Below, piece after piece: positions 1 to 64,000 of a DNA stretch of 64,000 bases (position 1 is its first letter; every line of letters starts with the position of its first letter). Under the pieces are notes generated by a model, which was not told the DNA's origin, ran no database searches, and worked only from the letters and a program-made list of their open reading frames with translations. The DNA is from Clostridiales bacterium Firm_08 (GTDB taxonomy: Bacteria; Bacillota; Clostridia; Oscillospirales; QAKW01). Both the position numbers and the translations under genes were made by a program. Where the stretch lies: the NCBI GenBank assembly GCA_001604045.1, contig LVAN01000001.1, positions 1 through 64,000 of the forward strand. Direction: 5' to 3'.

Positions 1-34
1 CGCGATGGCCTGACCATCGCGGCCGCTTTTTTCC
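1..34 (+). terminator. Rho-independent terminator of an upstream gene
   Basis: The window opens with an 8-bp perfect stem (1-8 pairing with 14-21) closed by a 5-nt loop and followed by a T6 run at 27-32. It would end a plus-strand gene lying just outside the window. Confidence 0.65.
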
Positions 35-81
35 CGCCGGGGGCGGTCACGGTATTTTATTTGGCATTTGCGGGTTTTCTC

Positions 82-110
82 TTTACAATCGGACAGACAT
101 ATTTTATAAT
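82..110 (+). promoter_or_regulatory. Sigma-A promoter of metY
   Basis: A -35 box TTTACA (82-87), a 17-bp spacer and a perfect -10 TATAAT (105-110). Transcription would start near 117, leaving a leader of about 25 nt before the ATG at 143. That is too short for a SAM riboswitch or T-box, so metY is probably not regulated by a leader element here. Confidence 0.8.
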
Positions 111-142
111 AGAAAAGAATTCAAGGAAAGGCGGTCACTTTA

Positions 143-1423
143 ATGGACTACAAAATCGATACAAACTGCGTACAGGCGGGCTATACGCCGAAAACCGGCG
201 AACCGCGCGTCCTGCCCATCGTGCAGAGCACGACGTTCAAATATGATACCAGTGAGGATATGGGAAAGCTCTTTGACCTGGAAGCGTCAGGATATTTCTA
301 CACCCGGCTTGCCAATCCCACCTGCGACAGCGTCGCGGCGAAACTCTGCGCGCTGGAAGGCGGCAGCGCGGCGATGCTGCTGTCCTCCGGACAGGCGGCG
401 AACTTCTTTGCCGTTTTCAACCTCGCTTCGGCGGGCGACCACGTCGTCGCGAGCGCCGCGCTTTACGGCGGCACTTTCAATCTGTTTTCCGTCACGATGA
501 AGCGGATGGGCATCGAGTTCACCTTTGTCGATCCCGACTGCACCGAGGAGGAACTTTCGGCGGCGTTCCGCCCCAACACCAAAGCGCTGTTCGGGGAGAC
601 CATCGCCAATCCGGCGCTTGCCGTGCTGGATCTTGAGATGTTCGCCCGCGTCGCCCACGCGCACGGCGTGCCGCTGATCATCGACAACACCTTCCCCACC
701 CCCGTGGGCTGCCGTCCCATCGAATGGGGCGCGGACATCGTCACCCATTCCACCACCAAGTATCTGGACGGTCACGCCACCTCGGTCGGCGGCGCGATCG
801 TGGACAGCGGCAAGTTCGACTGGATGGCGCACGCCGATAAATTCCCGGGGCTTACCACACCGGATGAGAGTTATCACGGCATCGTCTATGCCGAAAAGTT
901 CGGGCAGGGCGGCGCCTTTATCACCAAATGCGTCGCGCAGCTGATGCGGGACTTCGGATCCTCGCCGTCGGCGTTCAACGCGTTTCTGCTCAACCTGGGT
1001 ATGGAAACGCTGCACGTCCGTATGCCGAAACACTGCGCCAACGCGCAGGCGGTCGCCGAGTTTTTGCAGGCGCATGAAAAAGTCGCCTGGGTGCAGTACT
1101 GCGGTCTGCCCGGCGACAAATACTATGAGCGCGGCAAAAAATATCTGCCGAACGGTTCCTGCGGCGTTCTCTCCTTCGGCGTCAAGGGAGGCAGGGCCGC
1201 CGCCGAGACCTTTATGAAACGCCTGAAACTCGCCGCCATCGTCACCCACGTGGCGGACGCGCGCACCTGCATTTTGCACCCGGCAAGTTCCACCCACCGT
1301 CAGATGTCTGATGAGGAACTGCTCGCCTGCGGCGTCGCGCCCGATCTGATGCGGCTCAGCGTCGGCATCGAGGACGTGGAGGACATCATCGCCGATATCC
1401 GGGGCGCTCTGGAGGGCATCTGA
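143..1423 (+). CDS. metY: O-acetylhomoserine aminocarboxypropyltransferase / sulfhydrylase
   Basis: A 426-residue cytosolic PLP enzyme of the Cys/Met-metabolism family. It should make homocysteine from O-acetylhomoserine and sulfide. The family signatures YTRLANPT (53-60), LEGGSAA (71-77) and SSGQAA (81-86) are present, and HSTTKYLDGH (202-211) carries the Schiff-base lysine, K206. The length fits the MetY branch rather than the shorter cystathionine synthases and lyases. The ATG lies 11 nt after an AAGG-rich Shine-Dalgarno stretch and behind a consensus promoter. The next gene starts one base after the stop, so the two are probably co-transcribed. A relaxed cystathionine gamma-synthase activity cannot be excluded from sequence. 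Confidence 0.88.
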   Translation: MDYKIDTNCVQAGYTPKTGEPRVLPIVQSTTFKYDTSEDMGKLFDLEASGYFYTRLANPTCDSVAAKLCALEGGSAAMLLSSGQAANFFAVFNLASAGDHVVASAALYGGTFNLFSVTMKRMGIEFTFVDPDCTEEELSAAFRPNTKALFGETIANPALAVLDLEMFARVAHAHGVPLIIDNTFPTPVGCRPIEWGADIVTHSTTKYLDGHATSVGGAIVDSGKFDWMAHADKFPGLTTPDESYHGIVYAEKFGQGGAFITKCVAQLMRDFGSSPSAFNAFLLNLGMETLHVRMPKHCANAQAVAEFLQAHEKVAWVQYCGLPGDKYYERGKKYLPNGSCGVLSFGVKGGRAAAETFMKRLKLAAIVTHVADARTCILHPASSTHRQMSDEELLACGVAPDLMRLSVGIEDVEDIIADIRGALEGI

Positions 1424-1424
1424 C

Positions 1425-2051
1425 ATGACGACGATCTATCTTATCCGTCACTGCGAAACGGAGAGCAATATCGCCTCGGTATTCCAGGGGCACAGCGACT
1501 CTCCTCCCACCGAAAACGGCCTGCGGCAGCTCGACGCGCTGGCGCGGCGGTTTCGCGATATCCCGCTGGACGGGATCTATTCCAGCCCCCTCGGCCGCGC
1601 CGTCGCCACCGCGCGCTCGCTTACGAAGTACCACGACCTGCCCGTCGTCACCGATAAGCGGCTTATGGAGATCAACGGCGGTGATTTTGAGGGGATCAAA
1701 TGGGAAACGCTCGATCAGCGTTTTCCCGAGCATATGCGCCGCTGGCGGGAAGAGCCGTGGAATTTTAAAGCACCGAACGGCGAGCCGACGCGAGAGGTCT
1801 ATGAGCGCATGCGGGACGCGCTGACCGATATCGCGAAAAACAACGAGGGGAAAACCGTCGCCGTCGTCTCCCACGGCGACGCGCTCAAAAACGCGCTGTG
1901 CTTCCTTAAAGGGCATCCCGTCGATGAAATGCTGCTCTGCGGCGTCTTTGTCTGTCTCAACACCGCCGTCACCACCGTCGAAGCGACGGACGGCGCCTTT
2001 CGCATCATCTCGGAGGCCGACGCCTCACATCTTGACGCGCTGACATTATAA
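1425..2051 (+). CDS. Histidine phosphatase (phosphoglycerate-mutase-like) family protein
   Basis: A 208-residue cytosolic protein with the branch-1 histidine phosphatase core. The N-terminal LIRHCETESN places R8 and the phospho-accepting H9, with Cys where the family usually has Gly. YSSPLGRAVATA supplies the mid-protein Arg region and VSHGDALKNAL supplies the second catalytic His, H150. Members act as phosphatases on sugar phosphates, cobalamin intermediates or nucleotides, and the substrate cannot be read from the sequence. It starts one base after metY stops, so translational coupling is likely. A strong terminator follows. Confidence 0.85.
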   Translation: MTTIYLIRHCETESNIASVFQGHSDSPPTENGLRQLDALARRFRDIPLDGIYSSPLGRAVATARSLTKYHDLPVVTDKRLMEINGGDFEGIKWETLDQRFPEHMRRWREEPWNFKAPNGEPTREVYERMRDALTDIAKNNEGKTVAVVSHGDALKNALCFLKGHPVDEMLLCGVFVCLNTAVTTVEATDGAFRIISEADASHLDALTL

Positions 2052-2059
2052 AACAGCAT

Positions 2060-2099
2060 AGGGGCAGGTCCGCCGGGCGGACCTGCCCCTTGTTTTTTT
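2060..2099 (+). terminator. Rho-independent terminator of the metY operon
   Basis: A GC-rich perfect inverted repeat (arms about 2060-2074 and 2076-2090) is followed by TTGTTTTTTTG. It lies 8 nt after the phosphatase stop codon. Confidence 0.9.
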
Positions 2100-2238
2100 G
2101 TTTGCTTTGCGAAAAGGGGACTTTCGATCAGAATAGGCTGATCCACGATAAGGACAAAACGCCTGATACAGGTAAAACCCGGCGCTTTTCGGCTTGTTGT
2201 CCTCGGCGGGCAGAATAATCACACACAACAAATGAACG

Positions 2239-2369
2239 CGCTGTCCGGCTCCCTCATCAGAGGGAGCCGGACAGCGCGACTGAGGGAGAGAGAACGGGGT
2301 TTCGGTTTCGTTATCTCTCCTTCCGTCAAAATCTGCGGTTTTGCCGCCTTCCTCGTCAGAGGAAGGCGG
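2239..2369. repeat. Palindrome-ended small repeat (MITE/REP-like)
   Basis: The 2100-2443 gap holds no convincing gene. Two hairpins define an element: a perfect 16-bp inverted repeat at 2239-2276 (core CTCCCTCATCAGAGGGAG) and a second at 2344-2369 (core CTTCCTCGTCAGAGGAAG). Reading inward from each end, the sequences are related (palindrome, spacer, then a purine-rich GAGGGAGAG or GGAAGGAGAG block). The element therefore has imperfect terminal inverted repeats. The right hairpin is followed by a T6 run and could terminate plus-strand transcripts. From memory it resembles small palindromic repeats common in gut Clostridia. I could not run a search. Confidence 0.6.
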
Positions 2370-2443
2370 GGGTTTTTTCTGTTTTGTTGTACCGGGTTCA
2401 ACCGCTTTCGCACCGACCGCCCCCGTGTCCTTAGCCGTCCGGT

Positions 2444-5400
2444 TTATCCGAAATTCTTATCAAACTGCATGAGGATCTGCGCGACGGCGGCGCGGGTGGC
2501 TTTGCCCTGCGGGTCAAAGCTGCCGTTCGATCCGGCGATCAGACCCGCCTTCTGGCAGGTGGCGACCGCCGACTTCGCCCACTTGGAGATCTTTTTCGCA
2601 TCCTTGAAGGTCACGGCTTTGGTGGTGGGAGTGAGCGTGATCTTCATATATTTCGAGTAGGTCACAAGGATGGTGCAGATCTGCTCTCTCGTGATGGGAT
2701 CGTTGGGCATAAACCTGCCGCCGGATCCGGTGACGATGCCGTTGTCGCTCGCCCATTTGACGGCGCCGGCGTACCATTGTCCCTTCTTGACGTCGGTGAA
2801 TTTGGTCGTCACGTTGTTATTGACCTTCACGCCCGCCATCCGGGCGAGGACGGATACGAACATTCCTCTCGTCATATCGCCGTCCGGATCGAATTTACCA
2901 TTTGATCCCGCGAACAGACCGTTGTTGACCGCATAGCTGACGGCGCCGTAATACCACGCCTTTTTGCTGACGTCGGAAAAGAGTTTCGACGGATCGACGG
3001 CGGGCGCGACGATCTTTTCGATCGTCACCTCACTGTCCGGCTTGACGGCGTTGCAGACGGTACAATGGATGGATTTTCGTCCTTCCTCCGTGACGGTCGC
3101 GGCTTTGTCGACCGTATAGTCTGCCGCCCACATATGTCCGTTGGCGGGGATCTCAACATATGTCGTGTAGTCACACCGCGAGCAGGTATCATATGCGTTC
3201 CAGCCGATCGCCGTGCAGGCCGCGGCTTTCGCGTCGTGATGAATGAGATCGTGTCCGAGCGCGTCGGTATCCCGCCGTTCCGTCACAGGGCAGCGGGAAC
3301 AGGCTCTCGTTTCTTCGCCCTTTTCGGTGCAGGTCGCGGGCGTCGTTTCCGTCCACGATCCGAAGTTATGTCCGAGCGGTGCGGTCTCACTGTCCGTAAA
3401 CGAGTCGCCGCAATTTTTGCAGGTGTGCGTGGTATATCCGCCCTCGGTACAGGTGGGCGAAGTGATCACGTCCTCATACTTGTGCCCGAGCGGAGAAACG
3501 TTGTTCAGCGTTTTGGTCTGTGCTTTGAACATAGGATCTTCAAAAGTCGCGGTGTAGGTCGTCCTACCGCTTTCCGTACAGGTGGGACGCAGGGAGATGT
3601 CGGACGCTGCGTCCGCCGTTTCGGTCGTGATATGGGAAGGATCATTGCGGCAGACGGCGGTCGCCGTCACCTTGCTGTTGTCCGCCGACCAGGTGTAGAC
3701 CGGCTGACCCCAGTCGTGACCTTTTGCGGGGATCTCAACATACGTTGTGTAGTCACACCGCGAACAGGTATCATACGCGTTCCAGCCGGTCTCGGTGCAG
3801 GTCGCGGCTTTCGCGTCGTGATGGATGAGATCGTGGCCAAGCGCGGTGATCGTCTTTTGCTCGCGGGAGATCTCCTCGCCGCATTCGGAACAGCAGATGA
3901 CCTCATCATAGGAGCCTGCGGCTTCGCAGGATGCGGCAACTTCCTTTTCCCGTACCGGCTCGCCGGGGGTGTGCTGATGGGCGCCGCCCTCAACGATCGC
4001 ATAATAACTCAAATGCGGCGTCGTAAAAACGAGCTTGCCGTCGATCAGCTTTGCGTGCATCGCCTGATAGGTGCCGTCCGCGTTGATGCGGAAGACCTCG
4101 CAGGTATCGCCGTCGAACCCGTCGGGGACGGGGATGCTGACGGTCAGCAGACTGCCGGGCTGTACCTCGCGGGACTGATCGTCCACGATCTTGATCTCAA
4201 AGAGAGATACGTTGTCGTTTTCCTGCACGATCTGCTGCGCGCTCTCATAGAAAACGCCCTGCTCCACCTGCGCCACCACCAGGGTGACGTCCCGTTCCAC
4301 GATGGCGGACACACCGGTCTCTCCGTCGGACTGTTCTCCGATCAGACGGCAGTCGATGCCGTTTGCCGCGGCGTACCGTTCCGCCGCGGTCTCCGGCATA
4401 CAGTAGATGGCGTAGCCCTCGATCTTCCGGTCTTCGCCGTAGTAGCCGAACGCCTTATCGCCGATGGCGGTGACGCTGTCCGGCAGGGTGACGCTGACCA
4501 GATCGGTATCGTAAAACGCCTTTTCGCCGATGGTCGCCACGCCGTTTTCAAACATTACCAGCGCAAGAGAGGAACACCCGTCAAACGCGTTGTTGCCAAC
4601 CGTCTTCACCGTGGCGGGAATGGTGATCACCGTAAGCGTTTTATTGCCGGCGAACGCGCCGTCCGCAATGGCGGTCACCGTATACGCGCCGATCTTTTCG
4701 GGCAGGATGATCTCCGCCGCGGCGCCGGTATAGCCGGTGATCGCCGCGCTTTTGCCGTCCTGCGACACCTCGTACCGCAGATCGTCCCGCTCAAATTCGA
4801 CGACCTGTCCGTCCTCCGGCAGCACGGTGACGGAAACGCGGACCGACGATCCCTCCGCCATATCGTAATAATCTGCAAACTGCGAGTAGGCGGGGTCGGT
4901 GATCTTCAGCGTGCCGCCGATGATATATTCGCCCGCCCGGTCGGGATCGTAGGAAAGCAGATCCTCTTCGTTCCACACCACCTCGCACATCATCTTGTAA
5001 CCGTTGGTGGTGGTGCAGAGCTTGCGGCTGAAATAGGACTCGAGCCGCACCCGCAGCTGCTCCTCCGAAAAGCCGTTTTCCACCGTGAAGGATACCTCGA
5101 TATCATTGAATTTGATGATCTCGGTCTGCCGGTACACCGCCGTGACGGTGCAGTCGGCGCTGACGTTTGTATACGCGCCCTCCCAATGGTCAAAGGTATA
5201 GAAATATCTGCCGTCCGAGTAGCTTCCCGCGGCGGGCGGCGCGGCGCTGCCGCCCTTTTGTACCGACTGCCGCCCGAGGACCTCTCCGTCTCTGCCTGTA
5301 AAGGTGACGGTGTATGTGATGAAATGCTCGACGTCTTGCAGCGTGGGATAGTCGTATCCCTCCGCAACGCCGATCTCCCAGTATTCATCAAAATCGAAGC

Positions 5401-8400
5401 CGGCAAACGCTTCGGCGGTTTTCATCTGTTCGCCGGTCAGCGCGGTGCCGAGAGAATTTCCGTTTGTCACACAGCCGGACAGATAGTAGCAGTTGCTGAC
5501 GATGCCATAGACACGTCCCGCCACGCCGCCGGTGCTGCCGCTGCTGCCGGTCACCGGGCCGGCGTTGTAACAATGGCTGACCGTACTGTAAGAGTGGACA
5601 TATCCCACCACGCCACCGGTACTACCGTTGCCGGTCACCTTGCCGGTATTGTAGCAGTCGCTGACGATGCTGTCATATTTGGCATATTCCACCATATATC
5701 CCATCATATATCCCACCACGCCGCCGGTGTACACGCTGCCAATCACATTACCTTTGTTACAGCAGTTGCTGACAACACCGTTGCAGACTTCTCCCGCTAC
5801 GCCACCGGTGTAAGCATATTGTCCGTTGCCGGTCACCATGCCATCGTTGCAGCAGTTGCTGACAATGCCGTTAACATCTCCCGCCAAACCGCCGGCGCAG
5901 GAAGTTTGGCCGTTTCCAGTCACCGAACCATTGTTGTAGCAACTGATGACCGTACCAAAAATATCTCCCACGACACCACCGGTATCGCCGTTGCCAATCA
6001 CTGCACCTTCGTTATAGCAGTCGCTGACAGTGCTACTTTCACAGACATATCCCGCTACGCCACCGGTGTAGGCATATTGTCCGTTGCCGGTCACCGTGCC
6101 TTCGTTACGGCAGTTGCTGACGGTACTGTCACCATCGGCATATCCCGCCACGCCGCCGGTATACAAGTCACCGGTCACCGTGCCTTCGTTACGGCAGTTG
6201 CTGACGGTGCCGTCATCGAAATATCCCGCCACGCCGCCGGTATAATTATAATAACCGTTGCCGGTCACTGCACCGGTGTTGTAACAGCCGCTGACGGTGC
6301 CCTTATAGACACTTCCCGCCACGCCGCCGGTACAATTATAATCACCGCTGCCGATCACCGTGCCGGTGTTGTAACAATTGTTGATGATGCCATAACTGAC
6401 ATCTCCCGCCACGCTACCAGTATAACTTCCTGAATTATAAACATATGATTCTGCTATGCCGACGTTGGACACAGTTTCGCCGTCAACCCTGCCAAAAAGC
6501 CCGGCATATCTCATATTACCCCGGATATACAGACCCGATACGGTGTGCCCGTCGCCGTCATAGCTGCCGTCAAAAGTATATCGATCGTTGCCGATCGGCG
6601 TCCATTCGTTTTTGCCGGCGATATCATCGCAAAACAGGTCTCCGCCGTCGTTCAGCACGATATCTTCCGTCTGCCGGAAATATGTGCCGCTTTGGATCCT
6701 GCCTTTGTTGGTCTGCTGCGCCAGCCCCGCCAGCTCCCCGGCGGATGAGATCAGAAAGGGAGATTCCTTTGTGCCGTTTCCCTCCCACTCGGTATCCACG
6801 CTGCCGTCCCACACGGTCCCCGACGTATTGCGCGTCGTCCAGACCGCCTGAAAGTCGATGTCATCAGTAGGTACAAAGGGATCTTTCACGTAATACCGCG
6901 TTTCTTCGTTTCTCCAGTATCCGAAATCAAGGCCTTCCTTTTCGGGAGACGGAAGAGTGAACTCCGCTTCGCTCTTTAAAAGCTCTTCCCTGATGCAGGT
7001 CTCCCCGTCAAAAAAGCGCACGCTGTAATAATACTCTTTGCTACCAAGACTTCTCAACGTGGGATACGGGGACCCGGCGTCATACCCGTTCTCCCAAATT
7101 TTATTGAAGTCCCAGTCTTTAAAGGATCCTTTCTTCCGCATCTGCGCATCACTCAATGCGGTCCCGTGTTCGTTGCCGTTTTCCGCACAGCCGGACAAAT
7201 AGTAGCAGTTGCTGACAGTGCTGCTCTGTAAGACAGATCCCGCCACGCCGCCGGTATAAGAGTCTTCTCCGCTGCCGGTCACATCACCGGTGTTGTAGCA
7301 GTTACTGATAGTGCTGCTATTTTCGACAGATCCCGCCACGCCGCCGGTATACAAGTCACCGGTCACTGTTCCGGTGTTGTAGCAGTTGCTGACGGTGCCG
7401 GCATTATAGACAGATCCCGCCACGCCGCCGGCGTAGTGGCCGGTCACGGTGCCTTCATTATAGCAGTCAGTAGCAGAGCCGCTGCCTACCACGCCGCCGA
7501 CGTCCCAACCGATCACCGGGCCGATATTGCGGCAATCAGCCGCAGAACCGTAGCCCACCACACCGCCGGCATACGAACCGCCGGTCACCGGACCTTCGTT
7601 GCAGCAGTCGGTCGCGGAGCCGTAGCCTGCTACGCCGCCGGTGAATCTGCCGCCGGTCACATTGCCGGTGTTGTAGCAGTCGGTCGCAGAGCCACTGCCT
7701 ACCACGCCGCCGGTATAAGAGTTGTTTCCGCTGCCGGTCACTGTGCCTTCGTTGTAACAATCGCTGACAGTACCGTACCGTTCAACGGATCCCACCACGC
7801 CGCCGGCATACAAGTCACCGGTCACTGTTCCGGTGTTGTAGCAGTCGCTGACGGTGCCATCAACTTTTCCCGCTACGCCGCCGGTGCTGCCGTTGCCGGT
7901 CACCGTTCCTTCGTTATAACAACCGCTGACGGTGCCGTCATAATAGACATATCCCGCTACGCCGCCGGTGGCGTCGCTGCCGGTCACCGTTCCTTCGTTG
8001 TAACAACCGCTGACAGTACCGTACCATTCAACGGATCCCACCACGCCGCCGGCATATTTTCCAGTCACTGTTCCTTTGTTGTAGCAATTGCTGACGGTGC
8101 CGCCATAATAGACATATCCCGCTACGCCGCCGGTATAATTTCCTGAATTATAGACGTATGATTTTACCATGCCGACGTTGGATACCGTTCCGCCGTCAAC
8201 CCTGCCGAAAAGCCCGGCATATTCCAGATCGCCCCGGATATACAGGCCCGATACGGTATGCCCGCCGCCGTCATAGCTGCCGCGGAAAGAATTACTATAA
8301 CTCTCTCCGATCGGCGTCCAGTCGTTTTTGCCGGCGATATCGTCGCAAAACAGGTCTCCGCCGTCGTTCAGCACGATATCTTCCGTCTGCCGGAAATACA

Positions 8401-10255
8401 TGCCGCTTTGGATCTTTCCTTCATTGGTCCGCCGCGCCAGCCCCGCCAGCTCTTCGGCGGACGAGATCAGGAAGGGAGAGTCCTTTGTGCCGTTTCCTTC
8501 CCACTCCGTATCAATACTGCCGTCCCACACGGTCCCCGACGTATTGCGCGTCGTCCAGACCGCCTGAAAGTCGATGTCATCGGCAGGTACAAAGGGATCT
8601 TTCACGTAATACCGCGTTACTTCGTTTCTCCAGTATCCGAAATCAAGGCCTTCCTTTTCGGGAGACGGAAGAGTGAACTCCGTTTTACTATTTAAAAATT
8701 CTTCCCCGATGCAGGTTTCTCCGTCAAAAAAACACACGCCGTAATAATACTCTTTGCTGCCGAACCGTCTCAATGTAGGATACTGATAATCAGTGGCATA
8801 CCCGATCTCCCAAATTTTATTGAAGTTCCAGCCTCCAAAAGAATCTTCCTGCTGCATTTGCATTTCTGTCAGTTCGATACCGCCGTAAATTCTTCCTCCC
8901 ATCACACAATCGGACAAGTAGTAGCAGTTGTTAACTGTGCTATTAGCATAGCCCACCACGCCGCCGATGACGTCTTTTCCGTTGTCGGTCACCATTCCGA
9001 TATTGTAACAGTTACTGACAGTGCTGATGGGCCGGACGTTTCCCACCACGCCGCCAGTAACGTAACTGCCGGTCACTGTGCCGGTATTGTAGCAATCGTT
9101 GACGGTGCCGTCATCGACACGTCCCGCCACGCCGCCGGTAGAAGAGTTTTCTCCGTTGCAGGTTACTGTGCCGGTGTTGTAACAGTCGCTGATAATGCTT
9201 TCATCTTCGGCATACCCCGCTACGCCGCCAGCGACGTAACAGCCGGTCACATTGCCTTCATTGTAGCAACCGCTAATGGTGCTGTTAGAGACAGATCCCG
9301 CTACGCCGCCGGTGTAGGAAGAGTATTGGCTGCTGCCGTTCACCGTGCCGCTGTTGTAGCAGTCGTTGACGGTACCATCGTAGACATATCCCACTACGCC
9401 GCCGGTGCTGCCGTTGCCGGTCACGTCACCGATGTTGTAGCAGCTGCTGACAGTGCCATCAACTTTTCCCGCTACGCCGCCGGTGCTGCCGTTGCCGGTC
9501 ACGTCACCGATGTTGTAGCAGCTGCTGACAGTGCCATCAACTTTTCCCGCTATGCCGCCGGTGCTGCCGTTGCCGGTCACTATGCCTTCGTTGCAGCAGC
9601 TGCTGACGATGCTGTTATTATAGACATATCCCGCCACGCCGCCGGTGCTGCCGTTGCCGGTCACTATGCCTTCGTTGCAGCAGCCGCTGACGATGCTGTT
9701 ATTATAGACATATCCCGCCACGCCGCCGGTATAATTTCCTGAATTATAGACGTATGATTTTACCATGCCGACGTTAGATACCGTTCCGCCTCGAATATAA
9801 CCGAAAAGCCCGGCATATTCCATATCACCCCGGATATACAGGCCCGATACGGTATGCCCGTCGCCGTCAAAGATGCCGCGGAAAGCAGTAGTATGACCAG
9901 CTCCGATCGGCGTCCAGGAATTGACCGGGGCGATCAGATGACCCTCTCCGGTGTAGCTTCCCCAGTTTTTCCAGTTGGTGGTATCATTGAGGAGGATATC
10001 CGCGTCCAGGCGGAAGTGTTTTTCGAGAAATCCGTTCATATCGTTGACGCTTGCGGCAAGGTAAGCAAGCTGCTCCGCCGTTTTGATGACATACGGATCG
10101 TCTTTCGTGCCGCTGCCGCTTTCAAAGGAGTCGGCAGCGCTCCCGTCCCACACGGTAGTGACCGCGAATGCCGCCGGTACGATCTGCGATATCATCGATA
10201 CCGCCATCACGACCGCAAGGATCAGAGATACGAGCTTTTGTTTGTTCCGCTTCAT
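2444..10255 (-). CDS. Giant secreted GLUG-repeat / LRR / SLH surface protein
   Basis: A 2603-residue predicted S-layer-associated protein. The start is set at the ATG at 10255, which opens a clear signal peptide (MKRNKQK, a hydrophobic core, then a PAAFA-type cleavage site at about residue 31) and has an AGGGG Shine-Dalgarno 10 nt upstream. Order of parts: signal peptide; three modules each headed by TVWDG and containing about 10, 12 and 11 GLUG-type repeats (pattern TGGVAGxV...CYNxGxVTG, 26-30 residues, nearly every copy with a Cys); an InlB/Flg_new-like beta strip after each module; an Ig-like stretch; BspA-type LRR_5 repeats; a block of CxxC repeats; and three C-terminal SLH domains that should bind a secondary cell-wall polymer. 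The function may be adhesion or matrix; no enzymatic motif was seen. It is a single gene with its own probable promoter. Near-identical repeats make it prone to length change. Confidence 0.9.
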   Translation of the reverse strand: MKRNKQKLVSLILAVVMAVSMISQIVPAAFAVTTVWDGSAADSFESGSGTKDDPYVIKTAEQLAYLAASVNDMNGFLEKHFRLDADILLNDTTNWKNWGSYTGEGHLIAPVNSWTPIGAGHTTAFRGIFDGDGHTVSGLYIRGDMEYAGLFGYIRGGTVSNVGMVKSYVYNSGNYTGGVAGYVYNNSIVSGCCNEGIVTGNGSTGGVAGYVYNNSIVSSCCNEGIVTGNGSTGGIAGKVDGTVSSCYNIGDVTGNGSTGGVAGKVDGTVSSCYNIGDVTGNGSTGGVVGYVYDGTVNDCYNSGTVNGSSQYSSYTGGVAGSVSNSTISGCYNEGNVTGCYVAGGVAGYAEDESIISDCYNTGTVTCNGENSSTGGVAGRVDDGTVNDCYNTGTVTGSYVTGGVVGNVRPISTVSNCYNIGMVTDNGKDVIGGVVGYANSTVNNCYYLSDCVMGGRIYGGIELTEMQMQQEDSFGGWNFNKIWEIGYATDYQYPTLRRFGSKEYYYGVCFFDGETCIGEEFLNSKTEFTLPSPEKEGLDFGYWRNEVTRYYVKDPFVPADDIDFQAVWTTRNTSGTVWDGSIDTEWEGNGTKDSPFLISSAEELAGLARRTNEGKIQSGMYFRQTEDIVLNDGGDLFCDDIAGKNDWTPIGESYSNSFRGSYDGGGHTVSGLYIRGDLEYAGLFGRVDGGTVSNVGMVKSYVYNSGNYTGGVAGYVYYGGTVSNCYNKGTVTGKYAGGVVGSVEWYGTVSGCYNEGTVTGSDATGGVAGYVYYDGTVSGCYNEGTVTGNGSTGGVAGKVDGTVSDCYNTGTVTGDLYAGGVVGSVERYGTVSDCYNEGTVTGSGNNSYTGGVVGSGSATDCYNTGNVTGGRFTGGVAGYGSATDCCNEGPVTGGSYAGGVVGYGSAADCRNIGPVIGWDVGGVVGSGSATDCYNEGTVTGHYAGGVAGSVYNAGTVSNCYNTGTVTGDLYTGGVAGSVENSSTISNCYNTGDVTGSGEDSYTGGVAGSVLQSSTVSNCYYLSGCAENGNEHGTALSDAQMRKKGSFKDWDFNKIWENGYDAGSPYPTLRSLGSKEYYYSVRFFDGETCIREELLKSEAEFTLPSPEKEGLDFGYWRNEETRYYVKDPFVPTDDIDFQAVWTTRNTSGTVWDGSVDTEWEGNGTKESPFLISSAGELAGLAQQTNKGRIQSGTYFRQTEDIVLNDGGDLFCDDIAGKNEWTPIGNDRYTFDGSYDGDGHTVSGLYIRGNMRYAGLFGRVDGETVSNVGIAESYVYNSGSYTGSVAGDVSYGIINNCYNTGTVIGSGDYNCTGGVAGSVYKGTVSGCYNTGAVTGNGYYNYTGGVAGYFDDGTVSNCRNEGTVTGDLYTGGVAGYADGDSTVSNCRNEGTVTGNGQYAYTGGVAGYVCESSTVSDCYNEGAVIGNGDTGGVVGDIFGTVISCYNNGSVTGNGQTSCAGGLAGDVNGIVSNCCNDGMVTGNGQYAYTGGVAGEVCNGVVSNCCNKGNVIGSVYTGGVVGYMMGYMVEYAKYDSIVSDCYNTGKVTGNGSTGGVVGYVHSYSTVSHCYNAGPVTGSSGSTGGVAGRVYGIVSNCYYLSGCVTNGNSLGTALTGEQMKTAEAFAGFDFDEYWEIGVAEGYDYPTLQDVEHFITYTVTFTGRDGEVLGRQSVQKGGSAAPPAAGSYSDGRYFYTFDHWEGAYTNVSADCTVTAVYRQTEIIKFNDIEVSFTVENGFSEEQLRVRLESYFSRKLCTTTNGYKMMCEVVWNEEDLLSYDPDRAGEYIIGGTLKITDPAYSQFADYYDMAEGSSVRVSVTVLPEDGQVVEFERDDLRYEVSQDGKSAAITGYTGAAAEIILPEKIGAYTVTAIADGAFAGNKTLTVITIPATVKTVGNNAFDGCSSLALVMFENGVATIGEKAFYDTDLVSVTLPDSVTAIGDKAFGYYGEDRKIEGYAIYCMPETAAERYAAANGIDCRLIGEQSDGETGVSAIVERDVTLVVAQVEQGVFYESAQQIVQENDNVSLFEIKIVDDQSREVQPGSLLTVSIPVPDGFDGDTCEVFRINADGTYQAMHAKLIDGKLVFTTPHLSYYAIVEGGAHQHTPGEPVREKEVAASCEAAGSYDEVICCSECGEEISREQKTITALGHDLIHHDAKAATCTETGWNAYDTCSRCDYTTYVEIPAKGHDWGQPVYTWSADNSKVTATAVCRNDPSHITTETADAASDISLRPTCTESGRTTYTATFEDPMFKAQTKTLNNVSPLGHKYEDVITSPTCTEGGYTTHTCKNCGDSFTDSETAPLGHNFGSWTETTPATCTEKGEETRACSRCPVTERRDTDALGHDLIHHDAKAAACTAIGWNAYDTCSRCDYTTYVEIPANGHMWAADYTVDKAATVTEEGRKSIHCTVCNAVKPDSEVTIEKIVAPAVDPSKLFSDVSKKAWYYGAVSYAVNNGLFAGSNGKFDPDGDMTRGMFVSVLARMAGVKVNNNVTTKFTDVKKGQWYAGAVKWASDNGIVTGSGGRFMPNDPITREQICTILVTYSKYMKITLTPTTKAVTFKDAKKISKWAKSAVATCQKAGLIAGSNGSFDPQGKATRAAVAQILMQFDKNFG

Positions 10256-10372
10256 TTTTGTTTTTCCCCTCTTTCTTTGATCAGCGCGCGGTTTTCCGGC
10301 AGACGGTTCCGTCGGCGGTCCCGCCGCCCGCCGCTTTCCCGGGCGCGCAATATTATCTCTTTTTATCATTTT

Positions 10373-10399
10373 ATCATACACAAAACAAACCCGCAACAA
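10373..10399 (-). promoter_or_regulatory. Possible promoter of the giant surface protein
   Basis: On the minus strand a TATGAT -10 (10378-10373) sits in an AT-rich stretch. The best -35, TTGTTG, is only 15 bp away. The leader to the ATG would be about 110 nt. The call is weak because the spacer is short. Confidence 0.3.
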
Positions 10400-10426
10400 A
10401 TTTTTTGCCTCCCGCCGCGAGCGCTG

Positions 10427-10462
10427 AAAAAAGCGTGATGACATTTGCCATCACGCTTTTTT
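10427..10462 (-). terminator. Terminator ending the polysaccharide operon
   Basis: A perfect 14-bp stem (AAAAAAGCGTGATG paired with its complement) around an 8-nt loop, ending in T6 on both strands. It lies 8 nt beyond the capF stop codon. It should end the 19-kb polysaccharide transcript before the surface-protein gene and could work in both directions. Confidence 0.9.
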
Positions 10463-10469
10463 ATTGTTT

Positions 10470-11669
10470 TCAGACTTCCTCAAAAAACGTATCCGGGTGA
10501 GCGGGGTCGAAGATCTCGTTCGCCCACATCAGGGTGACGAGCGGTTCGGTGTCGGACAGGTTGATGATGTTGTGGGTAAATCCCGGCAGCATATGCACCG
10601 CCTCGATCCTCTCGCCGGAAACGTCGAACCTCCGCACCTCGTCGGTGCCGATCCGGCGCTCCTCGATCCTGCCCCGGCCGCTGACCACGATGAAAAACTC
10701 CCACTTAGTGTTGTGCCAGTGCTGGCCCTTGGTGATGCCCGGTTTTGACACGTTGACGCTGAACTGCCCGTGGGCGGCGGTCTTGAGCAGTTCGGTAAAA
10801 CTGCCGCGCGCGTCCTTTTTCATATCCAGCGGGAAAGAGGTCTTTTCCGCCGGCAGGTAGGAAAGATACGTGCTGTACAGTTTTTTGGCGAAACTCCCCC
10901 GCGGGATGGCGGGCATTATCAGCGTCCGCGGCTGCGCCCTGAAATCATCCAGCAGGGCGACGATCTCCCCCAGCGTCACCCGGTGGGTGACCGGAGCGAA
11001 GCAAAACGCGCCGTCCTCTTTCGCAAGGGCGGTCACGCCGTCATAGACGCAGTGATGTTCTTTGCCCTCCAGCGCGTCCAGCATCTCCTCCACAAGGTCG
11101 TCGATATACAGCAGTTCCAGTTCCGCTTTCGGGTCGTTCACCGTAATGGGCAGATCGTTGGCGTAGTTGTGGCAGAAGGTCGCCACCGCGCTGTTGTAAT
11201 TGGGGCGGCACCACTTGCCGAACAGGTTGGGAAACCGGTAGACCATCACTTTGGCGCCGGTGCGCGCGGCGTACTCAAAAAACAGATCCTCCCCCGCCTT
11301 TTTACTGATGCCGTAGGCGCCGCCGGCGTACCGTCCGATCAGCGTCGCCTGGATGGAACTTGACAGCACCACCGGGCATTTGTTGCCGTGCTTTTCCAGC
11401 GTCTCCAGCAGCTCTCCGGAAAAACCGAAGTTGCCCTCCATAAATTCCGCCTCGTTTTTCGGGCGGTTGACGCCCGCGAGATGAAACACGAAATCCGCCC
11501 GGCGGCAGAAGTCGTCAAGTTTCGCCGGATCGGTGTCGAGATCATACTCAAAGATCTCGCCAATGGAAAGCGAGGGGCGGGCGCGGTTTTTTCCTTCCTT
11601 TATATTTTTAAGGTTTTCCGTCAGGTTTCTGCCCGCGAACCCTTTCGCGCCGGTGATCAGAATGTTCAT
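10470..11669 (-). CDS. capF: CapF-like UDP-sugar reductase/epimerase with C-terminal cupin (UDP-L-FucNAc pathway)
   Basis: A 399-residue cytosolic two-domain enzyme. The N-terminal SDR domain starts with the NAD(P)-binding TGAKGFAG (6-13) and has YGISK as the YxxxK catalytic pair. The C-terminal cupin contains GQHWHNTKWE, with metal-binding His. This two-domain layout is that of Staphylococcus CapF / E. coli FnlB, which converts the CapE product to UDP-2-acetamido-2,6-dideoxy-L-talose. capE and capG homologues in the same operon complete the three-step route from UDP-GlcNAc to UDP-N-acetyl-L-fucosamine. It is the last gene of the operon. Its ATG overlaps the preceding stop by 4 bp and a strong terminator follows. 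Confidence 0.87.
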   Translation of the reverse strand: MNILITGAKGFAGRNLTENLKNIKEGKNRARPSLSIGEIFEYDLDTDPAKLDDFCRRADFVFHLAGVNRPKNEAEFMEGNFGFSGELLETLEKHGNKCPVVLSSSIQATLIGRYAGGAYGISKKAGEDLFFEYAARTGAKVMVYRFPNLFGKWCRPNYNSAVATFCHNYANDLPITVNDPKAELELLYIDDLVEEMLDALEGKEHHCVYDGVTALAKEDGAFCFAPVTHRVTLGEIVALLDDFRAQPRTLIMPAIPRGSFAKKLYSTYLSYLPAEKTSFPLDMKKDARGSFTELLKTAAHGQFSVNVSKPGITKGQHWHNTKWEFFIVVSGRGRIEERRIGTDEVRRFDVSGERIEAVHMLPGFTHNIINLSDTEPLVTLMWANEIFDPAHPDTFFEEV

Positions 11670-12790
11670 CGCTGTTCCCCTTCTCTTATATCAAGTCCGC
11701 ACTCCTTGAAAAAGGCGCGCAGTTTTTTTCCCTGTTCGGCGTCGCCCGCCGTCAGCCGTTCCATCTGCCGTTTCACGTTGCCGCGGCGGCGGAAAACGCC
11801 TGTCACGCCGCGGTACGCCCACGCGCAGGGCAGCAGAACTTTTCTGCCGTCCAGCCACGGATACATAGAGCGCATCTCCCCGTAGGACGGAAAGCAGGCG
11901 TTCCTGACGAACCGCCAGCGGCCGCCCTCGACGGCAAGGTCGGAGGATCGCCCCTTCGTGCCGAACAGGCCGCCGGACAAAACGAACCGTCCGATCCGTT
12001 CGGTCAGCGGATCGGCGGGGCCGTCCCCGAACCAGTGTGCCGCGAGCGCGGATATATTTTGATAAAACTCCGAAAGCCCGAGTTTTTCAAGTTCTCCCGC
12101 GAGATACGCGCGATCCCGCACCGCGCCGTCGTAAACATACACGTCCGCGATGAACCGCAGTCCCGCGCCGCCTTTCTGAAAGTGCTGCGCGAGATGTATA
12201 AGGCAAAAGATGAATTCATCCTCCGCCGTCATTTCATAAGTATGGTTCGTCCCCTCCGCCGGACGGGCGCGCTCCCACACGCCGGCGCAGTAGGCGGCAT
12301 AGGGGGAACTCGCCGGTACCATCTCCCGGTGCGCCTCGACGCAGACGAAAGGCCGGCGGCGGTAGGTGTCGTTTTTCCGTCCCGCCTCCCGGTCGGGAAA
12401 ACCGGCGGCCCGCATCGCGCGGCAAAACGCCTCGTGCGCCTCCGGCTTATAGAGCAGGTCGATGTCCGACATGGTGCGCAGATCCTCCGAGGGGTACCGC
12501 CGCCGCGTCACCGCGCCTTTGAACAGCAGAAAATCGACCCCCGCTGTTTCCAGCGCGGCGCGGATGTCCGCGAGCGCCCTGCCCTGATACCCCTGACAGG
12601 CGAGCGCGAGCGCGGCGCGCTGTTTCAGCTCCGCCGGGACGCCCTTTTCATCGGCGTACCGCGCGACGAAAGGCATCACCTTGTGACGGTCCGCCAGTTT
12701 GATCAGCTTCTGCCAGTCGGCATCCGGCGGGCAGACGGCTCTCTCGCCCCGCAGTACGCGTTTGATCATTTCAATGAGTAGTCGGGTCAT
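11666..12790 (-). CDS. NTP_transf_5-type nucleotidyltransferase family protein
   Basis: A 374-residue cytosolic protein resembling the uncharacterised nucleotidyltransferase family PF14907. The motif FLLFKGAVTRRRYPSEDL followed by MSDIDLLY (roughly residues 93-120) supplies the KG and SDID/DxD features of that fold. Members are frequent in polysaccharide and peptide clusters, but no reaction has been assigned to them with certainty. It may modify a sugar, but this is inference from position only. ATGA overlaps link it to the acyltransferase upstream and to capF downstream, so it is translationally coupled in the operon. Confidence 0.75.
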   Translation of the reverse strand: MTRLLIEMIKRVLRGERAVCPPDADWQKLIKLADRHKVMPFVARYADEKGVPAELKQRAALALACQGYQGRALADIRAALETAGVDFLLFKGAVTRRRYPSEDLRTMSDIDLLYKPEAHEAFCRAMRAAGFPDREAGRKNDTYRRRPFVCVEAHREMVPASSPYAAYCAGVWERARPAEGTNHTYEMTAEDEFIFCLIHLAQHFQKGGAGLRFIADVYVYDGAVRDRAYLAGELEKLGLSEFYQNISALAAHWFGDGPADPLTERIGRFVLSGGLFGTKGRSSDLAVEGGRWRFVRNACFPSYGEMRSMYPWLDGRKVLLPCAWAYRGVTGVFRRRGNVKRQMERLTAGDAEQGKKLRAFFKECGLDIREGEQR

Positions 12791-13788
12791 TCACATCTCC
12801 TGCGTCTCGAAAATCTTCCGAGTGTAAAATAAGATATCAGCGCGAGCAGACAGGTCGCGCCAAGGGCGATCAGCCCGTAGCGGAGCCTGCCGGTCAGCGA
12901 CAGCGCGATCATCGCGTTGACGACGATCATATGGTATATGTACAGCCCGTAGGACAGATCCGTCTTCGGGCGCAGTTTCGGAAAAGCGTAGGCAAATCCC
13001 ACCGCCGCGCAGCAGATCAGCAGGGTGGAGACCAGCGGATAGGAAAAGAGGCTCACATCCCTCCTCACCGCGAAGCGCCACACCACGGACAGCGCGAGCG
13101 GAACATACCAAAACCGTTTCAGGACCGGGACAAAGCCCTCATAGTTTTCCGACAAAAAGCACCCCAAAAGAAACATCCAAAGATATGGCAGGATCGTCTG
13201 CCCGTACATCTTATATAGCAAAACGGGCAGTATTTTCTCCAAAAGCGGAGAGATCGCCGCGGCGGCCGCCGTCAGCGCGAGCGCCGCGATCCATATGACG
13301 GTCCGTCTGCCGCGCAGCAGTTTCCGCAGCAGCCGCAGAATGATATAAAACTGCACGAAAACAAAAATCGTCCACAGCGCGCCGTTGGGCGTGCCGCAGC
13401 CGTAACCGCGCAGGAAAGAGGGCGTCCAGCATTGAAAGATCGTCCCCTGCGCCGCGCCGAACAGCAAAAGCCCTCCCCATCGGACGCGATCCCGGTACAA
13501 GATCGCGATCGTGATCAGCTCCAGCGCCACCGCGCCCCACAACTCGGGGTACAGCCGCCGAAACCGCCGCCCCGCGAAGGCGCGGACGTCTCCCCCGGCG
13601 GTATGCCACAGCAGAAAACCGCTCAAAAAGAAGAATACCGGCACGCCGAGCAGCCAGCGAAACAGGATATCAAAGACCGGGTTCGACGGCAGGGACAGAT
13701 GCGTGGCGAAATGCCCGAACATCACGTCCGCCGCCGCGAGATACCGCACGATCGTCAGACAGTTGTCCCGCCGGGCGGGAGGGGTCAT
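12787..13788 (-). CDS. Acyltransferase family 3 membrane protein
   Basis: About 333 residues with roughly ten hydrophobic segments and the Acyl_transf_3 opening: R-YLAAADVMFGHF near the N terminus (His in the first segment) and FFFLSGFLLW in the second or third. Such proteins transfer acetyl or other acyl groups to sugars of surface polysaccharides. The start at 13788 is preferred over the in-frame ATG at 13797. It has a GGAG just upstream and gives the same 4-bp ATGA overlap with capG that is used at the other junctions here, although the Shine-Dalgarno spacing is short. It is one of two such enzymes in the operon. Confidence 0.82.
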   Translation of the reverse strand: MTPPARRDNCLTIVRYLAAADVMFGHFATHLSLPSNPVFDILFRWLLGVPVFFFLSGFLLWHTAGGDVRAFAGRRFRRLYPELWGAVALELITIAILYRDRVRWGGLLLFGAAQGTIFQCWTPSFLRGYGCGTPNGALWTIFVFVQFYIILRLLRKLLRGRRTVIWIAALALTAAAAAISPLLEKILPVLLYKMYGQTILPYLWMFLLGCFLSENYEGFVPVLKRFWYVPLALSVVWRFAVRRDVSLFSYPLVSTLLICCAAVGFAYAFPKLRPKTDLSYGLYIYHMIVVNAMIALSLTGRLRYGLIALGATCLLALISYFTLGRFSRRRRCE

Positions 13789-14948
13789 TTTCTCCACACC
13801 ATTTTGTCGACGACGCCGGTAAAGGACCGGATGATCTTTACCACCTTGTCCGATACGTTCTCGTCGACATAGTCGGGCACCGGGATGCCGCCCTCGCCGT
13901 TTTTCACCATGGTGACGGCGGTGTCCACCGCCTGCAGGAGTCCTTTTTCATCAATGCCCGCGAGGATAAAACAGCCTTTTTCCATCGCCTCCGGGCGCTC
14001 GGTGGACGTGCGGATGCAAACGGCGGGGAAAGGACAGCCGATGGAGGTAAAGAAAGAACTTTCCTCCGGCAGGGTGCCGCTGTCAGAAACGACGCAAAAC
14101 GCGTTTTTCTGCAGGGCGTTATAATCGTGAAAACCAAGCGGCTCATGCGCGATGACCCGTCGATCCAGCGCGAACCCCGTCGCCTCCAGCCGCTTTTTGC
14201 TGCGGGGATGGCAGGAATACAGCACCGGCATATCGTAGGTTTGCGCCATCTTGTTGACGGCGGAAAACAGAGAGGTGAAGTTCTTTTCGGTGTCTATATT
14301 TTCCTCCCGGTGGGCGGAAAGCAGGATGTATCTGCCTTTTTCCAGTCCCAGCCGCGCGTGGATATCGCTTTCCTCGATGGAAGCGAGGTTGGCGCGCAGC
14401 ACCTCCGCCATCGGGGAACCGGTGACAAAGGTGCGCTCCTTCGGCAGACCGCAGTCCGCGAGATACCGGCGGGCGTGCTCGGAATAGGCGAGGTTGACGT
14501 CCGAGATGATATCGACGATCCGGCGGTTGGTCTCCTCCGGCAGGCACTCGTCTTTACAGCGGTTGCCCGCCTCCATATGAAAGATGGGGATGTGCAGCCG
14601 TTTGGCGCCGATGACGGACAAACAGGAATTGGTGTCCCCCAGCACCAGCACGGCGTCGGGGCGGGTCTCGGCCATCAGTTTATAAGACGCGGCGATGATG
14701 TTTCCCATCGTCTCGCCAAGATCCTCCCCCGCCGCGTTAAGGTAACAGTCAGGGTCGTCAAGCCCCAGATCCCTAAAAAATACACCGTTGAGGTTGTAGT
14801 CGTAATTCTGCCCGGTGTGCGCGAGCAGCGTGTCAAAATACCGGCGGCATTTTTGGATGACCGCCGCGAGCCGGATGATCTCCGGCCGGGTGCCGACGAT
14901 GATCAGCAGTTTGAGTTTTCCGTTGTTTTGAAATTCCGCTTTTTTCAT
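13785..14948 (-). CDS. capG: Non-hydrolysing UDP-sugar 2-epimerase, CapG-like (UDP-L-FucNAc formation)
   Basis: A 387-residue cytosolic enzyme of the WecB/MnaA family with the motifs GTRPEIIRLA (about 18-27), HTGQNYDYN, LGDTNS, HMEAGNR and EETNRRIVDIISD, the last two holding the conserved acid/base residues. Because capE and capF homologues flank it, the best assignment is CapG / FnlC, which inverts C2 of UDP-2-acetamido-2,6-dideoxy-L-talose to give UDP-L-FucNAc. Ordinary UDP-GlcNAc 2-epimerase (giving ManNAc) is the alternative. A GGGGAAG Shine-Dalgarno precedes the ATG, and 4-bp overlaps join it to the neighbours on both sides. Confidence 0.83.
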   Translation of the reverse strand: MKKAEFQNNGKLKLLIIVGTRPEIIRLAAVIQKCRRYFDTLLAHTGQNYDYNLNGVFFRDLGLDDPDCYLNAAGEDLGETMGNIIAASYKLMAETRPDAVLVLGDTNSCLSVIGAKRLHIPIFHMEAGNRCKDECLPEETNRRIVDIISDVNLAYSEHARRYLADCGLPKERTFVTGSPMAEVLRANLASIEESDIHARLGLEKGRYILLSAHREENIDTEKNFTSLFSAVNKMAQTYDMPVLYSCHPRSKKRLEATGFALDRRVIAHEPLGFHDYNALQKNAFCVVSDSGTLPEESSFFTSIGCPFPAVCIRTSTERPEAMEKGCFILAGIDEKGLLQAVDTAVTMVKNGEGGIPVPDYVDENVSDKVVKIIRSFTGVVDKMVWRK

Positions 14949-15943
14949 TTCGCTTCCCCTTTTTTACGCCTGATATTTTTCTTTCCGAACAAAAAGGCGA
15001 CCCAGTGATTGGAAATATAAACGATCGGCACGAACAACACACATACGATCAGGAAGTAATAAAAGTAGGCGGGATAGGAATAGTTCGCTTTTTCCAGTGC
15101 CGGAAAGATCGCCTTCCCGACGCCGTGCAGGACGTTGAGCATCCTCGCGTGAAATATGTAAACGATGACCGAGTTCACGCCGAACCATCGCAGAACGGCG
15201 TTGTCCCCCAGTCCCGCCGAGATCTCGTACACACACCAGATCCCGAGCGCCGCGCCGGCAAAAAACAGTACAAGATCGCCGTACGTGTTGCTGTACATCG
15301 TGACCGGCGAGTTCGCCCGGGAAATGATCACGATGATCGGAAGGGCCGCCACCCAGATCGAACGGAACTTCGCGCGCGGCGGCGCGTCTTTTTCGACCGC
15401 CGGGCGGATATAATGCCCCGCGAGGTAGAACAGCAGCGCCATCGGCAGGGTCTCGATGTGGACGACCGTCTTGATCGGAAAGATCTGCGTCAGCACCGCG
15501 GGGATCAGCGCGATCAGAAGACTGATCCAGCGTTTTTTCAAAAGCCCCGTCCTGTCCAGCAGCCAAAAAACGATCGAAACGTAAAAAAGCACCCACAAAA
15601 ACCAGCCGAAAAGGTTTTCAAGGATCAGTCCCGCGGTGACCGCCTTGTGTTCAAGCGCTATGTCAAACGCCGTGTCAAGCAGGAACAGCGTGCCCTGCGG
15701 GATCAGAAGCACTCTCATTTTTTTGAGCAGGTATTTGCCGAACGGAAGGACAGCGCCGTCCGATCCCCCGCTTTTCGCGACCATACCCGAAATAAAGAAA
15801 AACAGCGGCATATGGAAGGAAAGGACAAAGCGGTTCACGGGATCCTTCAGCGTTCCGACGCTGTGCCCGAGCACCACCAGCAGGATCGCAATCCCCCGCA
15901 TAACGTCGATCCGCGAAAGCCGTTTTCCGGTCATCTGTGTCAC
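14945..15943 (-). CDS. Acyltransferase family 3 membrane protein
   Basis: About 332 residues, polytopic, with the family signatures RIDVMRGIAILLVVLGHS (conserved R, D and H near the N terminus) and SFHMPLFFFISG. It probably acetylates a sugar on the membrane or during export. The GTG at 15943 is chosen because AGGGGGAA lies 6-7 nt upstream. The ATG at 15934 is a possible alternative, and a longer upstream reading would run into capE. A Lys/Arg-rich tail follows the last membrane segment. It overlaps capG by 4 bp. This is the second acyltransferase of the operon and is clearly different from the one at 12787-13788. Confidence 0.82.
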   Translation of the reverse strand: MTQMTGKRLSRIDVMRGIAILLVVLGHSVGTLKDPVNRFVLSFHMPLFFFISGMVAKSGGSDGAVLPFGKYLLKKMRVLLIPQGTLFLLDTAFDIALEHKAVTAGLILENLFGWFLWVLFYVSIVFWLLDRTGLLKKRWISLLIALIPAVLTQIFPIKTVVHIETLPMALLFYLAGHYIRPAVEKDAPPRAKFRSIWVAALPIIVIISRANSPVTMYSNTYGDLVLFFAGAALGIWCVYEISAGLGDNAVLRWFGVNSVIVYIFHARMLNVLHGVGKAIFPALEKANYSYPAYFYYFLIVCVLFVPIVYISNHWVAFLFGKKNIRRKKGEAK

Positions 15944-15959
15944 GCGCGCTTCCCCCTTT

Positions 15960-17000
15960 TTATTTTTTGTCCCGCAGCTGCTCGCGGACATAGTCGGTGG
16001 TGAGGATCTTTCGCGCCGTTTCCTCCACGTTGAGCAGTTTGGTGTTGTGACTGGTGTAAGCCTCGTCAGACTCGGTCTGCACCTGTCCTTTGACAAAGAA
16101 TTTATCGTAGTTGAGATCGCGGTTGTCCGCCGAGACGCGGTAATACTCTCCCATATCCTGCGCCCGCAGGCGCTCCTCTCTCGTCATCAGCGTCTCGTAC
16201 AGTTTTTCGCCGTGCCGCGTGCCGATGATCCGCGTGCCGGTATCCCCGAACAGCGTCTGCACCGCTTTCGCGAGATCTCCGATGGTAGAGGCGTCCGCCT
16301 TCTGGATGAACAGATCGCCGGGATCGGCGTGCTCGAACGCGAACCGCACCAGTTCCACCGCCTCGTCGAGGTTCATCAGAAAACGCGTCATATCGGGGTT
16401 GGTGATGGTGATGGGCTGTCCCGCTTTGATCTGGTCGATGAACAGCGGGATGACGGAACCGCGGCTGCACATCACGTTGCCGTACCGCGTACAGCAGATC
16501 ACCGTGCCGCCCCGGTCGGCGGCGACCCTGGCGTTGGCGTAGATGACGTGTTCCATCATCGCCTTGGAAATGCCCATCGCGTTGATGGGATACGCCGCTT
16601 TATCGGTGGACAGACAGACCACCCGTTTGACGCCCGCGTCAACGGCGGCGTGCAGGACGTTGTCCGTCCCCTCCACGTTGGTCTTGACCGCCTGCATCGG
16701 GAAAAACTCGCAACTCGGCACCTGTTTGAGCGCCGCCGCGTGAAAGATGAAATCCACGCCCGGCATCGCGTCGGCGACCGAGCGGGGATCCCGCACGTCC
16801 CCGACGTAAAATTTGACTTTTTCCGCGTATTCCGGATGCCTTGCCTGCAATTCGTGCCGCATATCATCCTGCTTTTTCTCATCGCGGGAAAAAATGCGGA
16901 TCTGTCCGATATCCGACGTCAGAAAATGTTTCAGAACGGTGTTGCCGAAGGATCCCGTTCCTCCCGTGATCATCAGTGTTGCTCCGTTAAAAGCGGACAT
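15960..17000 (-). CDS. capE: CapE-like UDP-GlcNAc 4,6-dehydratase/5-epimerase
   Basis: A 346-residue cytosolic extended SDR. It has the NAD-binding motif TGGTGSFG (13-20), a DVRDP cofactor region, and MGISK in the position of the usual YxxxK, a form I associate with the CapE/WbjB/FnlA group. It should turn UDP-GlcNAc into the 4-keto-6-deoxy-L-sugar that CapF and CapG then process. The start has a textbook AGGAGG Shine-Dalgarno. It lies 16 bp upstream of the acyltransferase and 19 bp downstream of the flippase gene in the same operon. A related PseB/FlaA1-type function is the alternative, but the CapF and CapG partners argue against it. Confidence 0.86.
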   Translation of the reverse strand: MSAFNGATLMITGGTGSFGNTVLKHFLTSDIGQIRIFSRDEKKQDDMRHELQARHPEYAEKVKFYVGDVRDPRSVADAMPGVDFIFHAAALKQVPSCEFFPMQAVKTNVEGTDNVLHAAVDAGVKRVVCLSTDKAAYPINAMGISKAMMEHVIYANARVAADRGGTVICCTRYGNVMCSRGSVIPLFIDQIKAGQPITITNPDMTRFLMNLDEAVELVRFAFEHADPGDLFIQKADASTIGDLAKAVQTLFGDTGTRIIGTRHGEKLYETLMTREERLRAQDMGEYYRVSADNRDLNYDKFFVKGQVQTESDEAYTSHNTKLLNVEETARKILTTDYVREQLRDKK

Positions 17001-17019
17001 CTTGTTTCCTCCTACCGTT

Positions 17020-18537
17020 TTATATGAATTTATGTTTTACTTTCCGAAGCGCCGCGCCGATCTTTTTCGGTTTGACGAATACCACAAGGCAAATACCGAG
17101 CGCGATAACACCCGATATCCCGCCGTACAGGATGAAAGCCGTCCAGCTCTTTATGACGAACAGCCGTTTGAGCGGAATAATGACGGCGGCGATCAGCCCG
17201 GCGCTGACCAGCATCTCGGCGACGGGGCCGAAAAACGTCCCGCGGGAAAGCCCGAGTTCCTTACAGGGATATACCGGAATAAAGATCCCGTAAAACAGGA
17301 TGGTCAAAATCAGCGTCGTCAGCGGGATGGCGTAGATGCCGATGCCGGTGAAACGGATCAGCAAATACATCCCCCCGAGATTGGCGACGCCGCTGCCGAT
17401 GACAAGCAGCGAGGGGATCTTGATCCGGTCCATCATAATATTGAGATTGGACACCGGCCACACCACGCCGATCAGCATCATGCGGGAGACGTCCAGCGCC
17501 GACAGTTTCATCAAAAGATCGGCGTCGTTGCCCGGCACCCACAGCGTGAAAAACTCCCTGCCGTAGATCATCAGGATCATCACGATAGCGGTGGAAAACA
17601 CGCCCATGATGCGTTGCGCCATTCTGACTTCTTTGACAAGCGCGCCGGTATCGTTTTCCGCGTAGCGGGTCGCGATGCGCGGCATAAATACGCCGTTAAT
17701 GGCGGTGATGACGCCGCTGAGCAGCGACGGCATCGTCTTGACGATGGACATGTCCCCGCCCGCCGCCTCGCCGAGCATGGTGTTGGCGGCGATCCGGTCA
17801 ACACTGGAAAGCAGCAGGTCGCCAAGGTGGTTGAGCGAGTTCCAAACACCGACGCGAAGGGTGGAGATCACCAGCCGCCCGTCAAAGGACCGGCGTCTGA
17901 TATGAAGATCCGGCACCAGCCGACGCTTCAAAACGATCTGCACGAAAGAGTTATAGGATTCCAACGCCAGCGCGACGATGCCGACGTAGACGATGGAGGG
18001 TCGGAGCACCGTGAATATCAGCAGGTAGAGCGACGCGCGCAGCGCCGCCTTGCCAAGCTCGGTATAAGCGCGCAGGTCGATGCGGTTGGTCGCGTAGGTC
18101 GCGCATCCGAACACCGAAGTGATCAGGTTGAGGATCATCGTGGAAAACACCAGCGCAAACAGGATCCGTACGTCCCCGACGTATTTGTCGGACACCTGGA
18201 AAAAAGACTGTATCCAGATGACGATGACGGTCAGGACGGGCGCCAGCAGAAGGGAAAGGGCGATGTTGGAAATAAAGATGGAACTGTAATACCGTTCCGC
18301 CTTGTCCTTATGCCCCCGTACCAGCTCGACGGTGATGTACTTCGCCGCCAGTGAGTTGAGCGCGATGGAGATGATCTTGACGTAGTTGACGACATCGGTC
18401 GCCAGTCCGTAAAAGCCGAACACCTCTTTGCCGAGATGCCCGACAAGAAAGGGCGTCAGATAAAAGCTGACCGCGATGGACACGCCGTAGGAAAGAAGGT
18501 TAGCAATAAGATTGATGGTAAGCCGTTTTTTGCCCAT
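17020..18537 (-). CDS. Wzx-type oligosaccharide flippase (MOP/MATE superfamily)
   Basis: 505 residues with about 14 hydrophobic segments spread along the whole length. The N-terminal pattern NLIANLLSYGVSIAVSF-LTPFLVGHLG, with a short basic lead, is typical of polysaccharide exporters. It should flip the undecaprenyl-linked repeat unit across the membrane for the polymerase encoded at 21089-22300. The operon contains one flippase, one polymerase and one initiating transferase, i.e. a Wzx/Wzy-type pathway. The ATG at 18537 follows an AAGG Shine-Dalgarno and lies 6 bp after the preceding glycosyltransferase gene. Confidence 0.88.
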   Translation of the reverse strand: MGKKRLTINLIANLLSYGVSIAVSFYLTPFLVGHLGKEVFGFYGLATDVVNYVKIISIALNSLAAKYITVELVRGHKDKAERYYSSIFISNIALSLLLAPVLTVIVIWIQSFFQVSDKYVGDVRILFALVFSTMILNLITSVFGCATYATNRIDLRAYTELGKAALRASLYLLIFTVLRPSIVYVGIVALALESYNSFVQIVLKRRLVPDLHIRRRSFDGRLVISTLRVGVWNSLNHLGDLLLSSVDRIAANTMLGEAAGGDMSIVKTMPSLLSGVITAINGVFMPRIATRYAENDTGALVKEVRMAQRIMGVFSTAIVMILMIYGREFFTLWVPGNDADLLMKLSALDVSRMMLIGVVWPVSNLNIMMDRIKIPSLLVIGSGVANLGGMYLLIRFTGIGIYAIPLTTLILTILFYGIFIPVYPCKELGLSRGTFFGPVAEMLVSAGLIAAVIIPLKRLFVIKSWTAFILYGGISGVIALGICLVVFVKPKKIGAALRKVKHKFI

Positions 18538-18543
18538 ATCCGT

Positions 18544-19833
18544 TTACCTTCCCCGGAGCCGGCGGCTGACCGCGGCTTCCACGTCGATCAGAGCGGGAAG
18601 TTTTTGAAAGGGTCTCAGGCGTTTCAGACCCGCGTTGATCCGTCTTGCCCACTTGAAGTTGTTGGTAAAATGATCCTTTGGCGCAAGGAAAGGCGCCGTA
18701 TTGCCCTCACGGATATCGGAAAACAGTTTTTTCCACAGTCCGATGACCTTTTCGGGCGCGAAACCCTCCGCTACGAACGCGCGGGCGTTTTCCCCGAGGG
18801 CGCGGTTTTGCCCGTCATCCGTCAAAAGGCGGCAGATCGCGCCGGAAAGCGCCCCGGCGGAGCGAATGAGTATGCCGGTGCCGCCGTCCCTCACCACGTC
18901 GGGCAGACCGTTGACGTTTTTGGATATGACGGGGATCTCCGCCGCCTGCATTTCCAGCGCGCTGATCGGACAGACCTCGGTGCGCCCCGTGGGATTGACG
19001 ACGCCGACTTTTGTTTTACGGTAGATCTCTGATTTTTCCGCGCCCATCAGCCCCATAAAATGCACCGACGGCAACACCCTGCCATCCGCGCCGGTCACGA
19101 AAGGCGCGAAGGTCGCTTCGTATTTTTCTTCCGCGACGCCGAGAGGCCCCTGCCGGATATCCGTGCCGTACAGATCGCCTTTTCCGATCACATAAAGCTG
19201 CGCGTCCGGCACGCGCTCCAGCACCTTCGGCCACGCCTTCGCCAGCGCGGCGAAGCCCTTGCCGGGCACGATCGCGCCGACGTAGGTGACGACCGGCGCG
19301 GGGGACGGATCCCGCACGGGATAACCGTCAGGACAAAACATATTGGGAATGATCACGCCTTTACGGATAACGTCGTGATCGATATAGCGGTCATAGTGTT
19401 CCCTGCCGAGAAAGATCACGCGGGTGATAAAGGGATGATCCGCCATCACCCGCAGGATATCCCCGCGGATCCAGTTGTGCACCCACACGGCGCTTTTGAG
19501 CCGTTTTTCCCGCAGAACGTCCGCAAGTTCCATCACGTGATTGAAGTTGAACAGCAGCATATCCGCCTGATCCCGCGCCGCCTGTTCCACACAGTCCCGC
19601 GGGGACGCGGCGACGCGGTATGTCACCCTGTCCTCCCGCGGCATTTTGCACAGGCGGTCGGTATGCCGGTGGCGGTATACGATCAGCTCGTCCTCCGGAA
19701 AATACTGCGTATAAAAATGGATCAGCATCAGATAGCAGAACTGCGTCCCGCCCACACCGGGATTGCCCGTCTGCGGATGGGAAGCGTCCAGCCCCTCTCT
19801 GCTGATATCGTCGTAAATAATGCCGATCTTCAT
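18544..19833 (-). CDS. Glycosyltransferase family 4 protein
   Basis: A 429-residue cytosolic GT-B glycosyltransferase. The N-terminal Rossmann domain begins MKIGIIYDD and contains the loop GVGGTQFCYL. The C-terminal domain has the nucleotide-sugar signatures VTYVGAIVPGKGF (start of the second domain) and EVCPISALEMQAAEIPVIS with the E-x7-E acid pair. It adds one sugar of the repeat unit; donor and acceptor cannot be told from sequence. The gene overlaps the preceding transferase by 4 bp (ATGA) and sits just ahead of the flippase, so it is part of the tightly coupled operon. Confidence 0.85.
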   Translation of the reverse strand: MKIGIIYDDISREGLDASHPQTGNPGVGGTQFCYLMLIHFYTQYFPEDELIVYRHRHTDRLCKMPREDRVTYRVAASPRDCVEQAARDQADMLLFNFNHVMELADVLREKRLKSAVWVHNWIRGDILRVMADHPFITRVIFLGREHYDRYIDHDVIRKGVIIPNMFCPDGYPVRDPSPAPVVTYVGAIVPGKGFAALAKAWPKVLERVPDAQLYVIGKGDLYGTDIRQGPLGVAEEKYEATFAPFVTGADGRVLPSVHFMGLMGAEKSEIYRKTKVGVVNPTGRTEVCPISALEMQAAEIPVISKNVNGLPDVVRDGGTGILIRSAGALSGAICRLLTDDGQNRALGENARAFVAEGFAPEKVIGLWKKLFSDIREGNTAPFLAPKDHFTNNFKWARRINAGLKRLRPFQKLPALIDVEAAVSRRLRGR

Positions 19834-21092
19834 TCCCGTTCCCCCTGCCAGAGCGTCCGGATCTCCTCCGCGAACGCCTCCGGCGTACTGTTATAAAAAA
19901 GTTCCCGCACCGTTTCAAACGGCACGCTCCGACCCTTTATCTCACGGATAAATCCGTCGATCCTCTCCGCCGCTTCTTTCCCGTCCGTTGCCGTTTGGTC
20001 AATGCTGCAGGCGAGCGGGTATTTCCCGAGATAAGGCAGCGCCGCGTCATCCGGTTTGAAGTAAGTCGTCAGGATCGGCTTGCCGAACGCCATATACTCA
20101 AAGATCTTGCCGGAAATGGCGCTGGAATTGGACACGCCCATATTGAGCAGGATGTCCGCTCCCCGCAGCAGCGCGGCAAGTTCCCGATGCGGCATAAATC
20201 CGATATGTTTGAGGGTCCCGCGAAACGATCCCGTCTCCTTCTCCCAGAGATCCCCGACCGCGTCCTTGCCGACAAAGATCAGGCATACGTCCTCCCGATC
20301 CAGCGCGCGGATCACGTACCGCGGATCCCGGTCGGGCAAATAGAGATATCCGGTAAAAAGCACGTTGATCTTCCCTTTTTCAAGGATCCCCGCCGTATCG
20401 CCGTCCGCCGGCGGCGGCGGGGCGAGAAACGCGGGATTGAGATAGACGAACCGGTCGTCCCCTGCGTCTTTCTGCTCGTGGAACGAACGGGAGGCTTCCA
20501 TCGCGATGATCCTGTCGGCGTTCCGGGTAAGTTTCCGCTCATAGGCGTGCCGCCGTCCGGCGGAAAACTTCCGCGGCAGATATTTTGGCGGCGTGCCGCA
20601 GGCGTAAGCGTCGATCATATACGGCACGAATAAGATCCGCGGCATTTTTTTCCTGACGTAGTGTCCCGCCGCGACGCTCTCCCCCGGAAAACAGACGGAA
20701 ACGATCAGATCTATGGCATACTCCCGGCAGATCCTGAGCGCTTCCCGTTTCAGCCGCCGCTCGAAAAACGGCGCGAACCTCGGATAAAGCGGCGCCGTCA
20801 GGATCTGTGACAGGCGAAACCTCGCCGCTTTGCAAAACGCGGCGATCAGGTTCAGCCCTTTGCCGCCGCGCTCTTTGGCATATCCGGAAAACCGGGAAAC
20901 AACACTGTCGCTGACACGAAAGACCGTCGCGCCTTCCGCCGTCTCTTGCGCCGGTTGTCCGTACCGGCGGCGCGCCAGACAAAAGACTTCGTTTTCCTTT
21001 GTCATCTCCCGGATCACAGCGTCCGCCGCGATCGACGTGGGCGAAAAGGCGCCGGGAAACTCATTGAGGATAAAGAGGATCTTTTTTTTCAT
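19830..21092 (-). CDS. Glycosyltransferase (GT4-like)
   Basis: A 420-residue predicted GT-B fold. An N-terminal Rossmann strand (KKILFILNEFPG) is followed by a loosely conserved acceptor domain. The C-terminal half has NVLFTGYLYLPDRDPRY, KHIGFMPHRELAALLRGADILLNMG and SGKIFEYMAFGKPIL, where the E of IFEYMAFGKP corresponds to the usual GT4 nucleotide-sugar acid. It may be a peripheral membrane transferase. It starts within the last 4 bp of the polymerase gene and itself overlaps the next transferase. The sugar specificity is unknown. Confidence 0.8.
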   Translation of the reverse strand: MKKKILFILNEFPGAFSPTSIAADAVIREMTKENEVFCLARRRYGQPAQETAEGATVFRVSDSVVSRFSGYAKERGGKGLNLIAAFCKAARFRLSQILTAPLYPRFAPFFERRLKREALRICREYAIDLIVSVCFPGESVAAGHYVRKKMPRILFVPYMIDAYACGTPPKYLPRKFSAGRRHAYERKLTRNADRIIAMEASRSFHEQKDAGDDRFVYLNPAFLAPPPPADGDTAGILEKGKINVLFTGYLYLPDRDPRYVIRALDREDVCLIFVGKDAVGDLWEKETGSFRGTLKHIGFMPHRELAALLRGADILLNMGVSNSSAISGKIFEYMAFGKPILTTYFKPDDAALPYLGKYPLACSIDQTATDGKEAAERIDGFIREIKGRSVPFETVRELFYNSTPEAFAEEIRTLWQGERE

Positions 21093-22300
21093 TCCAGCTC
21101 CCTCTTTTTTTCCTGCTCACGGGCGAACAAAAACGCGATCACCCAAAAGATCGGGATGTTGGACAGATAATAGCCGCTGAATATCGACATTACAAAGCCG
21201 TCCAGAAACAAAATGAGCCATAGCGCCTCGGAAAGATCTTTCCGCACCCGCGAAAAAAGATTCCAAAACGCAAATCCGAACAGAGCGATCCAAACGCCGC
21301 AGCCGAGGATCCCCGATTCCACCGCCGCGTCGAGAAAGAAGTTGTGCGCGTAATACCCCAGCGTATAGTAAACGCTGCCCAGCCCGTGTCCGAAAAACGG
21401 ATTGTCGGCGATGACCTTCCAGGCGCTTTCATAGACCCAGTCCCGCCCGCTGCTCTCACCGGTCTGGATGGTGAGAAGGATCCGGCTGAAGCCGGAGGTG
21501 GGGATCTCGGAAGTCGCCGCCAGGTGGATGACGTAGATCGCGGCGCCTGTCAGGCCCGCCACCACCAAAAGGCTGGTGATCAGCCCGCCGGGACTTGAGT
21601 TTCTCCCCCGCTGCCACAGGAACATCGCGACAAGAGAGACCACGCCGAACAGCACGATCGCTCCTCTGCCGCCCGCGACCAGCGCCAGAAAGAAGTCGAC
21701 AAGCACCAGAACAAACATCAGAACCGCCGCGATACGGTTGCGGAACACGCGATACCACCGCACGGACCGAAAACTGATCAGATAGTATTCCGCGAGCCCC
21801 GCGGCATACACCACGAGATAAGACGCGGATTGATAGGTCATTCCGTTTTCATTGTTGATCAGACCCGTTTCGGAAATACCGGTCGGGTGCAGGATCCCCT
21901 GAAACGCGATAAAGGTAAAGATCAGCGACACGACAGGCGCCAGCCGTTTGATATTTTCCCGCGCTTTCTCACTGCGCGCCACCAGCACGGCGCAAAGCGC
22001 CGCCGGCGCGATCTGCGCCAGGATGACGAGCAGGTGTCCCGTATAATCGGCGTTCGGCTCTCCGTAGATGACGGAGGTCAGCATATAGGCGCCGATCAGC
22101 AGCAAAAGAGCGATCACGCACTGAAAAAAGCTGCGCGGCAGCGTCCCTTTCCGCTTGATGATCTGTATGATCAGCCCCGCCGCGCTGACAAAGGCGATCA
22201 CCGTAACGAACTGCTTATATGTAAAGACGTTCGGAAAAAAGTACAGCACCGCCGCGCACCAGCTGCCGACAAAAATTTGCAGATACGAAAGTATAGCCAC
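21089..22300 (-). CDS. O-antigen ligase / Wzy-type polysaccharide polymerase
   Basis: 403 residues, polytopic with about 11-12 hydrophobic segments. The Wzy_C/O-antigen-ligase features are present: a GGRGAIVLFG motif after a membrane segment, and a large external loop carrying GRDWVYESAWKVIADNPFFGHGLGS and then a conserved HNFFLD. In a Wzx/Wzy pathway it should polymerise flipped repeat units on the outer face of the membrane. GTG is the start, with AGGAAAGGG 8 nt upstream. It lies 18 bp after the preceding glycosyltransferase and overlaps the next one by 4 bp. A ligase role is the alternative, but an isolated wall-polymer ligase of this family would be unusual in a Gram-positive. Confidence 0.84.
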   Translation of the reverse strand: MAILSYLQIFVGSWCAAVLYFFPNVFTYKQFVTVIAFVSAAGLIIQIIKRKGTLPRSFFQCVIALLLLIGAYMLTSVIYGEPNADYTGHLLVILAQIAPAALCAVLVARSEKARENIKRLAPVVSLIFTFIAFQGILHPTGISETGLINNENGMTYQSASYLVVYAAGLAEYYLISFRSVRWYRVFRNRIAAVLMFVLVLVDFFLALVAGGRGAIVLFGVVSLVAMFLWQRGRNSSPGGLITSLLVVAGLTGAAIYVIHLAATSEIPTSGFSRILLTIQTGESSGRDWVYESAWKVIADNPFFGHGLGSVYYTLGYYAHNFFLDAAVESGILGCGVWIALFGFAFWNLFSRVRKDLSEALWLILFLDGFVMSIFSGYYLSNIPIFWVIAFLFAREQEKKRELE

Positions 22301-22318
22301 GTATTTTTCCCTTTCCTG

Positions 22319-23500
22319 TTACGCGCCGCGGAAAAACGTTTCTCCGCCGACGCACTTTTTGGCGATCTTTCCGTAAGAAAAGGTCTCTGTTCCTTTGGTC
22401 ATCGCGATCTCTTTCATCGAGGCGTACGCCGCCGGGTCCTCCAGCAGAGCAAGGATCCGCTCCCGGATCTCGTCCGCGCTGTCGCGGGTCAGAAATCCGA
22501 CGTTTCCGCCGGCGTCCACGTGATGCGTGCCCGGCCAGTCCTTACAGAGCATCGGCACGCCCTGCGCCGCCACCTGCTCCCAAAATACGGAATGCCGGCC
22601 GGGGAACACCGCGAGATCCGCCGCGGCGAAATACCGATAGGACTCCGTCCCCTGCACCCATCCGATGTACTGTACCTTTTTGCCGTCGACGAGCGCGTCG
22701 ACCTTTTCTTTCAGATCCGCCGTCACCGAGCCGAACACGATGAGCCGGAGCCTTGGATCCTCTATTTCCCGCACCGCCTGCATCAGCAGCAGCGTCTGCG
22801 TTTTCCACGCGTCGATCTTGCCGCCCGTGATGATGAGAAAATCCTTTTCGTCTATCCCGTACCGCCGTCGGATCTCCTCCGCGACGCCGGGCTGCCTCGC
22901 GGCGGCGGCCAGATCGTCGTCCCCGCCCATCACGAGAAGTTCACACCTGTCTTTCGGCAGGCCGTACACGTCGACAAGGAAATCCACACGCGCGGGCATT
23001 ACGCCGTAAAACTTTTCCACCACCGGCACCAGACTTTTCGCGCAGAACTTCCACACGATGCCGTGCAGGATCCTGCGGGACAGGAAATTGGTGGCGCTGT
23101 TGGAAAAATCCGCGTGATTATCGGCGCAGGCGCGCACCCCGGGGTGCTTTTTGAGATATCGCACGAGCGCCCGGCACTCGAGAGAGGCCACGCCGTGGAT
23201 GAACAGAAAGTCCGGCGCCTCCTTTTCCAGCGTCTCATATACGCCGACGTAGCGTTTGAATTTTTTGTAAAGATATTCCCGGCCCTTCATCGGAAGACGT
23301 ATGATCCTGACGCCGTTCGCGTCGATATAGGTATCCCGAGGGTCGATCTTATGCGGTCTGCCGTCGTCGCTCTGGATCCACTTGCTTGTCAGGACCGTGA
23401 CGTCGGCGCCGAGTTTTTTATGAAATTTGGAAAGCATGTTTTCCTGGTAGTTTCGCCCGTCCGTAAAGGTACCGATCAGGCAGACGTGAACGATCTTCAC
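22319..23500 (-). CDS. Glycosyltransferase family 4 protein
   Basis: A 393-residue GT-B enzyme. The N-terminal MKIVHVCLIGTFTDG-NYQEN suggests an acceptor-binding domain. The C-terminal half has LIITGGKIDAWKTQTLL, YIGWVQGTESYRYFAAADLAVFPG and VFWEQVAAQGVPMLC, which cover the donor-binding region, with the E of FWEQVAAQG in the acid position. The start is GTG with an AGGGGGG Shine-Dalgarno 6 nt away. It is separated from the HAD gene upstream by a 54-bp spacer, one of the widest in this operon, so an internal signal there is possible although none was recognised. Confidence 0.83.
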   Translation of the reverse strand: MKIVHVCLIGTFTDGRNYQENMLSKFHKKLGADVTVLTSKWIQSDDGRPHKIDPRDTYIDANGVRIIRLPMKGREYLYKKFKRYVGVYETLEKEAPDFLFIHGVASLECRALVRYLKKHPGVRACADNHADFSNSATNFLSRRILHGIVWKFCAKSLVPVVEKFYGVMPARVDFLVDVYGLPKDRCELLVMGGDDDLAAAARQPGVAEEIRRRYGIDEKDFLIITGGKIDAWKTQTLLLMQAVREIEDPRLRLIVFGSVTADLKEKVDALVDGKKVQYIGWVQGTESYRYFAAADLAVFPGRHSVFWEQVAAQGVPMLCKDWPGTHHVDAGGNVGFLTRDSADEIRERILALLEDPAAYASMKEIAMTKGTETFSYGKIAKKCVGGETFFRGA

Positions 23501-23554
23501 GTTTTTCCCCCCTAACGTAAACTCTGAATAATTCCCGTTATCCGCGGTTCTTAT

Positions 23555-24205
23555 CTAAAAAATGCCGGAGCGGGCAAGGTCCTCAAGACTTTCAAAATGC
23601 AGATCCGCGATCTCTCCGACATCCTCGCCGTACGGCGTGAGATCCGGGATCATCACGGTCCGGCAGCCCGCGTCGTGCGCGCTTTTCAGTCCGTTCGGGG
23701 AGTCCTCCACCGCGAGACATTCTCCGGGGCGCAGTCCCAGCGCCGCGCAGGCAAAGAGGTAGACGTCGGGAAAGGGCTTGCCCCGCTCCACCCTCTCGGT
23801 CGACAGGATGATCGGAACGAACCGTCCGATGCCGACGGCGTCAAGACTTTCTCTCGCCCGCTTTTCCGGCGAGGCAGTGACCGCCGCGGCGGCGATCCCC
23901 CTTTTTTCCAAACGTTCCATCAACACCTCGACGCCCGGTTTGGCGCGCGGCGGCTCTTTTTCGGTCTCTTTTGCCATCAGTTCGGTGCGCCGCCGGCGTA
24001 CCGCCGGGTACAGCGCGGGATCCCCGAACCACTCTAAAAATCTTTGCGCCGCCAGCCGTCTGTCAAGACTGCGCAGGGCAAGCGCGTGCTCCGCGGTCAG
24101 CGGACAGCCGAACTCTTTCGCCGCCGCCCGCCAGCAGCGGTTATAGATCTTTTCCGAGTCGATCAGCGTACCGTCGACGTCGAACAGGACCGCTTTGATC
24201 TCCAT
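23555..24205 (-). CDS. HAD-superfamily (beta-phosphoglucomutase-like) phosphatase
   Basis: A 216-residue cytosolic HAD subclass IA protein. Motif I is FDVDGTLIDS (nucleophile and acid Asp), motif II is VTASPEK, the Lys region is GKPFPDVYL and motif IV is VEDSPNG. A helical cap follows motif I. Such enzymes dephosphorylate sugar phosphates or interconvert hexose phosphates. The ATG at 24205 lies 2 bp beyond the aldolase stop codon, so the two are translationally coupled. This makes it likely to act on the aldolase product or a related intermediate, as part of the LicD-centred cassette. This pathway placement is inference. Confidence 0.85.
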   Translation of the reverse strand: MEIKAVLFDVDGTLIDSEKIYNRCWRAAAKEFGCPLTAEHALALRSLDRRLAAQRFLEWFGDPALYPAVRRRRTELMAKETEKEPPRAKPGVEVLMERLEKRGIAAAAVTASPEKRARESLDAVGIGRFVPIILSTERVERGKPFPDVYLFACAALGLRPGECLAVEDSPNGLKSAHDAGCRTVMIPDLTPYGEDVGEIADLHFESLEDLARSGIF

Positions 24206-24207
24206 TG

Positions 24208-25056
24208 TCACGCCTTTCCGGCACTGCCCAGCACGCGGATCTTTTCTCTGACGATGCCGCACACCGCGTCTCTCGCCCTGCCCGCCGCCTTTTTCGGATC
24301 GAAAACGCCGGGCGCCTCTTTCTGCGCCGCGCGGATGGTCTCCGTCCACGCGATGCGCAGTTCCGTCGCGATGTTGACCTTGGCGATGCCCCGCCGCACG
24401 CATTCCCTCACCTGCTCGTCGGTCAGCCCCGACGCGCCGTGCAGGACCAGCGGCGTGTCCACCGCCCGTCTTATATCATCCAGCCGCTCGTAATCGAGCT
24501 GCGGTGTATCCTTGTAGATCCCGTGCGCCGTGCCGATGGCGACCGCCAGCGCGTCAACGCCGGTCTGCCGCACGAAGTCCGCCGCCGTATCGGGATTGGT
24601 ATAGAGAAGCCGGCTGTGCGCGGGCGCGTTCTTTTTTCCGGCGATCGCGCCGAGTTCCCCTTCCACGGTAACGCCCAGCGGTCCGCAGACCTCCGCGATA
24701 CGGCGCGTCATCCTGACGTTTTCCGCATAGGGAAGCAGAGAGCCGTCGAACATCACCGAACGGTATCCGCCCCGCACACACGCCAAAATGTCCTCGCGCG
24801 TCTCACCGTGATCCAGGTGGATGGCGACAGGGACCGTCGTCTCCGCCGCCGCCGCGCTCACCATCGCGAAGAACATCTCCGGCGCGGCGTAGCGCAGCGT
24901 GTTGACGGAGGTCTGTATGATGACCGGCGCCCTCTCCTCGTCCGCCGCGCGGACGACCGCCTGGACAAACTCCATATTTTCCACGTTGAACGCGCCGACC
25001 GCGTAGCCGCCGTCCCGCGCGTCCGTGAGCATTTTTTTCAGGTCCGTGACCGCCAT
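24208..25056 (-). CDS. Class II ketose-bisphosphate aldolase family protein
   Basis: A 282-residue cytosolic zinc aldolase. Family motifs are AFNVENMEF (about 22-30), IHLDHGE (zinc-ligand His), GELGAIAGKK, AIGTAHGIY and LHGASGL, which give three metal-binding His in the expected order. The length matches GatY/KbaY/Fba enzymes. Its place between a cytidylyltransferase and a HAD phosphatase inside a polysaccharide operon argues against a purely glycolytic role. It more likely condenses dihydroxyacetone phosphate with an aldehyde to make a precursor for a polymer substituent. The start has GGAGG 8 nt upstream. A housekeeping Fba copied into the operon is the alternative. Confidence 0.87.
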   Translation of the reverse strand: MAVTDLKKMLTDARDGGYAVGAFNVENMEFVQAVVRAADEERAPVIIQTSVNTLRYAAPEMFFAMVSAAAAETTVPVAIHLDHGETREDILACVRGGYRSVMFDGSLLPYAENVRMTRRIAEVCGPLGVTVEGELGAIAGKKNAPAHSRLLYTNPDTAADFVRQTGVDALAVAIGTAHGIYKDTPQLDYERLDDIRRAVDTPLVLHGASGLTDEQVRECVRRGIAKVNIATELRIAWTETIRAAQKEAPGVFDPKKAAGRARDAVCGIVREKIRVLGSAGKA

Positions 25057-25075
25057 GCAGGTGTCCTCCGTCCGT

Positions 25076-25681
25076 TTACAGTTCGTATTTCTCCATCAGC
25101 ATTTCCAGAATGGCGAGATCGCTGTGATAGGTCACTTTGAGCAGGTTTTCCGCCCCCTCCAGAAAGTGGGGCTTAATGCCGTAATGCTCATACATCACAC
25201 GGGTATCATCGGTAAGATCGAGATATTTCCCGGACAGATACGCCCGCGCGAAAAGCGTGTAGTCAAACGCCGCGGGCGTTGAGAGTTTGCAGAGTTCGTC
25301 GCGATCCAGATAGGTGCCGTCCCGCTTGACGACGGTGCTGGTCAGTGGCAGGGCGAAGGTGCAGGACGGATTTTCGTCCGCCAGGATGCGCCCGATCTGC
25401 TCGTCGGTGATGAGCGGCCGCGCCGCCTCCAAAATGATCAAGCGGTCGTAGTCCTTCCCTTTTTTCTCAAGATATTTAAGGCCGTTGATCACCGAGCCGG
25501 AACGGGTGAGCCCGCCCTCTACGTCGACCCCGACGACGACGATATCGTCCTCGTCCACGAACCGCGCGATCTTGTCCCGCACGTGCATCCAGAGTTGTTT
25601 GCCCTTGATCTCCAAAAACTGCTTCTGCATCCCGAAACGGGTCCCTTTTCCGCCCGCCAGGATCAATGCCGCCGCTTTCAT
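25076..25681 (-). CDS. IspD/TarI-like cytidylyltransferase
   Basis: A 201-residue cytosolic nucleotidyltransferase. The N-terminal LILAGGKGTRFG (7-18) is the nucleotide-binding loop and the following K/Q residues (MQKQFLEIKGKQL) fit the IspD/TarI fold. Where IspD has an Asp-Ala-x-Arg-Pro motif, this protein has EAARPLI. It is somewhat short and lacks the typical C-terminal part. In front of licD it probably makes a CDP-activated alcohol or polyol for LicD to transfer. It shares a 4-bp overlap with licD upstream and lies 19 bp ahead of the aldolase. True MEP-pathway IspD is less likely in this context. Confidence 0.8.
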   Translation of the reverse strand: MKAAALILAGGKGTRFGMQKQFLEIKGKQLWMHVRDKIARFVDEDDIVVVGVDVEGGLTRSGSVINGLKYLEKKGKDYDRLIILEAARPLITDEQIGRILADENPSCTFALPLTSTVVKRDGTYLDRDELCKLSTPAAFDYTLFARAYLSGKYLDLTDDTRVMYEHYGIKPHFLEGAENLLKVTYHSDLAILEMLMEKYEL

Positions 25682-26517
25682 CGCTGCGCACTCTCCTTTC
25701 GATATGCCTTAAAATAATGGTGCGTCACACGCTTGTCCTCCGGCGGCAGGGTCATATAGTCCCCGAACAGCCGCCGCATATAGGCGTCGTATCCGACAGG
25801 CGCTTTGTACTCTCTGCCCTCAAAAGGCAGGTCGATCTGCGTATCGAACCACGCCCGCTCTAAGATCTCCCGCTCTCCCTTGGCGCTGATGACGACATTG
25901 GCGACGTACTTGCTTTCGTCGTTTTTCGCGTAGGTGCGGGCGATCTTTTCGATCCGCCGGAAACACCACCGGTAGGAAAACAAGGCGGCGGCCGTCTGCG
26001 TGACGGCAAGCGTTATCGTTTTGACCGGCGACCGCTTTTTGGCGCGCACCACGTTTTTCAGTTCCACGAGTTTCGTATATTTCCGGAGCCTGCGCATCAG
26101 CCGCACCGCGTCCTCATAGTCGTCCGTCAGGCTGTCCAGCGGGAAAATGTCCACGTTGACCCCGACGGGCGTCTGATCCTTCTTTCTTTCATCCTCGATA
26201 AAGAGCGTGCTGTCGTCGCAGACCTTCGCGAAAGCGTAGGGGAACCCCCGCGCCGTGTCGTGCGTGACGAGCCGGATGCCGTCCCGCCGCCCCTCATTGA
26301 AGGTCGCGACCAGCGTATCGTAGTCGGGACGGAGCATCACAAGGTCGATATCGTCATCCCACGGGATGAACCCCTGATGCCGCGCCGCGCCGATCAGCGT
26401 GCCGGCGGTGATGAAATACCGCAGTCCCCTCTCCCCGCAAAACGCGTGGATCGCGTCCAGGATCCCGAGTTGTGTTTCCCGCAGCTCGGCGGAGGTCATC
26501 TCGGTCAGACGATCCAT
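25678..26517 (-). CDS. licD: LicD family phosphotransferase
   Basis: A 279-residue cytosolic protein with the LicD signature: GTLIGAARHQGFIPWDDDIDLVM (about residues 38-60), in which the DDDID acids bind metal. LicD proteins move a phospho-alcohol (classically phosphocholine) from a CDP carrier to a glycan. With the cytidylyltransferase directly downstream and overlapping by 4 bp, it is the likely final step of the CDP cassette. No choline kinase or choline transporter gene is seen here, so the substituent may not be choline. The ATG at 26517 is preferred (GGAG 5 nt upstream) over an in-frame GTG at 26523. Confidence 0.87.
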   Translation of the reverse strand: MDRLTEMTSAELRETQLGILDAIHAFCGERGLRYFITAGTLIGAARHQGFIPWDDDIDLVMLRPDYDTLVATFNEGRRDGIRLVTHDTARGFPYAFAKVCDDSTLFIEDERKKDQTPVGVNVDIFPLDSLTDDYEDAVRLMRRLRKYTKLVELKNVVRAKKRSPVKTITLAVTQTAAALFSYRWCFRRIEKIARTYAKNDESKYVANVVISAKGEREILERAWFDTQIDLPFEGREYKAPVGYDAYMRRLFGDYMTLPPEDKRVTHHYFKAYRKESAQR

Positions 26518-26542
26518 TTTCACTCCATCTCTCTCCCTCTTG

Positions 26543-27709
26543 TTATTCAGCGCCGATCAGATCGACGTACGCCCGCAGCATCACGCGGTGATCGACGGCG
26601 AGCGGCGACCGCTCGAAATGTTCCCGGCGTACCGCGTCCGCCAGCGCCCCGATATCCCCTTTTTGTGCAACCGCGCCGTACGCTCCGGCGCTTTCCGGAC
26701 TGCCGCCGGTGCGGTAGGTGACCGTCGGCGTGCCGCAGGCGATCGCCTCGATATTGGTCGTGGGATAGTTGTCCTCATAGGTCGGATTGACGTAAACGTC
26801 CGCCAGCGTATACAGCGCCGCGAGCTGCCGGACGTTCTCCGTCCGCTTCAGTCCGATGACGCCGGGCGGAAGCTGCCTGATCTGCCGGTCGTTCAGACCG
26901 ACCAGAACGATCTTCCATGCCTCGTCCAGCCTCTCCCGCAATTTCAAAAGATCGTCAAAGCCCTTATTGCGGCCCCAGCGCGCCGCAACTCCCAGCGCGA
27001 CTTTGGCGTCGCCGATACCAAGCGTTTGCCGCAGATCGCTTTCCGTCGGGCGGAACACGCCGATATCCACGCCGTTGGGAATGACCCTCACCGGGTATTC
27101 CCCCAAAAAAGAACGCTCGACAAGTCCCGCGAGCCACGCGGACGGTGTGACGATCGTCATCCCCGGGATGCCGGTGAAACACTTCTTTTTCCGGATCCAG
27201 TTGCCGGCGGAGCGATCGATAAGCGACTTCGGATATCCTCCTTTATCGGGACACCGGCCGCAGCCGTCCTCCCACCGCTCGCATCCCGCCGCCTCGCAGT
27301 TGGCGGCGTGCCCGGTGAACGCCCAGCAGTCGTGCAGCGTCCACAGGATCTTTTTGCCGCAGGTGCGCAGATATTCGAACAGCACCTCAACGTTTATGTA
27401 GTATCCGTGCAGGTTGTGCAGGTGGATAACGTCCGGATCGAACTGCCTGACCCACTTGATGAACCGGCGGGTGGCGGCTTTGCTCCCCCATCCGCAGCCG
27501 TCCGTCAGCCGCGCCCTGGCGCCGTGCCGGCGAACGTCCCCCGCCCCGCCGATCCGCACGGCGTATTTCCGCGCGGCGGGAGGGACGAGATCTCTGCCGT
27601 AGGCGATGCGGACCGTCGCGCCCTCCGCTTCCAGAGAAGCGGCAAGATCGGTACAGATCCGTCCGGTACTGCCGACGCCGCAGACGACGTTGACCATCAA
27701 TACCTTCAT
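26543..27709 (-). CDS. Glycosyltransferase family 4 protein with Cys-rich insert
   Basis: A 388-residue GT-B transferase. The N-terminal VCGVGSTGRIC loop and DVIHLHNLHGYYIN belong to the acceptor domain. HDCWAFTGHAANC with four further Cys up to about residue 150 forms a Cys-rich insert typical of one GT4 subgroup. PNGVDIGVFRP starts the donor domain, and YEDNYPTTNIEAIACGTPTV gives the E-x7-E pair. It should add a sugar to the lipid-linked unit. It overlaps the WbuB-like transferase upstream by 4 bp. Donor unknown. Confidence 0.86.
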   Translation of the reverse strand: MKVLMVNVVCGVGSTGRICTDLAASLEAEGATVRIAYGRDLVPPAARKYAVRIGGAGDVRRHGARARLTDGCGWGSKAATRRFIKWVRQFDPDVIHLHNLHGYYINVEVLFEYLRTCGKKILWTLHDCWAFTGHAANCEAAGCERWEDGCGRCPDKGGYPKSLIDRSAGNWIRKKKCFTGIPGMTIVTPSAWLAGLVERSFLGEYPVRVIPNGVDIGVFRPTESDLRQTLGIGDAKVALGVAARWGRNKGFDDLLKLRERLDEAWKIVLVGLNDRQIRQLPPGVIGLKRTENVRQLAALYTLADVYVNPTYEDNYPTTNIEAIACGTPTVTYRTGGSPESAGAYGAVAQKGDIGALADAVRREHFERSPLAVDHRVMLRAYVDLIGAE

Positions 27710-28923
27710 TTCCCGTCTCCGCCGGACAGCCGGGCTTTCAGTTCGCCCTCCAGCCTGTCCATAAATCTTGTTTCCTCAAAATTGCCTTCGTAATACGCCC
27801 TGGCGTTTTCCCCGAGAGCGTTTTTGTCCTCCAGCGCCGCGAAGCGGCGAATGTTTTCGGCAAGCGCCTCATCATCCTCCGCGGGGCCGCAAAAACCGCA
27901 CCCCGCCGCGCGGATGACCTTTTCCGTCTCTCCGTTGATGGCGCCGATGACCGGCTTGCCCGCCGCCATATACGCCTGCACCTTGCCGGGCAGTGTGCAG
28001 CTGAGCACCGGGTCGGCGCGCAGCGTGATCAGCATCGCGTCCGCCATTCCGAAATACTTCGGCATTTCCGAAAGAGGACGCCTTCCGTAAAAGACGACGT
28101 TGTCAAGACCCTTGTCCTTCGCGGTCTGCCGCAGCCGTTTGAGTTCGATGCCGCCGCCGACGATGTGCAGCCGTACCGGCTCCCCTTTCAGCCGCTCGGC
28201 GGCTCCAAGAATGGTCTCCACGCCCTGCATCGCGCCGATATTGCCGGTGAACATCAGGTGCGTGATGCTGTCCGGCTCATGCGGCGGGACCTCGCCGAAG
28301 ATGCCCTCCGCGTACTGCGGCAGATAATCGACGACGTCGTCCCTGACGCCGAACTCCTCCACAAGATACTCCTTGAACATCCGGCTGGTGATCAGGATGC
28401 GGTCCATCCGGGTGTAGATCCGTTTCGACACCCGGTGAAAATGACGGTAGATCCACGAGCCTCTCTTTATGCCGCCCGCCACCAGGCTTTCCGGCCACAG
28501 ATCGAGACAGTACATCACGACCGGCACGCCGTGTTTCTGACTGTACGCGACGGCGGCCTTCGCCATCATCACGGGACTGAGCTGGTAGACCAGCACGATA
28601 TCGAACGCGCTGCCGTCCGCGGCGGCGCACGCTTTGCTTTTCACATACCGCGTCGCCTTGCGGGCATAACTGTAATAATTGAGCATCCGGTGCAGCGCCC
28701 CCGTTTTGCGCGGGTGGATGGGAAGTCTGTGTACCCGCACGCCGCCGAGCGTCTCGTCACGCTCGGCGCGTCCTTCATACCCCTTATAGATCTCTCCCTC
28801 GGGATAATTGGGAACGCCGGTGACCGCCGTCACCTCGTGCCCCCGCCGTACCAGCTCCTCGCAGAGTTCGCTCACGCGAAACGGCTCGGGATAATAATAT
28901 TGACAGATCATCAGTATTTTCAT
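27706..28923 (-). CDS. WbuB-like glycosyltransferase (GT4)
   Basis: A 405-residue GT-B protein beginning ILMICQYYYPEPFRVSELC and containing VTGVPNYPEG, the signature of the WbuB/WcaI subgroup. The donor domain shows MFTGNIGAMQGVETIL, NVVFYGRRPLSEMPKYFGMADAML and KVQAYMAAGKPVIG. WbuB of E. coli O26 has been proposed to transfer L-FucNAc. Because this operon encodes the UDP-L-FucNAc pathway, the same role is a reasonable inference for this gene. It is second in the operon, 20 bp after the initiating transferase, with an AGGAAA Shine-Dalgarno. Confidence 0.84.
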   Translation of the reverse strand: MKILMICQYYYPEPFRVSELCEELVRRGHEVTAVTGVPNYPEGEIYKGYEGRAERDETLGGVRVHRLPIHPRKTGALHRMLNYYSYARKATRYVKSKACAAADGSAFDIVLVYQLSPVMMAKAAVAYSQKHGVPVVMYCLDLWPESLVAGGIKRGSWIYRHFHRVSKRIYTRMDRILITSRMFKEYLVEEFGVRDDVVDYLPQYAEGIFGEVPPHEPDSITHLMFTGNIGAMQGVETILGAAERLKGEPVRLHIVGGGIELKRLRQTAKDKGLDNVVFYGRRPLSEMPKYFGMADAMLITLRADPVLSCTLPGKVQAYMAAGKPVIGAINGETEKVIRAAGCGFCGPAEDDEALAENIRRFAALEDKNALGENARAYYEGNFEETRFMDRLEGELKARLSGGDGK

Positions 28924-28943
28924 CTACGTTTTCCTGCTTACGA

Positions 28944-29564
28944 TCACTTTTGAATGATTTCTTTTTCCTTCATCACGCCGGTGCCGCCCTCCACGACGCC
29001 TTCGTGACGAAACACGCTTTTGATGGTGCCGAAAAAGCATTTGATATCAAAGACAAAACTCATTTTTTCCACGTATTCGCCGTCAAGTCTTGCTTTTTCG
29101 CCGATCTCAAGTTCATCCCGCCCGTTGATCTGCGCCCAGCCGGAAAGCCCGGGACGAACGTCGTTCGCGCCGTAAAGATCTCTCTCCTCCACCAGGTCTT
29201 CCTGGTTCCAGAGCGCGGGACGGGGCCCGATGACGCTCATATTCCCGACGAATATATCCCAGATCTGCGGCAGCTCGTCCAGCGAACTTTTCCGCAGGAC
29301 GCGCCCGATCCTCGTTATGTACTGATCGGGATTTTCCAGCATATGCGTCGGCATATCGTGCGGCGTCGACATTTTCATCGAGCGGAATTTGTGAAGTTTA
29401 AAGTACTTTTTCCCCCTGCCCACTCTTTTCTGCGTGAAAAAAACAGGGCCGGGATCGTCGATAAGGATCACCGCGGCGATCAGGAGATAAAGCCAGGATA
29501 AAAGGATCAGTCCGAAAAACGACAGGATGATGTCCAGCATCCGTTTTATAAACTTCTTATACAC
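28944..29564 (-). CDS. Undecaprenyl-phosphate sugar phosphotransferase (polyprenol monophosphoglycosyltransferase)
   Basis: A 206-residue initiating enzyme of the bacterial sugar transferase family. One N-terminal hydrophobic helix (IILSFFGLILLSWLYLLIA) is followed by the catalytic domain with KFRSM, SLDELPQIWD (the Asp-Glu pair), GPRPAL and RPGLSGWAQI. It should place the first sugar phosphate on undecaprenyl phosphate and so start repeat-unit synthesis on the inner face of the membrane. The GTG at 29564 is chosen because AGGGGAG lies 9 nt upstream and the promoter at 29612-29640 leaves a leader of about 40 nt. It is the first gene of the 18-gene operon. Confidence 0.9.
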   Translation of the reverse strand: MYKKFIKRMLDIILSFFGLILLSWLYLLIAAVILIDDPGPVFFTQKRVGRGKKYFKLHKFRSMKMSTPHDMPTHMLENPDQYITRIGRVLRKSSLDELPQIWDIFVGNMSVIGPRPALWNQEDLVEERDLYGANDVRPGLSGWAQINGRDELEIGEKARLDGEYVEKMSFVFDIKCFFGTIKSVFRHEGVVEGGTGVMKEKEIIQK

Positions 29565-29611
29565 GTTTTTTAACTCCCCTATTGTTAGTGTGGTATATCT
29601 ATACATTGTAA

Positions 29612-29640
29612 ATTATAACATACTACTTTCATATATGCAA
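29612..29640 (-). promoter_or_regulatory. Promoter of the surface-polysaccharide operon
   Basis: On the minus strand: -35 TTGCAT (29640-29635), a 17-bp spacer, then TGTTATAAT, which is an extended -10 ending in a perfect TATAAT (29617-29612). Transcription should begin near 29605. No antiterminator gene or leader structure was seen between it and the first start codon. Confidence 0.85.
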
Positions 29641-29697
29641 CTGCAAAACAAATATTTTTCTTTTGCAATTTTCGGCAAAATCCGACACGAAAAAATC

Positions 29698-30121
29698 AGG
29701 CGGCGGATCCTGTGTCCGCCGCCTTCAGCGTGTCAAAGAGGTTCTTTGACACGCTGACAGACTGCAAAAAAGGAAGTTGCATTTCACCGAGCCGTTCTCG
29801 TCGGCGTACTTTTCCACCCGAAAAAAGTGAATACTTTTTTCGGAAAAGGAGATGCAAAGTTGCAAAGCGATCGGCTTTTTTCAAAAAAGCCGACGCTCAT
29901 CAACTTTTGCATCGACGCACGGTAGAGAGCGGATCGGTGGAAAACAGAGAAAAGCCTTGCAGGGCAAGGCTTCCTTAAATGAAATCATTTGTTTTTTCTG
30001 TTGTGATTTTGGACTTTGAGCTTTACTGAAAACGAAACTATTTAAAACCGTGTTCCTGTTTCTCTGTGGTGAAACGACTTTTTTGACAGTCTGCAGGCGG
30101 CAGACCTTGCGTCTACCGCCT
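29698..30121. repeat. Hairpin-rich element with imperfect 43-bp terminal inverted repeats (MITE-like)
   Basis: This gap between the polysaccharide promoter and rlmH has no supported gene. Its ends, 29698-29740 and the complement of 30079-30121, match at about 30 of 43 positions. Each end itself folds into a hairpin (AGGCGGcgga at the left, AGGCGGtagac at the right). Inside are more hairpins: 29727-29755 (12-bp stem), about 29811-29847, a 63-nt long imperfect palindrome at 29851-29913 with a perfect 11-bp apex (29871-29893), 29952-29972, and a short T6-tailed stem near 29975-29995. It could be a non-autonomous mobile element or a structured RNA. No clear target-site duplication was seen. Confidence 0.55.
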
Positions 30122-30132
30122 TAAAATGCCGT

Positions 30133-30606
30133 TTATTTATGATAAGTCTCCCCTCTGCGGATCTTGAACGCGCGGTAGATCTGCTCCAGCAGCATCACCC
30201 GCGCCAGCTGGTGCGGGAAAGTGAGTTCGGAAAGAGAAAGCCGCAGGTCCGCCGCCGCCTTGACGCGGGGAGAAAGCCCGTAGGACGAGCCGATGATGAA
30301 GGTCACCGGTCTGCCCGCGCTATCGTCCGGCACCGCGGAAAACTCCGGGCTCGTCATCTGTCCCCCCTCCACGGCGAGCGCGACGACCTTTTCCCCCGGG
30401 CGCAGGCGGGCAAGGATATCGCCCGCCTCCTTTTCCAGCGCCACCTCGATCTCTTTTTGTGAAGGATCGGCCGGCAGCGGCGCCTCTTTGAGTTCCGTCA
30501 CCGTGATATCCGCGAAGCGGCTCATCCGTTTGAGATATTCCTTTTGCGCGTCGGCAAAGAACTTTTCTTTCAGTCCTCCGATCGCGAGGATCCGTATTTT
30601 CCGCAT
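30133..30606 (-). CDS. rlmH: 23S rRNA (pseudouridine1915-N3)-methyltransferase
   Basis: A 157-residue SPOUT-class methyltransferase. It acts on pseudouridine 1915 in helix 69 of 23S rRNA using S-adenosylmethionine. Family features seen are KIRILAIGGLKEKFF at the N terminus, LAVEGGQMTSPEF, the knot motif FIIGSSYGLSP and the C-terminal LSLSELTFPHQLARVMLLEQIYRA. The length is normal. Its ATG directly follows the walJ stop codon, so it is the second gene of a walJ-rlmH operon, a pairing often found near Gram-positive origins. Confidence 0.95.
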   Translation of the reverse strand: MRKIRILAIGGLKEKFFADAQKEYLKRMSRFADITVTELKEAPLPADPSQKEIEVALEKEAGDILARLRPGEKVVALAVEGGQMTSPEFSAVPDDSAGRPVTFIIGSSYGLSPRVKAAADLRLSLSELTFPHQLARVMLLEQIYRAFKIRRGETYHK

Positions 30607-31371
30607 CTAAACCTCCACGACGAGCGGTTCGGGGCTTTCATCCGCCACCTCGACGGCGACGTCAAGCCCCAGCACCGACAGCGCGTCCAGCGTACAGCGC
30701 TTTGCCTGCAAATAGGTGTTGTTGTTCTCGCTGACGTGCCCTAAAACGACCTTGCGGAGCCCCAAAAGCGCGAGTTTTGTCACCGTGTCCGCGCATTCCC
30801 GGTTGGACAGATGCCCTTTTTCCGAGCGGATCCGCCGCCGCAGGTGGGGCGGATAGGGGCCGTTTTCCAGCATGATCTCGTCATAATTCGACTCGATATA
30901 CAAAAGATCGCTGTCCGCGGCGGCGGCGAGCATGCGCGCGTCCACAATGCCGCAGTCCGTCATCGCGGTGATCTTTTTGCCGTCCACCTTGAAAACGTAT
31001 CCCGAGCAGGCGGCGGCGTCATGCCGCACCGGAAAGCGCCGCACCTCTATATTTCCCACCGGAAAGGGGTCGTTTTCCGACACCACGGCGTCCTCCAGCG
31101 CGAACGAGATGGTCTGCGCGGTGCGCCGGTTGAGATAAACGGGAAGTCCCGTCTTGCAGAGAAAGACGGAAAGCCCCCCGATGTGATCGCTGTGCTCGTG
31201 GGTGACGACCACGCCGCGCAGCGCCGAAAGCGGCACTCCCGCCGCGTCCAGCCCCGCTTTGAGTTTTGTAAAACTGACGCCGCAGTCCAGCAGCACGCCC
31301 TCTCCGCTCTCGGACAGGACGACGCAGGCGTTGCCCTTGCTGCCGGAATACAGCGAGATGAATTTTGCCAC
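30607..31371 (-). CDS. walJ: WalJ/YycJ-type metallo-beta-lactamase-fold hydrolase
   Basis: A 254-residue cytosolic MBL-fold protein. The metal-binding motif VVVTHEHSDHIGG (HxHxDH) lies near residue 57. Further ligands appear in RHDAAACSGYV (His), AMTDCGIV (Asp) and GHVSENN (His). YycJ/WalJ proteins are thought to act as 5'-3' exonucleases or to coordinate replication and wall metabolism. The usual walRK two-component genes are not in this window. GTG start at 31371 behind a consensus promoter at 31404-31432; rlmH follows with no gap. Confidence 0.9.
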   Translation of the reverse strand: MAKFISLYSGSKGNACVVLSESGEGVLLDCGVSFTKLKAGLDAAGVPLSALRGVVVTHEHSDHIGGLSVFLCKTGLPVYLNRRTAQTISFALEDAVVSENDPFPVGNIEVRRFPVRHDAAACSGYVFKVDGKKITAMTDCGIVDARMLAAAADSDLLYIESNYDEIMLENGPYPPHLRRRIRSEKGHLSNRECADTVTKLALLGLRKVVLGHVSENNNTYLQAKRCTLDALSVLGLDVAVEVADESPEPLVVEV

Positions 31372-31403
31372 GCGTTTCCCGCCTTCCGTTCTTTTTCCTT
31401 TCC

Positions 31404-31432
31404 ATTATAGCGGAAACGCGCGGTTTTTGCAA
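31404..31432 (-). promoter_or_regulatory. Promoter of walJ-rlmH
   Basis: Minus strand: TTGCAA (31432-31427), a 17-bp spacer and TATAAT (31409-31404). The -35 abuts the stop codon of the SleL-like gene, so the promoter fills the whole short intergenic gap. Confidence 0.8.
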
Positions 31433-32707
31433 TCAAATTTTGAGGATATCGTAATAATAGCCGATGAGATACCACAGCGCGGTAAAGCGCCGCATCAGGT
31501 TCCACACGCCGGTGCCGCTGAGTTTGAGTTCCCGGATCAACTCCAGCTTGGCGGTGACGCTTCTTGGATCCTCGAACCACACCTCGTGGGACACGGCGCC
31601 GTCGCTGTATTCGAACCACGGCGACGCGGCGCTCTCATCAAAGAATATCTCCGCGCCGGTCTGCGCGGCGAGCGCCGCCGCCTGCGGGTTGCCCAGCGTT
31701 ACCGCCGCCGATTCTCCCTTGACGAAGGGCAGCGTCCAGTCATAGGCGTAATTGGGCATCCCGAGCATCAGTTTTTCCGGCGGGATCTCGGTCACGGCGT
31801 ACTGCGCGACCCGCCGCACCTCCCGGATCGGCGCGATCGCCATCGGCGGGCCGTAGGTATATCCCCACTCATAGGTCATAATAAGCGCCCTGTCCGCCGC
31901 GGCGCCCAGCGCCCCGTAATCGTGCGCCTCGTACAGGATGCCCGGCTGTTCGGCGTAGGTCTTGGGCGCGAGCGAGACGAACAGCAGCAGTCCCTTGTCG
32001 GCGAGCGCCTCCCGCATTTTCTCCAGAAACCGCGCGTATTCCTCCGACAGATCCTGCGGAATGTACTCAAAGTCCACGTCCACGCCCCGGTATCCTTTTT
32101 CCAGCAGTTTTGCCGTGACCTCCTCGATGAGCGCCTCCCCGACCGGCGCGTTCTCTAAGATCTCCCGCACGATCTCCGAATTGAAAGTCCCCTCCTCGCT
32201 GATGGTAGTGAGCAGCATCAGCGGCGCGACGCCATACCGCAGAGCGATCTCGATGAGTTTTTCATCGTCCACGTTGATAAGGCTCCCGTCCTCTCTGGCG
32301 CCGTAGCTGAAAATGGTGAGATAGGTCAGATACGGCAGTACCTCCTCCAGAAGCGCGGTATCCATAAACGCGTAAGCGTAGCCGTTCACCGCGAGCGGTC
32401 CGTATTTCGGGAAGGGCCCCGAAACGACAACCGTCTCCCCCTCGATGAGCGGACGATCCCGGAGCGGCGGATTGTCGTCGTAGATCTCCTCCACCGTTCT
32501 GCCGAACCGACGGGCCAGCGAAAAGACCGTATCGCCCCGCTTTACGACGTAGGAAAAGTCCTCCGTCGGCAGGACGAGCGCCTGTCCCTGCGCGAGGCTG
32601 TCCGGGTCGTCAAGATCATTGATCCGCGCCACCTCCGTCTCTTCCACCGCGAAGCGGCGGCAGATGTCGGACAGCGTATCGCTGCCCTCCACTGTATAAA
32701 TGATCAT
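31433..32707 (-). CDS. LysM-domain glycoside hydrolase family 18 protein (SleL/YaaH-like cortex-lytic enzyme)
   Basis: 424 residues: two LysM peptidoglycan-binding domains (about 2-46 and 52-97) followed by a GH18 catalytic barrel (about 105-424). The GH18 acid motif is GVDVDFEYIP (D-x-D-F-E, proton donor E). No N-terminal signal peptide is seen, as in SleL and YaaH proteins of spores. These cleave cortex muropeptides at N-acetylglucosamine during germination, so the gene suggests a spore former. The ATG has an AGGAGG Shine-Dalgarno. A vegetative wall hydrolase role is the alternative. Confidence 0.86.
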   Translation of the reverse strand: MIIYTVEGSDTLSDICRRFAVEETEVARINDLDDPDSLAQGQALVLPTEDFSYVVKRGDTVFSLARRFGRTVEEIYDDNPPLRDRPLIEGETVVVSGPFPKYGPLAVNGYAYAFMDTALLEEVLPYLTYLTIFSYGAREDGSLINVDDEKLIEIALRYGVAPLMLLTTISEEGTFNSEIVREILENAPVGEALIEEVTAKLLEKGYRGVDVDFEYIPQDLSEEYARFLEKMREALADKGLLLFVSLAPKTYAEQPGILYEAHDYGALGAAADRALIMTYEWGYTYGPPMAIAPIREVRRVAQYAVTEIPPEKLMLGMPNYAYDWTLPFVKGESAAVTLGNPQAAALAAQTGAEIFFDESAASPWFEYSDGAVSHEVWFEDPRSVTAKLELIRELKLSGTGVWNLMRRFTALWYLIGYYYDILKI

Positions 32708-32722
32708 AGTGCATCCTCCTTT

Positions 32723-32751
32723 TTAGTAAAATATATGCGGGGATATTGCAA
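32723..32751 (-). promoter_or_regulatory. Possible promoter of the SleL-like gene
   Basis: Minus strand: TTGCAA (32751-32746), a 17-bp spacer and TACTAA (32728-32723). The -35 hexamer is a palindrome and is the same six bases used as -35 by the divergent plus-strand promoter. The -10 is not strong. A sporulation sigma factor could use other bases. Confidence 0.4.
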
Positions 32752-32774
32752 TACGGCACAACATTCGCTATAAT
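32746..32774 (+). promoter_or_regulatory. Promoter of the araB-like gene
   Basis: TTGCAA (32746-32751), a 17-bp spacer and TATAAT (32769-32774). The GGAGG Shine-Dalgarno and ATG at 32801 follow, so the leader is only about 20 nt. Confidence 0.8.
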
Positions 32775-32800
32775 AAAAGGCGAAAGAATGGAGGACGACT

Positions 32801-34438
32801 ATGGCGATTTACAGTATCGGACTGGACTTCGGCACGCTGGTCGCGCGCGCCGTGCTGATCGGACAAGAGAGCGGCAGACCGCTGGCGGAAGCGGAATACA
32901 GATACCCGCATAAAATATTGACCGCCCTGCCGGGCGGCGCGGAGCTTCCCGCGGGCAGCGCTCTGGCGCACCCGTCGGACTATATCGAGGGACTGCAGAC
33001 GCTGCTGGCGGACGTCGTCAAAAAAAGCGGCGTGGATCCCGCCGATATCAAAAGCATCGGCGTGGACGCCACGTCCTGTTCCGTCGTGCCGCTCGCGGGC
33101 AACGGACTGCCCGTCTGTATGCTGCCGGGTATGGACGATCGCGCCCACGCTTATATAAAACTGTGGAAACATCACACCGCGATCTCTCAGACGGAGCGGC
33201 TCCAGCGGATCGCCGAGGATCGGGGAGAGCGTTTTCTCGCCGACTGCGGCAACCGGATCAGCGCCGAGAGTTTCTTTTCCAAGGTGCTGGAGACCTTTGA
33301 GGAGGATCGCGAGGTATACGACGCCGCTTACGCCTTTTGCGAACTCGGGGAATGGCTGACGCTGATCCTGACGGGAAAACTCGTCACCTCGGAAAGCATG
33401 GCGGCATTCAAACGGTTTTACCACCCCTTCCGCGGCTATCCCGATCCGTCCTATTTCTCTACGGCGGCAAACGGGTTCGAAAGCGTCGTAAAGGAAAAAC
33501 TCCACGGCGATATCATCCCCGTCGGCGGCCGCGCCGGCACCCTGCACCCGAAAATGGCAAAACTGCTGGGACTCGGCGAGGACGTCGTCGTCTCCGCGCC
33601 GCAGGTGGACGCGCACGCCGCGGTCGCCGCGTGCGGCGGCAATATCGGGGATCTCGTGCTTATTATGGGGACCAGCGGCGTCAGCCTGCTGACCTCCCAC
33701 AACGATACCGGGATGAACGGCGTGTACAGCAGCGCCGCTCACAGTTTTCTGCCCGACGTGTACGGTCACGAGGGCGGCCAGTGCTCGGTCGGAGACACGC
33801 TGGCGTGGTTCACGGAGACCCTTATGCCGCCCTCCTATCACGACCGCGCCATTGAAAAGCAGATGTCCCCGCACGAATACCTCACCTCTCTCGCGGACGC
33901 TCTGCCCGCCGGCGCCAGCGGACTGCTCGCGCTGGACTGGTTCGGCGGCGTGCGCACGCCGCTTATGGACTTCACGCTGCCCGGCGCCGTCATCGGAATG
34001 ACCGCTCATACCGCGCCGGAGGAGATCTACCGCGCGCTGCTGGAAGCCATCGCGTTCGGCGCACGCCGCGTCAAGGAAGGCTTCGAGGCGCACGGACACA
34101 CCGTTTCCCGGATCGTCTGCTGCGGCGGTATCCCCGTCAAAAACCGCCTGTTCTGTCAGATCCTCGCGGCGGTGATGGGACGGGAGATCGAAGTGGTGTC
34201 CGTCCGCAACGCCTGCGCCGTCGGCTCGGCGATCCAGGGGATGATCGCGCGAAACGATCTGCCCGCGCGCGCCGTCGTCGACGCTCTCTGTATCAGGGAA
34301 ACGGAGGTTTTTTCTCCCGATTTCGCGGAACAGGGAATCTACGACCGGCTGTACAGGGAATATCTCCGCCTCGCCGACCGCCTCAGCGATTACGACGGCA
34401 TTATGAAAAAACTGTACGACATCAAAACGAACCGATAA
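32801..34438 (+). CDS. araB: Ribulokinase (FGGY carbohydrate kinase family)
   Basis: A 545-residue cytosolic sugar kinase. The FGGY phosphate-binding start IGLDFGTLVARAVLI (6-20), GVDATSCSVVP, HAYIKLWKHH, QVDAHAAVAACG and the second-domain IMGTSGVS and VCCGGIPVKN are present. WKHH and DWFGGVRTPLMD are characteristic of ribulokinases rather than xylulo- or glycerol kinases. It phosphorylates ribulose to ribulose 5-phosphate. No araA, araD or transporter is adjacent, so it may serve another pentulose route or scavenging. It is monocistronic, with its own promoter and terminator, and lies head-on to the surrounding genes. Confidence 0.86.
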   Translation: MAIYSIGLDFGTLVARAVLIGQESGRPLAEAEYRYPHKILTALPGGAELPAGSALAHPSDYIEGLQTLLADVVKKSGVDPADIKSIGVDATSCSVVPLAGNGLPVCMLPGMDDRAHAYIKLWKHHTAISQTERLQRIAEDRGERFLADCGNRISAESFFSKVLETFEEDREVYDAAYAFCELGEWLTLILTGKLVTSESMAAFKRFYHPFRGYPDPSYFSTAANGFESVVKEKLHGDIIPVGGRAGTLHPKMAKLLGLGEDVVVSAPQVDAHAAVAACGGNIGDLVLIMGTSGVSLLTSHNDTGMNGVYSSAAHSFLPDVYGHEGGQCSVGDTLAWFTETLMPPSYHDRAIEKQMSPHEYLTSLADALPAGASGLLALDWFGGVRTPLMDFTLPGAVIGMTAHTAPEEIYRALLEAIAFGARRVKEGFEAHGHTVSRIVCCGGIPVKNRLFCQILAAVMGREIEVVSVRNACAVGSAIQGMIARNDLPARAVVDALCIRETEVFSPDFAEQGIYDRLYREYLRLADRLSDYDGIMKKLYDIKTNR

Positions 34439-34445
34439 AAACGCC

Positions 34446-34480
34446 TGCCGGCGGTCTTGCGGAGACCGCCGGCAACTTTT
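34446..34480 (+). terminator. Terminator of the araB-like gene
   Basis: A perfect 12-bp GC-rich stem (34446-34457 with 34463-34474) and then ACTTTTTA. It begins 8 nt after the stop codon. Confidence 0.9.
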
Positions 34481-34517
34481 TATCCCGACGCGGCGTTTTT
34501 TTCTATCTCAATAAATG

Positions 34518-34550
34518 AAAACCTGCAAGCGGTGGCTTGCAGGTTTTTTG
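34518..34550. terminator. Bidirectional hairpin terminator
   Basis: A stem AAAACCTGCAAGC with its complement around a 4-nt loop and T runs on both strands. It lies 55 nt beyond the stop of the minus-strand isomerase gene and after the araB terminator, between two convergent genes. Confidence 0.75.
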
Positions 34551-34604
34551 CTTACTTTGCGCGGAGCGCAACATCATGTGCCCGCAAGGGCACACGTCAC
34601 GGCG

Positions 34605-35336
34605 TCAGTTCGCCTTTTTTTCGATCTCACGCAGACAGTCGATGCAGATCTTCGCCTCCGCGAGCCCTCGATCCTCGGTCGGCGTGTTTTCCACGACCAT
34701 CGGGATGCCGCGCTTCCGGGCGTACTCCCAGACCTCCGGGATGGGCGCCACGCCCTGCCCGAGCGGCAGGCTTTGACAGTCCGCCGTGCCGTCTTTGAGG
34801 TGGACGCAGGACAACCGGTCTCCGACGCGATCCATCAGCAGCAGCGGATTGTTCATCGAGGTGAACGCCCAGTATATATCCACTTCAAAGGAAAGGTTCG
34901 TCCGGTAGAGCAGCTGCTCGAATATCACCGAGCCGTCCTCATTCATAATATGCTCTCTGCGGTGGTTATGGAAGGACAGTTTGATGCCCTCCGCCTCCAG
35001 GCGGGGCTGAATATCGTTGATAACGCACACAAAATCATCGATCTCGCTCTGATCGGGCATTTTATGCCCCGGGATGATATAGTGGCGGTTGCCGAGCTTC
35101 TTGTGAAACGCCAGCGTCTCGTCAAAATTATCCCGCAGATCCTTATAGGGAGAATGAGTAGCGGACAGCCGCAGACCGGTCTCGGTCAGCATCTGCCGGA
35201 CTTCCTCGGCCGAATGGTCGAAAAAGCCGGCGGGCTCAACGTTTTCGTATCCCATTTCCGCCACTTTCCGCAGCGCGCCGGGCATATCTTTTTCCAGGTC
35301 GTAACGAATGCTGTAAAGCTGTAATCCGTAGTTCAT
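34605..35336 (-). CDS. Sugar phosphate isomerase/epimerase (xylose-isomerase-like TIM barrel)
   Basis: A 243-residue cytosolic TIM-barrel protein of the AP-endonuclease-2/xylose-isomerase-like family. Conserved features include the N-terminal GLQLYSIR, a VEPAGFF strand, KLSFHNHRRE (metal-region His), SFEVDIYWAF (Glu/Asp), VHLKDG (His/Asp) and PMVVENTPT (Glu). Members isomerise or epimerise keto sugars and inositols. The substrate is unknown. The start at 35336 has AAGGAG 5-6 nt upstream; an upstream in-frame codon at 35357 lacks this. It is 78 bp downstream of nifJ and could be read through from it. No separate promoter was recognised. Confidence 0.84.
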   Translation of the reverse strand: MNYGLQLYSIRYDLEKDMPGALRKVAEMGYENVEPAGFFDHSAEEVRQMLTETGLRLSATHSPYKDLRDNFDETLAFHKKLGNRHYIIPGHKMPDQSEIDDFVCVINDIQPRLEAEGIKLSFHNHRREHIMNEDGSVIFEQLLYRTNLSFEVDIYWAFTSMNNPLLLMDRVGDRLSCVHLKDGTADCQSLPLGQGVAPIPEVWEYARKRGIPMVVENTPTEDRGLAEAKICIDCLREIEKKAN

Positions 35337-35414
35337 TTGATCTCCTTTCCGTTTCAAAACCGTACTGCTTTGCAGAGGCGGCCGGCGTAAAACGCCGACC
35401 GCCTTTTGTTGATT

Positions 35415-38975
<3,561 letters not shown>

Positions 38976-39036
38976 GAATTTTTGCCTCCCTCAAATAAAT
39001 AAAAATTTTTTTAATAAGTACGGGACATTCCAACTT

Positions 39037-39065
39037 ATTGTAGCACTTCTTTTATTTAATGTAAA
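39037..39065 (-). promoter_or_regulatory. Promoter of nifJ
   Basis: Minus strand: TTTACA (39065-39060), a 17-bp spacer and TACAAT (39042-39037). The 5' leader is about 55 nt and AT-rich. It is back-to-back with the comM promoter. Confidence 0.78.
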
Positions 39066-39094
39066 GATTATTTTGAAAAATTCGGGCGGATTTC

Positions 39095-39123
39095 TTGTAA
39101 ATCTCATCCTTTTTCGATATAAT
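39095..39123 (+). promoter_or_regulatory. Promoter of comM
   Basis: TTGTAA (39095-39100), a 17-bp spacer and TATAAT (39118-39123), 33 bp upstream of the ATG at 39157. The two -35 boxes of the nifJ and comM promoters are only 29 bp apart. Confidence 0.8.
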
Positions 39124-39156
39124 ATCATAAAAGACGCAAGAAAAAGAGGGGAAAAT

Positions 39157-40677
39157 ATGACGGCGAGCATACATTCTTTCGGGCTGAACGGGCTGTCCTG
39201 CTTTGACGTTACGGTGGAGGTGGACGCCTCTCAGGGTCTTCCGATGTTCGATATCGTGGGGCTGGCGGACGTCGCCATCAAAGAGTCAAAAGAGCGGGTG
39301 CGCGCCGCGATGCGCAACAGCGGCACGCAGTTCCCGATGAAACGGATCGTCGTCAACCTCTCACCGGCGGACGTGCCGAAAAACGGCGCGGTCTACGACC
39401 TTCCCATCCTGGTGGGGCTGCTTGCCGCCAGCGGCCAGCTGACGGCGGATCTGCGCCGCGCCGCGCTGATGGGGCAGTTGTCGCTGGACGGCAGAGTGCT
39501 GCCCATCCACGGCGCCCTGCCGATGGTGCGCCACGCCGCAAGGCTCGGCTACGACGCCGTCTTTCTGCCGAAAGACAATCTTGATGAGGTAAAATACGTA
39601 ACGGGCATTGCCATTTTCCCCGTCGGCACGGTGAAAGACCTTCTCCTCCACCTCAAGGGCGAAAAACGCCTGCTGCCCGCAGAGCCCGCGGTGTATCACA
39701 GCGACGAGGCGTCCTATGACGTCGATTTCAGCGAGGTGATGGGGCAGGCGCCCGCCCGCAGAGCCTTGGAGATCGCCGCCGCGGGCGGCCATAACGTGTT
39801 GATGATCGGCCCGCCGGGCAGCGGCAAAAGCATGCTCGCCAAGCGGTTCGTCACCATCCTGCCCGATCTGTCCTTCGACGAGGCGATGGAATGTACGGAA
39901 CTTTACTCCGTTGCCCGCAAACTGCCGGACGGCGGTCTGATCCGCCGGCGGCCGTTCCGCTCGCCCCACCATTCGGCGTCGCTGCCCGCCATCTGCGGCG
40001 GCGGCACCCATCCCCGTCCCGGCGAGATCTCGCTGGCGCATCACGGCGTGCTGTTTCTCGATGAATTCCCGCAGTTTTCCGCGACGCTGCTCGAAGCGCT
40101 TCGTCAGCCGCTGGAGGACGGCGAGATCACGGTGTCCCGCGCCTCGGCGTCGGTGACCTTCCCGGCGAACATCACGCTGCTCGCCGCGATGAACCCCTGT
40201 CCCTGCGGCTTTCTCGGGCATCCGACCAAAGCCTGTACCTGCTCCCCCGCCGCCATCCGGCGGTATCTGCAAAAGATCAGCGGCCCCATCCTCGATCGGA
40301 TCGATCTTCACATCGACGTTCCCGCCGTGCCGTTCGATCATATCTCCTCCACCGAAAAAGCGGAGAGTTCCGCCGATATCAAACAGCGCGTCGACGCCGC
40401 CCGCGCCCGCCAGCGGGAACGGTACAAAGGGCTTCCCTTTACCAAAAACGCCGATCTCTCCCCCGCCGCGGTCAAGGAATTCTGCCGTCCGGACGAGGCG
40501 GGCAACTTCATCCTGCGCCGCAAGTTCGAGAACGACGCGCTGTCCGCCCGCGGCTACGCGCGGGTGCTGAAGGTCGCCCGCACCGTCGCCGACCTTGCCG
40601 GCGCCGAGGCCGTCTCCGCCGACCATATCCTCGAGGCGCTCCAATTCCGCAACGTTCTGAAAAAGTATCAGCTGTAA
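39157..40677 (+). CDS. comM: ComM/YifB-family Mg-chelatase-like AAA ATPase
   Basis: A 506-residue cytosolic AAA+ protein. An N-terminal Lon-protease-like subdomain (GLPMFDIVGLAD, NLSPADVPKNG) is followed by the ATPase with Walker A GPPGSGKSML (about 218-227), Walker B GVLFLDEFPQF and a C-terminal helical part ending RVLKVARTVADLAG. A CPCG...CTCS Cys-rich segment characteristic of the family is present. ComM is a helicase that promotes branch migration of incoming DNA in transformation; in Firmicutes its role is less clear. The ATG at 39157 is chosen from GAGGGG just upstream and from the promoter position. Confidence 0.92.
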   Translation: MTASIHSFGLNGLSCFDVTVEVDASQGLPMFDIVGLADVAIKESKERVRAAMRNSGTQFPMKRIVVNLSPADVPKNGAVYDLPILVGLLAASGQLTADLRRAALMGQLSLDGRVLPIHGALPMVRHAARLGYDAVFLPKDNLDEVKYVTGIAIFPVGTVKDLLLHLKGEKRLLPAEPAVYHSDEASYDVDFSEVMGQAPARRALEIAAAGGHNVLMIGPPGSGKSMLAKRFVTILPDLSFDEAMECTELYSVARKLPDGGLIRRRPFRSPHHSASLPAICGGGTHPRPGEISLAHHGVLFLDEFPQFSATLLEALRQPLEDGEITVSRASASVTFPANITLLAAMNPCPCGFLGHPTKACTCSPAAIRRYLQKISGPILDRIDLHIDVPAVPFDHISSTEKAESSADIKQRVDAARARQRERYKGLPFTKNADLSPAAVKEFCRPDEAGNFILRRKFENDALSARGYARVLKVARTVADLAGAEAVSADHILEALQFRNVLKKYQL

Positions 40678-40702
40678 ACCGGCGCGAAATAAGGAAGTTT
40701 TT

Positions 40703-40857
40703 GGCTCCCCTGTGTAAGGGGAGCTGTTTTTTTGGAACGGAGAATTTCAAAAAACCGAGGGGTTGTGAATGTGAAAAAGTCAGAGTCGATCCCTATCGTT
40801 TCGTTCACAATCCCCCGGCCGGCTTCGCCGCCGGCTCCCCTTTACACAAAGGGGCCT
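40703..40857. repeat. Palindrome-ended repeat element (MITE/REP-like)
   Basis: The 40678-41098 gap contains no gene. This element begins with the hairpin GCTCCCCT-gtgta-AGGGGAGC (40704-40724) followed by T8, which probably also terminates comM. It has an internal stem GGGGTTGTGAA (40759-40769) pairing with 40804-40815. It ends with GGCTCCCCTTTACACAAAGGGGCC (within 40832-40857), an inverted relative of the left end. So it has imperfect terminal inverted repeats and resembles palindromic repeats that I recall from gut Clostridia. Confidence 0.6.
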
Positions 40858-40944
40858 TTAGGGGGACAACAAGATGTTTCTGCCCCTTGCCTTCATTTCT
40901 ACGTTGTTGCCCGCCCTGTCGGAACGTGACCGTCGCCGACTCCA

Positions 40945-41010
40945 TGAGGGCTCCGTGAGGGCTCCGTGAGGGCTTCGTGAGGACTCAGTGAGGACTCACG
41001 GAGTCCTCAC
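40945..41010. repeat. Five 11-bp tandem repeats plus an inverted copy
   Basis: Units of 11 bp, tgagggctccg, start at 40945, 40956 and 40967 (one change), then tgaggactcag at 40978 and tgaggactcac at 40989. GGAGTCCTCAC at 41000-41010 is the inverse complement of the last type. No gene or known motif is associated. Confidence 0.85.
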
Positions 41011-41011
41011 G

Positions 41012-41093
41012 CCCAATAGAATAGAAAAGAATATAATATAATATAACTCAATTTAAGAGAAAGGAAAGACGGAGGACAAAATCCTCCGTCTTT
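41012..41093 (-). terminator. Repeat-associated terminator, copy A
   Basis: A 12-bp stem AAAGACGGAGGA (41065-41076) with 41082-41093 lies just past the stop codon of the AlgX-like gene. It is followed on the minus strand by CCTTTCTCTTAAATTGAG and an AT-rich tail to 41012. A near copy lies at 43875-43954, so this is a dispersed terminator-containing repeat of about 80 bp. Confidence 0.7.
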
Positions 41094-41098
41094 CGTCT

Positions 41099-42241
41099 TT
41101 ATTTTCCGCTTTCCCCCGCTTCGGCGGGAAGGGTGTACTCTTTGAAAAGATCGATCGGCCAGGAACGTTCCGGATTTTCGTAGATCACGATGTCCGGGTC
41201 CAGTTCCCTCACATAATACTCGAATACATCCTGATTGTAAATATTGTACCGGTGGATAAACGTTACCTCGCTGAAGTTCTCCGTGAAAAACTTTTCCTTG
41301 CGCATCATATAACTGTCATGGATGAGCAGCAGTTTCGGCTTATCGCTCTGCGCGGGGTTGACCGCGCGCGTGGCGTAGTTGTCTTTTTCGGAGGGATATA
41401 TCAGCGAGTCAAGTTTCTCTTTGTCGCCTTTGGCGGCGCTTTTGTTTTTCAGTTCGTACAGCGGCGTTTCCTCGTTGATGGTGAAATGAGAGGTGGGCAG
41501 AGACGTCATGACGCTGGTCGTGACATTGTAATCCTCCGCGGACAGCGGTCCGATCTCCGGATACCTCTCACCGAGGATCTCATACAGTTTCTGAATGACC
41601 AAAAACGCGCCGTTTTCGTTCCAGTGCGTCGCGTCATACTTTTTGTTGCAGACCTCCATCCTTTCCTTGCCCGCCAGCATGACGTCCTTCGCCCAGAACA
41701 GATCGACCTGCCGCTCCTTCAGCGCCTTCAGCATCTGATCGGTGCGGGAGGTGGTCCCCTTGACGTGGATCTCGTCGGGGAAATACTCCGCGTACACGGT
41801 TTTTTTGTCGGGGATCAGAAAATACAGGAACATTTTGTCGTTTTTCCCGCAATATTCCTGAAAGCCCTTGATGCCGTCCGCGAAAGCGGCCGCTTTCTTT
41901 TTGCTGAGATTGAGATGCTGATAATCCTTGATATAACGGGGCGCCTTATAGAACACGTGCCCTTCCTTGCCGTACATGAAACTCGGATGTTCCATCAGCC
42001 CGAACACCTTGTCGTTGATCTGCTGATACAAGTCAAGGCTTTCCGCGCGAAATCCGATGCGGGCGTTGATATACGGCTCCGCCGATTTTTGCAGCGCCAG
42101 CACGTCCGACGTGTCAAGTTCCGGCAGATAGTTGTTATCGATCTCGGAGCGCTGATCTTTGCGGAAATCGGTAAAGACCAGGGGCAGCGCCAGCAAACAG
42201 AAAAACATGACGCAAAAAATGATATTGACAGCTTTTTTCAT
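41099..42241 (-). CDS. AlgX/AlgJ-like SGNH-type polysaccharide O-acetylation protein
   Basis: 380 residues with one N-terminal membrane anchor (MKKAVNIIFCVMFFCLLALPLVF) and an extracellular SGNH-like domain. Family motifs are FMYGKEGHVFYKAP, DATHWNENGAFLV (the catalytic Asp-x-His neighbourhood) and LLIHDSYM as the nucleophile Ser block. Proteins of the AlgX/AlgJ (DHHW) family receive acetyl groups passed through a membrane MBOAT enzyme and put them on exported glycans. The partner MBOAT gene lies 14 bp upstream in the same operon. AAGGGGG precedes the ATG. The target polymer is unknown. Confidence 0.83.
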   Translation of the reverse strand: MKKAVNIIFCVMFFCLLALPLVFTDFRKDQRSEIDNNYLPELDTSDVLALQKSAEPYINARIGFRAESLDLYQQINDKVFGLMEHPSFMYGKEGHVFYKAPRYIKDYQHLNLSKKKAAAFADGIKGFQEYCGKNDKMFLYFLIPDKKTVYAEYFPDEIHVKGTTSRTDQMLKALKERQVDLFWAKDVMLAGKERMEVCNKKYDATHWNENGAFLVIQKLYEILGERYPEIGPLSAEDYNVTTSVMTSLPTSHFTINEETPLYELKNKSAAKGDKEKLDSLIYPSEKDNYATRAVNPAQSDKPKLLLIHDSYMMRKEKFFTENFSEVTFIHRYNIYNQDVFEYYVRELDPDIVIYENPERSWPIDLFKEYTLPAEAGESGK

Positions 42242-42255
42242 TCATTCGGCCCCCT

Positions 42256-43707
42256 TCAAAACCGGAAATAGATAAAAGGATTGTAGGTGCTGTTGGTGAT
42301 CAGCAAAAAGCAAAGGACCAGCAGCAGCAGCAAACACACCCGACGGACGATGACGACCCGGGTATCCTCCGAAAACCGCCGCGCGGCGGGGAAGCGCGCG
42401 AAAAGGACCTCCCGCCACGGGAAGCAGAACAGGGTGGCGAACACCAGCACGGTCAGCGTGCGGTCGTTGAGATACCAGCGTATGCCGTACCGCACGAAAT
42501 CGGCGTGAGAGATCCCGAACATCACCTTGAGATACGCGACGGTGTCGGGAACGTCCACGATCCTGAACAGCACCCATCCCAGCATCACCACAAACATCGT
42601 ATACAGCCAGCCGAGCCCCCCGGAAACAGGTTTGGGCAGACGTGGTGAGATCCCGCGCTTTTTGAGGACGCGCTCGATCAGCATAAACGCCCCGTGCCAC
42701 ATCCCCCACAGGATAAATCCCCAATCGGCGCCGTGCCATATGCCCGTGGCGAGGAACACGATGAACAGATGGAAATACACGTTTCCCTTCCGGTTGCCGC
42801 CCAAAGGGATATAGAGATAATCCCGGAACCACTGCGAAAGGGAGATGTGCCATCTCCTCCAGAATTCCGTGACCGAGCGGGAGATATAGGGGAAATTGAA
42901 GTTTTTCATAAACTCAAATCCGAACATTTTCCCCAGTCCGATCGCCATTTCGGAGTACCCGCAGAAATCATAAAAGATCTGCAGACTGTAACAGAACGCC
43001 CCCAGCCACGCCTGCGGTGCGGAGATCATTTTCGCGTTGGTCTCCATGATCTGCGTGGCGACATTTCCCAGGATGTTGGCGAATATCACCTTTTTCGCGA
43101 GCCCCCTGATAAAGATCTCCGCGCCTTCGGAGAACTTCGCGAAGGTGGATCTCCTCTCGCTCAGATAGGAGCGGATGTCCGAATACCGAATGATCGGTCC
43201 GGCGATGAGCTGCGGAAACATGGAGATGTAAAGCCCGAGCTTGGCGGGATTTTTCTGCACCATGACGCCGTCCGGCGAGGACATGTCCTGCCGGTATACG
43301 TCGATCACATAACTCATGCCCTGGAAGGTGTAGAAGGAAATACCGATGGGAAGCGCGATGTTACCCACCTCGATCTCCTTCGAGAGAACGGAGGAAAGCA
43401 CGCCGGCGGCAAAGGTGAAATATTTGAAATAAAACAGCGTTCCGAGATTGAACAAAACGGAAAACACCAACAGCGCGCGGGCTTTTTTCTCTTTGGACCG
43501 GCGGGCGTGGATACCCAGGCCGAACAGGTAGTTTCCCAAAATGGAAACCGTCATCAGGATGATATATTTCGGCTCTCCCCACGCGTAAAAAAACAAGCTG
43601 GATAAAAGCAGCACGGCATTTTTGAGATGAATGCCCGGCGCCGCGTAGTATAACAGCAGCACGACAGGCAAAAATACGCATAAAAAAATGGTCGAACTGA
43701 AAACCAT
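42256..43707 (-). CDS. MBOAT-family O-acyltransferase (AlgI/PatA-like)
   Basis: A 483-residue polytopic membrane enzyme with about 11 hydrophobic segments. AlgI-type features are LLLYYAAPG, LSSLFFYAWGEPKY, PIGISFYTFQGMSYVIDVYR, EFWRRWHISLSQWFRDYLYIPLGG and the MBOAT histidine region TGIWHGADWGFILWGMWHG. It should carry acetyl groups from cytosolic acetyl-CoA across the membrane to the AlgX-like partner encoded next. The ATG has AAGGAGAGG upstream and a TTGACA/CATAAT promoter at 43740-43768. D-alanylation by DltB-type MBOAT is excluded by the absence of dltA and dltC genes here and by closer resemblance to AlgI. Confidence 0.9.
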   Translation of the reverse strand: MVFSSTIFLCVFLPVVLLLYYAAPGIHLKNAVLLLSSLFFYAWGEPKYIILMTVSILGNYLFGLGIHARRSKEKKARALLVFSVLFNLGTLFYFKYFTFAAGVLSSVLSKEIEVGNIALPIGISFYTFQGMSYVIDVYRQDMSSPDGVMVQKNPAKLGLYISMFPQLIAGPIIRYSDIRSYLSERRSTFAKFSEGAEIFIRGLAKKVIFANILGNVATQIMETNAKMISAPQAWLGAFCYSLQIFYDFCGYSEMAIGLGKMFGFEFMKNFNFPYISRSVTEFWRRWHISLSQWFRDYLYIPLGGNRKGNVYFHLFIVFLATGIWHGADWGFILWGMWHGAFMLIERVLKKRGISPRLPKPVSGGLGWLYTMFVVMLGWVLFRIVDVPDTVAYLKVMFGISHADFVRYGIRWYLNDRTLTVLVFATLFCFPWREVLFARFPAARRFSEDTRVVIVRRVCLLLLLVLCFLLITNSTYNPFIYFRF

Positions 43708-43739
43708 CTGTGCCTCTCCTTAAAAGTAAACTATTTTTT

Positions 43740-43768
43740 ATTATGCCTTTTTTCGGAGGATTTGTCAA
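43740..43768 (-). promoter_or_regulatory. Promoter of the MBOAT-AlgX-like operon
   Basis: Minus strand: TTGACA (43768-43763), a 17-bp spacer and CATAAT (43745-43740), leaving a short leader of about 25 nt to the ATG at 43707. Confidence 0.82.
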
Positions 43769-43874
43769 GCCGCCCCTGCTCTCCCGATTTGATTGCGTGC
43801 GTTGCAGGGGCTGACGGCCCCCGGCGGCCCGCGGGGTCAGAACGCGGATTTCATCGGCTGCGGGAGGACTCCAC

Positions 43875-43954
43875 CCCAATATAAGAGAATATAAAAGAAT
43901 ATAATATTACTCAATTTGAGAGAAAGGAAAGACGGAGGATGATCCTCCGTCTTT
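43875..43954 (-). terminator. Repeat-associated terminator, copy B
   Basis: The 43708-44007 gap holds this element, the MBOAT promoter, and otherwise only GC-rich sequence with nothing recognised. Stem AAAGACGGAGGAT (43928-43940) pairs with 43942-43954. The flanking sequence down to 43875 closely matches the copy at 41012-41093. It lies 53 bp past the stop of the SLH protein gene and would end that transcript. Confidence 0.68.
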
Positions 43955-44007
43955 TCACTCTTTTTGGGAGAGAGAATACTTCCCTGTTGTTGAAAGTATC
44001 CTCGATA

Positions 44008-47000
44008 TCAGCCGTTGATGAAATCCTGATACATAAAGGTCACGATCTCACAGCGGGAGCAGGTCTTGTTCGGCGCGAAGTGCGTGGCGTCGGTGCCTTT
44101 GGTGACGCCCGTTTCCACCGCCCACAGCACCGCTTTGTAGAACCAGTCTTTCTTTTTGATGTCGGTGAAGGGGTTTTTGGCGGTGGCGGGTTCGGGGTTG
44201 CCCTCGCTCGCGCGCAGGAACACCACGACCTCGGCGCGGGTGCAGGTCTTGTTCGGCGCGAAGTGGGTCTCGTCGGTGCCCTTGGTGATGCCCGTTTCCA
44301 CCGCCCACAGCACCGCTTTGTAGAACCAGTCGCTCTTTTTGACGTCGGCAAAGGGGTTTTTCTTCGCTTTGGGCGCGGGTCTGCCCGCCGCGTTCCACAG
44401 GAAAGCGACGACCTCGGCGCGGGTGCAGGTCTTGTTCGGCGCGAAGTGGGTCGCGTCGGTGCCCGCGGTGACATTGTTCTCCACCGCCCACTTGACGGAA
44501 GCGTAATACCAGTCTCTCGGCTTGACGTCGGCAAACGCCGAGACCTTGACCGGCGACCGTTTGGCAAGACCCCTGATCGCGGCCCAGATCGCCGACGCGG
44601 CGGCGTCCGCGTCGGTCTGCGGCGCGGTCTTATCTTCCAGCAGGGCGTTGCCGGCGGTGACGGCTTCGTCCAGTTTGCGCAGGGACAGATCGGTGTAGTC
44701 CCGGCGTTTGACCGCCCCGGCGGCCTGCAGCGCCGCGATCAGCGCGGCGGTGTCGGGTCCCGCGGGTTTGTCCGCGAAGCGGAAGTCCATCATATAATAA
44801 TTGCGGTCGTCGTCCAGCGCCAGCGCAAAACTGCCGCCCTCGATACCGGTGATCGTTTGCGGGCCTTCCTCCGAGAAGTAGCGGATGATCTTGGTAAGCG
44901 TTTCATCCTCCGGCCAGGAGACGGTCAGCGTCCGGACGGCGGCCGGCAGGCGGAATTTGATCAGCGTCTGCGTCGCGCCCTCGAATACCGAGATATCCTC
45001 CTCGCCGACGGCCTCGGAGAACTCCAGCGGCACCTTGCCGACAGACAGGACGTCCACGACGACAGGTTTTTCCTCTGTACCCTCAAAGACGCGGGTCGCG
45101 AAGTCCGCCTCGTTCCAGAACACGACGACCTGGATGCCGTCGGCGGTCGCCGGCTCGAAGGTCAGGACGTTGTTGTCAAAGATGTAGCCCTCGACCTCGG
45201 AAACGCCGTTCCAGACGACGAACTCCTCGTACCACTCGCCGCCGCCCAGCGGGTAGCGGACGAAAACGCAGGGCGCGTAAGGATCGACAGGGGTCGCGAG
45301 GGTCTCAAGATCAAAGCCGCCGATCTCCTGCGCAAGCCGTGAGTTGGCGCGGGCGGGATCCAGCGTGACGCTGATCTGATCCTGCTCATAGGGCAGGTCC
45401 TTGCGGCCGGTGACGTACTCGCCCTGATAGAACACGCTGCCGTTGGCGGTGTCGTAATCAATACGAAGGGCGTTCGCCTGTACCTCGCCGCTGTCCTCGA
45501 ATTCCATTTCGATATGATAGAAAGTCTCCGGCTCGCCATCGTCCCGGATCTGATCCAGCGTGAGGGTATAGGACGCGCCTTCGGGGTTTTCGATGTCCAG
45601 GCGCTCGCCCTGCCCGCCGGCGCCGTCCACGCCGATCCGGCGGGCGGTGCCCTCCCAGCCGATCACGATGGACGCCTGATCTTCCGGCAGACGGACCCGC
45701 AGGCGGGTCTCGGAGCGTTTGATATTTTCCTCGGGGATGCCGTCCGGCAGGACGGGCGCGCCGCTGCCCCACCAGTTGATCTCTAAGATGACCGGCGCCT
45801 CTTCGGTTCCGTTAAAGCGGGCGAATTCGTAGTCCTCTTTGGACCAAAAGACTTCAAATTCCACGTCGTTGTCGCTCACCGGCGTGTAGCTCAGCACGTT
45901 GTTCTCGAAGGTGAAGCCCTCGTAGACGGCTTTGCCGTCCGCGACGACGACCTCGTCGATCCATTCGCCGTTCGCGTTTTCAAAGCCGGCGCAGACGTAC
46001 AGCGCTCTGTCCTCGCGGAAGTCCGCCGTGGTGAGCGCGAACTCACCCTGTTCCAGTTTGTCGAAATCGACTTTTTTGGTGCCGTCCAGCAGCAGGTTGA
46101 TGGTGGTCGGCTCGCCGTCTTTGAGGAAAGACAGCGGCTGTTCCATCGCCATCACGCTGTATTCCCGGGTCTCGGTCGGGATCTCGCCCGCCGCGGCGAA
46201 CACGGCGCCGCCGTTGTTGTCGCCGTTGACGCGGACCTCGCCGTTGCCGTGCCAGCCTCCATCAAAGTCAAATTCGATATGATAGAAAGTCCTCGGATCG
46301 CCGTTCGGCTCCTGCTGACCCAGCGAAAGCACGTATACGCTTCCCTCGGGTTCGAAAATTTCAAGATAATCGCCGTTTTCGCCGCCGCCCTCTACGCCGA
46401 TACGGCGGAGAGGATCGCCCTCGTTCCAGGCGAATATAACGGAAGCGTAGGAAAGCGGCACGCGGATCTTGACGCGGCCGTCCGCCTCGATCTTATCCCC
46501 GGCGGGGATCTCCGCCATCGTCCGGACGCTGCCGGCGCCCCACCATCTGTACTCGACGACGACGGGTTTTTCCACGGTGCCGCCGAACGTGCCGAAATCG
46601 TAGTCCTCCCCGGAGGTGTACACGCGGATCTCAACGCCCCGCGCCGACGGCGGCGTGAAGGAAAGCACGCCGTTTTCAAACGTGAAGCCGTCCTTGACGA
46701 CCTCGCCGTCCCTGACGACAAGCCCGTCGAACCACTCGCCGTCCGCCTCCTCGAAACACGCCTGAATGTAAGCGTTGTCAAGATAATGCCATTCCTCGCC
46801 GACGGGCAGGAACGCCCGCTCGTCCGTCTCGTTGAATTTTTCCCAGTCAAAGCACTGTTCGGTGTCAAAGCGCAGGCTGACCGCGCCGACGCCCTCTCCG
46901 GTCAGGAAAGAGAAGTCCTCGTTGGACATGGCGAACGTTTCCGCCGCGCCGCCCACTGAGGCGAACATAACGCAGCGGTTCATATCGTAGTCGACGCGGA

Positions 47001-47847
47001 TCGCGCCTTCCGGCTGACCGCCGCCGCCTTCGAATTCAAATTCCATGTTGTAGTGGGTCGCCTTGTTGTCGCCGTCCGTCTGATCCAGCGCCAGTGTGTA
47101 GGACGTACCCTCGGGATCCTCGATCTCCAGACGGCCGCCGTTATTTCCCGCGCCGTCCACGTTGATCCGGCGGGCGGTACCCGTCCAGGAAAGGGTCAGC
47201 GTCTGCCGGTCAAACGGCACGCGTACCCGCAGGCGGCCGTCCCGTTTCAGGACGTTCTCCGCGGGGATGTCGTCCGGCAGGAGGACGTCGCCGTCGCCCC
47301 ACCAGTTGCACTCAACGAGCACCGGCGCCTCGTCGGTGCCCTGAAAGCGGCTGAACGCATAGTCGCCCGCGGTCCAGAAGGCCTCCAGCTCGACGCCGTT
47401 TTCCGGCATGGTAAAGGTCAATATATTATTCTCAAAGGAAAATCCGTCGCGGACGGCGGCTCCGTTTTCGACGACGGGGCCGTCAAACCAGCCGGCCGCC
47501 GTATCGTACCGCGCCACGACATAGATCGCGCGGTCGTTCGCGGTCCAGGGATCGGTGAACGCGACGTTGCCGCTCTGTTCATACTCGTTCCAGTCAAGGG
47601 CGAGCTGTTCGCTGAACAGCAGGCGGACCGTCTGTCCGGCGGTCACCTCGCTTTCGCCGTCAAAGAGGTAGTCCCCGGCGATCGCCTGCGGGGTATTCTC
47701 TCCCGTCGCCGCGAAAAGACTGCCACCGTTCTGATCGTAGTGAACGCGCAGACGGGACGTCTGTCCCGGCGTGCCGAACGCCTGCGCCGGCAGCAGCGCC
47801 GCGACCATCACAAGACAGAGCAGCATGGCCGTTACTCGTTTTTTCAT
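44008..47847 (-). CDS. SLH-domain surface protein with four copies of an unrecognised ~215-residue module
   Basis: A 1279-residue secreted protein. The ATG at 47847 opens a signal peptide (MKKRVTAMLLCLVMVAALLPAQAFG) and has AGGAGG 7 nt upstream. Four tandem modules follow (about residues 30-235, 236-470, 471-705 and 706-940). Each begins with a strand like LRVHYDQNGG or IRVDYDMNR, then has a GEWFDGLVVRDG-type loop, F-x-N-x-VLSFTP, a WWGxG motif and GTARRIxVDGAG. Module 4 is the most diverged. A FIVAR-like helical repeat (about 980-1040) and three C-terminal SLH domains (AFADVKPRDWYYASVKWA and two more) follow. It is probably anchored to a secondary wall polymer. I do not recognise the repeated module. 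Confidence 0.85.
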   Translation of the reverse strand: MKKRVTAMLLCLVMVAALLPAQAFGTPGQTSRLRVHYDQNGGSLFAATGENTPQAIAGDYLFDGESEVTAGQTVRLLFSEQLALDWNEYEQSGNVAFTDPWTANDRAIYVVARYDTAAGWFDGPVVENGAAVRDGFSFENNILTFTMPENGVELEAFWTAGDYAFSRFQGTDEAPVLVECNWWGDGDVLLPDDIPAENVLKRDGRLRVRVPFDRQTLTLSWTGTARRINVDGAGNNGGRLEIEDPEGTSYTLALDQTDGDNKATHYNMEFEFEGGGGQPEGAIRVDYDMNRCVMFASVGGAAETFAMSNEDFSFLTGEGVGAVSLRFDTEQCFDWEKFNETDERAFLPVGEEWHYLDNAYIQACFEEADGEWFDGLVVRDGEVVKDGFTFENGVLSFTPPSARGVEIRVYTSGEDYDFGTFGGTVEKPVVVEYRWWGAGSVRTMAEIPAGDKIEADGRVKIRVPLSYASVIFAWNEGDPLRRIGVEGGGENGDYLEIFEPEGSVYVLSLGQQEPNGDPRTFYHIEFDFDGGWHGNGEVRVNGDNNGGAVFAAAGEIPTETREYSVMAMEQPLSFLKDGEPTTINLLLDGTKKVDFDKLEQGEFALTTADFREDRALYVCAGFENANGEWIDEVVVADGKAVYEGFTFENNVLSYTPVSDNDVEFEVFWSKEDYEFARFNGTEEAPVILEINWWGSGAPVLPDGIPEENIKRSETRLRVRLPEDQASIVIGWEGTARRIGVDGAGGQGERLDIENPEGASYTLTLDQIRDDGEPETFYHIEMEFEDSGEVQANALRIDYDTANGSVFYQGEYVTGRKDLPYEQDQISVTLDPARANSRLAQEIGGFDLETLATPVDPYAPCVFVRYPLGGGEWYEEFVVWNGVSEVEGYIFDNNVLTFEPATADGIQVVVFWNEADFATRVFEGTEEKPVVVDVLSVGKVPLEFSEAVGEEDISVFEGATQTLIKFRLPAAVRTLTVSWPEDETLTKIIRYFSEEGPQTITGIEGGSFALALDDDRNYYMMDFRFADKPAGPDTAALIAALQAAGAVKRRDYTDLSLRKLDEAVTAGNALLEDKTAPQTDADAAASAIWAAIRGLAKRSPVKVSAFADVKPRDWYYASVKWAVENNVTAGTDATHFAPNKTCTRAEVVAFLWNAAGRPAPKAKKNPFADVKKSDWFYKAVLWAVETGITKGTDETHFAPNKTCTRAEVVVFLRASEGNPEPATAKNPFTDIKKKDWFYKAVLWAVETGVTKGTDATHFAPNKTCSRCEIVTFMYQDFING

Positions 47848-47889
47848 ATTTTTTCCTCCTTTTATTTGAATATGGAACTCTCCATTTCG

Positions 47890-47918
47890 ATTATACAAAA
47901 AAACGCGGAAAAGAGCAA
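47890..47918 (-). promoter_or_regulatory. Promoter of the SLH protein gene
   Basis: Minus strand: TTGCTC (47918-47913), a 17-bp spacer and TATAAT (47895-47890). The -35 lies within the foot of the preceding terminator hairpin. Confidence 0.7.
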
Positions 47919-47965
47919 CGTGTGTTTCCGATTTGTCATTGACAAGTCGGAAACACACGTTGCTT
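47914..47965 (-). terminator. Terminator of the acyltransferase/FAD-oxidoreductase genes
   Basis: A 24-bp stem with one G-U-type mismatch (47915-47938 with 47941-47964), GCAACGTGTGTTTCCG at its foot. It is followed on the minus strand by CTCTTTTCCGCGTTTTTTTG. It lies about 25 bp beyond the stop codon at 47988. Confidence 0.82.
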
Positions 47966-47987
47966 TTGAAGGATAAAAAGTATTTTG

Positions 47988-49244
47988 TTATATCTTCGCG
48001 CCGCTGCTTCGCAGCGCGGTCTGCAGGCGGGGGATATCCACCTTGTCCGGCGTGACGCCGTCGGTCAGCGCAAGCGCCGCGGCGGTGCCCGCCGCCTCTC
48101 CGAGACAGCAGCAGATCGGCATGATGCGGATGGACGCCTGCGCCTCGTGCGTGGCGGAAACACACCGTCCCGCGACGATCATATTGTCCGCGCCGCTTCG
48201 CGGCAAAAGGCTCGCGTAAGGGATGGTATAGTAAGTCCCCGGCGCGAAATAATAATGAGACGTGCCCGCCCCGGCGGGATCGTGGATGTCAATGTCATAA
48301 TTTCCCAGCGCGATGGAATCCTCAAAGACGGTACACGCTTTGAGTTCCTCCTGGGTGAGAACGTGGCGTCCGACGATACGGCGGCTCTCCCGCACGCCGA
48401 TCTGCGGCGCCGTCTGGATCAGTTTGCAGTTTTCAAAGCCCGGCACGCTCTCTTTCAGCATTTTCACGATCTCGAAGGTCTGCTCTCTCGCCTCGATCTC
48501 CGCGGCGGTGACGTCCGCCGCGCCGACGGGATCCCGCCGGATGACCCGGGTGGTGTTGAAATGCACGACGCCGGGCATCAGCGTTTTGAACCAAAGAACG
48601 TCCTCCCTCGGGTCGCTGATCTTTCCCTCCGCCTGATAGGCGCGGTAGATGCCGTTCAGTTTCTCCCGGCTGACGCCGTAAAACGCCTCGGTATCAACGT
48701 TGCCGACCCGGAAACACAGCGTCATCGGCTGGCAGAGCCCGTCCTCCTCCCGTCCCTGGACGAAGGGGACGCCGCTCATCGCGGCAAGTTCCGCGTCGCC
48801 CGTCGCGTCGATGAACATCTTGCCGCCGATCTCCATAAGCCCCTCTTTTGTGTAAAGAGTGACGGATGTGACGGTATCGCCCTCTTTCGCCGCGGAAATA
48901 ACGGTGGCGTTGAACAGCGGGACAACGCCCGCCGCCGCGATCAGACGGTTGAGATAGAGTTTGAGATACTCTGTATCAAAGGTCTTTTCGTTTTCGTCCA
49001 GCGCGCCCGCCGCCGCGAGGCCGTCAAGGATCTCCCGGAACAGCCCGGCGCTGAGGTACCGCTTTTGCTCCTCCACCGTCGTCCAGTACCGCATAAACGG
49101 CAGCACAAGATTGTTGACCGCCGCGCCGCCGAGACAGTTCGCCCGCTCGACGAGCAGTACCTTTTTGCCGCGTCTCGCCGCGCTCACCGCCGCCGCGACG
49201 CCGGTCAGTCCGCCGCCCGCGACGATCAGATCATAGTGTTTCAT
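47988..49244 (-). CDS. FAD-dependent oxidoreductase (FAD_oxidored / PF12831-like)
   Basis: A 418-residue cytosolic flavoprotein. The dinucleotide-binding motif is VAGGGLTGVAAAVSAARRG (8-26), followed by VERANCLGG. FIDATGDAELAAMSGVPF and a C-terminal NMIVAGRCVSATHEAQASIRIMP carry the second FAD-contact region. This PF12831-type family is found in carbohydrate-linked loci and has few characterised members; the substrate is unknown. It lies 15 bp after the GNAT-like acyltransferase gene with GGGAGGGG before the ATG, so the two form an operon ended by the hairpin at 47914-47965. Confidence 0.85.
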   Translation of the reverse strand: MKHYDLIVAGGGLTGVAAAVSAARRGKKVLLVERANCLGGAAVNNLVLPFMRYWTTVEEQKRYLSAGLFREILDGLAAAGALDENEKTFDTEYLKLYLNRLIAAAGVVPLFNATVISAAKEGDTVTSVTLYTKEGLMEIGGKMFIDATGDAELAAMSGVPFVQGREEDGLCQPMTLCFRVGNVDTEAFYGVSREKLNGIYRAYQAEGKISDPREDVLWFKTLMPGVVHFNTTRVIRRDPVGAADVTAAEIEAREQTFEIVKMLKESVPGFENCKLIQTAPQIGVRESRRIVGRHVLTQEELKACTVFEDSIALGNYDIDIHDPAGAGTSHYYFAPGTYYTIPYASLLPRSGADNMIVAGRCVSATHEAQASIRIMPICCCLGEAAGTAAALALTDGVTPDKVDIPRLQTALRSSGAKI

Positions 49245-49259
49245 TCCGGTCCCCTCCCG

Positions 49260-50150
49260 TTATGATTTGTAAATATAGATCCCTTTGCCCCGGCCTGTTT
49301 TTTCCCCTTTGCGGATCAGGTCTTTGTAAAACCGCCGCAGAGAGGTATCCCCCGGCAGCGCCTCGGGATCGCCGGTATAGAACATATCGAACAGCCGCCA
49401 TACCTGCGTATAGTCGTCGTAGTCCGCGTTAAAGAAAATATCGTAGTCGCCGCAAAACTTCCGCAGGTTGCTCGTCTCGGACAGCGCCTCGAAATTCCGC
49501 TTGAAAAACAGCCAGGTACTGCAGTAAAAAACGACAGGTCTTTCCCCGAACCAGTCTTTGAAAAACTCCGCCGCCTCCCGGTACGCGGCTCCCACGCCCT
49601 CGTAGTCCAGCCGTTTGCCGGTGCGGGGCAGGTGGACGTTCAGCACGGGGTCCCCGTGACGGATGACGACGCCGTCCTTGCGAAAGGGCTGCTCCGGTGA
49701 GAACGCGTACTGCTCAAATTGCAGATTGCCGAACGCGACGCGCTTTCCGTTAAAGAAATTCGGATACCATTTCGGACAGTGCAGTCCGTACACGCCGTGC
49801 AAATTCATCGTTTCCTGCGCTTTGTAGGTAAAGTCTTTGAGCGTGTGGTAAAAAAGCTGTTCCGGGTATCCTTTTTCGTCGTAATAACGTTTCAGCCGTC
49901 CCGTCATCGCGAGCCAGAAAACGGCGTACGCCGTGAAGGGCGAAACGCCGGCAAGTTCCGCGGCGCGGTCCGCCTTTTCGACGATCTCCGCGGCGTCAAA
50001 GGCGAAGTCCTTTTCATACCGGTCGGTGACCGAGCGCAACAGCGCCGCCGCCTCTTTGTTCTCCCCGATCGCCGAAAGGCAGGCGGTATAACATTCTATC
50101 GCCGCCTCCGGCATATCGATCTTTTGTAAAAACGTTTTGATTTGTTCCAT
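49260..50150 (-). CDS. GNAT-like acyltransferase-domain protein (DUF5596-like)
   Basis: About 296 residues, cytosolic. It resembles two-part acyltransferase proteins with an N-terminal helical domain (EAAIECYTACLSAIGEN through the FTAYAVFWLAMTGRL region) and a C-terminal GNAT-like domain (YGLHCPKWYPNFF, LNVHLPRTGKRLDYEG, VVFYCSTWLFFKRNF). These proteins are common in gut Firmicutes and not characterised. The ATG at 50150 is preferred; an in-frame GTG at 50195 is the alternative, and both have only an AAGGA placed very close. It is co-transcribed with the downstream FAD oxidoreductase. The functional link is unknown. Confidence 0.65.
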   Translation of the reverse strand: MEQIKTFLQKIDMPEAAIECYTACLSAIGENKEAAALLRSVTDRYEKDFAFDAAEIVEKADRAAELAGVSPFTAYAVFWLAMTGRLKRYYDEKGYPEQLFYHTLKDFTYKAQETMNLHGVYGLHCPKWYPNFFNGKRVAFGNLQFEQYAFSPEQPFRKDGVVIRHGDPVLNVHLPRTGKRLDYEGVGAAYREAAEFFKDWFGERPVVFYCSTWLFFKRNFEALSETSNLRKFCGDYDIFFNADYDDYTQVWRLFDMFYTGDPEALPGDTSLRRFYKDLIRKGEKTGRGKGIYIYKS

Positions 50151-50231
50151 GATCCTTATATGATGGTTCTCACTTCTCTTTATTGTATCGTTCACGATCC
50201 TTCCGGTTTCGCCCTGTCGGAACGATCCTTA

Positions 50232-50255
50232 GCGGGCGGCAGATCTGCCGCCCGC
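50232..50255. terminator. Palindromic hairpin downstream of gyrA
   Basis: A perfect 24-bp palindrome, GCGGGCGGCAGATCTGCCGCCCGC, lies 41 bp past the gyrA stop codon. No T run follows on the minus strand, so it may be only a weak terminator or a transcript-end stabiliser. Confidence 0.5.
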
Positions 50256-50295
50256 TGCATGCTTGTTTCAACCGGGAGAGTTTGGGCGGGAAGCG

Positions 50296-52809
50296 TTATT
50301 CCGCGGACGTTTCGGCGGTTTCGGCTTCAACCGTTTCCTCACCGTCTTTATCGTCCTCCACCTTGGACATGCCCGCGACCTTTACGCCGTCGGGAAGCCT
50401 GGTGACGATAACGCCCTTGGTACTGCGGCTGAGCAGATTGATCTCGGAAACGTCGGTGCGCATAATGACGCCCTCGCTGGTGATCAGCAGGATATCGTCG
50501 TCCGCCCGCACCATTTTGGCGGCGGCGACAAATCCTGTCTGCGCGCTGAGATTATAGTTGAAGATCCCCTTGCCGCCGCGGGACTGGACTTTGTACTCGG
50601 AGGGCAGGGTGCGCTTGCCGTAACCGCGCTCGGTCACCGTCAGCAGCGCGCCGTCGGGATCAACGATCTCCATACTGATGACGTAGTCGTCCGCCGCCAG
50701 GCGGATGCCCCGCACGCCCTGCGTGGCGCGGCCCATCGGGCGCGCGTCCGCCTCGTCGAAGCGGATCGCCTTGCCCTTGTGGGTGGCGAGCATAACGGTA
50801 TCGCCCGGTTTGGTCTGCCGCACGTCGACCAGCACGTCGCCCGCCTCATCGTCCAGCACGATGGCGATGACGCCGTTTTTGCGGATGTTGGCGTACAGGG
50901 ACAGCGCCGTCTTTTTGACGGTACCGTTCCGGGTCGCCATCAGCAGATATCCTTCCTCCTCGAACCCTTTGACGTGGATGACGGAGGTGACTTTTTCATC
51001 CGCCTCGATGGGCAGGATGTTGACGATGTTGCTTCCCTTGCTGATGCGGGAACATTCGGGGATCTCATATCCCTTGATCTTATACACTCTGCCCCGCGTG
51101 GTAAAGAACAGCAGGATGTCGTGGGTGGAGGCGACGAACATTTCCCTTACGATGTCCTCCACCTTGGTGGTCATCCCCTTGATGCCTCTGCCGCCGCGGT
51201 GCTGGGCGGAATATTCGTCGGTCGGCATCCGTTTGATATAGCCGCCCTCGGTCAGCGTGAACACGCTCTGCGCCTCGGGGATCAGATCCTCATCCTCGAT
51301 GCCGACGTCTCCGATGCCGATCTCGGTGCGGCGCTCGTCGCCGTATTTTTCCTTGATCTCGGTAAGATCGGTCTTTATGATATCGAAAATGCGCTCCTCG
51401 TGGGCAAGGACGTCCTCCCAGTCGGCGATCCTGGCGTTGAGATCCGCCAGCTCGTTTTCAAGTTTTTCTCTTTCAAGTCCCGTGAGCTGTCCAAGCCTCA
51501 TATCGACGATCGCCTGCGCCTGGATATCGGTCAGATCGAAGCGCGCGGACAGCGCGGTCTTCGCGTCCTGGATGCTGGCGCTCTTTTTGATGATCTCGAT
51601 GACCTCGTCTATGTAGTCGATCGCTTTGAGCAGTCCCTCGAGGATATGCGCTCTCGCTTTCGCCTTACGGATATCGAATTCGGTGCGGCGGCGGATGACG
51701 CTCTCCTGATGTTTGATGTACTCCTGCATCATCGCCTTGATGGGCAGCACCTTCGGCACGCCGTTCACCAGCGCGAGGTTGATGATGGAGCAGGTCGCCT
51801 GCATATCGGTATATTTGTACAGCTGATTGAGCACGACCTGGGCGTTGGCTTCCCGTTTGAGGTCGATGACAAAGCGCAGACCGTCCTTGTCCGACTCGTC
51901 GCGGATGTCCGCGATGCCGGGCACCCGTCCGGTTTTCGCCTCGTCGGCGATCTTTTCGATCAGCGCGCTTTTGCGCACCATATACGGGATCTCGGTCACG
52001 ACGATGCGGAAGCGGTCTTTATATTCCTCGATCTCGGCTTTGGCGCGGACATAGATCTTGCCGCGGCCCGTCTCATAGGCGCGGCGGATGCCGCTCTTGC
52101 CCATAATGACGGCGCCGGTCGGGAAATCCGGACCTTTGACGAACTGCATGATGTCATCCGTCGTCATCCCGGGGTCTTCCATCAGCGCGATGATGCCGTC
52201 CACCACCTCGCAAAGGTTGTGGGGCGGGATATCCGTCGCCATGCCGACGGCGATGCCGGACGAACCGTTGACGAGCAGGTTGGGGAACCGTGACGGAAGC
52301 ACCGTCGGCTCCTGTCCCTTGTCGTCGAAGGACGGCATAAAATCAACGGTCTCTTTTTTGATGTCCGTCAGCATCTCCATCGCGAGTTTTTCCATACGCG
52401 CCTCGGTATAGCGGTACGCCGCGGGGGGATCGCCGTCGATGCTGCCGAAGTTGCCCTGTCCCTCGATCAGCGGATAGCGCAGGGAAAAATCCTGCGCGAG
52501 CCGCACCATCGCGTCATAGACGGACGCGTCGCCGTGGGGATGATATTTACCCAGCACGTCGCCGACGGTGGTCGCGGATTTGCGGTAGGGCTTGTCATGG
52601 GTCAGACCCGCCTCGAACATCGTATAGAGGATCCGCCGGTGGACGGGTTTGAGACCGTCCCGCACGTCGGGCAGCGCTCTGCCGACGATAACGGACATGG
52701 AATAGTCAAGGTACGCCTTGCGGACTTCTTTTACGATATCCAGATCTTTGAGGATCTGCCCCTCAAAACTGATCGGTTCTTTTTTCTCGTTGGGAGTGGC
52801 TTTACTCAT
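50296..52809 (-). CDS. gyrA: DNA gyrase subunit A
   Basis: An 837-residue subunit that breaks and rejoins DNA in the A2B2 gyrase. The winged-helix breakage domain contains [16 protein letters not shown] (89-103) and the active-site Tyr, Y134, in AYRYTEARM. The coiled-coil tower and a C-terminal beta-pinwheel carrying the GyrA box QHRGGRG follow, which distinguishes it from ParC. The quinolone-determining position equal to E. coli Ser83 is Ala (A95), with S96 next and D99 equal to Asp87. An acidic tail ends the protein. It lies 21 bp after gyrB. The ATG has an AGGAGG-like site upstream. Confidence 0.97.
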
Positions 52810-52830
52810 TTTATATATCCTCCTCTCCCC

Positions 52831-54738
52831 TTAAATATCCAGATTTTGCACATACTGCGCGTTGGTCTCGATGAACTCTTTTCTCGGCTCGACCTTATCT
52901 CCCATCAGAATGGAGAAGATCTCGTCCGCCTGCGCCGCGTCCTCCATCGTGACCCTGATGATGGTGCGCCGTCTCGGATCCATCGTCGTCTCCCACAACT
53001 GATCGGGGTTCATCTCACCGAGACCTTTATAGCGGGCGATCAGCGCGCCGCCGCCCATCTCGGCGTTGATGGCGTCGCGCTCCTCGTCGGAATAGGCGTA
53101 GGCGACGTTTTTGCCCTTGGTCAGCTTGAACAGCGGCGGCTGGGCGAGATAGATATGTCCCTCCTCGATGAGCGGCCGCATAAAGCGGAAGAAAAACGTC
53201 AGCAGGAGCGTGCGGATATGGGAACCGTCGACGTCGGCATCCGCCATGATGATGATCTTGCCATAGCGCAGTTTCTCAATGTTGAAATCCATACCGATGC
53301 TGGTGCCCAGCGCCGTGATGACGGGCATCAGTTTGTCGTTGCCGATGACCTTGTCCTCTCTCGCTTTTTCCACGTTGAGCATCTTGCCCCACAGCGGCAG
53401 GATCGCCTGGAAGCGGCGGTCGCGCCCCTGTTTGGCGGAGCCGCCCGCCGAGTCGCCCTCGACGATGTAGATCTCGGTGATGTCGGTATCTCTCATCTGG
53501 CAGTCGGAGAGTTTTCCGGGCAGGGACATACCGCTGCTCAGCGCGCTCTTGCGGGTCGTCTCTCTCGCCTTGCGGGCGGATTCCCTGGCGCGGGAGGCGA
53601 GCTGCGCCTTTTCGATGATGGTGCGGGCGACCCTCGGGTTTTCCTCCAGATAATCGCCGAGCTGTTCGTTCATCAGTTTGGTGACGATGGTGCCGACCTC
53701 GCTGTTGCCGAGTTTGGTCTTGGTCTGCCCCTCGAATTCCGCCTCCTCGACCTTGACGGATACGACGGCGGTCAGACCTTCTCTGACGTCTTCTTTCTCG
53801 AATTTTTCCTCTTCTTTTTTAAATATGTTCTTGGCGTGCGCGTATTTGTTCATAATGCGGGTCAGCGCGTTTTTGAACCCCGCCTCGTGCGTGCCGCCGT
53901 CAATGGTGCGGATGTCGTTGGCAAAGGACAGGATGGACTCGCTGTAACTGCCGGTATACTGCATCGCGATCTCGACGGCGCAGCCGTCCTTTTCCCCGTT
54001 GAGGTAGATGATATCCTCATGGATCGCCTCTTTGCCTTTATTAAGGAACTCCACAAAACTTTTCACGCCGCCCTCATAGTGCAGCGTCTGGGAGCGGATC
54101 TTTTCGGGATCCCGCTCGTCGGAAAACACGATCTTGAGCCCCGCGTTGAGGAACGCCTGCTCCCTGAGCCGCCGCAAAAGCGTCTCGTACTCATATTCCA
54201 GCGTCTCAAAGATCTCGCTGTCCGCGTAGAACCGCACTCTCGTGCCGGTCTCCGCCGTGTCGCCGATGACCTTCATTTTCTCGACGGATTTGCCGCGCTC
54301 ATACCGCTGGAAATAGACGTGCTCGCCGTTGCTGACCTCGACCTCCAGCCACTCGGACAGCGCGTTGACGACGCTGGCGCCCACACCGTGCAGTCCGCCG
54401 GATACCTTATATCCGCCGCCGCCGAACTTGCCGCCCGCGTGCAGTACCGTGAAAACGACTTCCACCGCGGGGATGCCCATTTTCGGATGGATGCCGATGG
54501 GAATGCCGCGGCCGTTGTCATAGACCTCGATCACGTTGCCGGCAAGGATCTTTACGCCGATCTCGGTGCAAAAGCCCGCCATCGCCTCGTCGATGGAATT
54601 GTCGACGATCTCATATACCAGGTGATGAAGGCCCTGCAGAGAAGTCGATCCGATATACATACCCGGACGCTTTCTGACCGCTTCCAGCCCCTCTAACACC
54701 TGTATTTGTGTTTCATCATAGGCGTGTTGCTGTTCCAT
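52831..54738 (-). CDS. gyrB: DNA gyrase subunit B
   Basis: A 635-residue ATPase subunit of gyrase. The GHKL ATPase domain shows [22 protein letters not shown] and [16 protein letters not shown]. The transducer region and TOPRIM follow, with EGDSAGGSA and the metal-binding [20 protein letters not shown] and PRRRT are near the C terminus. The length is normal for a Gram-positive GyrB without the E. coli insert. The ATG at 54738 is chosen because AGGAGG lies 6 nt upstream; the first 22 bp overlap the end of remB. It is part of the dnaN-recF-remB-gyrB-gyrA block. Confidence 0.97.
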
Positions 54739-54994
54739 TTTGTTCCTCCTGCTCAAAAATCTTACCCAGTCTCTTTTTCAGTGTCGCCGCGCTGATCACG
54801 GTAACGTATATGCCCCGGTCGGTGACGATGAAACTCTGCGGCAGATCGTCTCCGACGTATGTTATCTTTCCGTTTTTCTGCTGTTCGGAAAGAAAAAGCC
54901 TCGTTTTCTGTTGTACCGTCGCTTTGTCCATATCAAAAACGCCGATGATCTCGTCCCGGCGCAGCACGATATCCTGTCCTATGTGGAGGTACAC
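54716..54994 (-). CDS. remB: Extracellular matrix regulator RemB (DUF370)
   Basis: A 92-residue cytosolic DNA-binding regulator. It starts at a GTG (54994) with GGGGGAG 5 nt upstream and reads [19 protein letters not shown], then [14 protein letters not shown], both typical of the RemB family. RemB works with RemA to control biofilm-matrix genes in Bacillus. The gene between recF and gyrB is a conserved arrangement in Firmicutes. It overlaps the 3' end of recF by 16 bp and the 5' end of gyrB by 23 bp, so it is tightly coupled. Confidence 0.92.
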
Positions 54995-56085
54995 TGTATC
55001 TCCCCCTTTTCGATAAACAGCGTCGCCGCTCCCGGATAACGCATTTTTTCCGGCTCGCAGGTCGTGACGATACACTGGTTTTTCAGCGTGTGATCCATAA
55101 TAAATTTCTGACGGTTTCCGTCAAGTTCCGAAAAGATGTCGTCCAAAAGGATCACCGGCATTTCCCCGGTGCGCGCCTCGCTGATCACCGCCTCGCCGAG
55201 TTTCACGGACAGCGCGACGGAGCGGATCTGCCCCTGGGAGGCGAAAAACTTGGCGCTTTTGCCGCCGATCATGATCAGGATGTCGTCCTTGTGGACGCCG
55301 CTGCCCGTCATACCGTTTTCTATATCTCTGCCTCGCGTTTTTTCAAGCCGCTCGCGGATCAGTTCGCCGTATTGCTCCTCGGTCTTTTCATCCTTTGAAA
55401 ATTGGTTGAGGTATAGGAGTTTGATCTTTTCCTGTCCGCCGGAGATCTCCTCATAGATCCGCCCCGCGGCAAGATCGAGCTGTCTTATGTATTCCGCCCG
55501 GCACTTCGCGACGTATCCGCCGGTCGCCGCCATCATCTCGTCCCATACCGGCAGTGTTGCCGCCAAAGAGGGGTCGTTTTCTATTTCTTTTAACAATCGG
55601 TTGCGGTTTTTGAGGGTCTTGTTGTACCGGAGCAGCGCCTCGGTATACCTCGTATCCGTCGCACAGATCGCGATATCGATGAATTCCCGCCGCTCCTGCG
55701 GCGCGCCCTTGATCATCATCAGATGATCCGGCGTGAATACGACGCTCTGGAACAGTCCCAGCGCGTCGCGGTTTTTTTCCGCCCGCCTGCCGTCGATGGT
55801 GACTTTTTTCCCTCCGCGGCGGTTGAGCATCACCGAGATCTCATGCTCTCTGCCGTTTTGCTCAAAGGTCACGTCCACGCTCGCCTCATCCTGTCCCGCG
55901 AGGATCATCACTTCCTCCCGGCTGGCGCGGAATGAGCGCAGAGACGCGGCGAGATAGATCCCCTCCAGGATGTTGGTCTTGCCCTGCGCGTTTTTGCCGG
56001 CAATGACCGTCACGCCGTCGGGAAAGGACAGCCGCAGATCCTTCAGGTTTCTGAAATTATGCAGATGGACGCGTCGGATCTTCAT
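54979..56085 (-). CDS. recF: DNA replication and repair protein RecF
   Basis: A 368-residue SMC-like ATPase that helps load RecA at single-strand gaps. It has the N-terminal HLHNFRNLKDL, Walker A GKNAQGKTNILE (about 30-41), VVFTPDHLMMIKG, the ABC-type signature SQGQIRSVALSVKL and Walker B VILLDDIFSELD. The length is normal. It starts 5 bp downstream of dnaN, with no S4-domain gene (rlbA/yaaA) between as in Bacillus, and its 3' end overlaps remB. Confidence 0.96.
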   Translation of the reverse strand: MKIRRVHLHNFRNLKDLRLSFPDGVTVIAGKNAQGKTNILEGIYLAASLRSFRASREEVMILAGQDEASVDVTFEQNGREHEISVMLNRRGGKKVTIDGRRAEKNRDALGLFQSVVFTPDHLMMIKGAPQERREFIDIAICATDTRYTEALLRYNKTLKNRNRLLKEIENDPSLAATLPVWDEMMAATGGYVAKCRAEYIRQLDLAAGRIYEEISGGQEKIKLLYLNQFSKDEKTEEQYGELIRERLEKTRGRDIENGMTGSGVHKDDILIMIGGKSAKFFASQGQIRSVALSVKLGEAVISEARTGEMPVILLDDIFSELDGNRQKFIMDHTLKNQCIVTTCEPEKMRYPGAATLFIEKGEIQCTST

Positions 56086-56090
56086 ATTAC

Positions 56091-57212
56091 TTATTCATTG
56101 CCGGTCAACCGCATCGGCAGTACGAGGAAAATAAAATCCTCTCCTTCTTTCGGTTTGATGACGATGGGGGTCTTCGGATTGCCGAGTTCCAGGCGCACCT
56201 CATCCTCCTCGCAGGCGGCAAGCGCGTCCAGCATATAACGGTGATTGAAGCCGATCTCCATTGACGTCTGGAACGGTTCGGTGGGAAATTCATCATAGAA
56301 TTTTCCCATATTGGTCGCCGTGGAGATCTTGACCGTGCCGAAATCGAAATTGCAGTGGATGGGGATCCGGATGGTAGGGCTGACAAGCAGCGCCGCGCTC
56401 TCTATGGACGCCGCGAAAGTCCTCTTTTCGATATTGACCGCGAACGTGAACTGCGCGGGGATCGCGCTTTTATAATTGAGAAATTCCCCTTCCAGCCGGC
56501 GGGAAATGATCCGCTTGTCCGCAATCTCAAAGATCAGATGCTTATGAGAGATAGAGACCGCGATCTTTTCCTCTTTATCCTCCGGCAGGTTTTTGATGAT
56601 CTCCAGAACGGTTTTTTTCGGGATGACGAACTGCACGTTCTTTCCGTAAAACTCAATGATCTTTTCTTTACGTATGGCGAGACGGACGCCGTCTACCGCC
56701 ACGGCGCTGATGTTTTTGTCCTCCGGCGAGATATCAAACAAAATACCCTGCAGGATGGGGCGCTCGTCGCTGTCCGCCGCCGCGAACACCGTCTGCCGCA
56801 GCAGGCGGGAAAACGCGCCGTTTTCCATCGTCAGCTCGTCCCCCTCGATGATGGTGGGAAGTTCCGGATATTCCATGGCGGACTGTCCCATAATGGTGAA
56901 TTTTTTACTGCCGCCGGTGATGTTGGTGCGGAATTTATCGTCCGTCGACACGCTGACGCCGCCTTCCGGCAGTTTACGCACGATGTCGATAAAAAGACGG
57001 CAGGGCAGAACGATGCTTCCGTCGACCTGTACTTCCGCCGGGATGGTAAAGACCACGCCGATATCGAGGTCATACGCGGTAAAAGTGACGGAACCGTCTC
57101 CGGTCTCTATCAGGATGCCCTCCAGCGCGCTGAGAGAACTTTTGACGGCGGCGGCGCGTCCGACGACGCTTACCGCTTCGCTGATCCGACTTCTGTCGCA
57201 AGTAAATTTCAT
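56091..57212 (-). CDS. dnaN: DNA polymerase III beta sliding clamp
   Basis: A 373-residue ring clamp of three similar domains; two copies encircle DNA and tether polymerase III. The N terminus MKFTCDRSRISEAVSVV, the middle domain with PILQGILFDI, and the C-terminal VLPMRL (partner-binding pocket region) match the family. The ATG at 57212 follows GGGAGG and is preferred over in-frame codons just upstream. It is the first gene after the dnaA-dnaN origin gap and heads the dnaN-recF-remB-gyrB-gyrA block. Confidence 0.97.
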   Translation of the reverse strand: MKFTCDRSRISEAVSVVGRAAAVKSSLSALEGILIETGDGSVTFTAYDLDIGVVFTIPAEVQVDGSIVLPCRLFIDIVRKLPEGGVSVSTDDKFRTNITGGSKKFTIMGQSAMEYPELPTIIEGDELTMENGAFSRLLRQTVFAAADSDERPILQGILFDISPEDKNISAVAVDGVRLAIRKEKIIEFYGKNVQFVIPKKTVLEIIKNLPEDKEEKIAVSISHKHLIFEIADKRIISRRLEGEFLNYKSAIPAQFTFAVNIEKRTFAASIESAALLVSPTIRIPIHCNFDFGTVKISTATNMGKFYDEFPTEPFQTSMEIGFNHRYMLDALAACEEDEVRLELGNPKTPIVIKPKEGEDFIFLVLPMRLTGNE

Positions 57213-57445
57213 TTTTTTCCTCCCTCTCATCAAGAGAATTTTTTTCTTTTAGTATTCTTAGTATTAGAGCCTGTGAAAAAGTGAAAAAGCGGGTTTTTCC
57301 TTTTTACGAAGGGAAAGCGGCCGTTCAAAACGAAGGGGACGAGCGGTGGAGAACGGACTGCTTATCCACAGGGTGGATCCGTCCTGAAAAAAGATGTGGA
57401 CGGATGTTGATGACTTTATGTGGATAGTGGAAAATCAAGGGGAAA
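57213..57445. other. oriC: oriC: dnaA-dnaN intergenic region with DnaA boxes and an AT-rich unwinding candidate
   Basis: A perfect DnaA box TTATCCACA at 57362-57370 (plus) and an 8/9 match CTATCCACA on the minus strand at 57421-57429, with weaker boxes near 57393 and 57428-57435. Nearer dnaN, 57236-57267 is strongly AT-rich and reads TTAGTATTCTTAGTATTAG at its end, a possible DnaA-trio-like run next to a DNA-unwinding element. The order dnaA, boxes, AT-rich block, dnaN is that of Bacillus oriC. The replication-strand switch at this point supports the call. Confidence 0.75.
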
Positions 57446-58801
57446 TCAGAAGGATTTTTTGATATTTTCCATCTGCTCGCTGATATCCTGTTTGAGTTTG
57501 GGATCCTTTTCGATGTCCGCCTCGATATTTTTGATGGCGTGAAGGACGGTGGTGTGATCCTTGCTGCTGAAATTCTCCCCGATCTCCTTGAGGGAAAGCG
57601 CCGTCATCTGCCGGGCGATATACATACAGATATGGCGCGCCCGCACGATGGTCGCCTTGTGAGACTTGCCGCGGATATCGTCCGCCGAGAGATAGTAGTA
57701 ACGGCAAACGTTGTCGATGATCATATCGACGGTAACGCTGGTCGGCCGGCTCTCCGAGATAACAGAGGCGACGGCGTTCTGCGCCGTGACCAGAGAGGGC
57801 TTTTCATTATAAAGCATATTATAGGCTTTGATCTTGTTGATAGCACCTTCCAGTTCTCTGACGTTGGTATGCAGTTTTTTCGCGATGAATTCCACGACGT
57901 TGTCGCTGAGTTCCAGTCCGAGAGAGTCGGCTTTGTTCTTGATGATGGCGCAGCGCGTCTCGAATTGAGGCGGCTGGATGTCCGCCATCACGCCCATTTC
58001 AAAGCGGGTGCGGAGCCTGTCGGTCAGCGGCAGGATATCCTTGGGCGGACGGTCGGAGGTCAGGATGATCTGTTTGCTTGCCTCATGCAGCGCCTCGAAG
58101 GTGTGGAAAAACTCCTCCTGCGTTTGTTCCTTGCCGGCGATGAACTGGATGTCGTCTACGAGAAACGCGTCGACAAAACGGTATTTTTTACGGAACTGCG
58201 CCATTTTCCCTTTTTGCAGGGACTCCACCAGATCGTTGATAAAATCCTCGCATTTTATGTAAAGGATGTTGATATCGGGATCGTTGCGGCGCAGCTCGTT
58301 GGCGATGGCGCACATCAGATGGGTCTTGCCCAGCCCGGAACGGCCGTAGATGAAAAGCGGGTTGAACCCGGTGCCGGGGTTGTTGGCGACGGAAACGGAA
58401 GCGGCGTGCGCGAACTTGTTTTCCGCGCCGACGACGAAGTTCTCAAAGGTCAGTTTGCTCATCGGCGAGGAGAGATAGTCCTGATCCTGCTGCATCACTT
58501 CGTTGAACTGTTTTTCTCTCGGTTTCGCCTGTTCGATGATGCGGGGCGGCGCCTCGTCCTCGGTAATGATGGAGGCGCGCACGGGAAAGCCCATCGTATC
58601 GGTCAGCGCTTTTTCGATGATCTCGGAAAAATTATTTTCGATCGTTCCCTTTTGAAAGAGCGTACGCACGTAAAAGAAAGCGACGTTATTTTCCATTTTC
58701 ACGGGGTTGAGCAGCTTGATCCAACTGTTGAAGGAGACGCTGGTGACCTGCGGCTCGATCAGGGTCATCGCTTTTTCCCAAACGTCCGAAAAAGATTGCA
58801 T
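57446..58801 (-). CDS. dnaA: Chromosomal replication initiator protein DnaA
   Basis: A 451-residue AAA+ initiator. Domain I opens SFSDVWEKAM. Domain III has Walker A FIYGRSGLGKTHL, Walker B LVDDIQFI, DRLRTRFEMG and the sensor-2 helix NVRELEGAINKI. Domain IV, which reads DnaA boxes, has RHICMYIARQMTALSLKEIG and then SSKDHTTVLHA. In most DnaA proteins the last motif has Arg where this one has Lys. The ATG at 58801 is chosen (AGGAGG 12 nt upstream); an in-frame TTG at 58810 is closer to the Shine-Dalgarno and may also be used. It has its own promoter at 58855-58883. Confidence 0.97.
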   Translation of the reverse strand: MQSFSDVWEKAMTLIEPQVTSVSFNSWIKLLNPVKMENNVAFFYVRTLFQKGTIENNFSEIIEKALTDTMGFPVRASIITEDEAPPRIIEQAKPREKQFNEVMQQDQDYLSSPMSKLTFENFVVGAENKFAHAASVSVANNPGTGFNPLFIYGRSGLGKTHLMCAIANELRRNDPDINILYIKCEDFINDLVESLQKGKMAQFRKKYRFVDAFLVDDIQFIAGKEQTQEEFFHTFEALHEASKQIILTSDRPPKDILPLTDRLRTRFEMGVMADIQPPQFETRCAIIKNKADSLGLELSDNVVEFIAKKLHTNVRELEGAINKIKAYNMLYNEKPSLVTAQNAVASVISESRPTSVTVDMIIDNVCRYYYLSADDIRGKSHKATIVRARHICMYIARQMTALSLKEIGENFSSKDHTTVLHAIKNIEADIEKDPKLKQDISEQMENIKKSF

Positions 58802-58854
58802 TTTTTTCAAATTCCTCCTTTTTACAGCCTTATTTTTATTATTTATACTATAAT

Positions 58855-58883
58855 ATCATAACATATAGTAAATTAGAAATCAA
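58855..58883 (-). promoter_or_regulatory. Promoter of dnaA with adjoining DnaA box
   Basis: Minus strand: TTGATT (58883-58878), a 17-bp spacer and TATGAT (58860-58855) in a very AT-rich stretch. An 8/9 DnaA box (TTTTCCACA, minus strand, 58908-58900) lies 17 bp upstream of the -35, so autoregulation by DnaA is likely. This could also be the second box cluster of a bipartite origin. Confidence 0.75.
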
Positions 58884-58912
58884 CACTTTCCTCACAATTT
58901 GTGGAAAATTCA

Positions 58913-58941
58913 TTGACAGAAAAAGAGAGGTTGATTATAAT
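58913..58941 (+). promoter_or_regulatory. Consensus promoter of glyQS
   Basis: A perfect TTGACA (58913-58918), a 17-bp spacer and a perfect TATAAT (58936-58941). Transcription would start near 58948, only about 30 nt before the GTG start, so there is no room for a T-box riboswitch. Confidence 0.92.
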
Positions 58942-58976
58942 TAAAATTGCTTTTAAGAAAAAAAGGAGAGATATTC

Positions 58977-60359
58977 GTGAAAAATAACGAGAAAACGATG
59001 GAAAAGATCGTCGCCCTCTGCAAGGGCAGGGGGTTCGTATATCCGGGCAGCGAGATCTACGGGGGGCTTGCCAACTCGTGGGATTACGGTCCGCTCGGCG
59101 TGGAACTGAAAAACAACATCAAAAAGGCGTGGTGGAAAAAGTTTGTCACCGAGTCCCGCTACAACGTCGGCCTTGACAGCGCGATATTGATGAACCCGCA
59201 GGTCTGGGTGGCGTCGGGACACGTCGGCGGGTTCAGCGATCCGCTGATGGACTGCAAGGCGTGCAAGACCCGCCACCGCGCGGACAAGCTGATCGAGGAC
59301 GCGACGGGAGAGGTCGCGGACGGCTGGACGAACGAGCAGATCTATGATTTTATCAAGGAAAAAAATATCGTCTGTCCCGACTGCGGCAAATGCGATTTTA
59401 CCGAGGTGCGGCAGTTCAATCTGATGTACAAGACCTACCAGGGCGTTACCGAGGACGCCAAAAACGAGGTGTATCTGCGCCCCGAGACCGCGCAGGGCAT
59501 CTTTGTCGACTTCAAGAACATACAGCGCACCACGCGCAAAAAGATCCCCTTCGGCGTGGGACAGATCGGCAAATCCTTCCGCAACGAGATCACCCCGGGC
59601 AATTTCATTTTCCGCATCCGGGAGTTCGAGCAGATGGAAATGGAGTTTTTCTGCGCCCCCGGCACCGATCTTGAATGGTTCAAATACTGGAAGGACACCT
59701 GCGAGAACTTTCTGCTCTCGCTCGGCATCAAAAAGGAAAACATCCGTCTGCGGGATCACGCGAAAGAGGAACTCGCGTTTTATTCCCGGGCGACGACGGA
59801 CATCGAGTTTATGTTCCCGTTCGGGTTCGGGGAACTTTGGGGCATCGCGGACCGCACCGATTACGATCTGAAACAGCACGCCGAGCATTCCGGCGAGAAA
59901 ATGGAATACCTCGATCCGGTCACCGGAGAGAAATACGTGCCTTACGTCATCGAGCCGTCGCTGGGCTGTGACCGTGTTCTGCTCGCGTTTCTGGTGGAGG
60001 CGTACGACGAGGAAGTCGTCGACGCGGAGAAAAACGACACCCGCGTCGTGATGCGTTTGCACCCGGCGCTGGCGCCGTATAAAGCGGCGGTGCTGCCGCT
60101 GTCCAAAAAACTGTCCGACAAGGCGCTGGAAGTCTACGATAAGCTCGCGAAACAGTTCCCCTGCGACTTCGACGACACCGGCTCCATCGGCAAACGCTAC
60201 CGCAGGGAGGACGAGATCGGCACGCCCTTCTGCGTGACCTATGATTTCGACACCGAGACCGACGGCTGCGTCACCGTCAGAGAGCGCGACAGTATGGAGC
60301 AGGTCCGGCTTCCGATCGGAGAGGTCGGGGACTATATCTCGAAATTTTTGAAATTTTAG
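58977..60359 (+). CDS. glyQS: Glycyl-tRNA synthetase, alpha2 type
   Basis: A 460-residue class II synthetase. It charges tRNA-Gly in one chain (the homodimeric form, unlike the two-subunit glyQ/glyS of many bacteria). Motifs seen are [35 protein letters not shown] (motif 2), [22 protein letters not shown]-type [13 protein letters not shown] and [12 protein letters not shown] (motif 3). A Cys pattern CKACKTRH...CPDCGKC suggests a zinc site. The GTG at 58977 has AGGAGA 7 nt upstream and lies just after the expected transcript start. It stands between dnaA and rpmH, an unusual place. Confidence 0.95.
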
Positions 60360-60388
60360 TTGACAAACACGAAAATAAAATATATAAT
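60360..60388 (+). promoter_or_regulatory. Consensus promoter of rpmH
   Basis: A perfect TTGACA (60360-60365), a 17-bp spacer and a perfect TATAAT (60383-60388). The -35 begins immediately after the glyQS stop codon. Confidence 0.92.
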
Positions 60389-60461
60389 TATCAATACGTC
60401 ACGAAAACGCGAAAAGGACGCGGACGCGTCCCATAGGCGAAAACAAAGGGAGGGATAGAAT

Positions 60462-60596
60462 ATGCTCAGGACCTATCAACCGAAAAAAAGACAGAGAAGC
60501 AAAGTCCACGGCTTCCGCCGCAGAATGCTGACGTCGAACGGGCAAAAAGTCTTGGCGAGAAGAAGAGCCAAAGGAAGAAAAAGACTGTCGCACTGA
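60462..60596 (+). CDS. rpmH: 50S ribosomal protein L34
   Basis: A 44-residue highly basic ribosomal protein. It reads [19 protein letters not shown], then [20 protein letters not shown] and LSH, i.e. the full L34 signature. GGGAGGG lies about 8 nt before the ATG. It binds 23S rRNA. Promoter upstream, T-rich hairpin downstream. It heads the conserved rpmH-rnpA-yidD-yidC-jag string that usually diverges from dnaA; here glyQS intervenes. Confidence 0.98.
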
Positions 60597-60604
60597 AATA
60601 TAAA

Positions 60605-60629
60605 AAGGCTCGAGCGAGCCTTTTTTTAT
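60605..60629 (+). terminator. Terminator or attenuator after rpmH
   Basis: A stem AAAGGCTC-gagc-GAGCCTTT followed by TTTTATT, 8 nt beyond the rpmH stop codon. Downstream rnpA has no obvious separate promoter, so partial read-through is likely, keeping L34 levels above RNase P protein. Confidence 0.8.
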
Positions 60630-60726
60630 TAAACCCGCCGCTTTTTTTCAGATCTCTACAAAACCGCCGGCCGCGGCATGGTCCGCGCCCCGAGCGTTTT
60701 GACGGCGGAAAAGTAAGGTGTTGCGT

Positions 60727-61041
60727 GTGATCACAAGTATCAAGGAAAACTACATTTTCCGGCGGGCGTATAAGAAAGGCAGATGTTTCGTCTGCCCGCT
60801 GTTCGTGATGTACGTTCTGAAAAGCAGACAAAACGCCCCCCGGCTCGGGATCACCGTGACCAAAAAACAGGGCAACGCCCCGACGCGCAACCGCATCCGG
60901 CGGATCCTGCGCGCGGGTTTTGCCGCGCACGCCGACGAGCTGCCGAAGGCGGATATCGTCGTCGTGGCAAGGGGCAGATGCCGGAGCGCCAAAAGCACCG
61001 ATATCTCCGCCGCCCTTGCGAAAATGCTGAAAGAAATATGA
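60727..61041 (+). CDS. rnpA: Ribonuclease P protein component
   Basis: 104 residues, basic. It assists the catalytic RNA of RNase P in tRNA 5' maturation. It reads SIKENYIFRRAYKKGRCF, then LGITVTKKQGNAPTRNRIRRILR (the conserved RNR motif) and ADIVVVARGRC. The GTG at 60727 is preferred because AAGG lies 8 nt upstream; an in-frame TTG at 60721 and GTG at 60718 are too close. It overlaps yidD by 4 bp. Confidence 0.95.
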   Translation: MITSIKENYIFRRAYKKGRCFVCPLFVMYVLKSRQNAPRLGITVTKKQGNAPTRNRIRRILRAGFAAHADELPKADIVVVARGRCRSAKSTDISAALAKMLKEI

Positions 61042-61310
61042 GGATCATAAAGTACGTACGGGAGGCGTTCCTGCTCCCGCTGCGGTTTTACCGCAGATTT
61101 ATTTCCCCTCATACCGCGCCGAAATGTAAATACTATCCCACCTGCTCGGAATACGCGATGACCGCGGTCCGCCGGCACGGGATCCTTTACGGCGGGGCGC
61201 TTGCCGTCTGGCGGCTGCTGCGCTGTAATCCATGGTCAAAGGGCGGGATCGACTACGTGCCGGAGCGAACGATCTTTCAGCGTCTGAAAAAAGACCGAAA
61301 AGAGGAGTGA
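61038..61310 (+). CDS. yidD: Membrane protein insertion efficiency factor YidD
   Basis: A 90-residue small protein that attaches to the inner face of the membrane and helps YidC/Sec insertion. Signature: FYRRFISPHTAPKCKYYPTCSEYA, then AVRRHG, followed by RLLRCNPWSKGGIDYVP. The Cys residues typical of the family are present. The ATG overlaps the rnpA stop codon (ATGA), indicating coupled translation. Confidence 0.96.
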   Translation: MRIIKYVREAFLLPLRFYRRFISPHTAPKCKYYPTCSEYAMTAVRRHGILYGGALAVWRLLRCNPWSKGGIDYVPERTIFQRLKKDRKEE

Positions 61311-61317
61311 AAGAATT

Positions 61318-62355
61318 ATGTGGAACGCGCTGTGCGGCCTGATCGGGCAGCTGATGCGGTGGCTGTACGCCTTTATCCCCAACTACGGCGTTGCCATCAT
61401 CCTGTTCACCATCGTTCTCAAGATCGTCCTGTTCCCGCTCGCGATGCGGCAGCAGAAGGGATCTATGGCGATGGTGCGGCTCAAGCCCTATCAGGACGAA
61501 CTTATGAAAAAGTACGGCTCCAACAAGCAGAAGTACAATGAGGAGCTGCAGAAACTCTATCAGCGGGAGGGCTACAACCCGATGTCGAGCTGTCTGCCGA
61601 CGCTGATCCAGATGCCGCTGATCTTTATGATGTATACCATCGTGCGCCGTCCGCTGACCTTTATGGCGAACTGGTCCCTGACCGAGATCTGGCAGACGGC
61701 GGTGCGGGAGTTCGGCATCACGACGACGGATAAAGGCGCGACGATCCTTGACGGCTTTGCCAAAGGCGTCAATATCACGGCGGAGAACTTCAACCGCTAT
61801 GAGTCGCAGATCCTGTCCCGGCTGAAAAACCCGCCCATCAACACCAGGTTTTTGGGGCTGGATCTCTCGCTCGTGCCGAAAGAGGTTTGGAAAACGGCGG
61901 CGTTTATGATCCTGATCATCCCGATCCTGTCCGGCGTCACGTCTTTTCTGATGAGCTGGCTGAGCCAAAAGAAAAACCCGGCGCAGCAGGCGGCGGGAGA
62001 CGCGGGCGGCAGTATGAAGATGATGCTGTATATCATGCCGCTGTTCTCGCTGTATATCGCGTTCATCGTGCCGGCGGGGCTGGGCCTGTACTGGCTGACC
62101 AGCAACGCGCTGGGCATCGCGCAGCTGTTCCTGCTCAATAAGATCTACGATCCGAAAAAAGAGGAAGCGGCGGCGTACGCTAAGATCGAGGCGCAAAAGC
62201 GGCTGGAAAAGGAAAAGAAAAGCGAATCCGCCCGCAAAAAACAAATGGCGATCCAGGGTAAGAAAAAGAAAAAGAAAAATCCCGCGCAGAAACCTGCCGT
62301 GAAGCAGGCGCAGGACAAACCGGAGCAAACTCCCGAGGAGACAAGCGATGATTAA
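61318..62355 (+). CDS. yidC: Membrane protein insertase YidC/SpoIIIJ
   Basis: 345 residues. It inserts membrane proteins and in spore formers may act in sporulation (SpoIIIJ). Hydrophobic segments occur near residues 20-40, 90-115, 195-215 and 235-285. The Arg of the hydrophilic groove is in FPLAMRQQKGSM. There is no lipobox and no clear cleavable signal peptide at the start. The C-terminal tail is very Lys-rich and should bind ribosomes. It lies 7 bp after yidD and overlaps jag by 8 bp. Confidence 0.95.
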   Translation: MWNALCGLIGQLMRWLYAFIPNYGVAIILFTIVLKIVLFPLAMRQQKGSMAMVRLKPYQDELMKKYGSNKQKYNEELQKLYQREGYNPMSSCLPTLIQMPLIFMMYTIVRRPLTFMANWSLTEIWQTAVREFGITTTDKGATILDGFAKGVNITAENFNRYESQILSRLKNPPINTRFLGLDLSLVPKEVWKTAAFMILIIPILSGVTSFLMSWLSQKKNPAQQAAGDAGGSMKMMLYIMPLFSLYIAFIVPAGLGLYWLTSNALGIAQLFLLNKIYDPKKEEAAAYAKIEAQKRLEKEKKSESARKKQMAIQGKKKKKKNPAQKPAVKQAQDKPEQTPEETSDD

Positions 62356-63253
62356 AGAACTGTTTTTTGAAGGAAAGACCATTGACGACGCCGTGGTAAA
62401 AGCCGCGGCGCAGCTTGGACAAGACAAAGATTTTCTTGAATATGAGGTCGTGACGATGCCGGTCAAGGGACTGTTCGGTCTCGGCGCCGTCAACGCCAAG
62501 ATCAAGATCGAAAAAGAGGTCCCCGACGAGCCGGAAGCGGCGACCGCCGAAGCGGAGCAGGCGCCCGCGGAAGACGCCTTTGTGGAAAAGATCGCCAAGC
62601 GCGATCATCCCGAAAGTGTGCCGCCCCGCGCCGAGAGACCCGAGAGATCCGAGAGACCCGAGCGGCGGGAGCGTTCCTCCCGCGGCCGCAGAGATCGCCG
62701 CGGAGACCGCGCGCCCAAGGCGCCGCTGGTACTGCCCGATCCCGCGCCGGAGATCGAGGATGAGGTCAGCGCGGCGCTGATCGAGTTCCTCAAGGGCACG
62801 ACGGACGCGATGGGACTTTCCGACGCCGAGATCCGCGTCGGCAGCCGGGAGGCGGACAGTTATGAGGCGACGGTCAGCGGCAGCAAAATGGGCGTGCTGA
62901 TCGGCAGGCGCGGCGAGTCGCTGGACGCGGTGCAGTATCTCGCGGGACTGTTCGTCAACCGTAAGCTTGACAAAAAGGTCAAGGTCACGGTGGATACCGA
63001 AAATTACCGCGCCAAACGCGTGGCGGCGCTGGAGGATCTCGCGGAAAAGACGGCGGACAAGGCCGCAAGATACCGCAAGAATATCACCCTTGAACCGATG
63101 AGCCCCTATGAGCGCCGCGTCATCCACGCCAAACTCACGGGACGCGCCAACATCACGACGTTCAGCGTCGGCAGCGAACCCCGCCGCAAGGTGGTCGTCA
63201 GCTACACCGAGGAGGCCGTCGAGGCCGCCCCCGCCGAGCCGACGGAGGAATAA
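62348..63253 (+). CDS. jag: RNA-binding protein Jag/KhpB
   Basis: A 301-residue cytosolic RNA-binding protein. The N-terminal Jag_N domain (KELFFEGKTIDDAVVKAA, with MPVKGLFGLG) is followed by an Arg/Glu/Ser-rich low-complexity linker (about 85-130), a KH domain with GXXG in VLIGRRGESLDA, and a C-terminal R3H domain (NITLEPMSPYERRVIH). KhpB acts in small-RNA and cell-division control in Firmicutes. The linker is longer and more repetitive (RSERPERRERSS) than usual. It is coupled to yidC by an 8-bp overlap. Confidence 0.95.
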   Translation: MIKELFFEGKTIDDAVVKAAAQLGQDKDFLEYEVVTMPVKGLFGLGAVNAKIKIEKEVPDEPEAATAEAEQAPAEDAFVEKIAKRDHPESVPPRAERPERSERPERRERSSRGRRDRRGDRAPKAPLVLPDPAPEIEDEVSAALIEFLKGTTDAMGLSDAEIRVGSREADSYEATVSGSKMGVLIGRRGESLDAVQYLAGLFVNRKLDKKVKVTVDTENYRAKRVAALEDLAEKTADKAARYRKNITLEPMSPYERRVIHAKLTGRANITTFSVGSEPRRKVVVSYTEEAVEAAPAEPTEE

Positions 63254-63276
63254 ACCGTCTTAAAACCGCATCAAAA

Positions 63277-63312
63277 CCCGCCCGCCGGAGACCCCGGCGG
63301 GCGGGTTTTTTT
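63277..63312 (+). terminator. Terminator of the rpmH-jag operon
   Basis: A perfect 12-bp GC stem (63277-63288 with 63294-63305) followed by TTTTTTT. Confidence 0.92.
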
Positions 63313-63385
63313 GACGAAAAAGTGACAAACCGGTTAGTGAGAGGGTGATATTATTATAATAAGATGATTTTTGAGGAGGATGCGT

Positions 63386-63724
63386 ATGTACCGGTATTGT
63401 GAAGCCTGCCATGTGGCGTGGGACACGGAGGACTGCCCGATGTGCGGAAGGCAGAGGCTCCGGGAGATCCGGCCGGAGGATCCGTGCTATCTGACGGAGA
63501 AAGAGTGGATCTGGGGAGAGATGCTGGAGGACGTCCTGAAACAGAACGATATCCCGTTTATGCGGAAAAACGTCTTGGGCGCGGCGGTGGCGATCAAGAC
63601 AGGGCTGATGCGGGAGAGAGTGCGGATCTACGTGCCGTTCCGTGAAATGGCGCGCGCGTCCCGGATCGTGAAAGAACTGTTCAACGCGCCGCCGGAGGAA
63701 AAAAACGAAAGCGGCGGCGAATAA
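63386..63724 (+). CDS. Zinc-ribbon / DUF2007-like small protein
   Basis: A 112-residue predicted cytosolic protein. The N terminus holds a probable zinc ribbon (CEACHVAWDTEDCPMCG). The rest resembles the DUF2007 'putative signal transducing' fold (EWIWGEMLEDVLKQNDIPF, GLMRERVRIYVPFREMARA). The function is unknown. The ATG at 63386 is preferred because GAGGAGG lies 6 nt upstream, while the in-frame ATG at 63380 touches it. A TATAAT at 63355-63360 may be the -10 of its promoter; no good -35 was found. A hairpin at 63751-63777 follows. Confidence 0.7.
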   Translation: MYRYCEACHVAWDTEDCPMCGRQRLREIRPEDPCYLTEKEWIWGEMLEDVLKQNDIPFMRKNVLGAAVAIKTGLMRERVRIYVPFREMARASRIVKELFNAPPEEKNESGGE

Positions 63725-63750
63725 AAAGGCGGCGTCTCATCTGTCAAAAA

Positions 63751-63781
63751 ACGCCGGGCCCTTATCGGGGCTCGGCGTTTT
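63751..63781. terminator. Bidirectional terminator between convergent genes
   Basis: A stem of about 10 bp with one mismatch (CGCCGGGCCC / GGGGCTCGGCG) with A6/T-rich flanks on both strands. It serves the plus-strand zinc-ribbon gene and the minus-strand small gene, whose stop codon lies inside it. Confidence 0.75.
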
Positions 63782-63968
63782 CTTTTCGTTTTTGCGCAAG
63801 TCCTTGCGCGATCGCGGGAAATTTGTTTTCGCTTTCGGCGGTCGGCTGGATCTCATAGGTGCCGTATTTGTTGATGATGTCGAACACGTCTTCCGGCTGA
63901 CCCGCCACCGCCGCCGTCGACGGCGTTCGGTCGATCGGCGGTTCGCGCCGATCTTTTTTGTGTTCCAT
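63762..63968 (-). CDS. Conserved-looking small protein, function unknown
   Basis: 68 residues. A charged N terminus (MEHKKDRREPPIDRT) is followed by a compact segment EDVFDIINKYGTYEIQPT and a polar end. There is no signal peptide, membrane segment or known motif. A clear GGGAGGT Shine-Dalgarno lies 7 nt before the ATG and a terminator overlaps the stop codon, which argue that it is real. I do not recognise it. Its upstream neighbour lies outside the window. Confidence 0.6.
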   Translation of the reverse strand: MEHKKDRREPPIDRTPSTAAVAGQPEDVFDIINKYGTYEIQPTAESENKFPAIAQGLAQKRKENAEPR

Positions 63969-64000
63969 TGTTTCTACCTCCCGCTGTTAGTTTGCGCGGT

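Follow-up and report, generated by a model that had tools for sequence, protein, structure and literature searches.

A fourfold repeated module of an orphan sequence family in an SLH-anchored surface protein of a Clostridiales bacterium

Background

Modular surface proteins anchored by SLH domains (PF00395) are the closest described systems for the protein reported here. It shares with them three C-terminal SLH domains, a probable signal peptide and a large repetitive exposed part, but differs in its exposed module: none of the four copies, each scanned by itself, matches a Pfam family (E up to 0.1). According to PMC6081394, a trimer of SLH domains uses Trp, Gly and the TRAE Arg to bind cell-wall polymers.

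The Gram-positive pilins and adhesins are the second system to be compared. These are beta sandwiches in tandem on the cell surface, an arrangement that is also predicted for our protein, and covalent strengthening is typical of pilin shafts. The structures that we take to represent this group are those of Spy0128 (3gle, 3gld, 3b2m), PitB (4s3l, 7w7i), the T-antigens (6n0a, 8f70) and Cpa (4bug). The combination of an SLH anchor with acidic Ig-like domains is also found in S-layer proteins.

Results

The window, i.e., the whole stretch of 64,000 nucleotides that was analysed (C2:1-64000 of genome G000), carries the repeat and the SLH domains in a single open reading frame on the minus strand, which codes for 1279 aa and has the following features. 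The module borders were obtained from pairwise comparison and a four-row alignment.

44008-47847, minus strand: coding sequence of the SLH protein, 1279 aa, stop included, start codon M at 47847
47855-47860, minus strand: AGGAGG, resembling a ribosome-binding site, a few bases upstream of the ATG start (by eye)
47779-47847, minus strand: probable signal peptide, cleavage guessed by eye after AQA, aa 23
47005-47757, minus strand: module 1, aa 31-281
46252-47004, minus strand: module 2, aa 282-532
45481-46251, minus strand: module 3, aa 533-789
44764-45480, minus strand: module 4 (diverged), aa 790-1028
47377-47757, minus strand: predicted N-terminal beta-sandwich of module 1, edge approximate (AlphaFold2, VIA-align)
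46633-47004, minus strand: its equivalent in module 2, edges approximate
45859-46251, minus strand: its equivalent in module 3, edges approximate
45118-45480, minus strand: its equivalent in module 4, edges approximate
47005-47376, minus strand: predicted C-terminal beta-sandwich of module 1, edge approximate (sub-alignment, AlphaFold2, Foldseek, VIA-align)
46252-46632, minus strand: its equivalent in module 2, edges approximate
45481-45858, minus strand: its equivalent in module 3, edges approximate
44764-45117, minus strand: its equivalent in module 4, edges approximate
44566-44748, minus strand: FIVAR-like segment, aa 1034-1094 (Pfam, below cut-off)
44011-44541, minus strand: three SLH domains, aa 1103-1279 (Pfam; motifs TRAE, TRAE and SRCE)

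The signal peptide is a reading by eye of the N-terminus, where MKKR is followed by a hydrophobic stretch and then by AQA. At the other end, the Pfam SLH model matches three stretches (E 2.3e-35, 120.7 bits against a cut-off of 20.8). The Arg of the TRAE position is present in all three domains, the third reading SRCE, and so are, by eye, the Trp and the last Gly of the GIIxG position. Judged from the score cut-off and this Arg, aa 1103-1279 are an SLH anchor. The preliminary description had placed the repeat between a signal peptide and an SLH anchor. This is in line with our results, the signal peptide being probable, except that a segment ahead of the SLH domains and after module 4 had been missed: aa 1034-1094, scanned alone, match the FIVAR profile (PF07554, E 3.8e-4), yet their score of 21.5 bits is below the curated cut-off of 29.2. 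The modules are strongly acidic (pI 4.1-4.2, net charge from -25 to -35 each); the SLH part has a pI of 9.1.

The fourfold repeat is real and not a product of chance. In all six pairs of modules the local alignment score lies 22-83 standard deviations above those of shuffled sequences (200 shuffles each). BLASTP identity is 47% between modules 1 and 3, 40% between 1 and 2, and 39% between 2 and 3. Module 4, although recognizable, has diverged: its identity to modules 1, 2 and 3 is 30%, 29% and 26% over 169, 163 and 254 columns (E 3.6e-19, 5.7e-15 and 1.7e-20). The four copies noticed initially thus stand, the last of them with this reservation, but the module is longer than the 215 or so residues proposed at that time, the period being 239-257 aa with linkers included.

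The alignment of the four modules has 274 columns, 30 of them invariant; the invariant positions include W90 (in a GxW loop), N110, R179, P181 and W191 in the numbering of module 1. By inspection, two of the motifs listed in the preliminary description are common to all four modules, in the forms W-[FIY]-[DE]-x-x-VV and F-[ED]-N-[NG]-[VI]-L. The others are less general. Only modules 2 and 3 have TP after the second motif. Module 4 lacks both WWGxG and RRI-x-V-[DE]-G-[AG]-G, which the other three share, and the exact GTARRI is found only in modules 1 and 3. A duplication inside the module was also considered and dropped as inconsistent, since the best score of the first half against the second was reached by 15, 186, 2 and 175 of 200 shuffles in modules 1, 2, 3 and 4.

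By sequence the module could not be assigned to a known domain, as had been suspected. When the whole protein was scanned with Pfam at E up to 10, a single row fell within the modules, namely fn3_PAP over aa 646-688 of module 3; with E 0.15 and 12.6 bits it is sub-threshold, the cut-off being 33. No PHROGs family matched aa 1-1019 (E up to 10), the PADLOC models of anti-phage defence gave nothing at E up to 1, and the NCBIfam matches, for which the whole protein was scanned, all lie at aa 1032 and beyond. The best PDB sequences had E 0.32 and 0.35.

The genome itself carries the module in one gene only. The profile of the module was compared with several sets of genomes, of which the relatives, the class and the phylum overlap and each include the genome under study. 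It found only its own gene among 398 genomes of the phylum and among 394 of the order; the latter are probably the same genomes as the 394 relatives, the totals being equal. The search of these relatives at E up to 0.01 added two weak matches to the own gene, one covering 32 positions with E 0.002 and the other 64 with E 0.0087; by eye they are a phage-tail-like protein and a small membrane-anchored one, and we judged them to be chance. Among 391 genomes of the class, two further matches were obtained (E 1.3e-4 and 1.4e-4) in frames of 1880 and 1878 aa belonging to one family. Rescored with an assumed 20,000 targets, each consists of a single stretch, some 110 positions long, that scores 17 bits, with E 7e-4 and 9e-4; the pair could be chance or very remote beta-sandwich kin. 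The 11 other genomes of the family, several of them incomplete, gave no profile match, the genus mate (60% complete) included.

Other searches agree with this picture. With aa 1-1019 as the query, 197 relatives yielded the own genome and one match (E 7.8e-4, query 3-75), which was rejected as a relative because BLASTP narrows it to aa 3-24, i.e., to the region of the signal peptide. Genome contig collections contained 5 and 89 stretches with the pattern and viral contigs 122, none of them confirmed; these scans detect only relatives that have short peptide patterns in common with the module. There was one match in phages (E 0.9) and no match in plasmids. HMMER over 556 frames from the examined loci gave no further convincing match, hhalign of the module against the exposed parts of six other SLH proteins gave probabilities under 1%, and the literature search found no published account of the module among the matches listed. 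As far as sequence comparison goes, the family is an orphan in the collections searched.

A different impression is given by the predicted fold. AlphaFold2 with the four-row alignment gave a mostly beta model of the module (pLDDT 78.8, pTM 0.72), in which the first 40 residues have block values of pLDDT between 42 and 69 and residues 21-35 fall under 50. VIA-align superposes the part from about residue 9 to 132 on Ig domains, with Z 6.0 and rmsd 2.9 over 79 residues; for residues 145-244 it gives the Spy0128 pilin, with Z 5.7 and rmsd 2.9 over 86 residues. Most rows for the whole module are Ig domains of antibodies and receptors, which says no more than "Ig-like". The models suggest that each module is composed of two beta-sandwich domains. 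The profile search and structure prediction proposed for a single module have thus given no named family, but a predicted fold that is not exotic.

One may object that the two domains are an artefact, produced by an alignment that is too shallow, and that the module is a single beta fold of another, unknown kind. All models were made from only four rows, which come from one gene; the first 40 residues are modelled poorly, as noted above; and Foldseek against PDB produced no match at E 0.001 or better for either model. On the other hand, the C-terminal unit modelled alone (pLDDT 83.2, pTM 0.76) retains much the same order of strands as in the whole module, and pilin domains rank first for it again. 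We therefore regard the artefact as unlikely.

For the C-terminal unit, the top 14 VIA-align rows without exception belong to pilins or adhesins of Gram-positive bacteria, some proteins being represented by several entries; Z is 4.6-5.8 with 85-104 residues aligned, and the best has Z 5.8 and rmsd 3.2 A with 88-89 residues aligned. With both models the first Foldseek row is the pilin PitB, but the matches are weak (E 4.0e-3 and 3.5e-2) and the top rows have low TM-scores, 0.21 and 0.32 when taken by query length. The two matches with E under 0.001 in a library of viral structures also have low TM-scores (0.14 and 0.19) and are uninformative. The C-terminal domain appears to be nearest to the pilin and adhesin domains, and we only suggest kinship of the fold, because a VIA-align Z under 8 may reflect nothing but a common arrangement, and the families that are not listed are not excluded by it.

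The module also differs from the pilins and adhesins in several respects. It has no match among the PDB sequences, and no column of the alignment has Lys in three or more of the four modules, as would be expected of a conserved isopeptide bond, or two Cys; conserved covalent cross-links are therefore not supported. The same applies to the CnaB-like isopeptide domains in particular: the best Z of the C-terminal unit (5.8) is too low to tell kinship from a common arrangement, and the Lys of a Lys-Asn/Asp cross-link has no conserved column in at least three of the four modules. Finally, the protein ends in the third SLH domain, so that its anchor is SLH, and polymerisation is not expected.

Discussion

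We presume that the protein is probably, if by no means surely, a secreted surface protein attached by its SLH domains, whose four two-domain units make a rod of about eight sandwiches that are Ig-like in the broad sense, and that it serves as a stalk or adhesin shaft. The fourfold repeat and the SLH domains are established, as is the absence of sequence relatives from the collections that we searched; the two-domain fold is a prediction, and the secretion, the rod shape and this role are what we infer. The signal peptide would direct the protein out of the cell, the four modules would form the rod, the three SLH domains would hold it non-covalently to a cell-wall polymer, and the FIVAR-like segment would join the anchor to the rod, which is strongly acidic and would project from the envelope. 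The stalk is favoured because of the predicted fold and the tandem layout: about eight sandwiches in a row between the signal peptide and the anchor make it the best reading. We also count the sub-threshold fn3-type row in module 3 in its favour.

The main rival is that the modules mainly bind a ligand, glycan or protein, with four copies for avidity, while the rod shape is secondary. It is tempting to refer to the invariant W90 and W191 and to the WWG of three modules; however, these aromatics could equally belong to a binding site or to the core, and module 4 has no WWG. Fungal lectins do occur among the weak Foldseek rows for the C-terminal unit (1x99, E 0.70; 1xi0, E 0.98; 3qds, E 1.2), but such rows are at the level of chance, and the single CBM20 row of VIA-align has only Z 3.6. 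A match to the carbohydrate-binding domain Cthe_2159 was found in a paralogue with a close SLH anchor, whereas no carbohydrate-binding family matched the modules themselves by sequence. We consider ligand binding as the main function possible but doubtful. A narrower version takes the module for a new binding unit of two domains that arose in this one bacterial lineage, unrelated by descent to the pilin and CnaB domains, and whose conserved aromatics bind a specific glycan with fourfold avidity; this seems to us quite unlikely.

The paralogue just mentioned (G000:C27, L073:599-5908:-, 1770 aa) is the closest to our protein in the anchor, being 63% identical over positions 107-255 of the query aa 1020-1279, while its exposed part is unrelated: it has repeated units that match Cthe_2159 and Beta_helix, and no match to the module. 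With the same query, 32 places in the genome match at E 1e-8 or better, counting the module gene itself and with some places belonging to one protein. Where the exposed parts were looked at, similar SLH anchors carry different exposed parts. One of these proteins lies in the same window (2444-10444, minus strand): it has 2666 aa, 14 GLUG stretches and a BspA-type LRR_5 region.

These data also bear on the proposal that the protein is a subunit of a surface array, i.e., of an S-layer lattice, and not a solitary stalk. Its SLH anchor with acidic Ig-like domains would be in keeping with the S-layer layout. Yet with so many SLH proteins in the genome, nothing marks this one as the abundant protein, and one would expect the family to have kept a lattice protein, while its 11 other genomes, several incomplete, gave no match to the module profile. 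We believe a lattice role to be very unlikely and prefer the stalk or adhesin shaft.

The architecture is thus that of an ordinary modular SLH surface protein, and the sequence family is an orphan. Poorly studied bacteria rich in SLH proteins have many such modular surface proteins, and their exposed parts can consist of a sequence family without named relatives despite a commonplace predicted fold. Should the modules indeed bind a ligand, they would represent a new family of binding domains; should they form a stalk, they would join the other Ig-like repeats that serve as spacers, in this instance with no conserved covalent cross-link. In another genome of the family (G010), an SLH protein at L055, about 2945-5854 on the plus strand, has a repeated unit of its own with a GTYRYSNQLRI-like stretch; hhalign found no relation between this unit and the module.

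Concerning the ligand of the anchor, a pyruvyl transferase (PF04230) is expected where SLH ligands are pyruvylated. It has 0 matches in the genome under study (86% complete) and in the genus mate (60% complete), and is present in 7 of the 12 family genomes, among them all five that are at least 90% complete. We count this lack of a match against the proposed reading; it may come either from the incompleteness of the genome or from a different wall ligand.

Upstream of the SLH gene there are genes for an FAD oxidoreductase and a GNAT_C protein, gyrA, gyrB, a gene for a RecF/SMC-type ATPase, and dnaN; the GNAT_C neighbour, searched for in the 12 family genomes, was found in its own and in six others (28-34% identity). 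Downstream, an MBOAT acyltransferase (42256-43707, minus strand) is followed by an AlgX-like protein (41099-42241, minus strand). Pairs of this kind are described in PMC12148441 as acylating envelope polymers, and the pair at 41099-43707 possibly carries out O-acylation of a cell-wall polymer.
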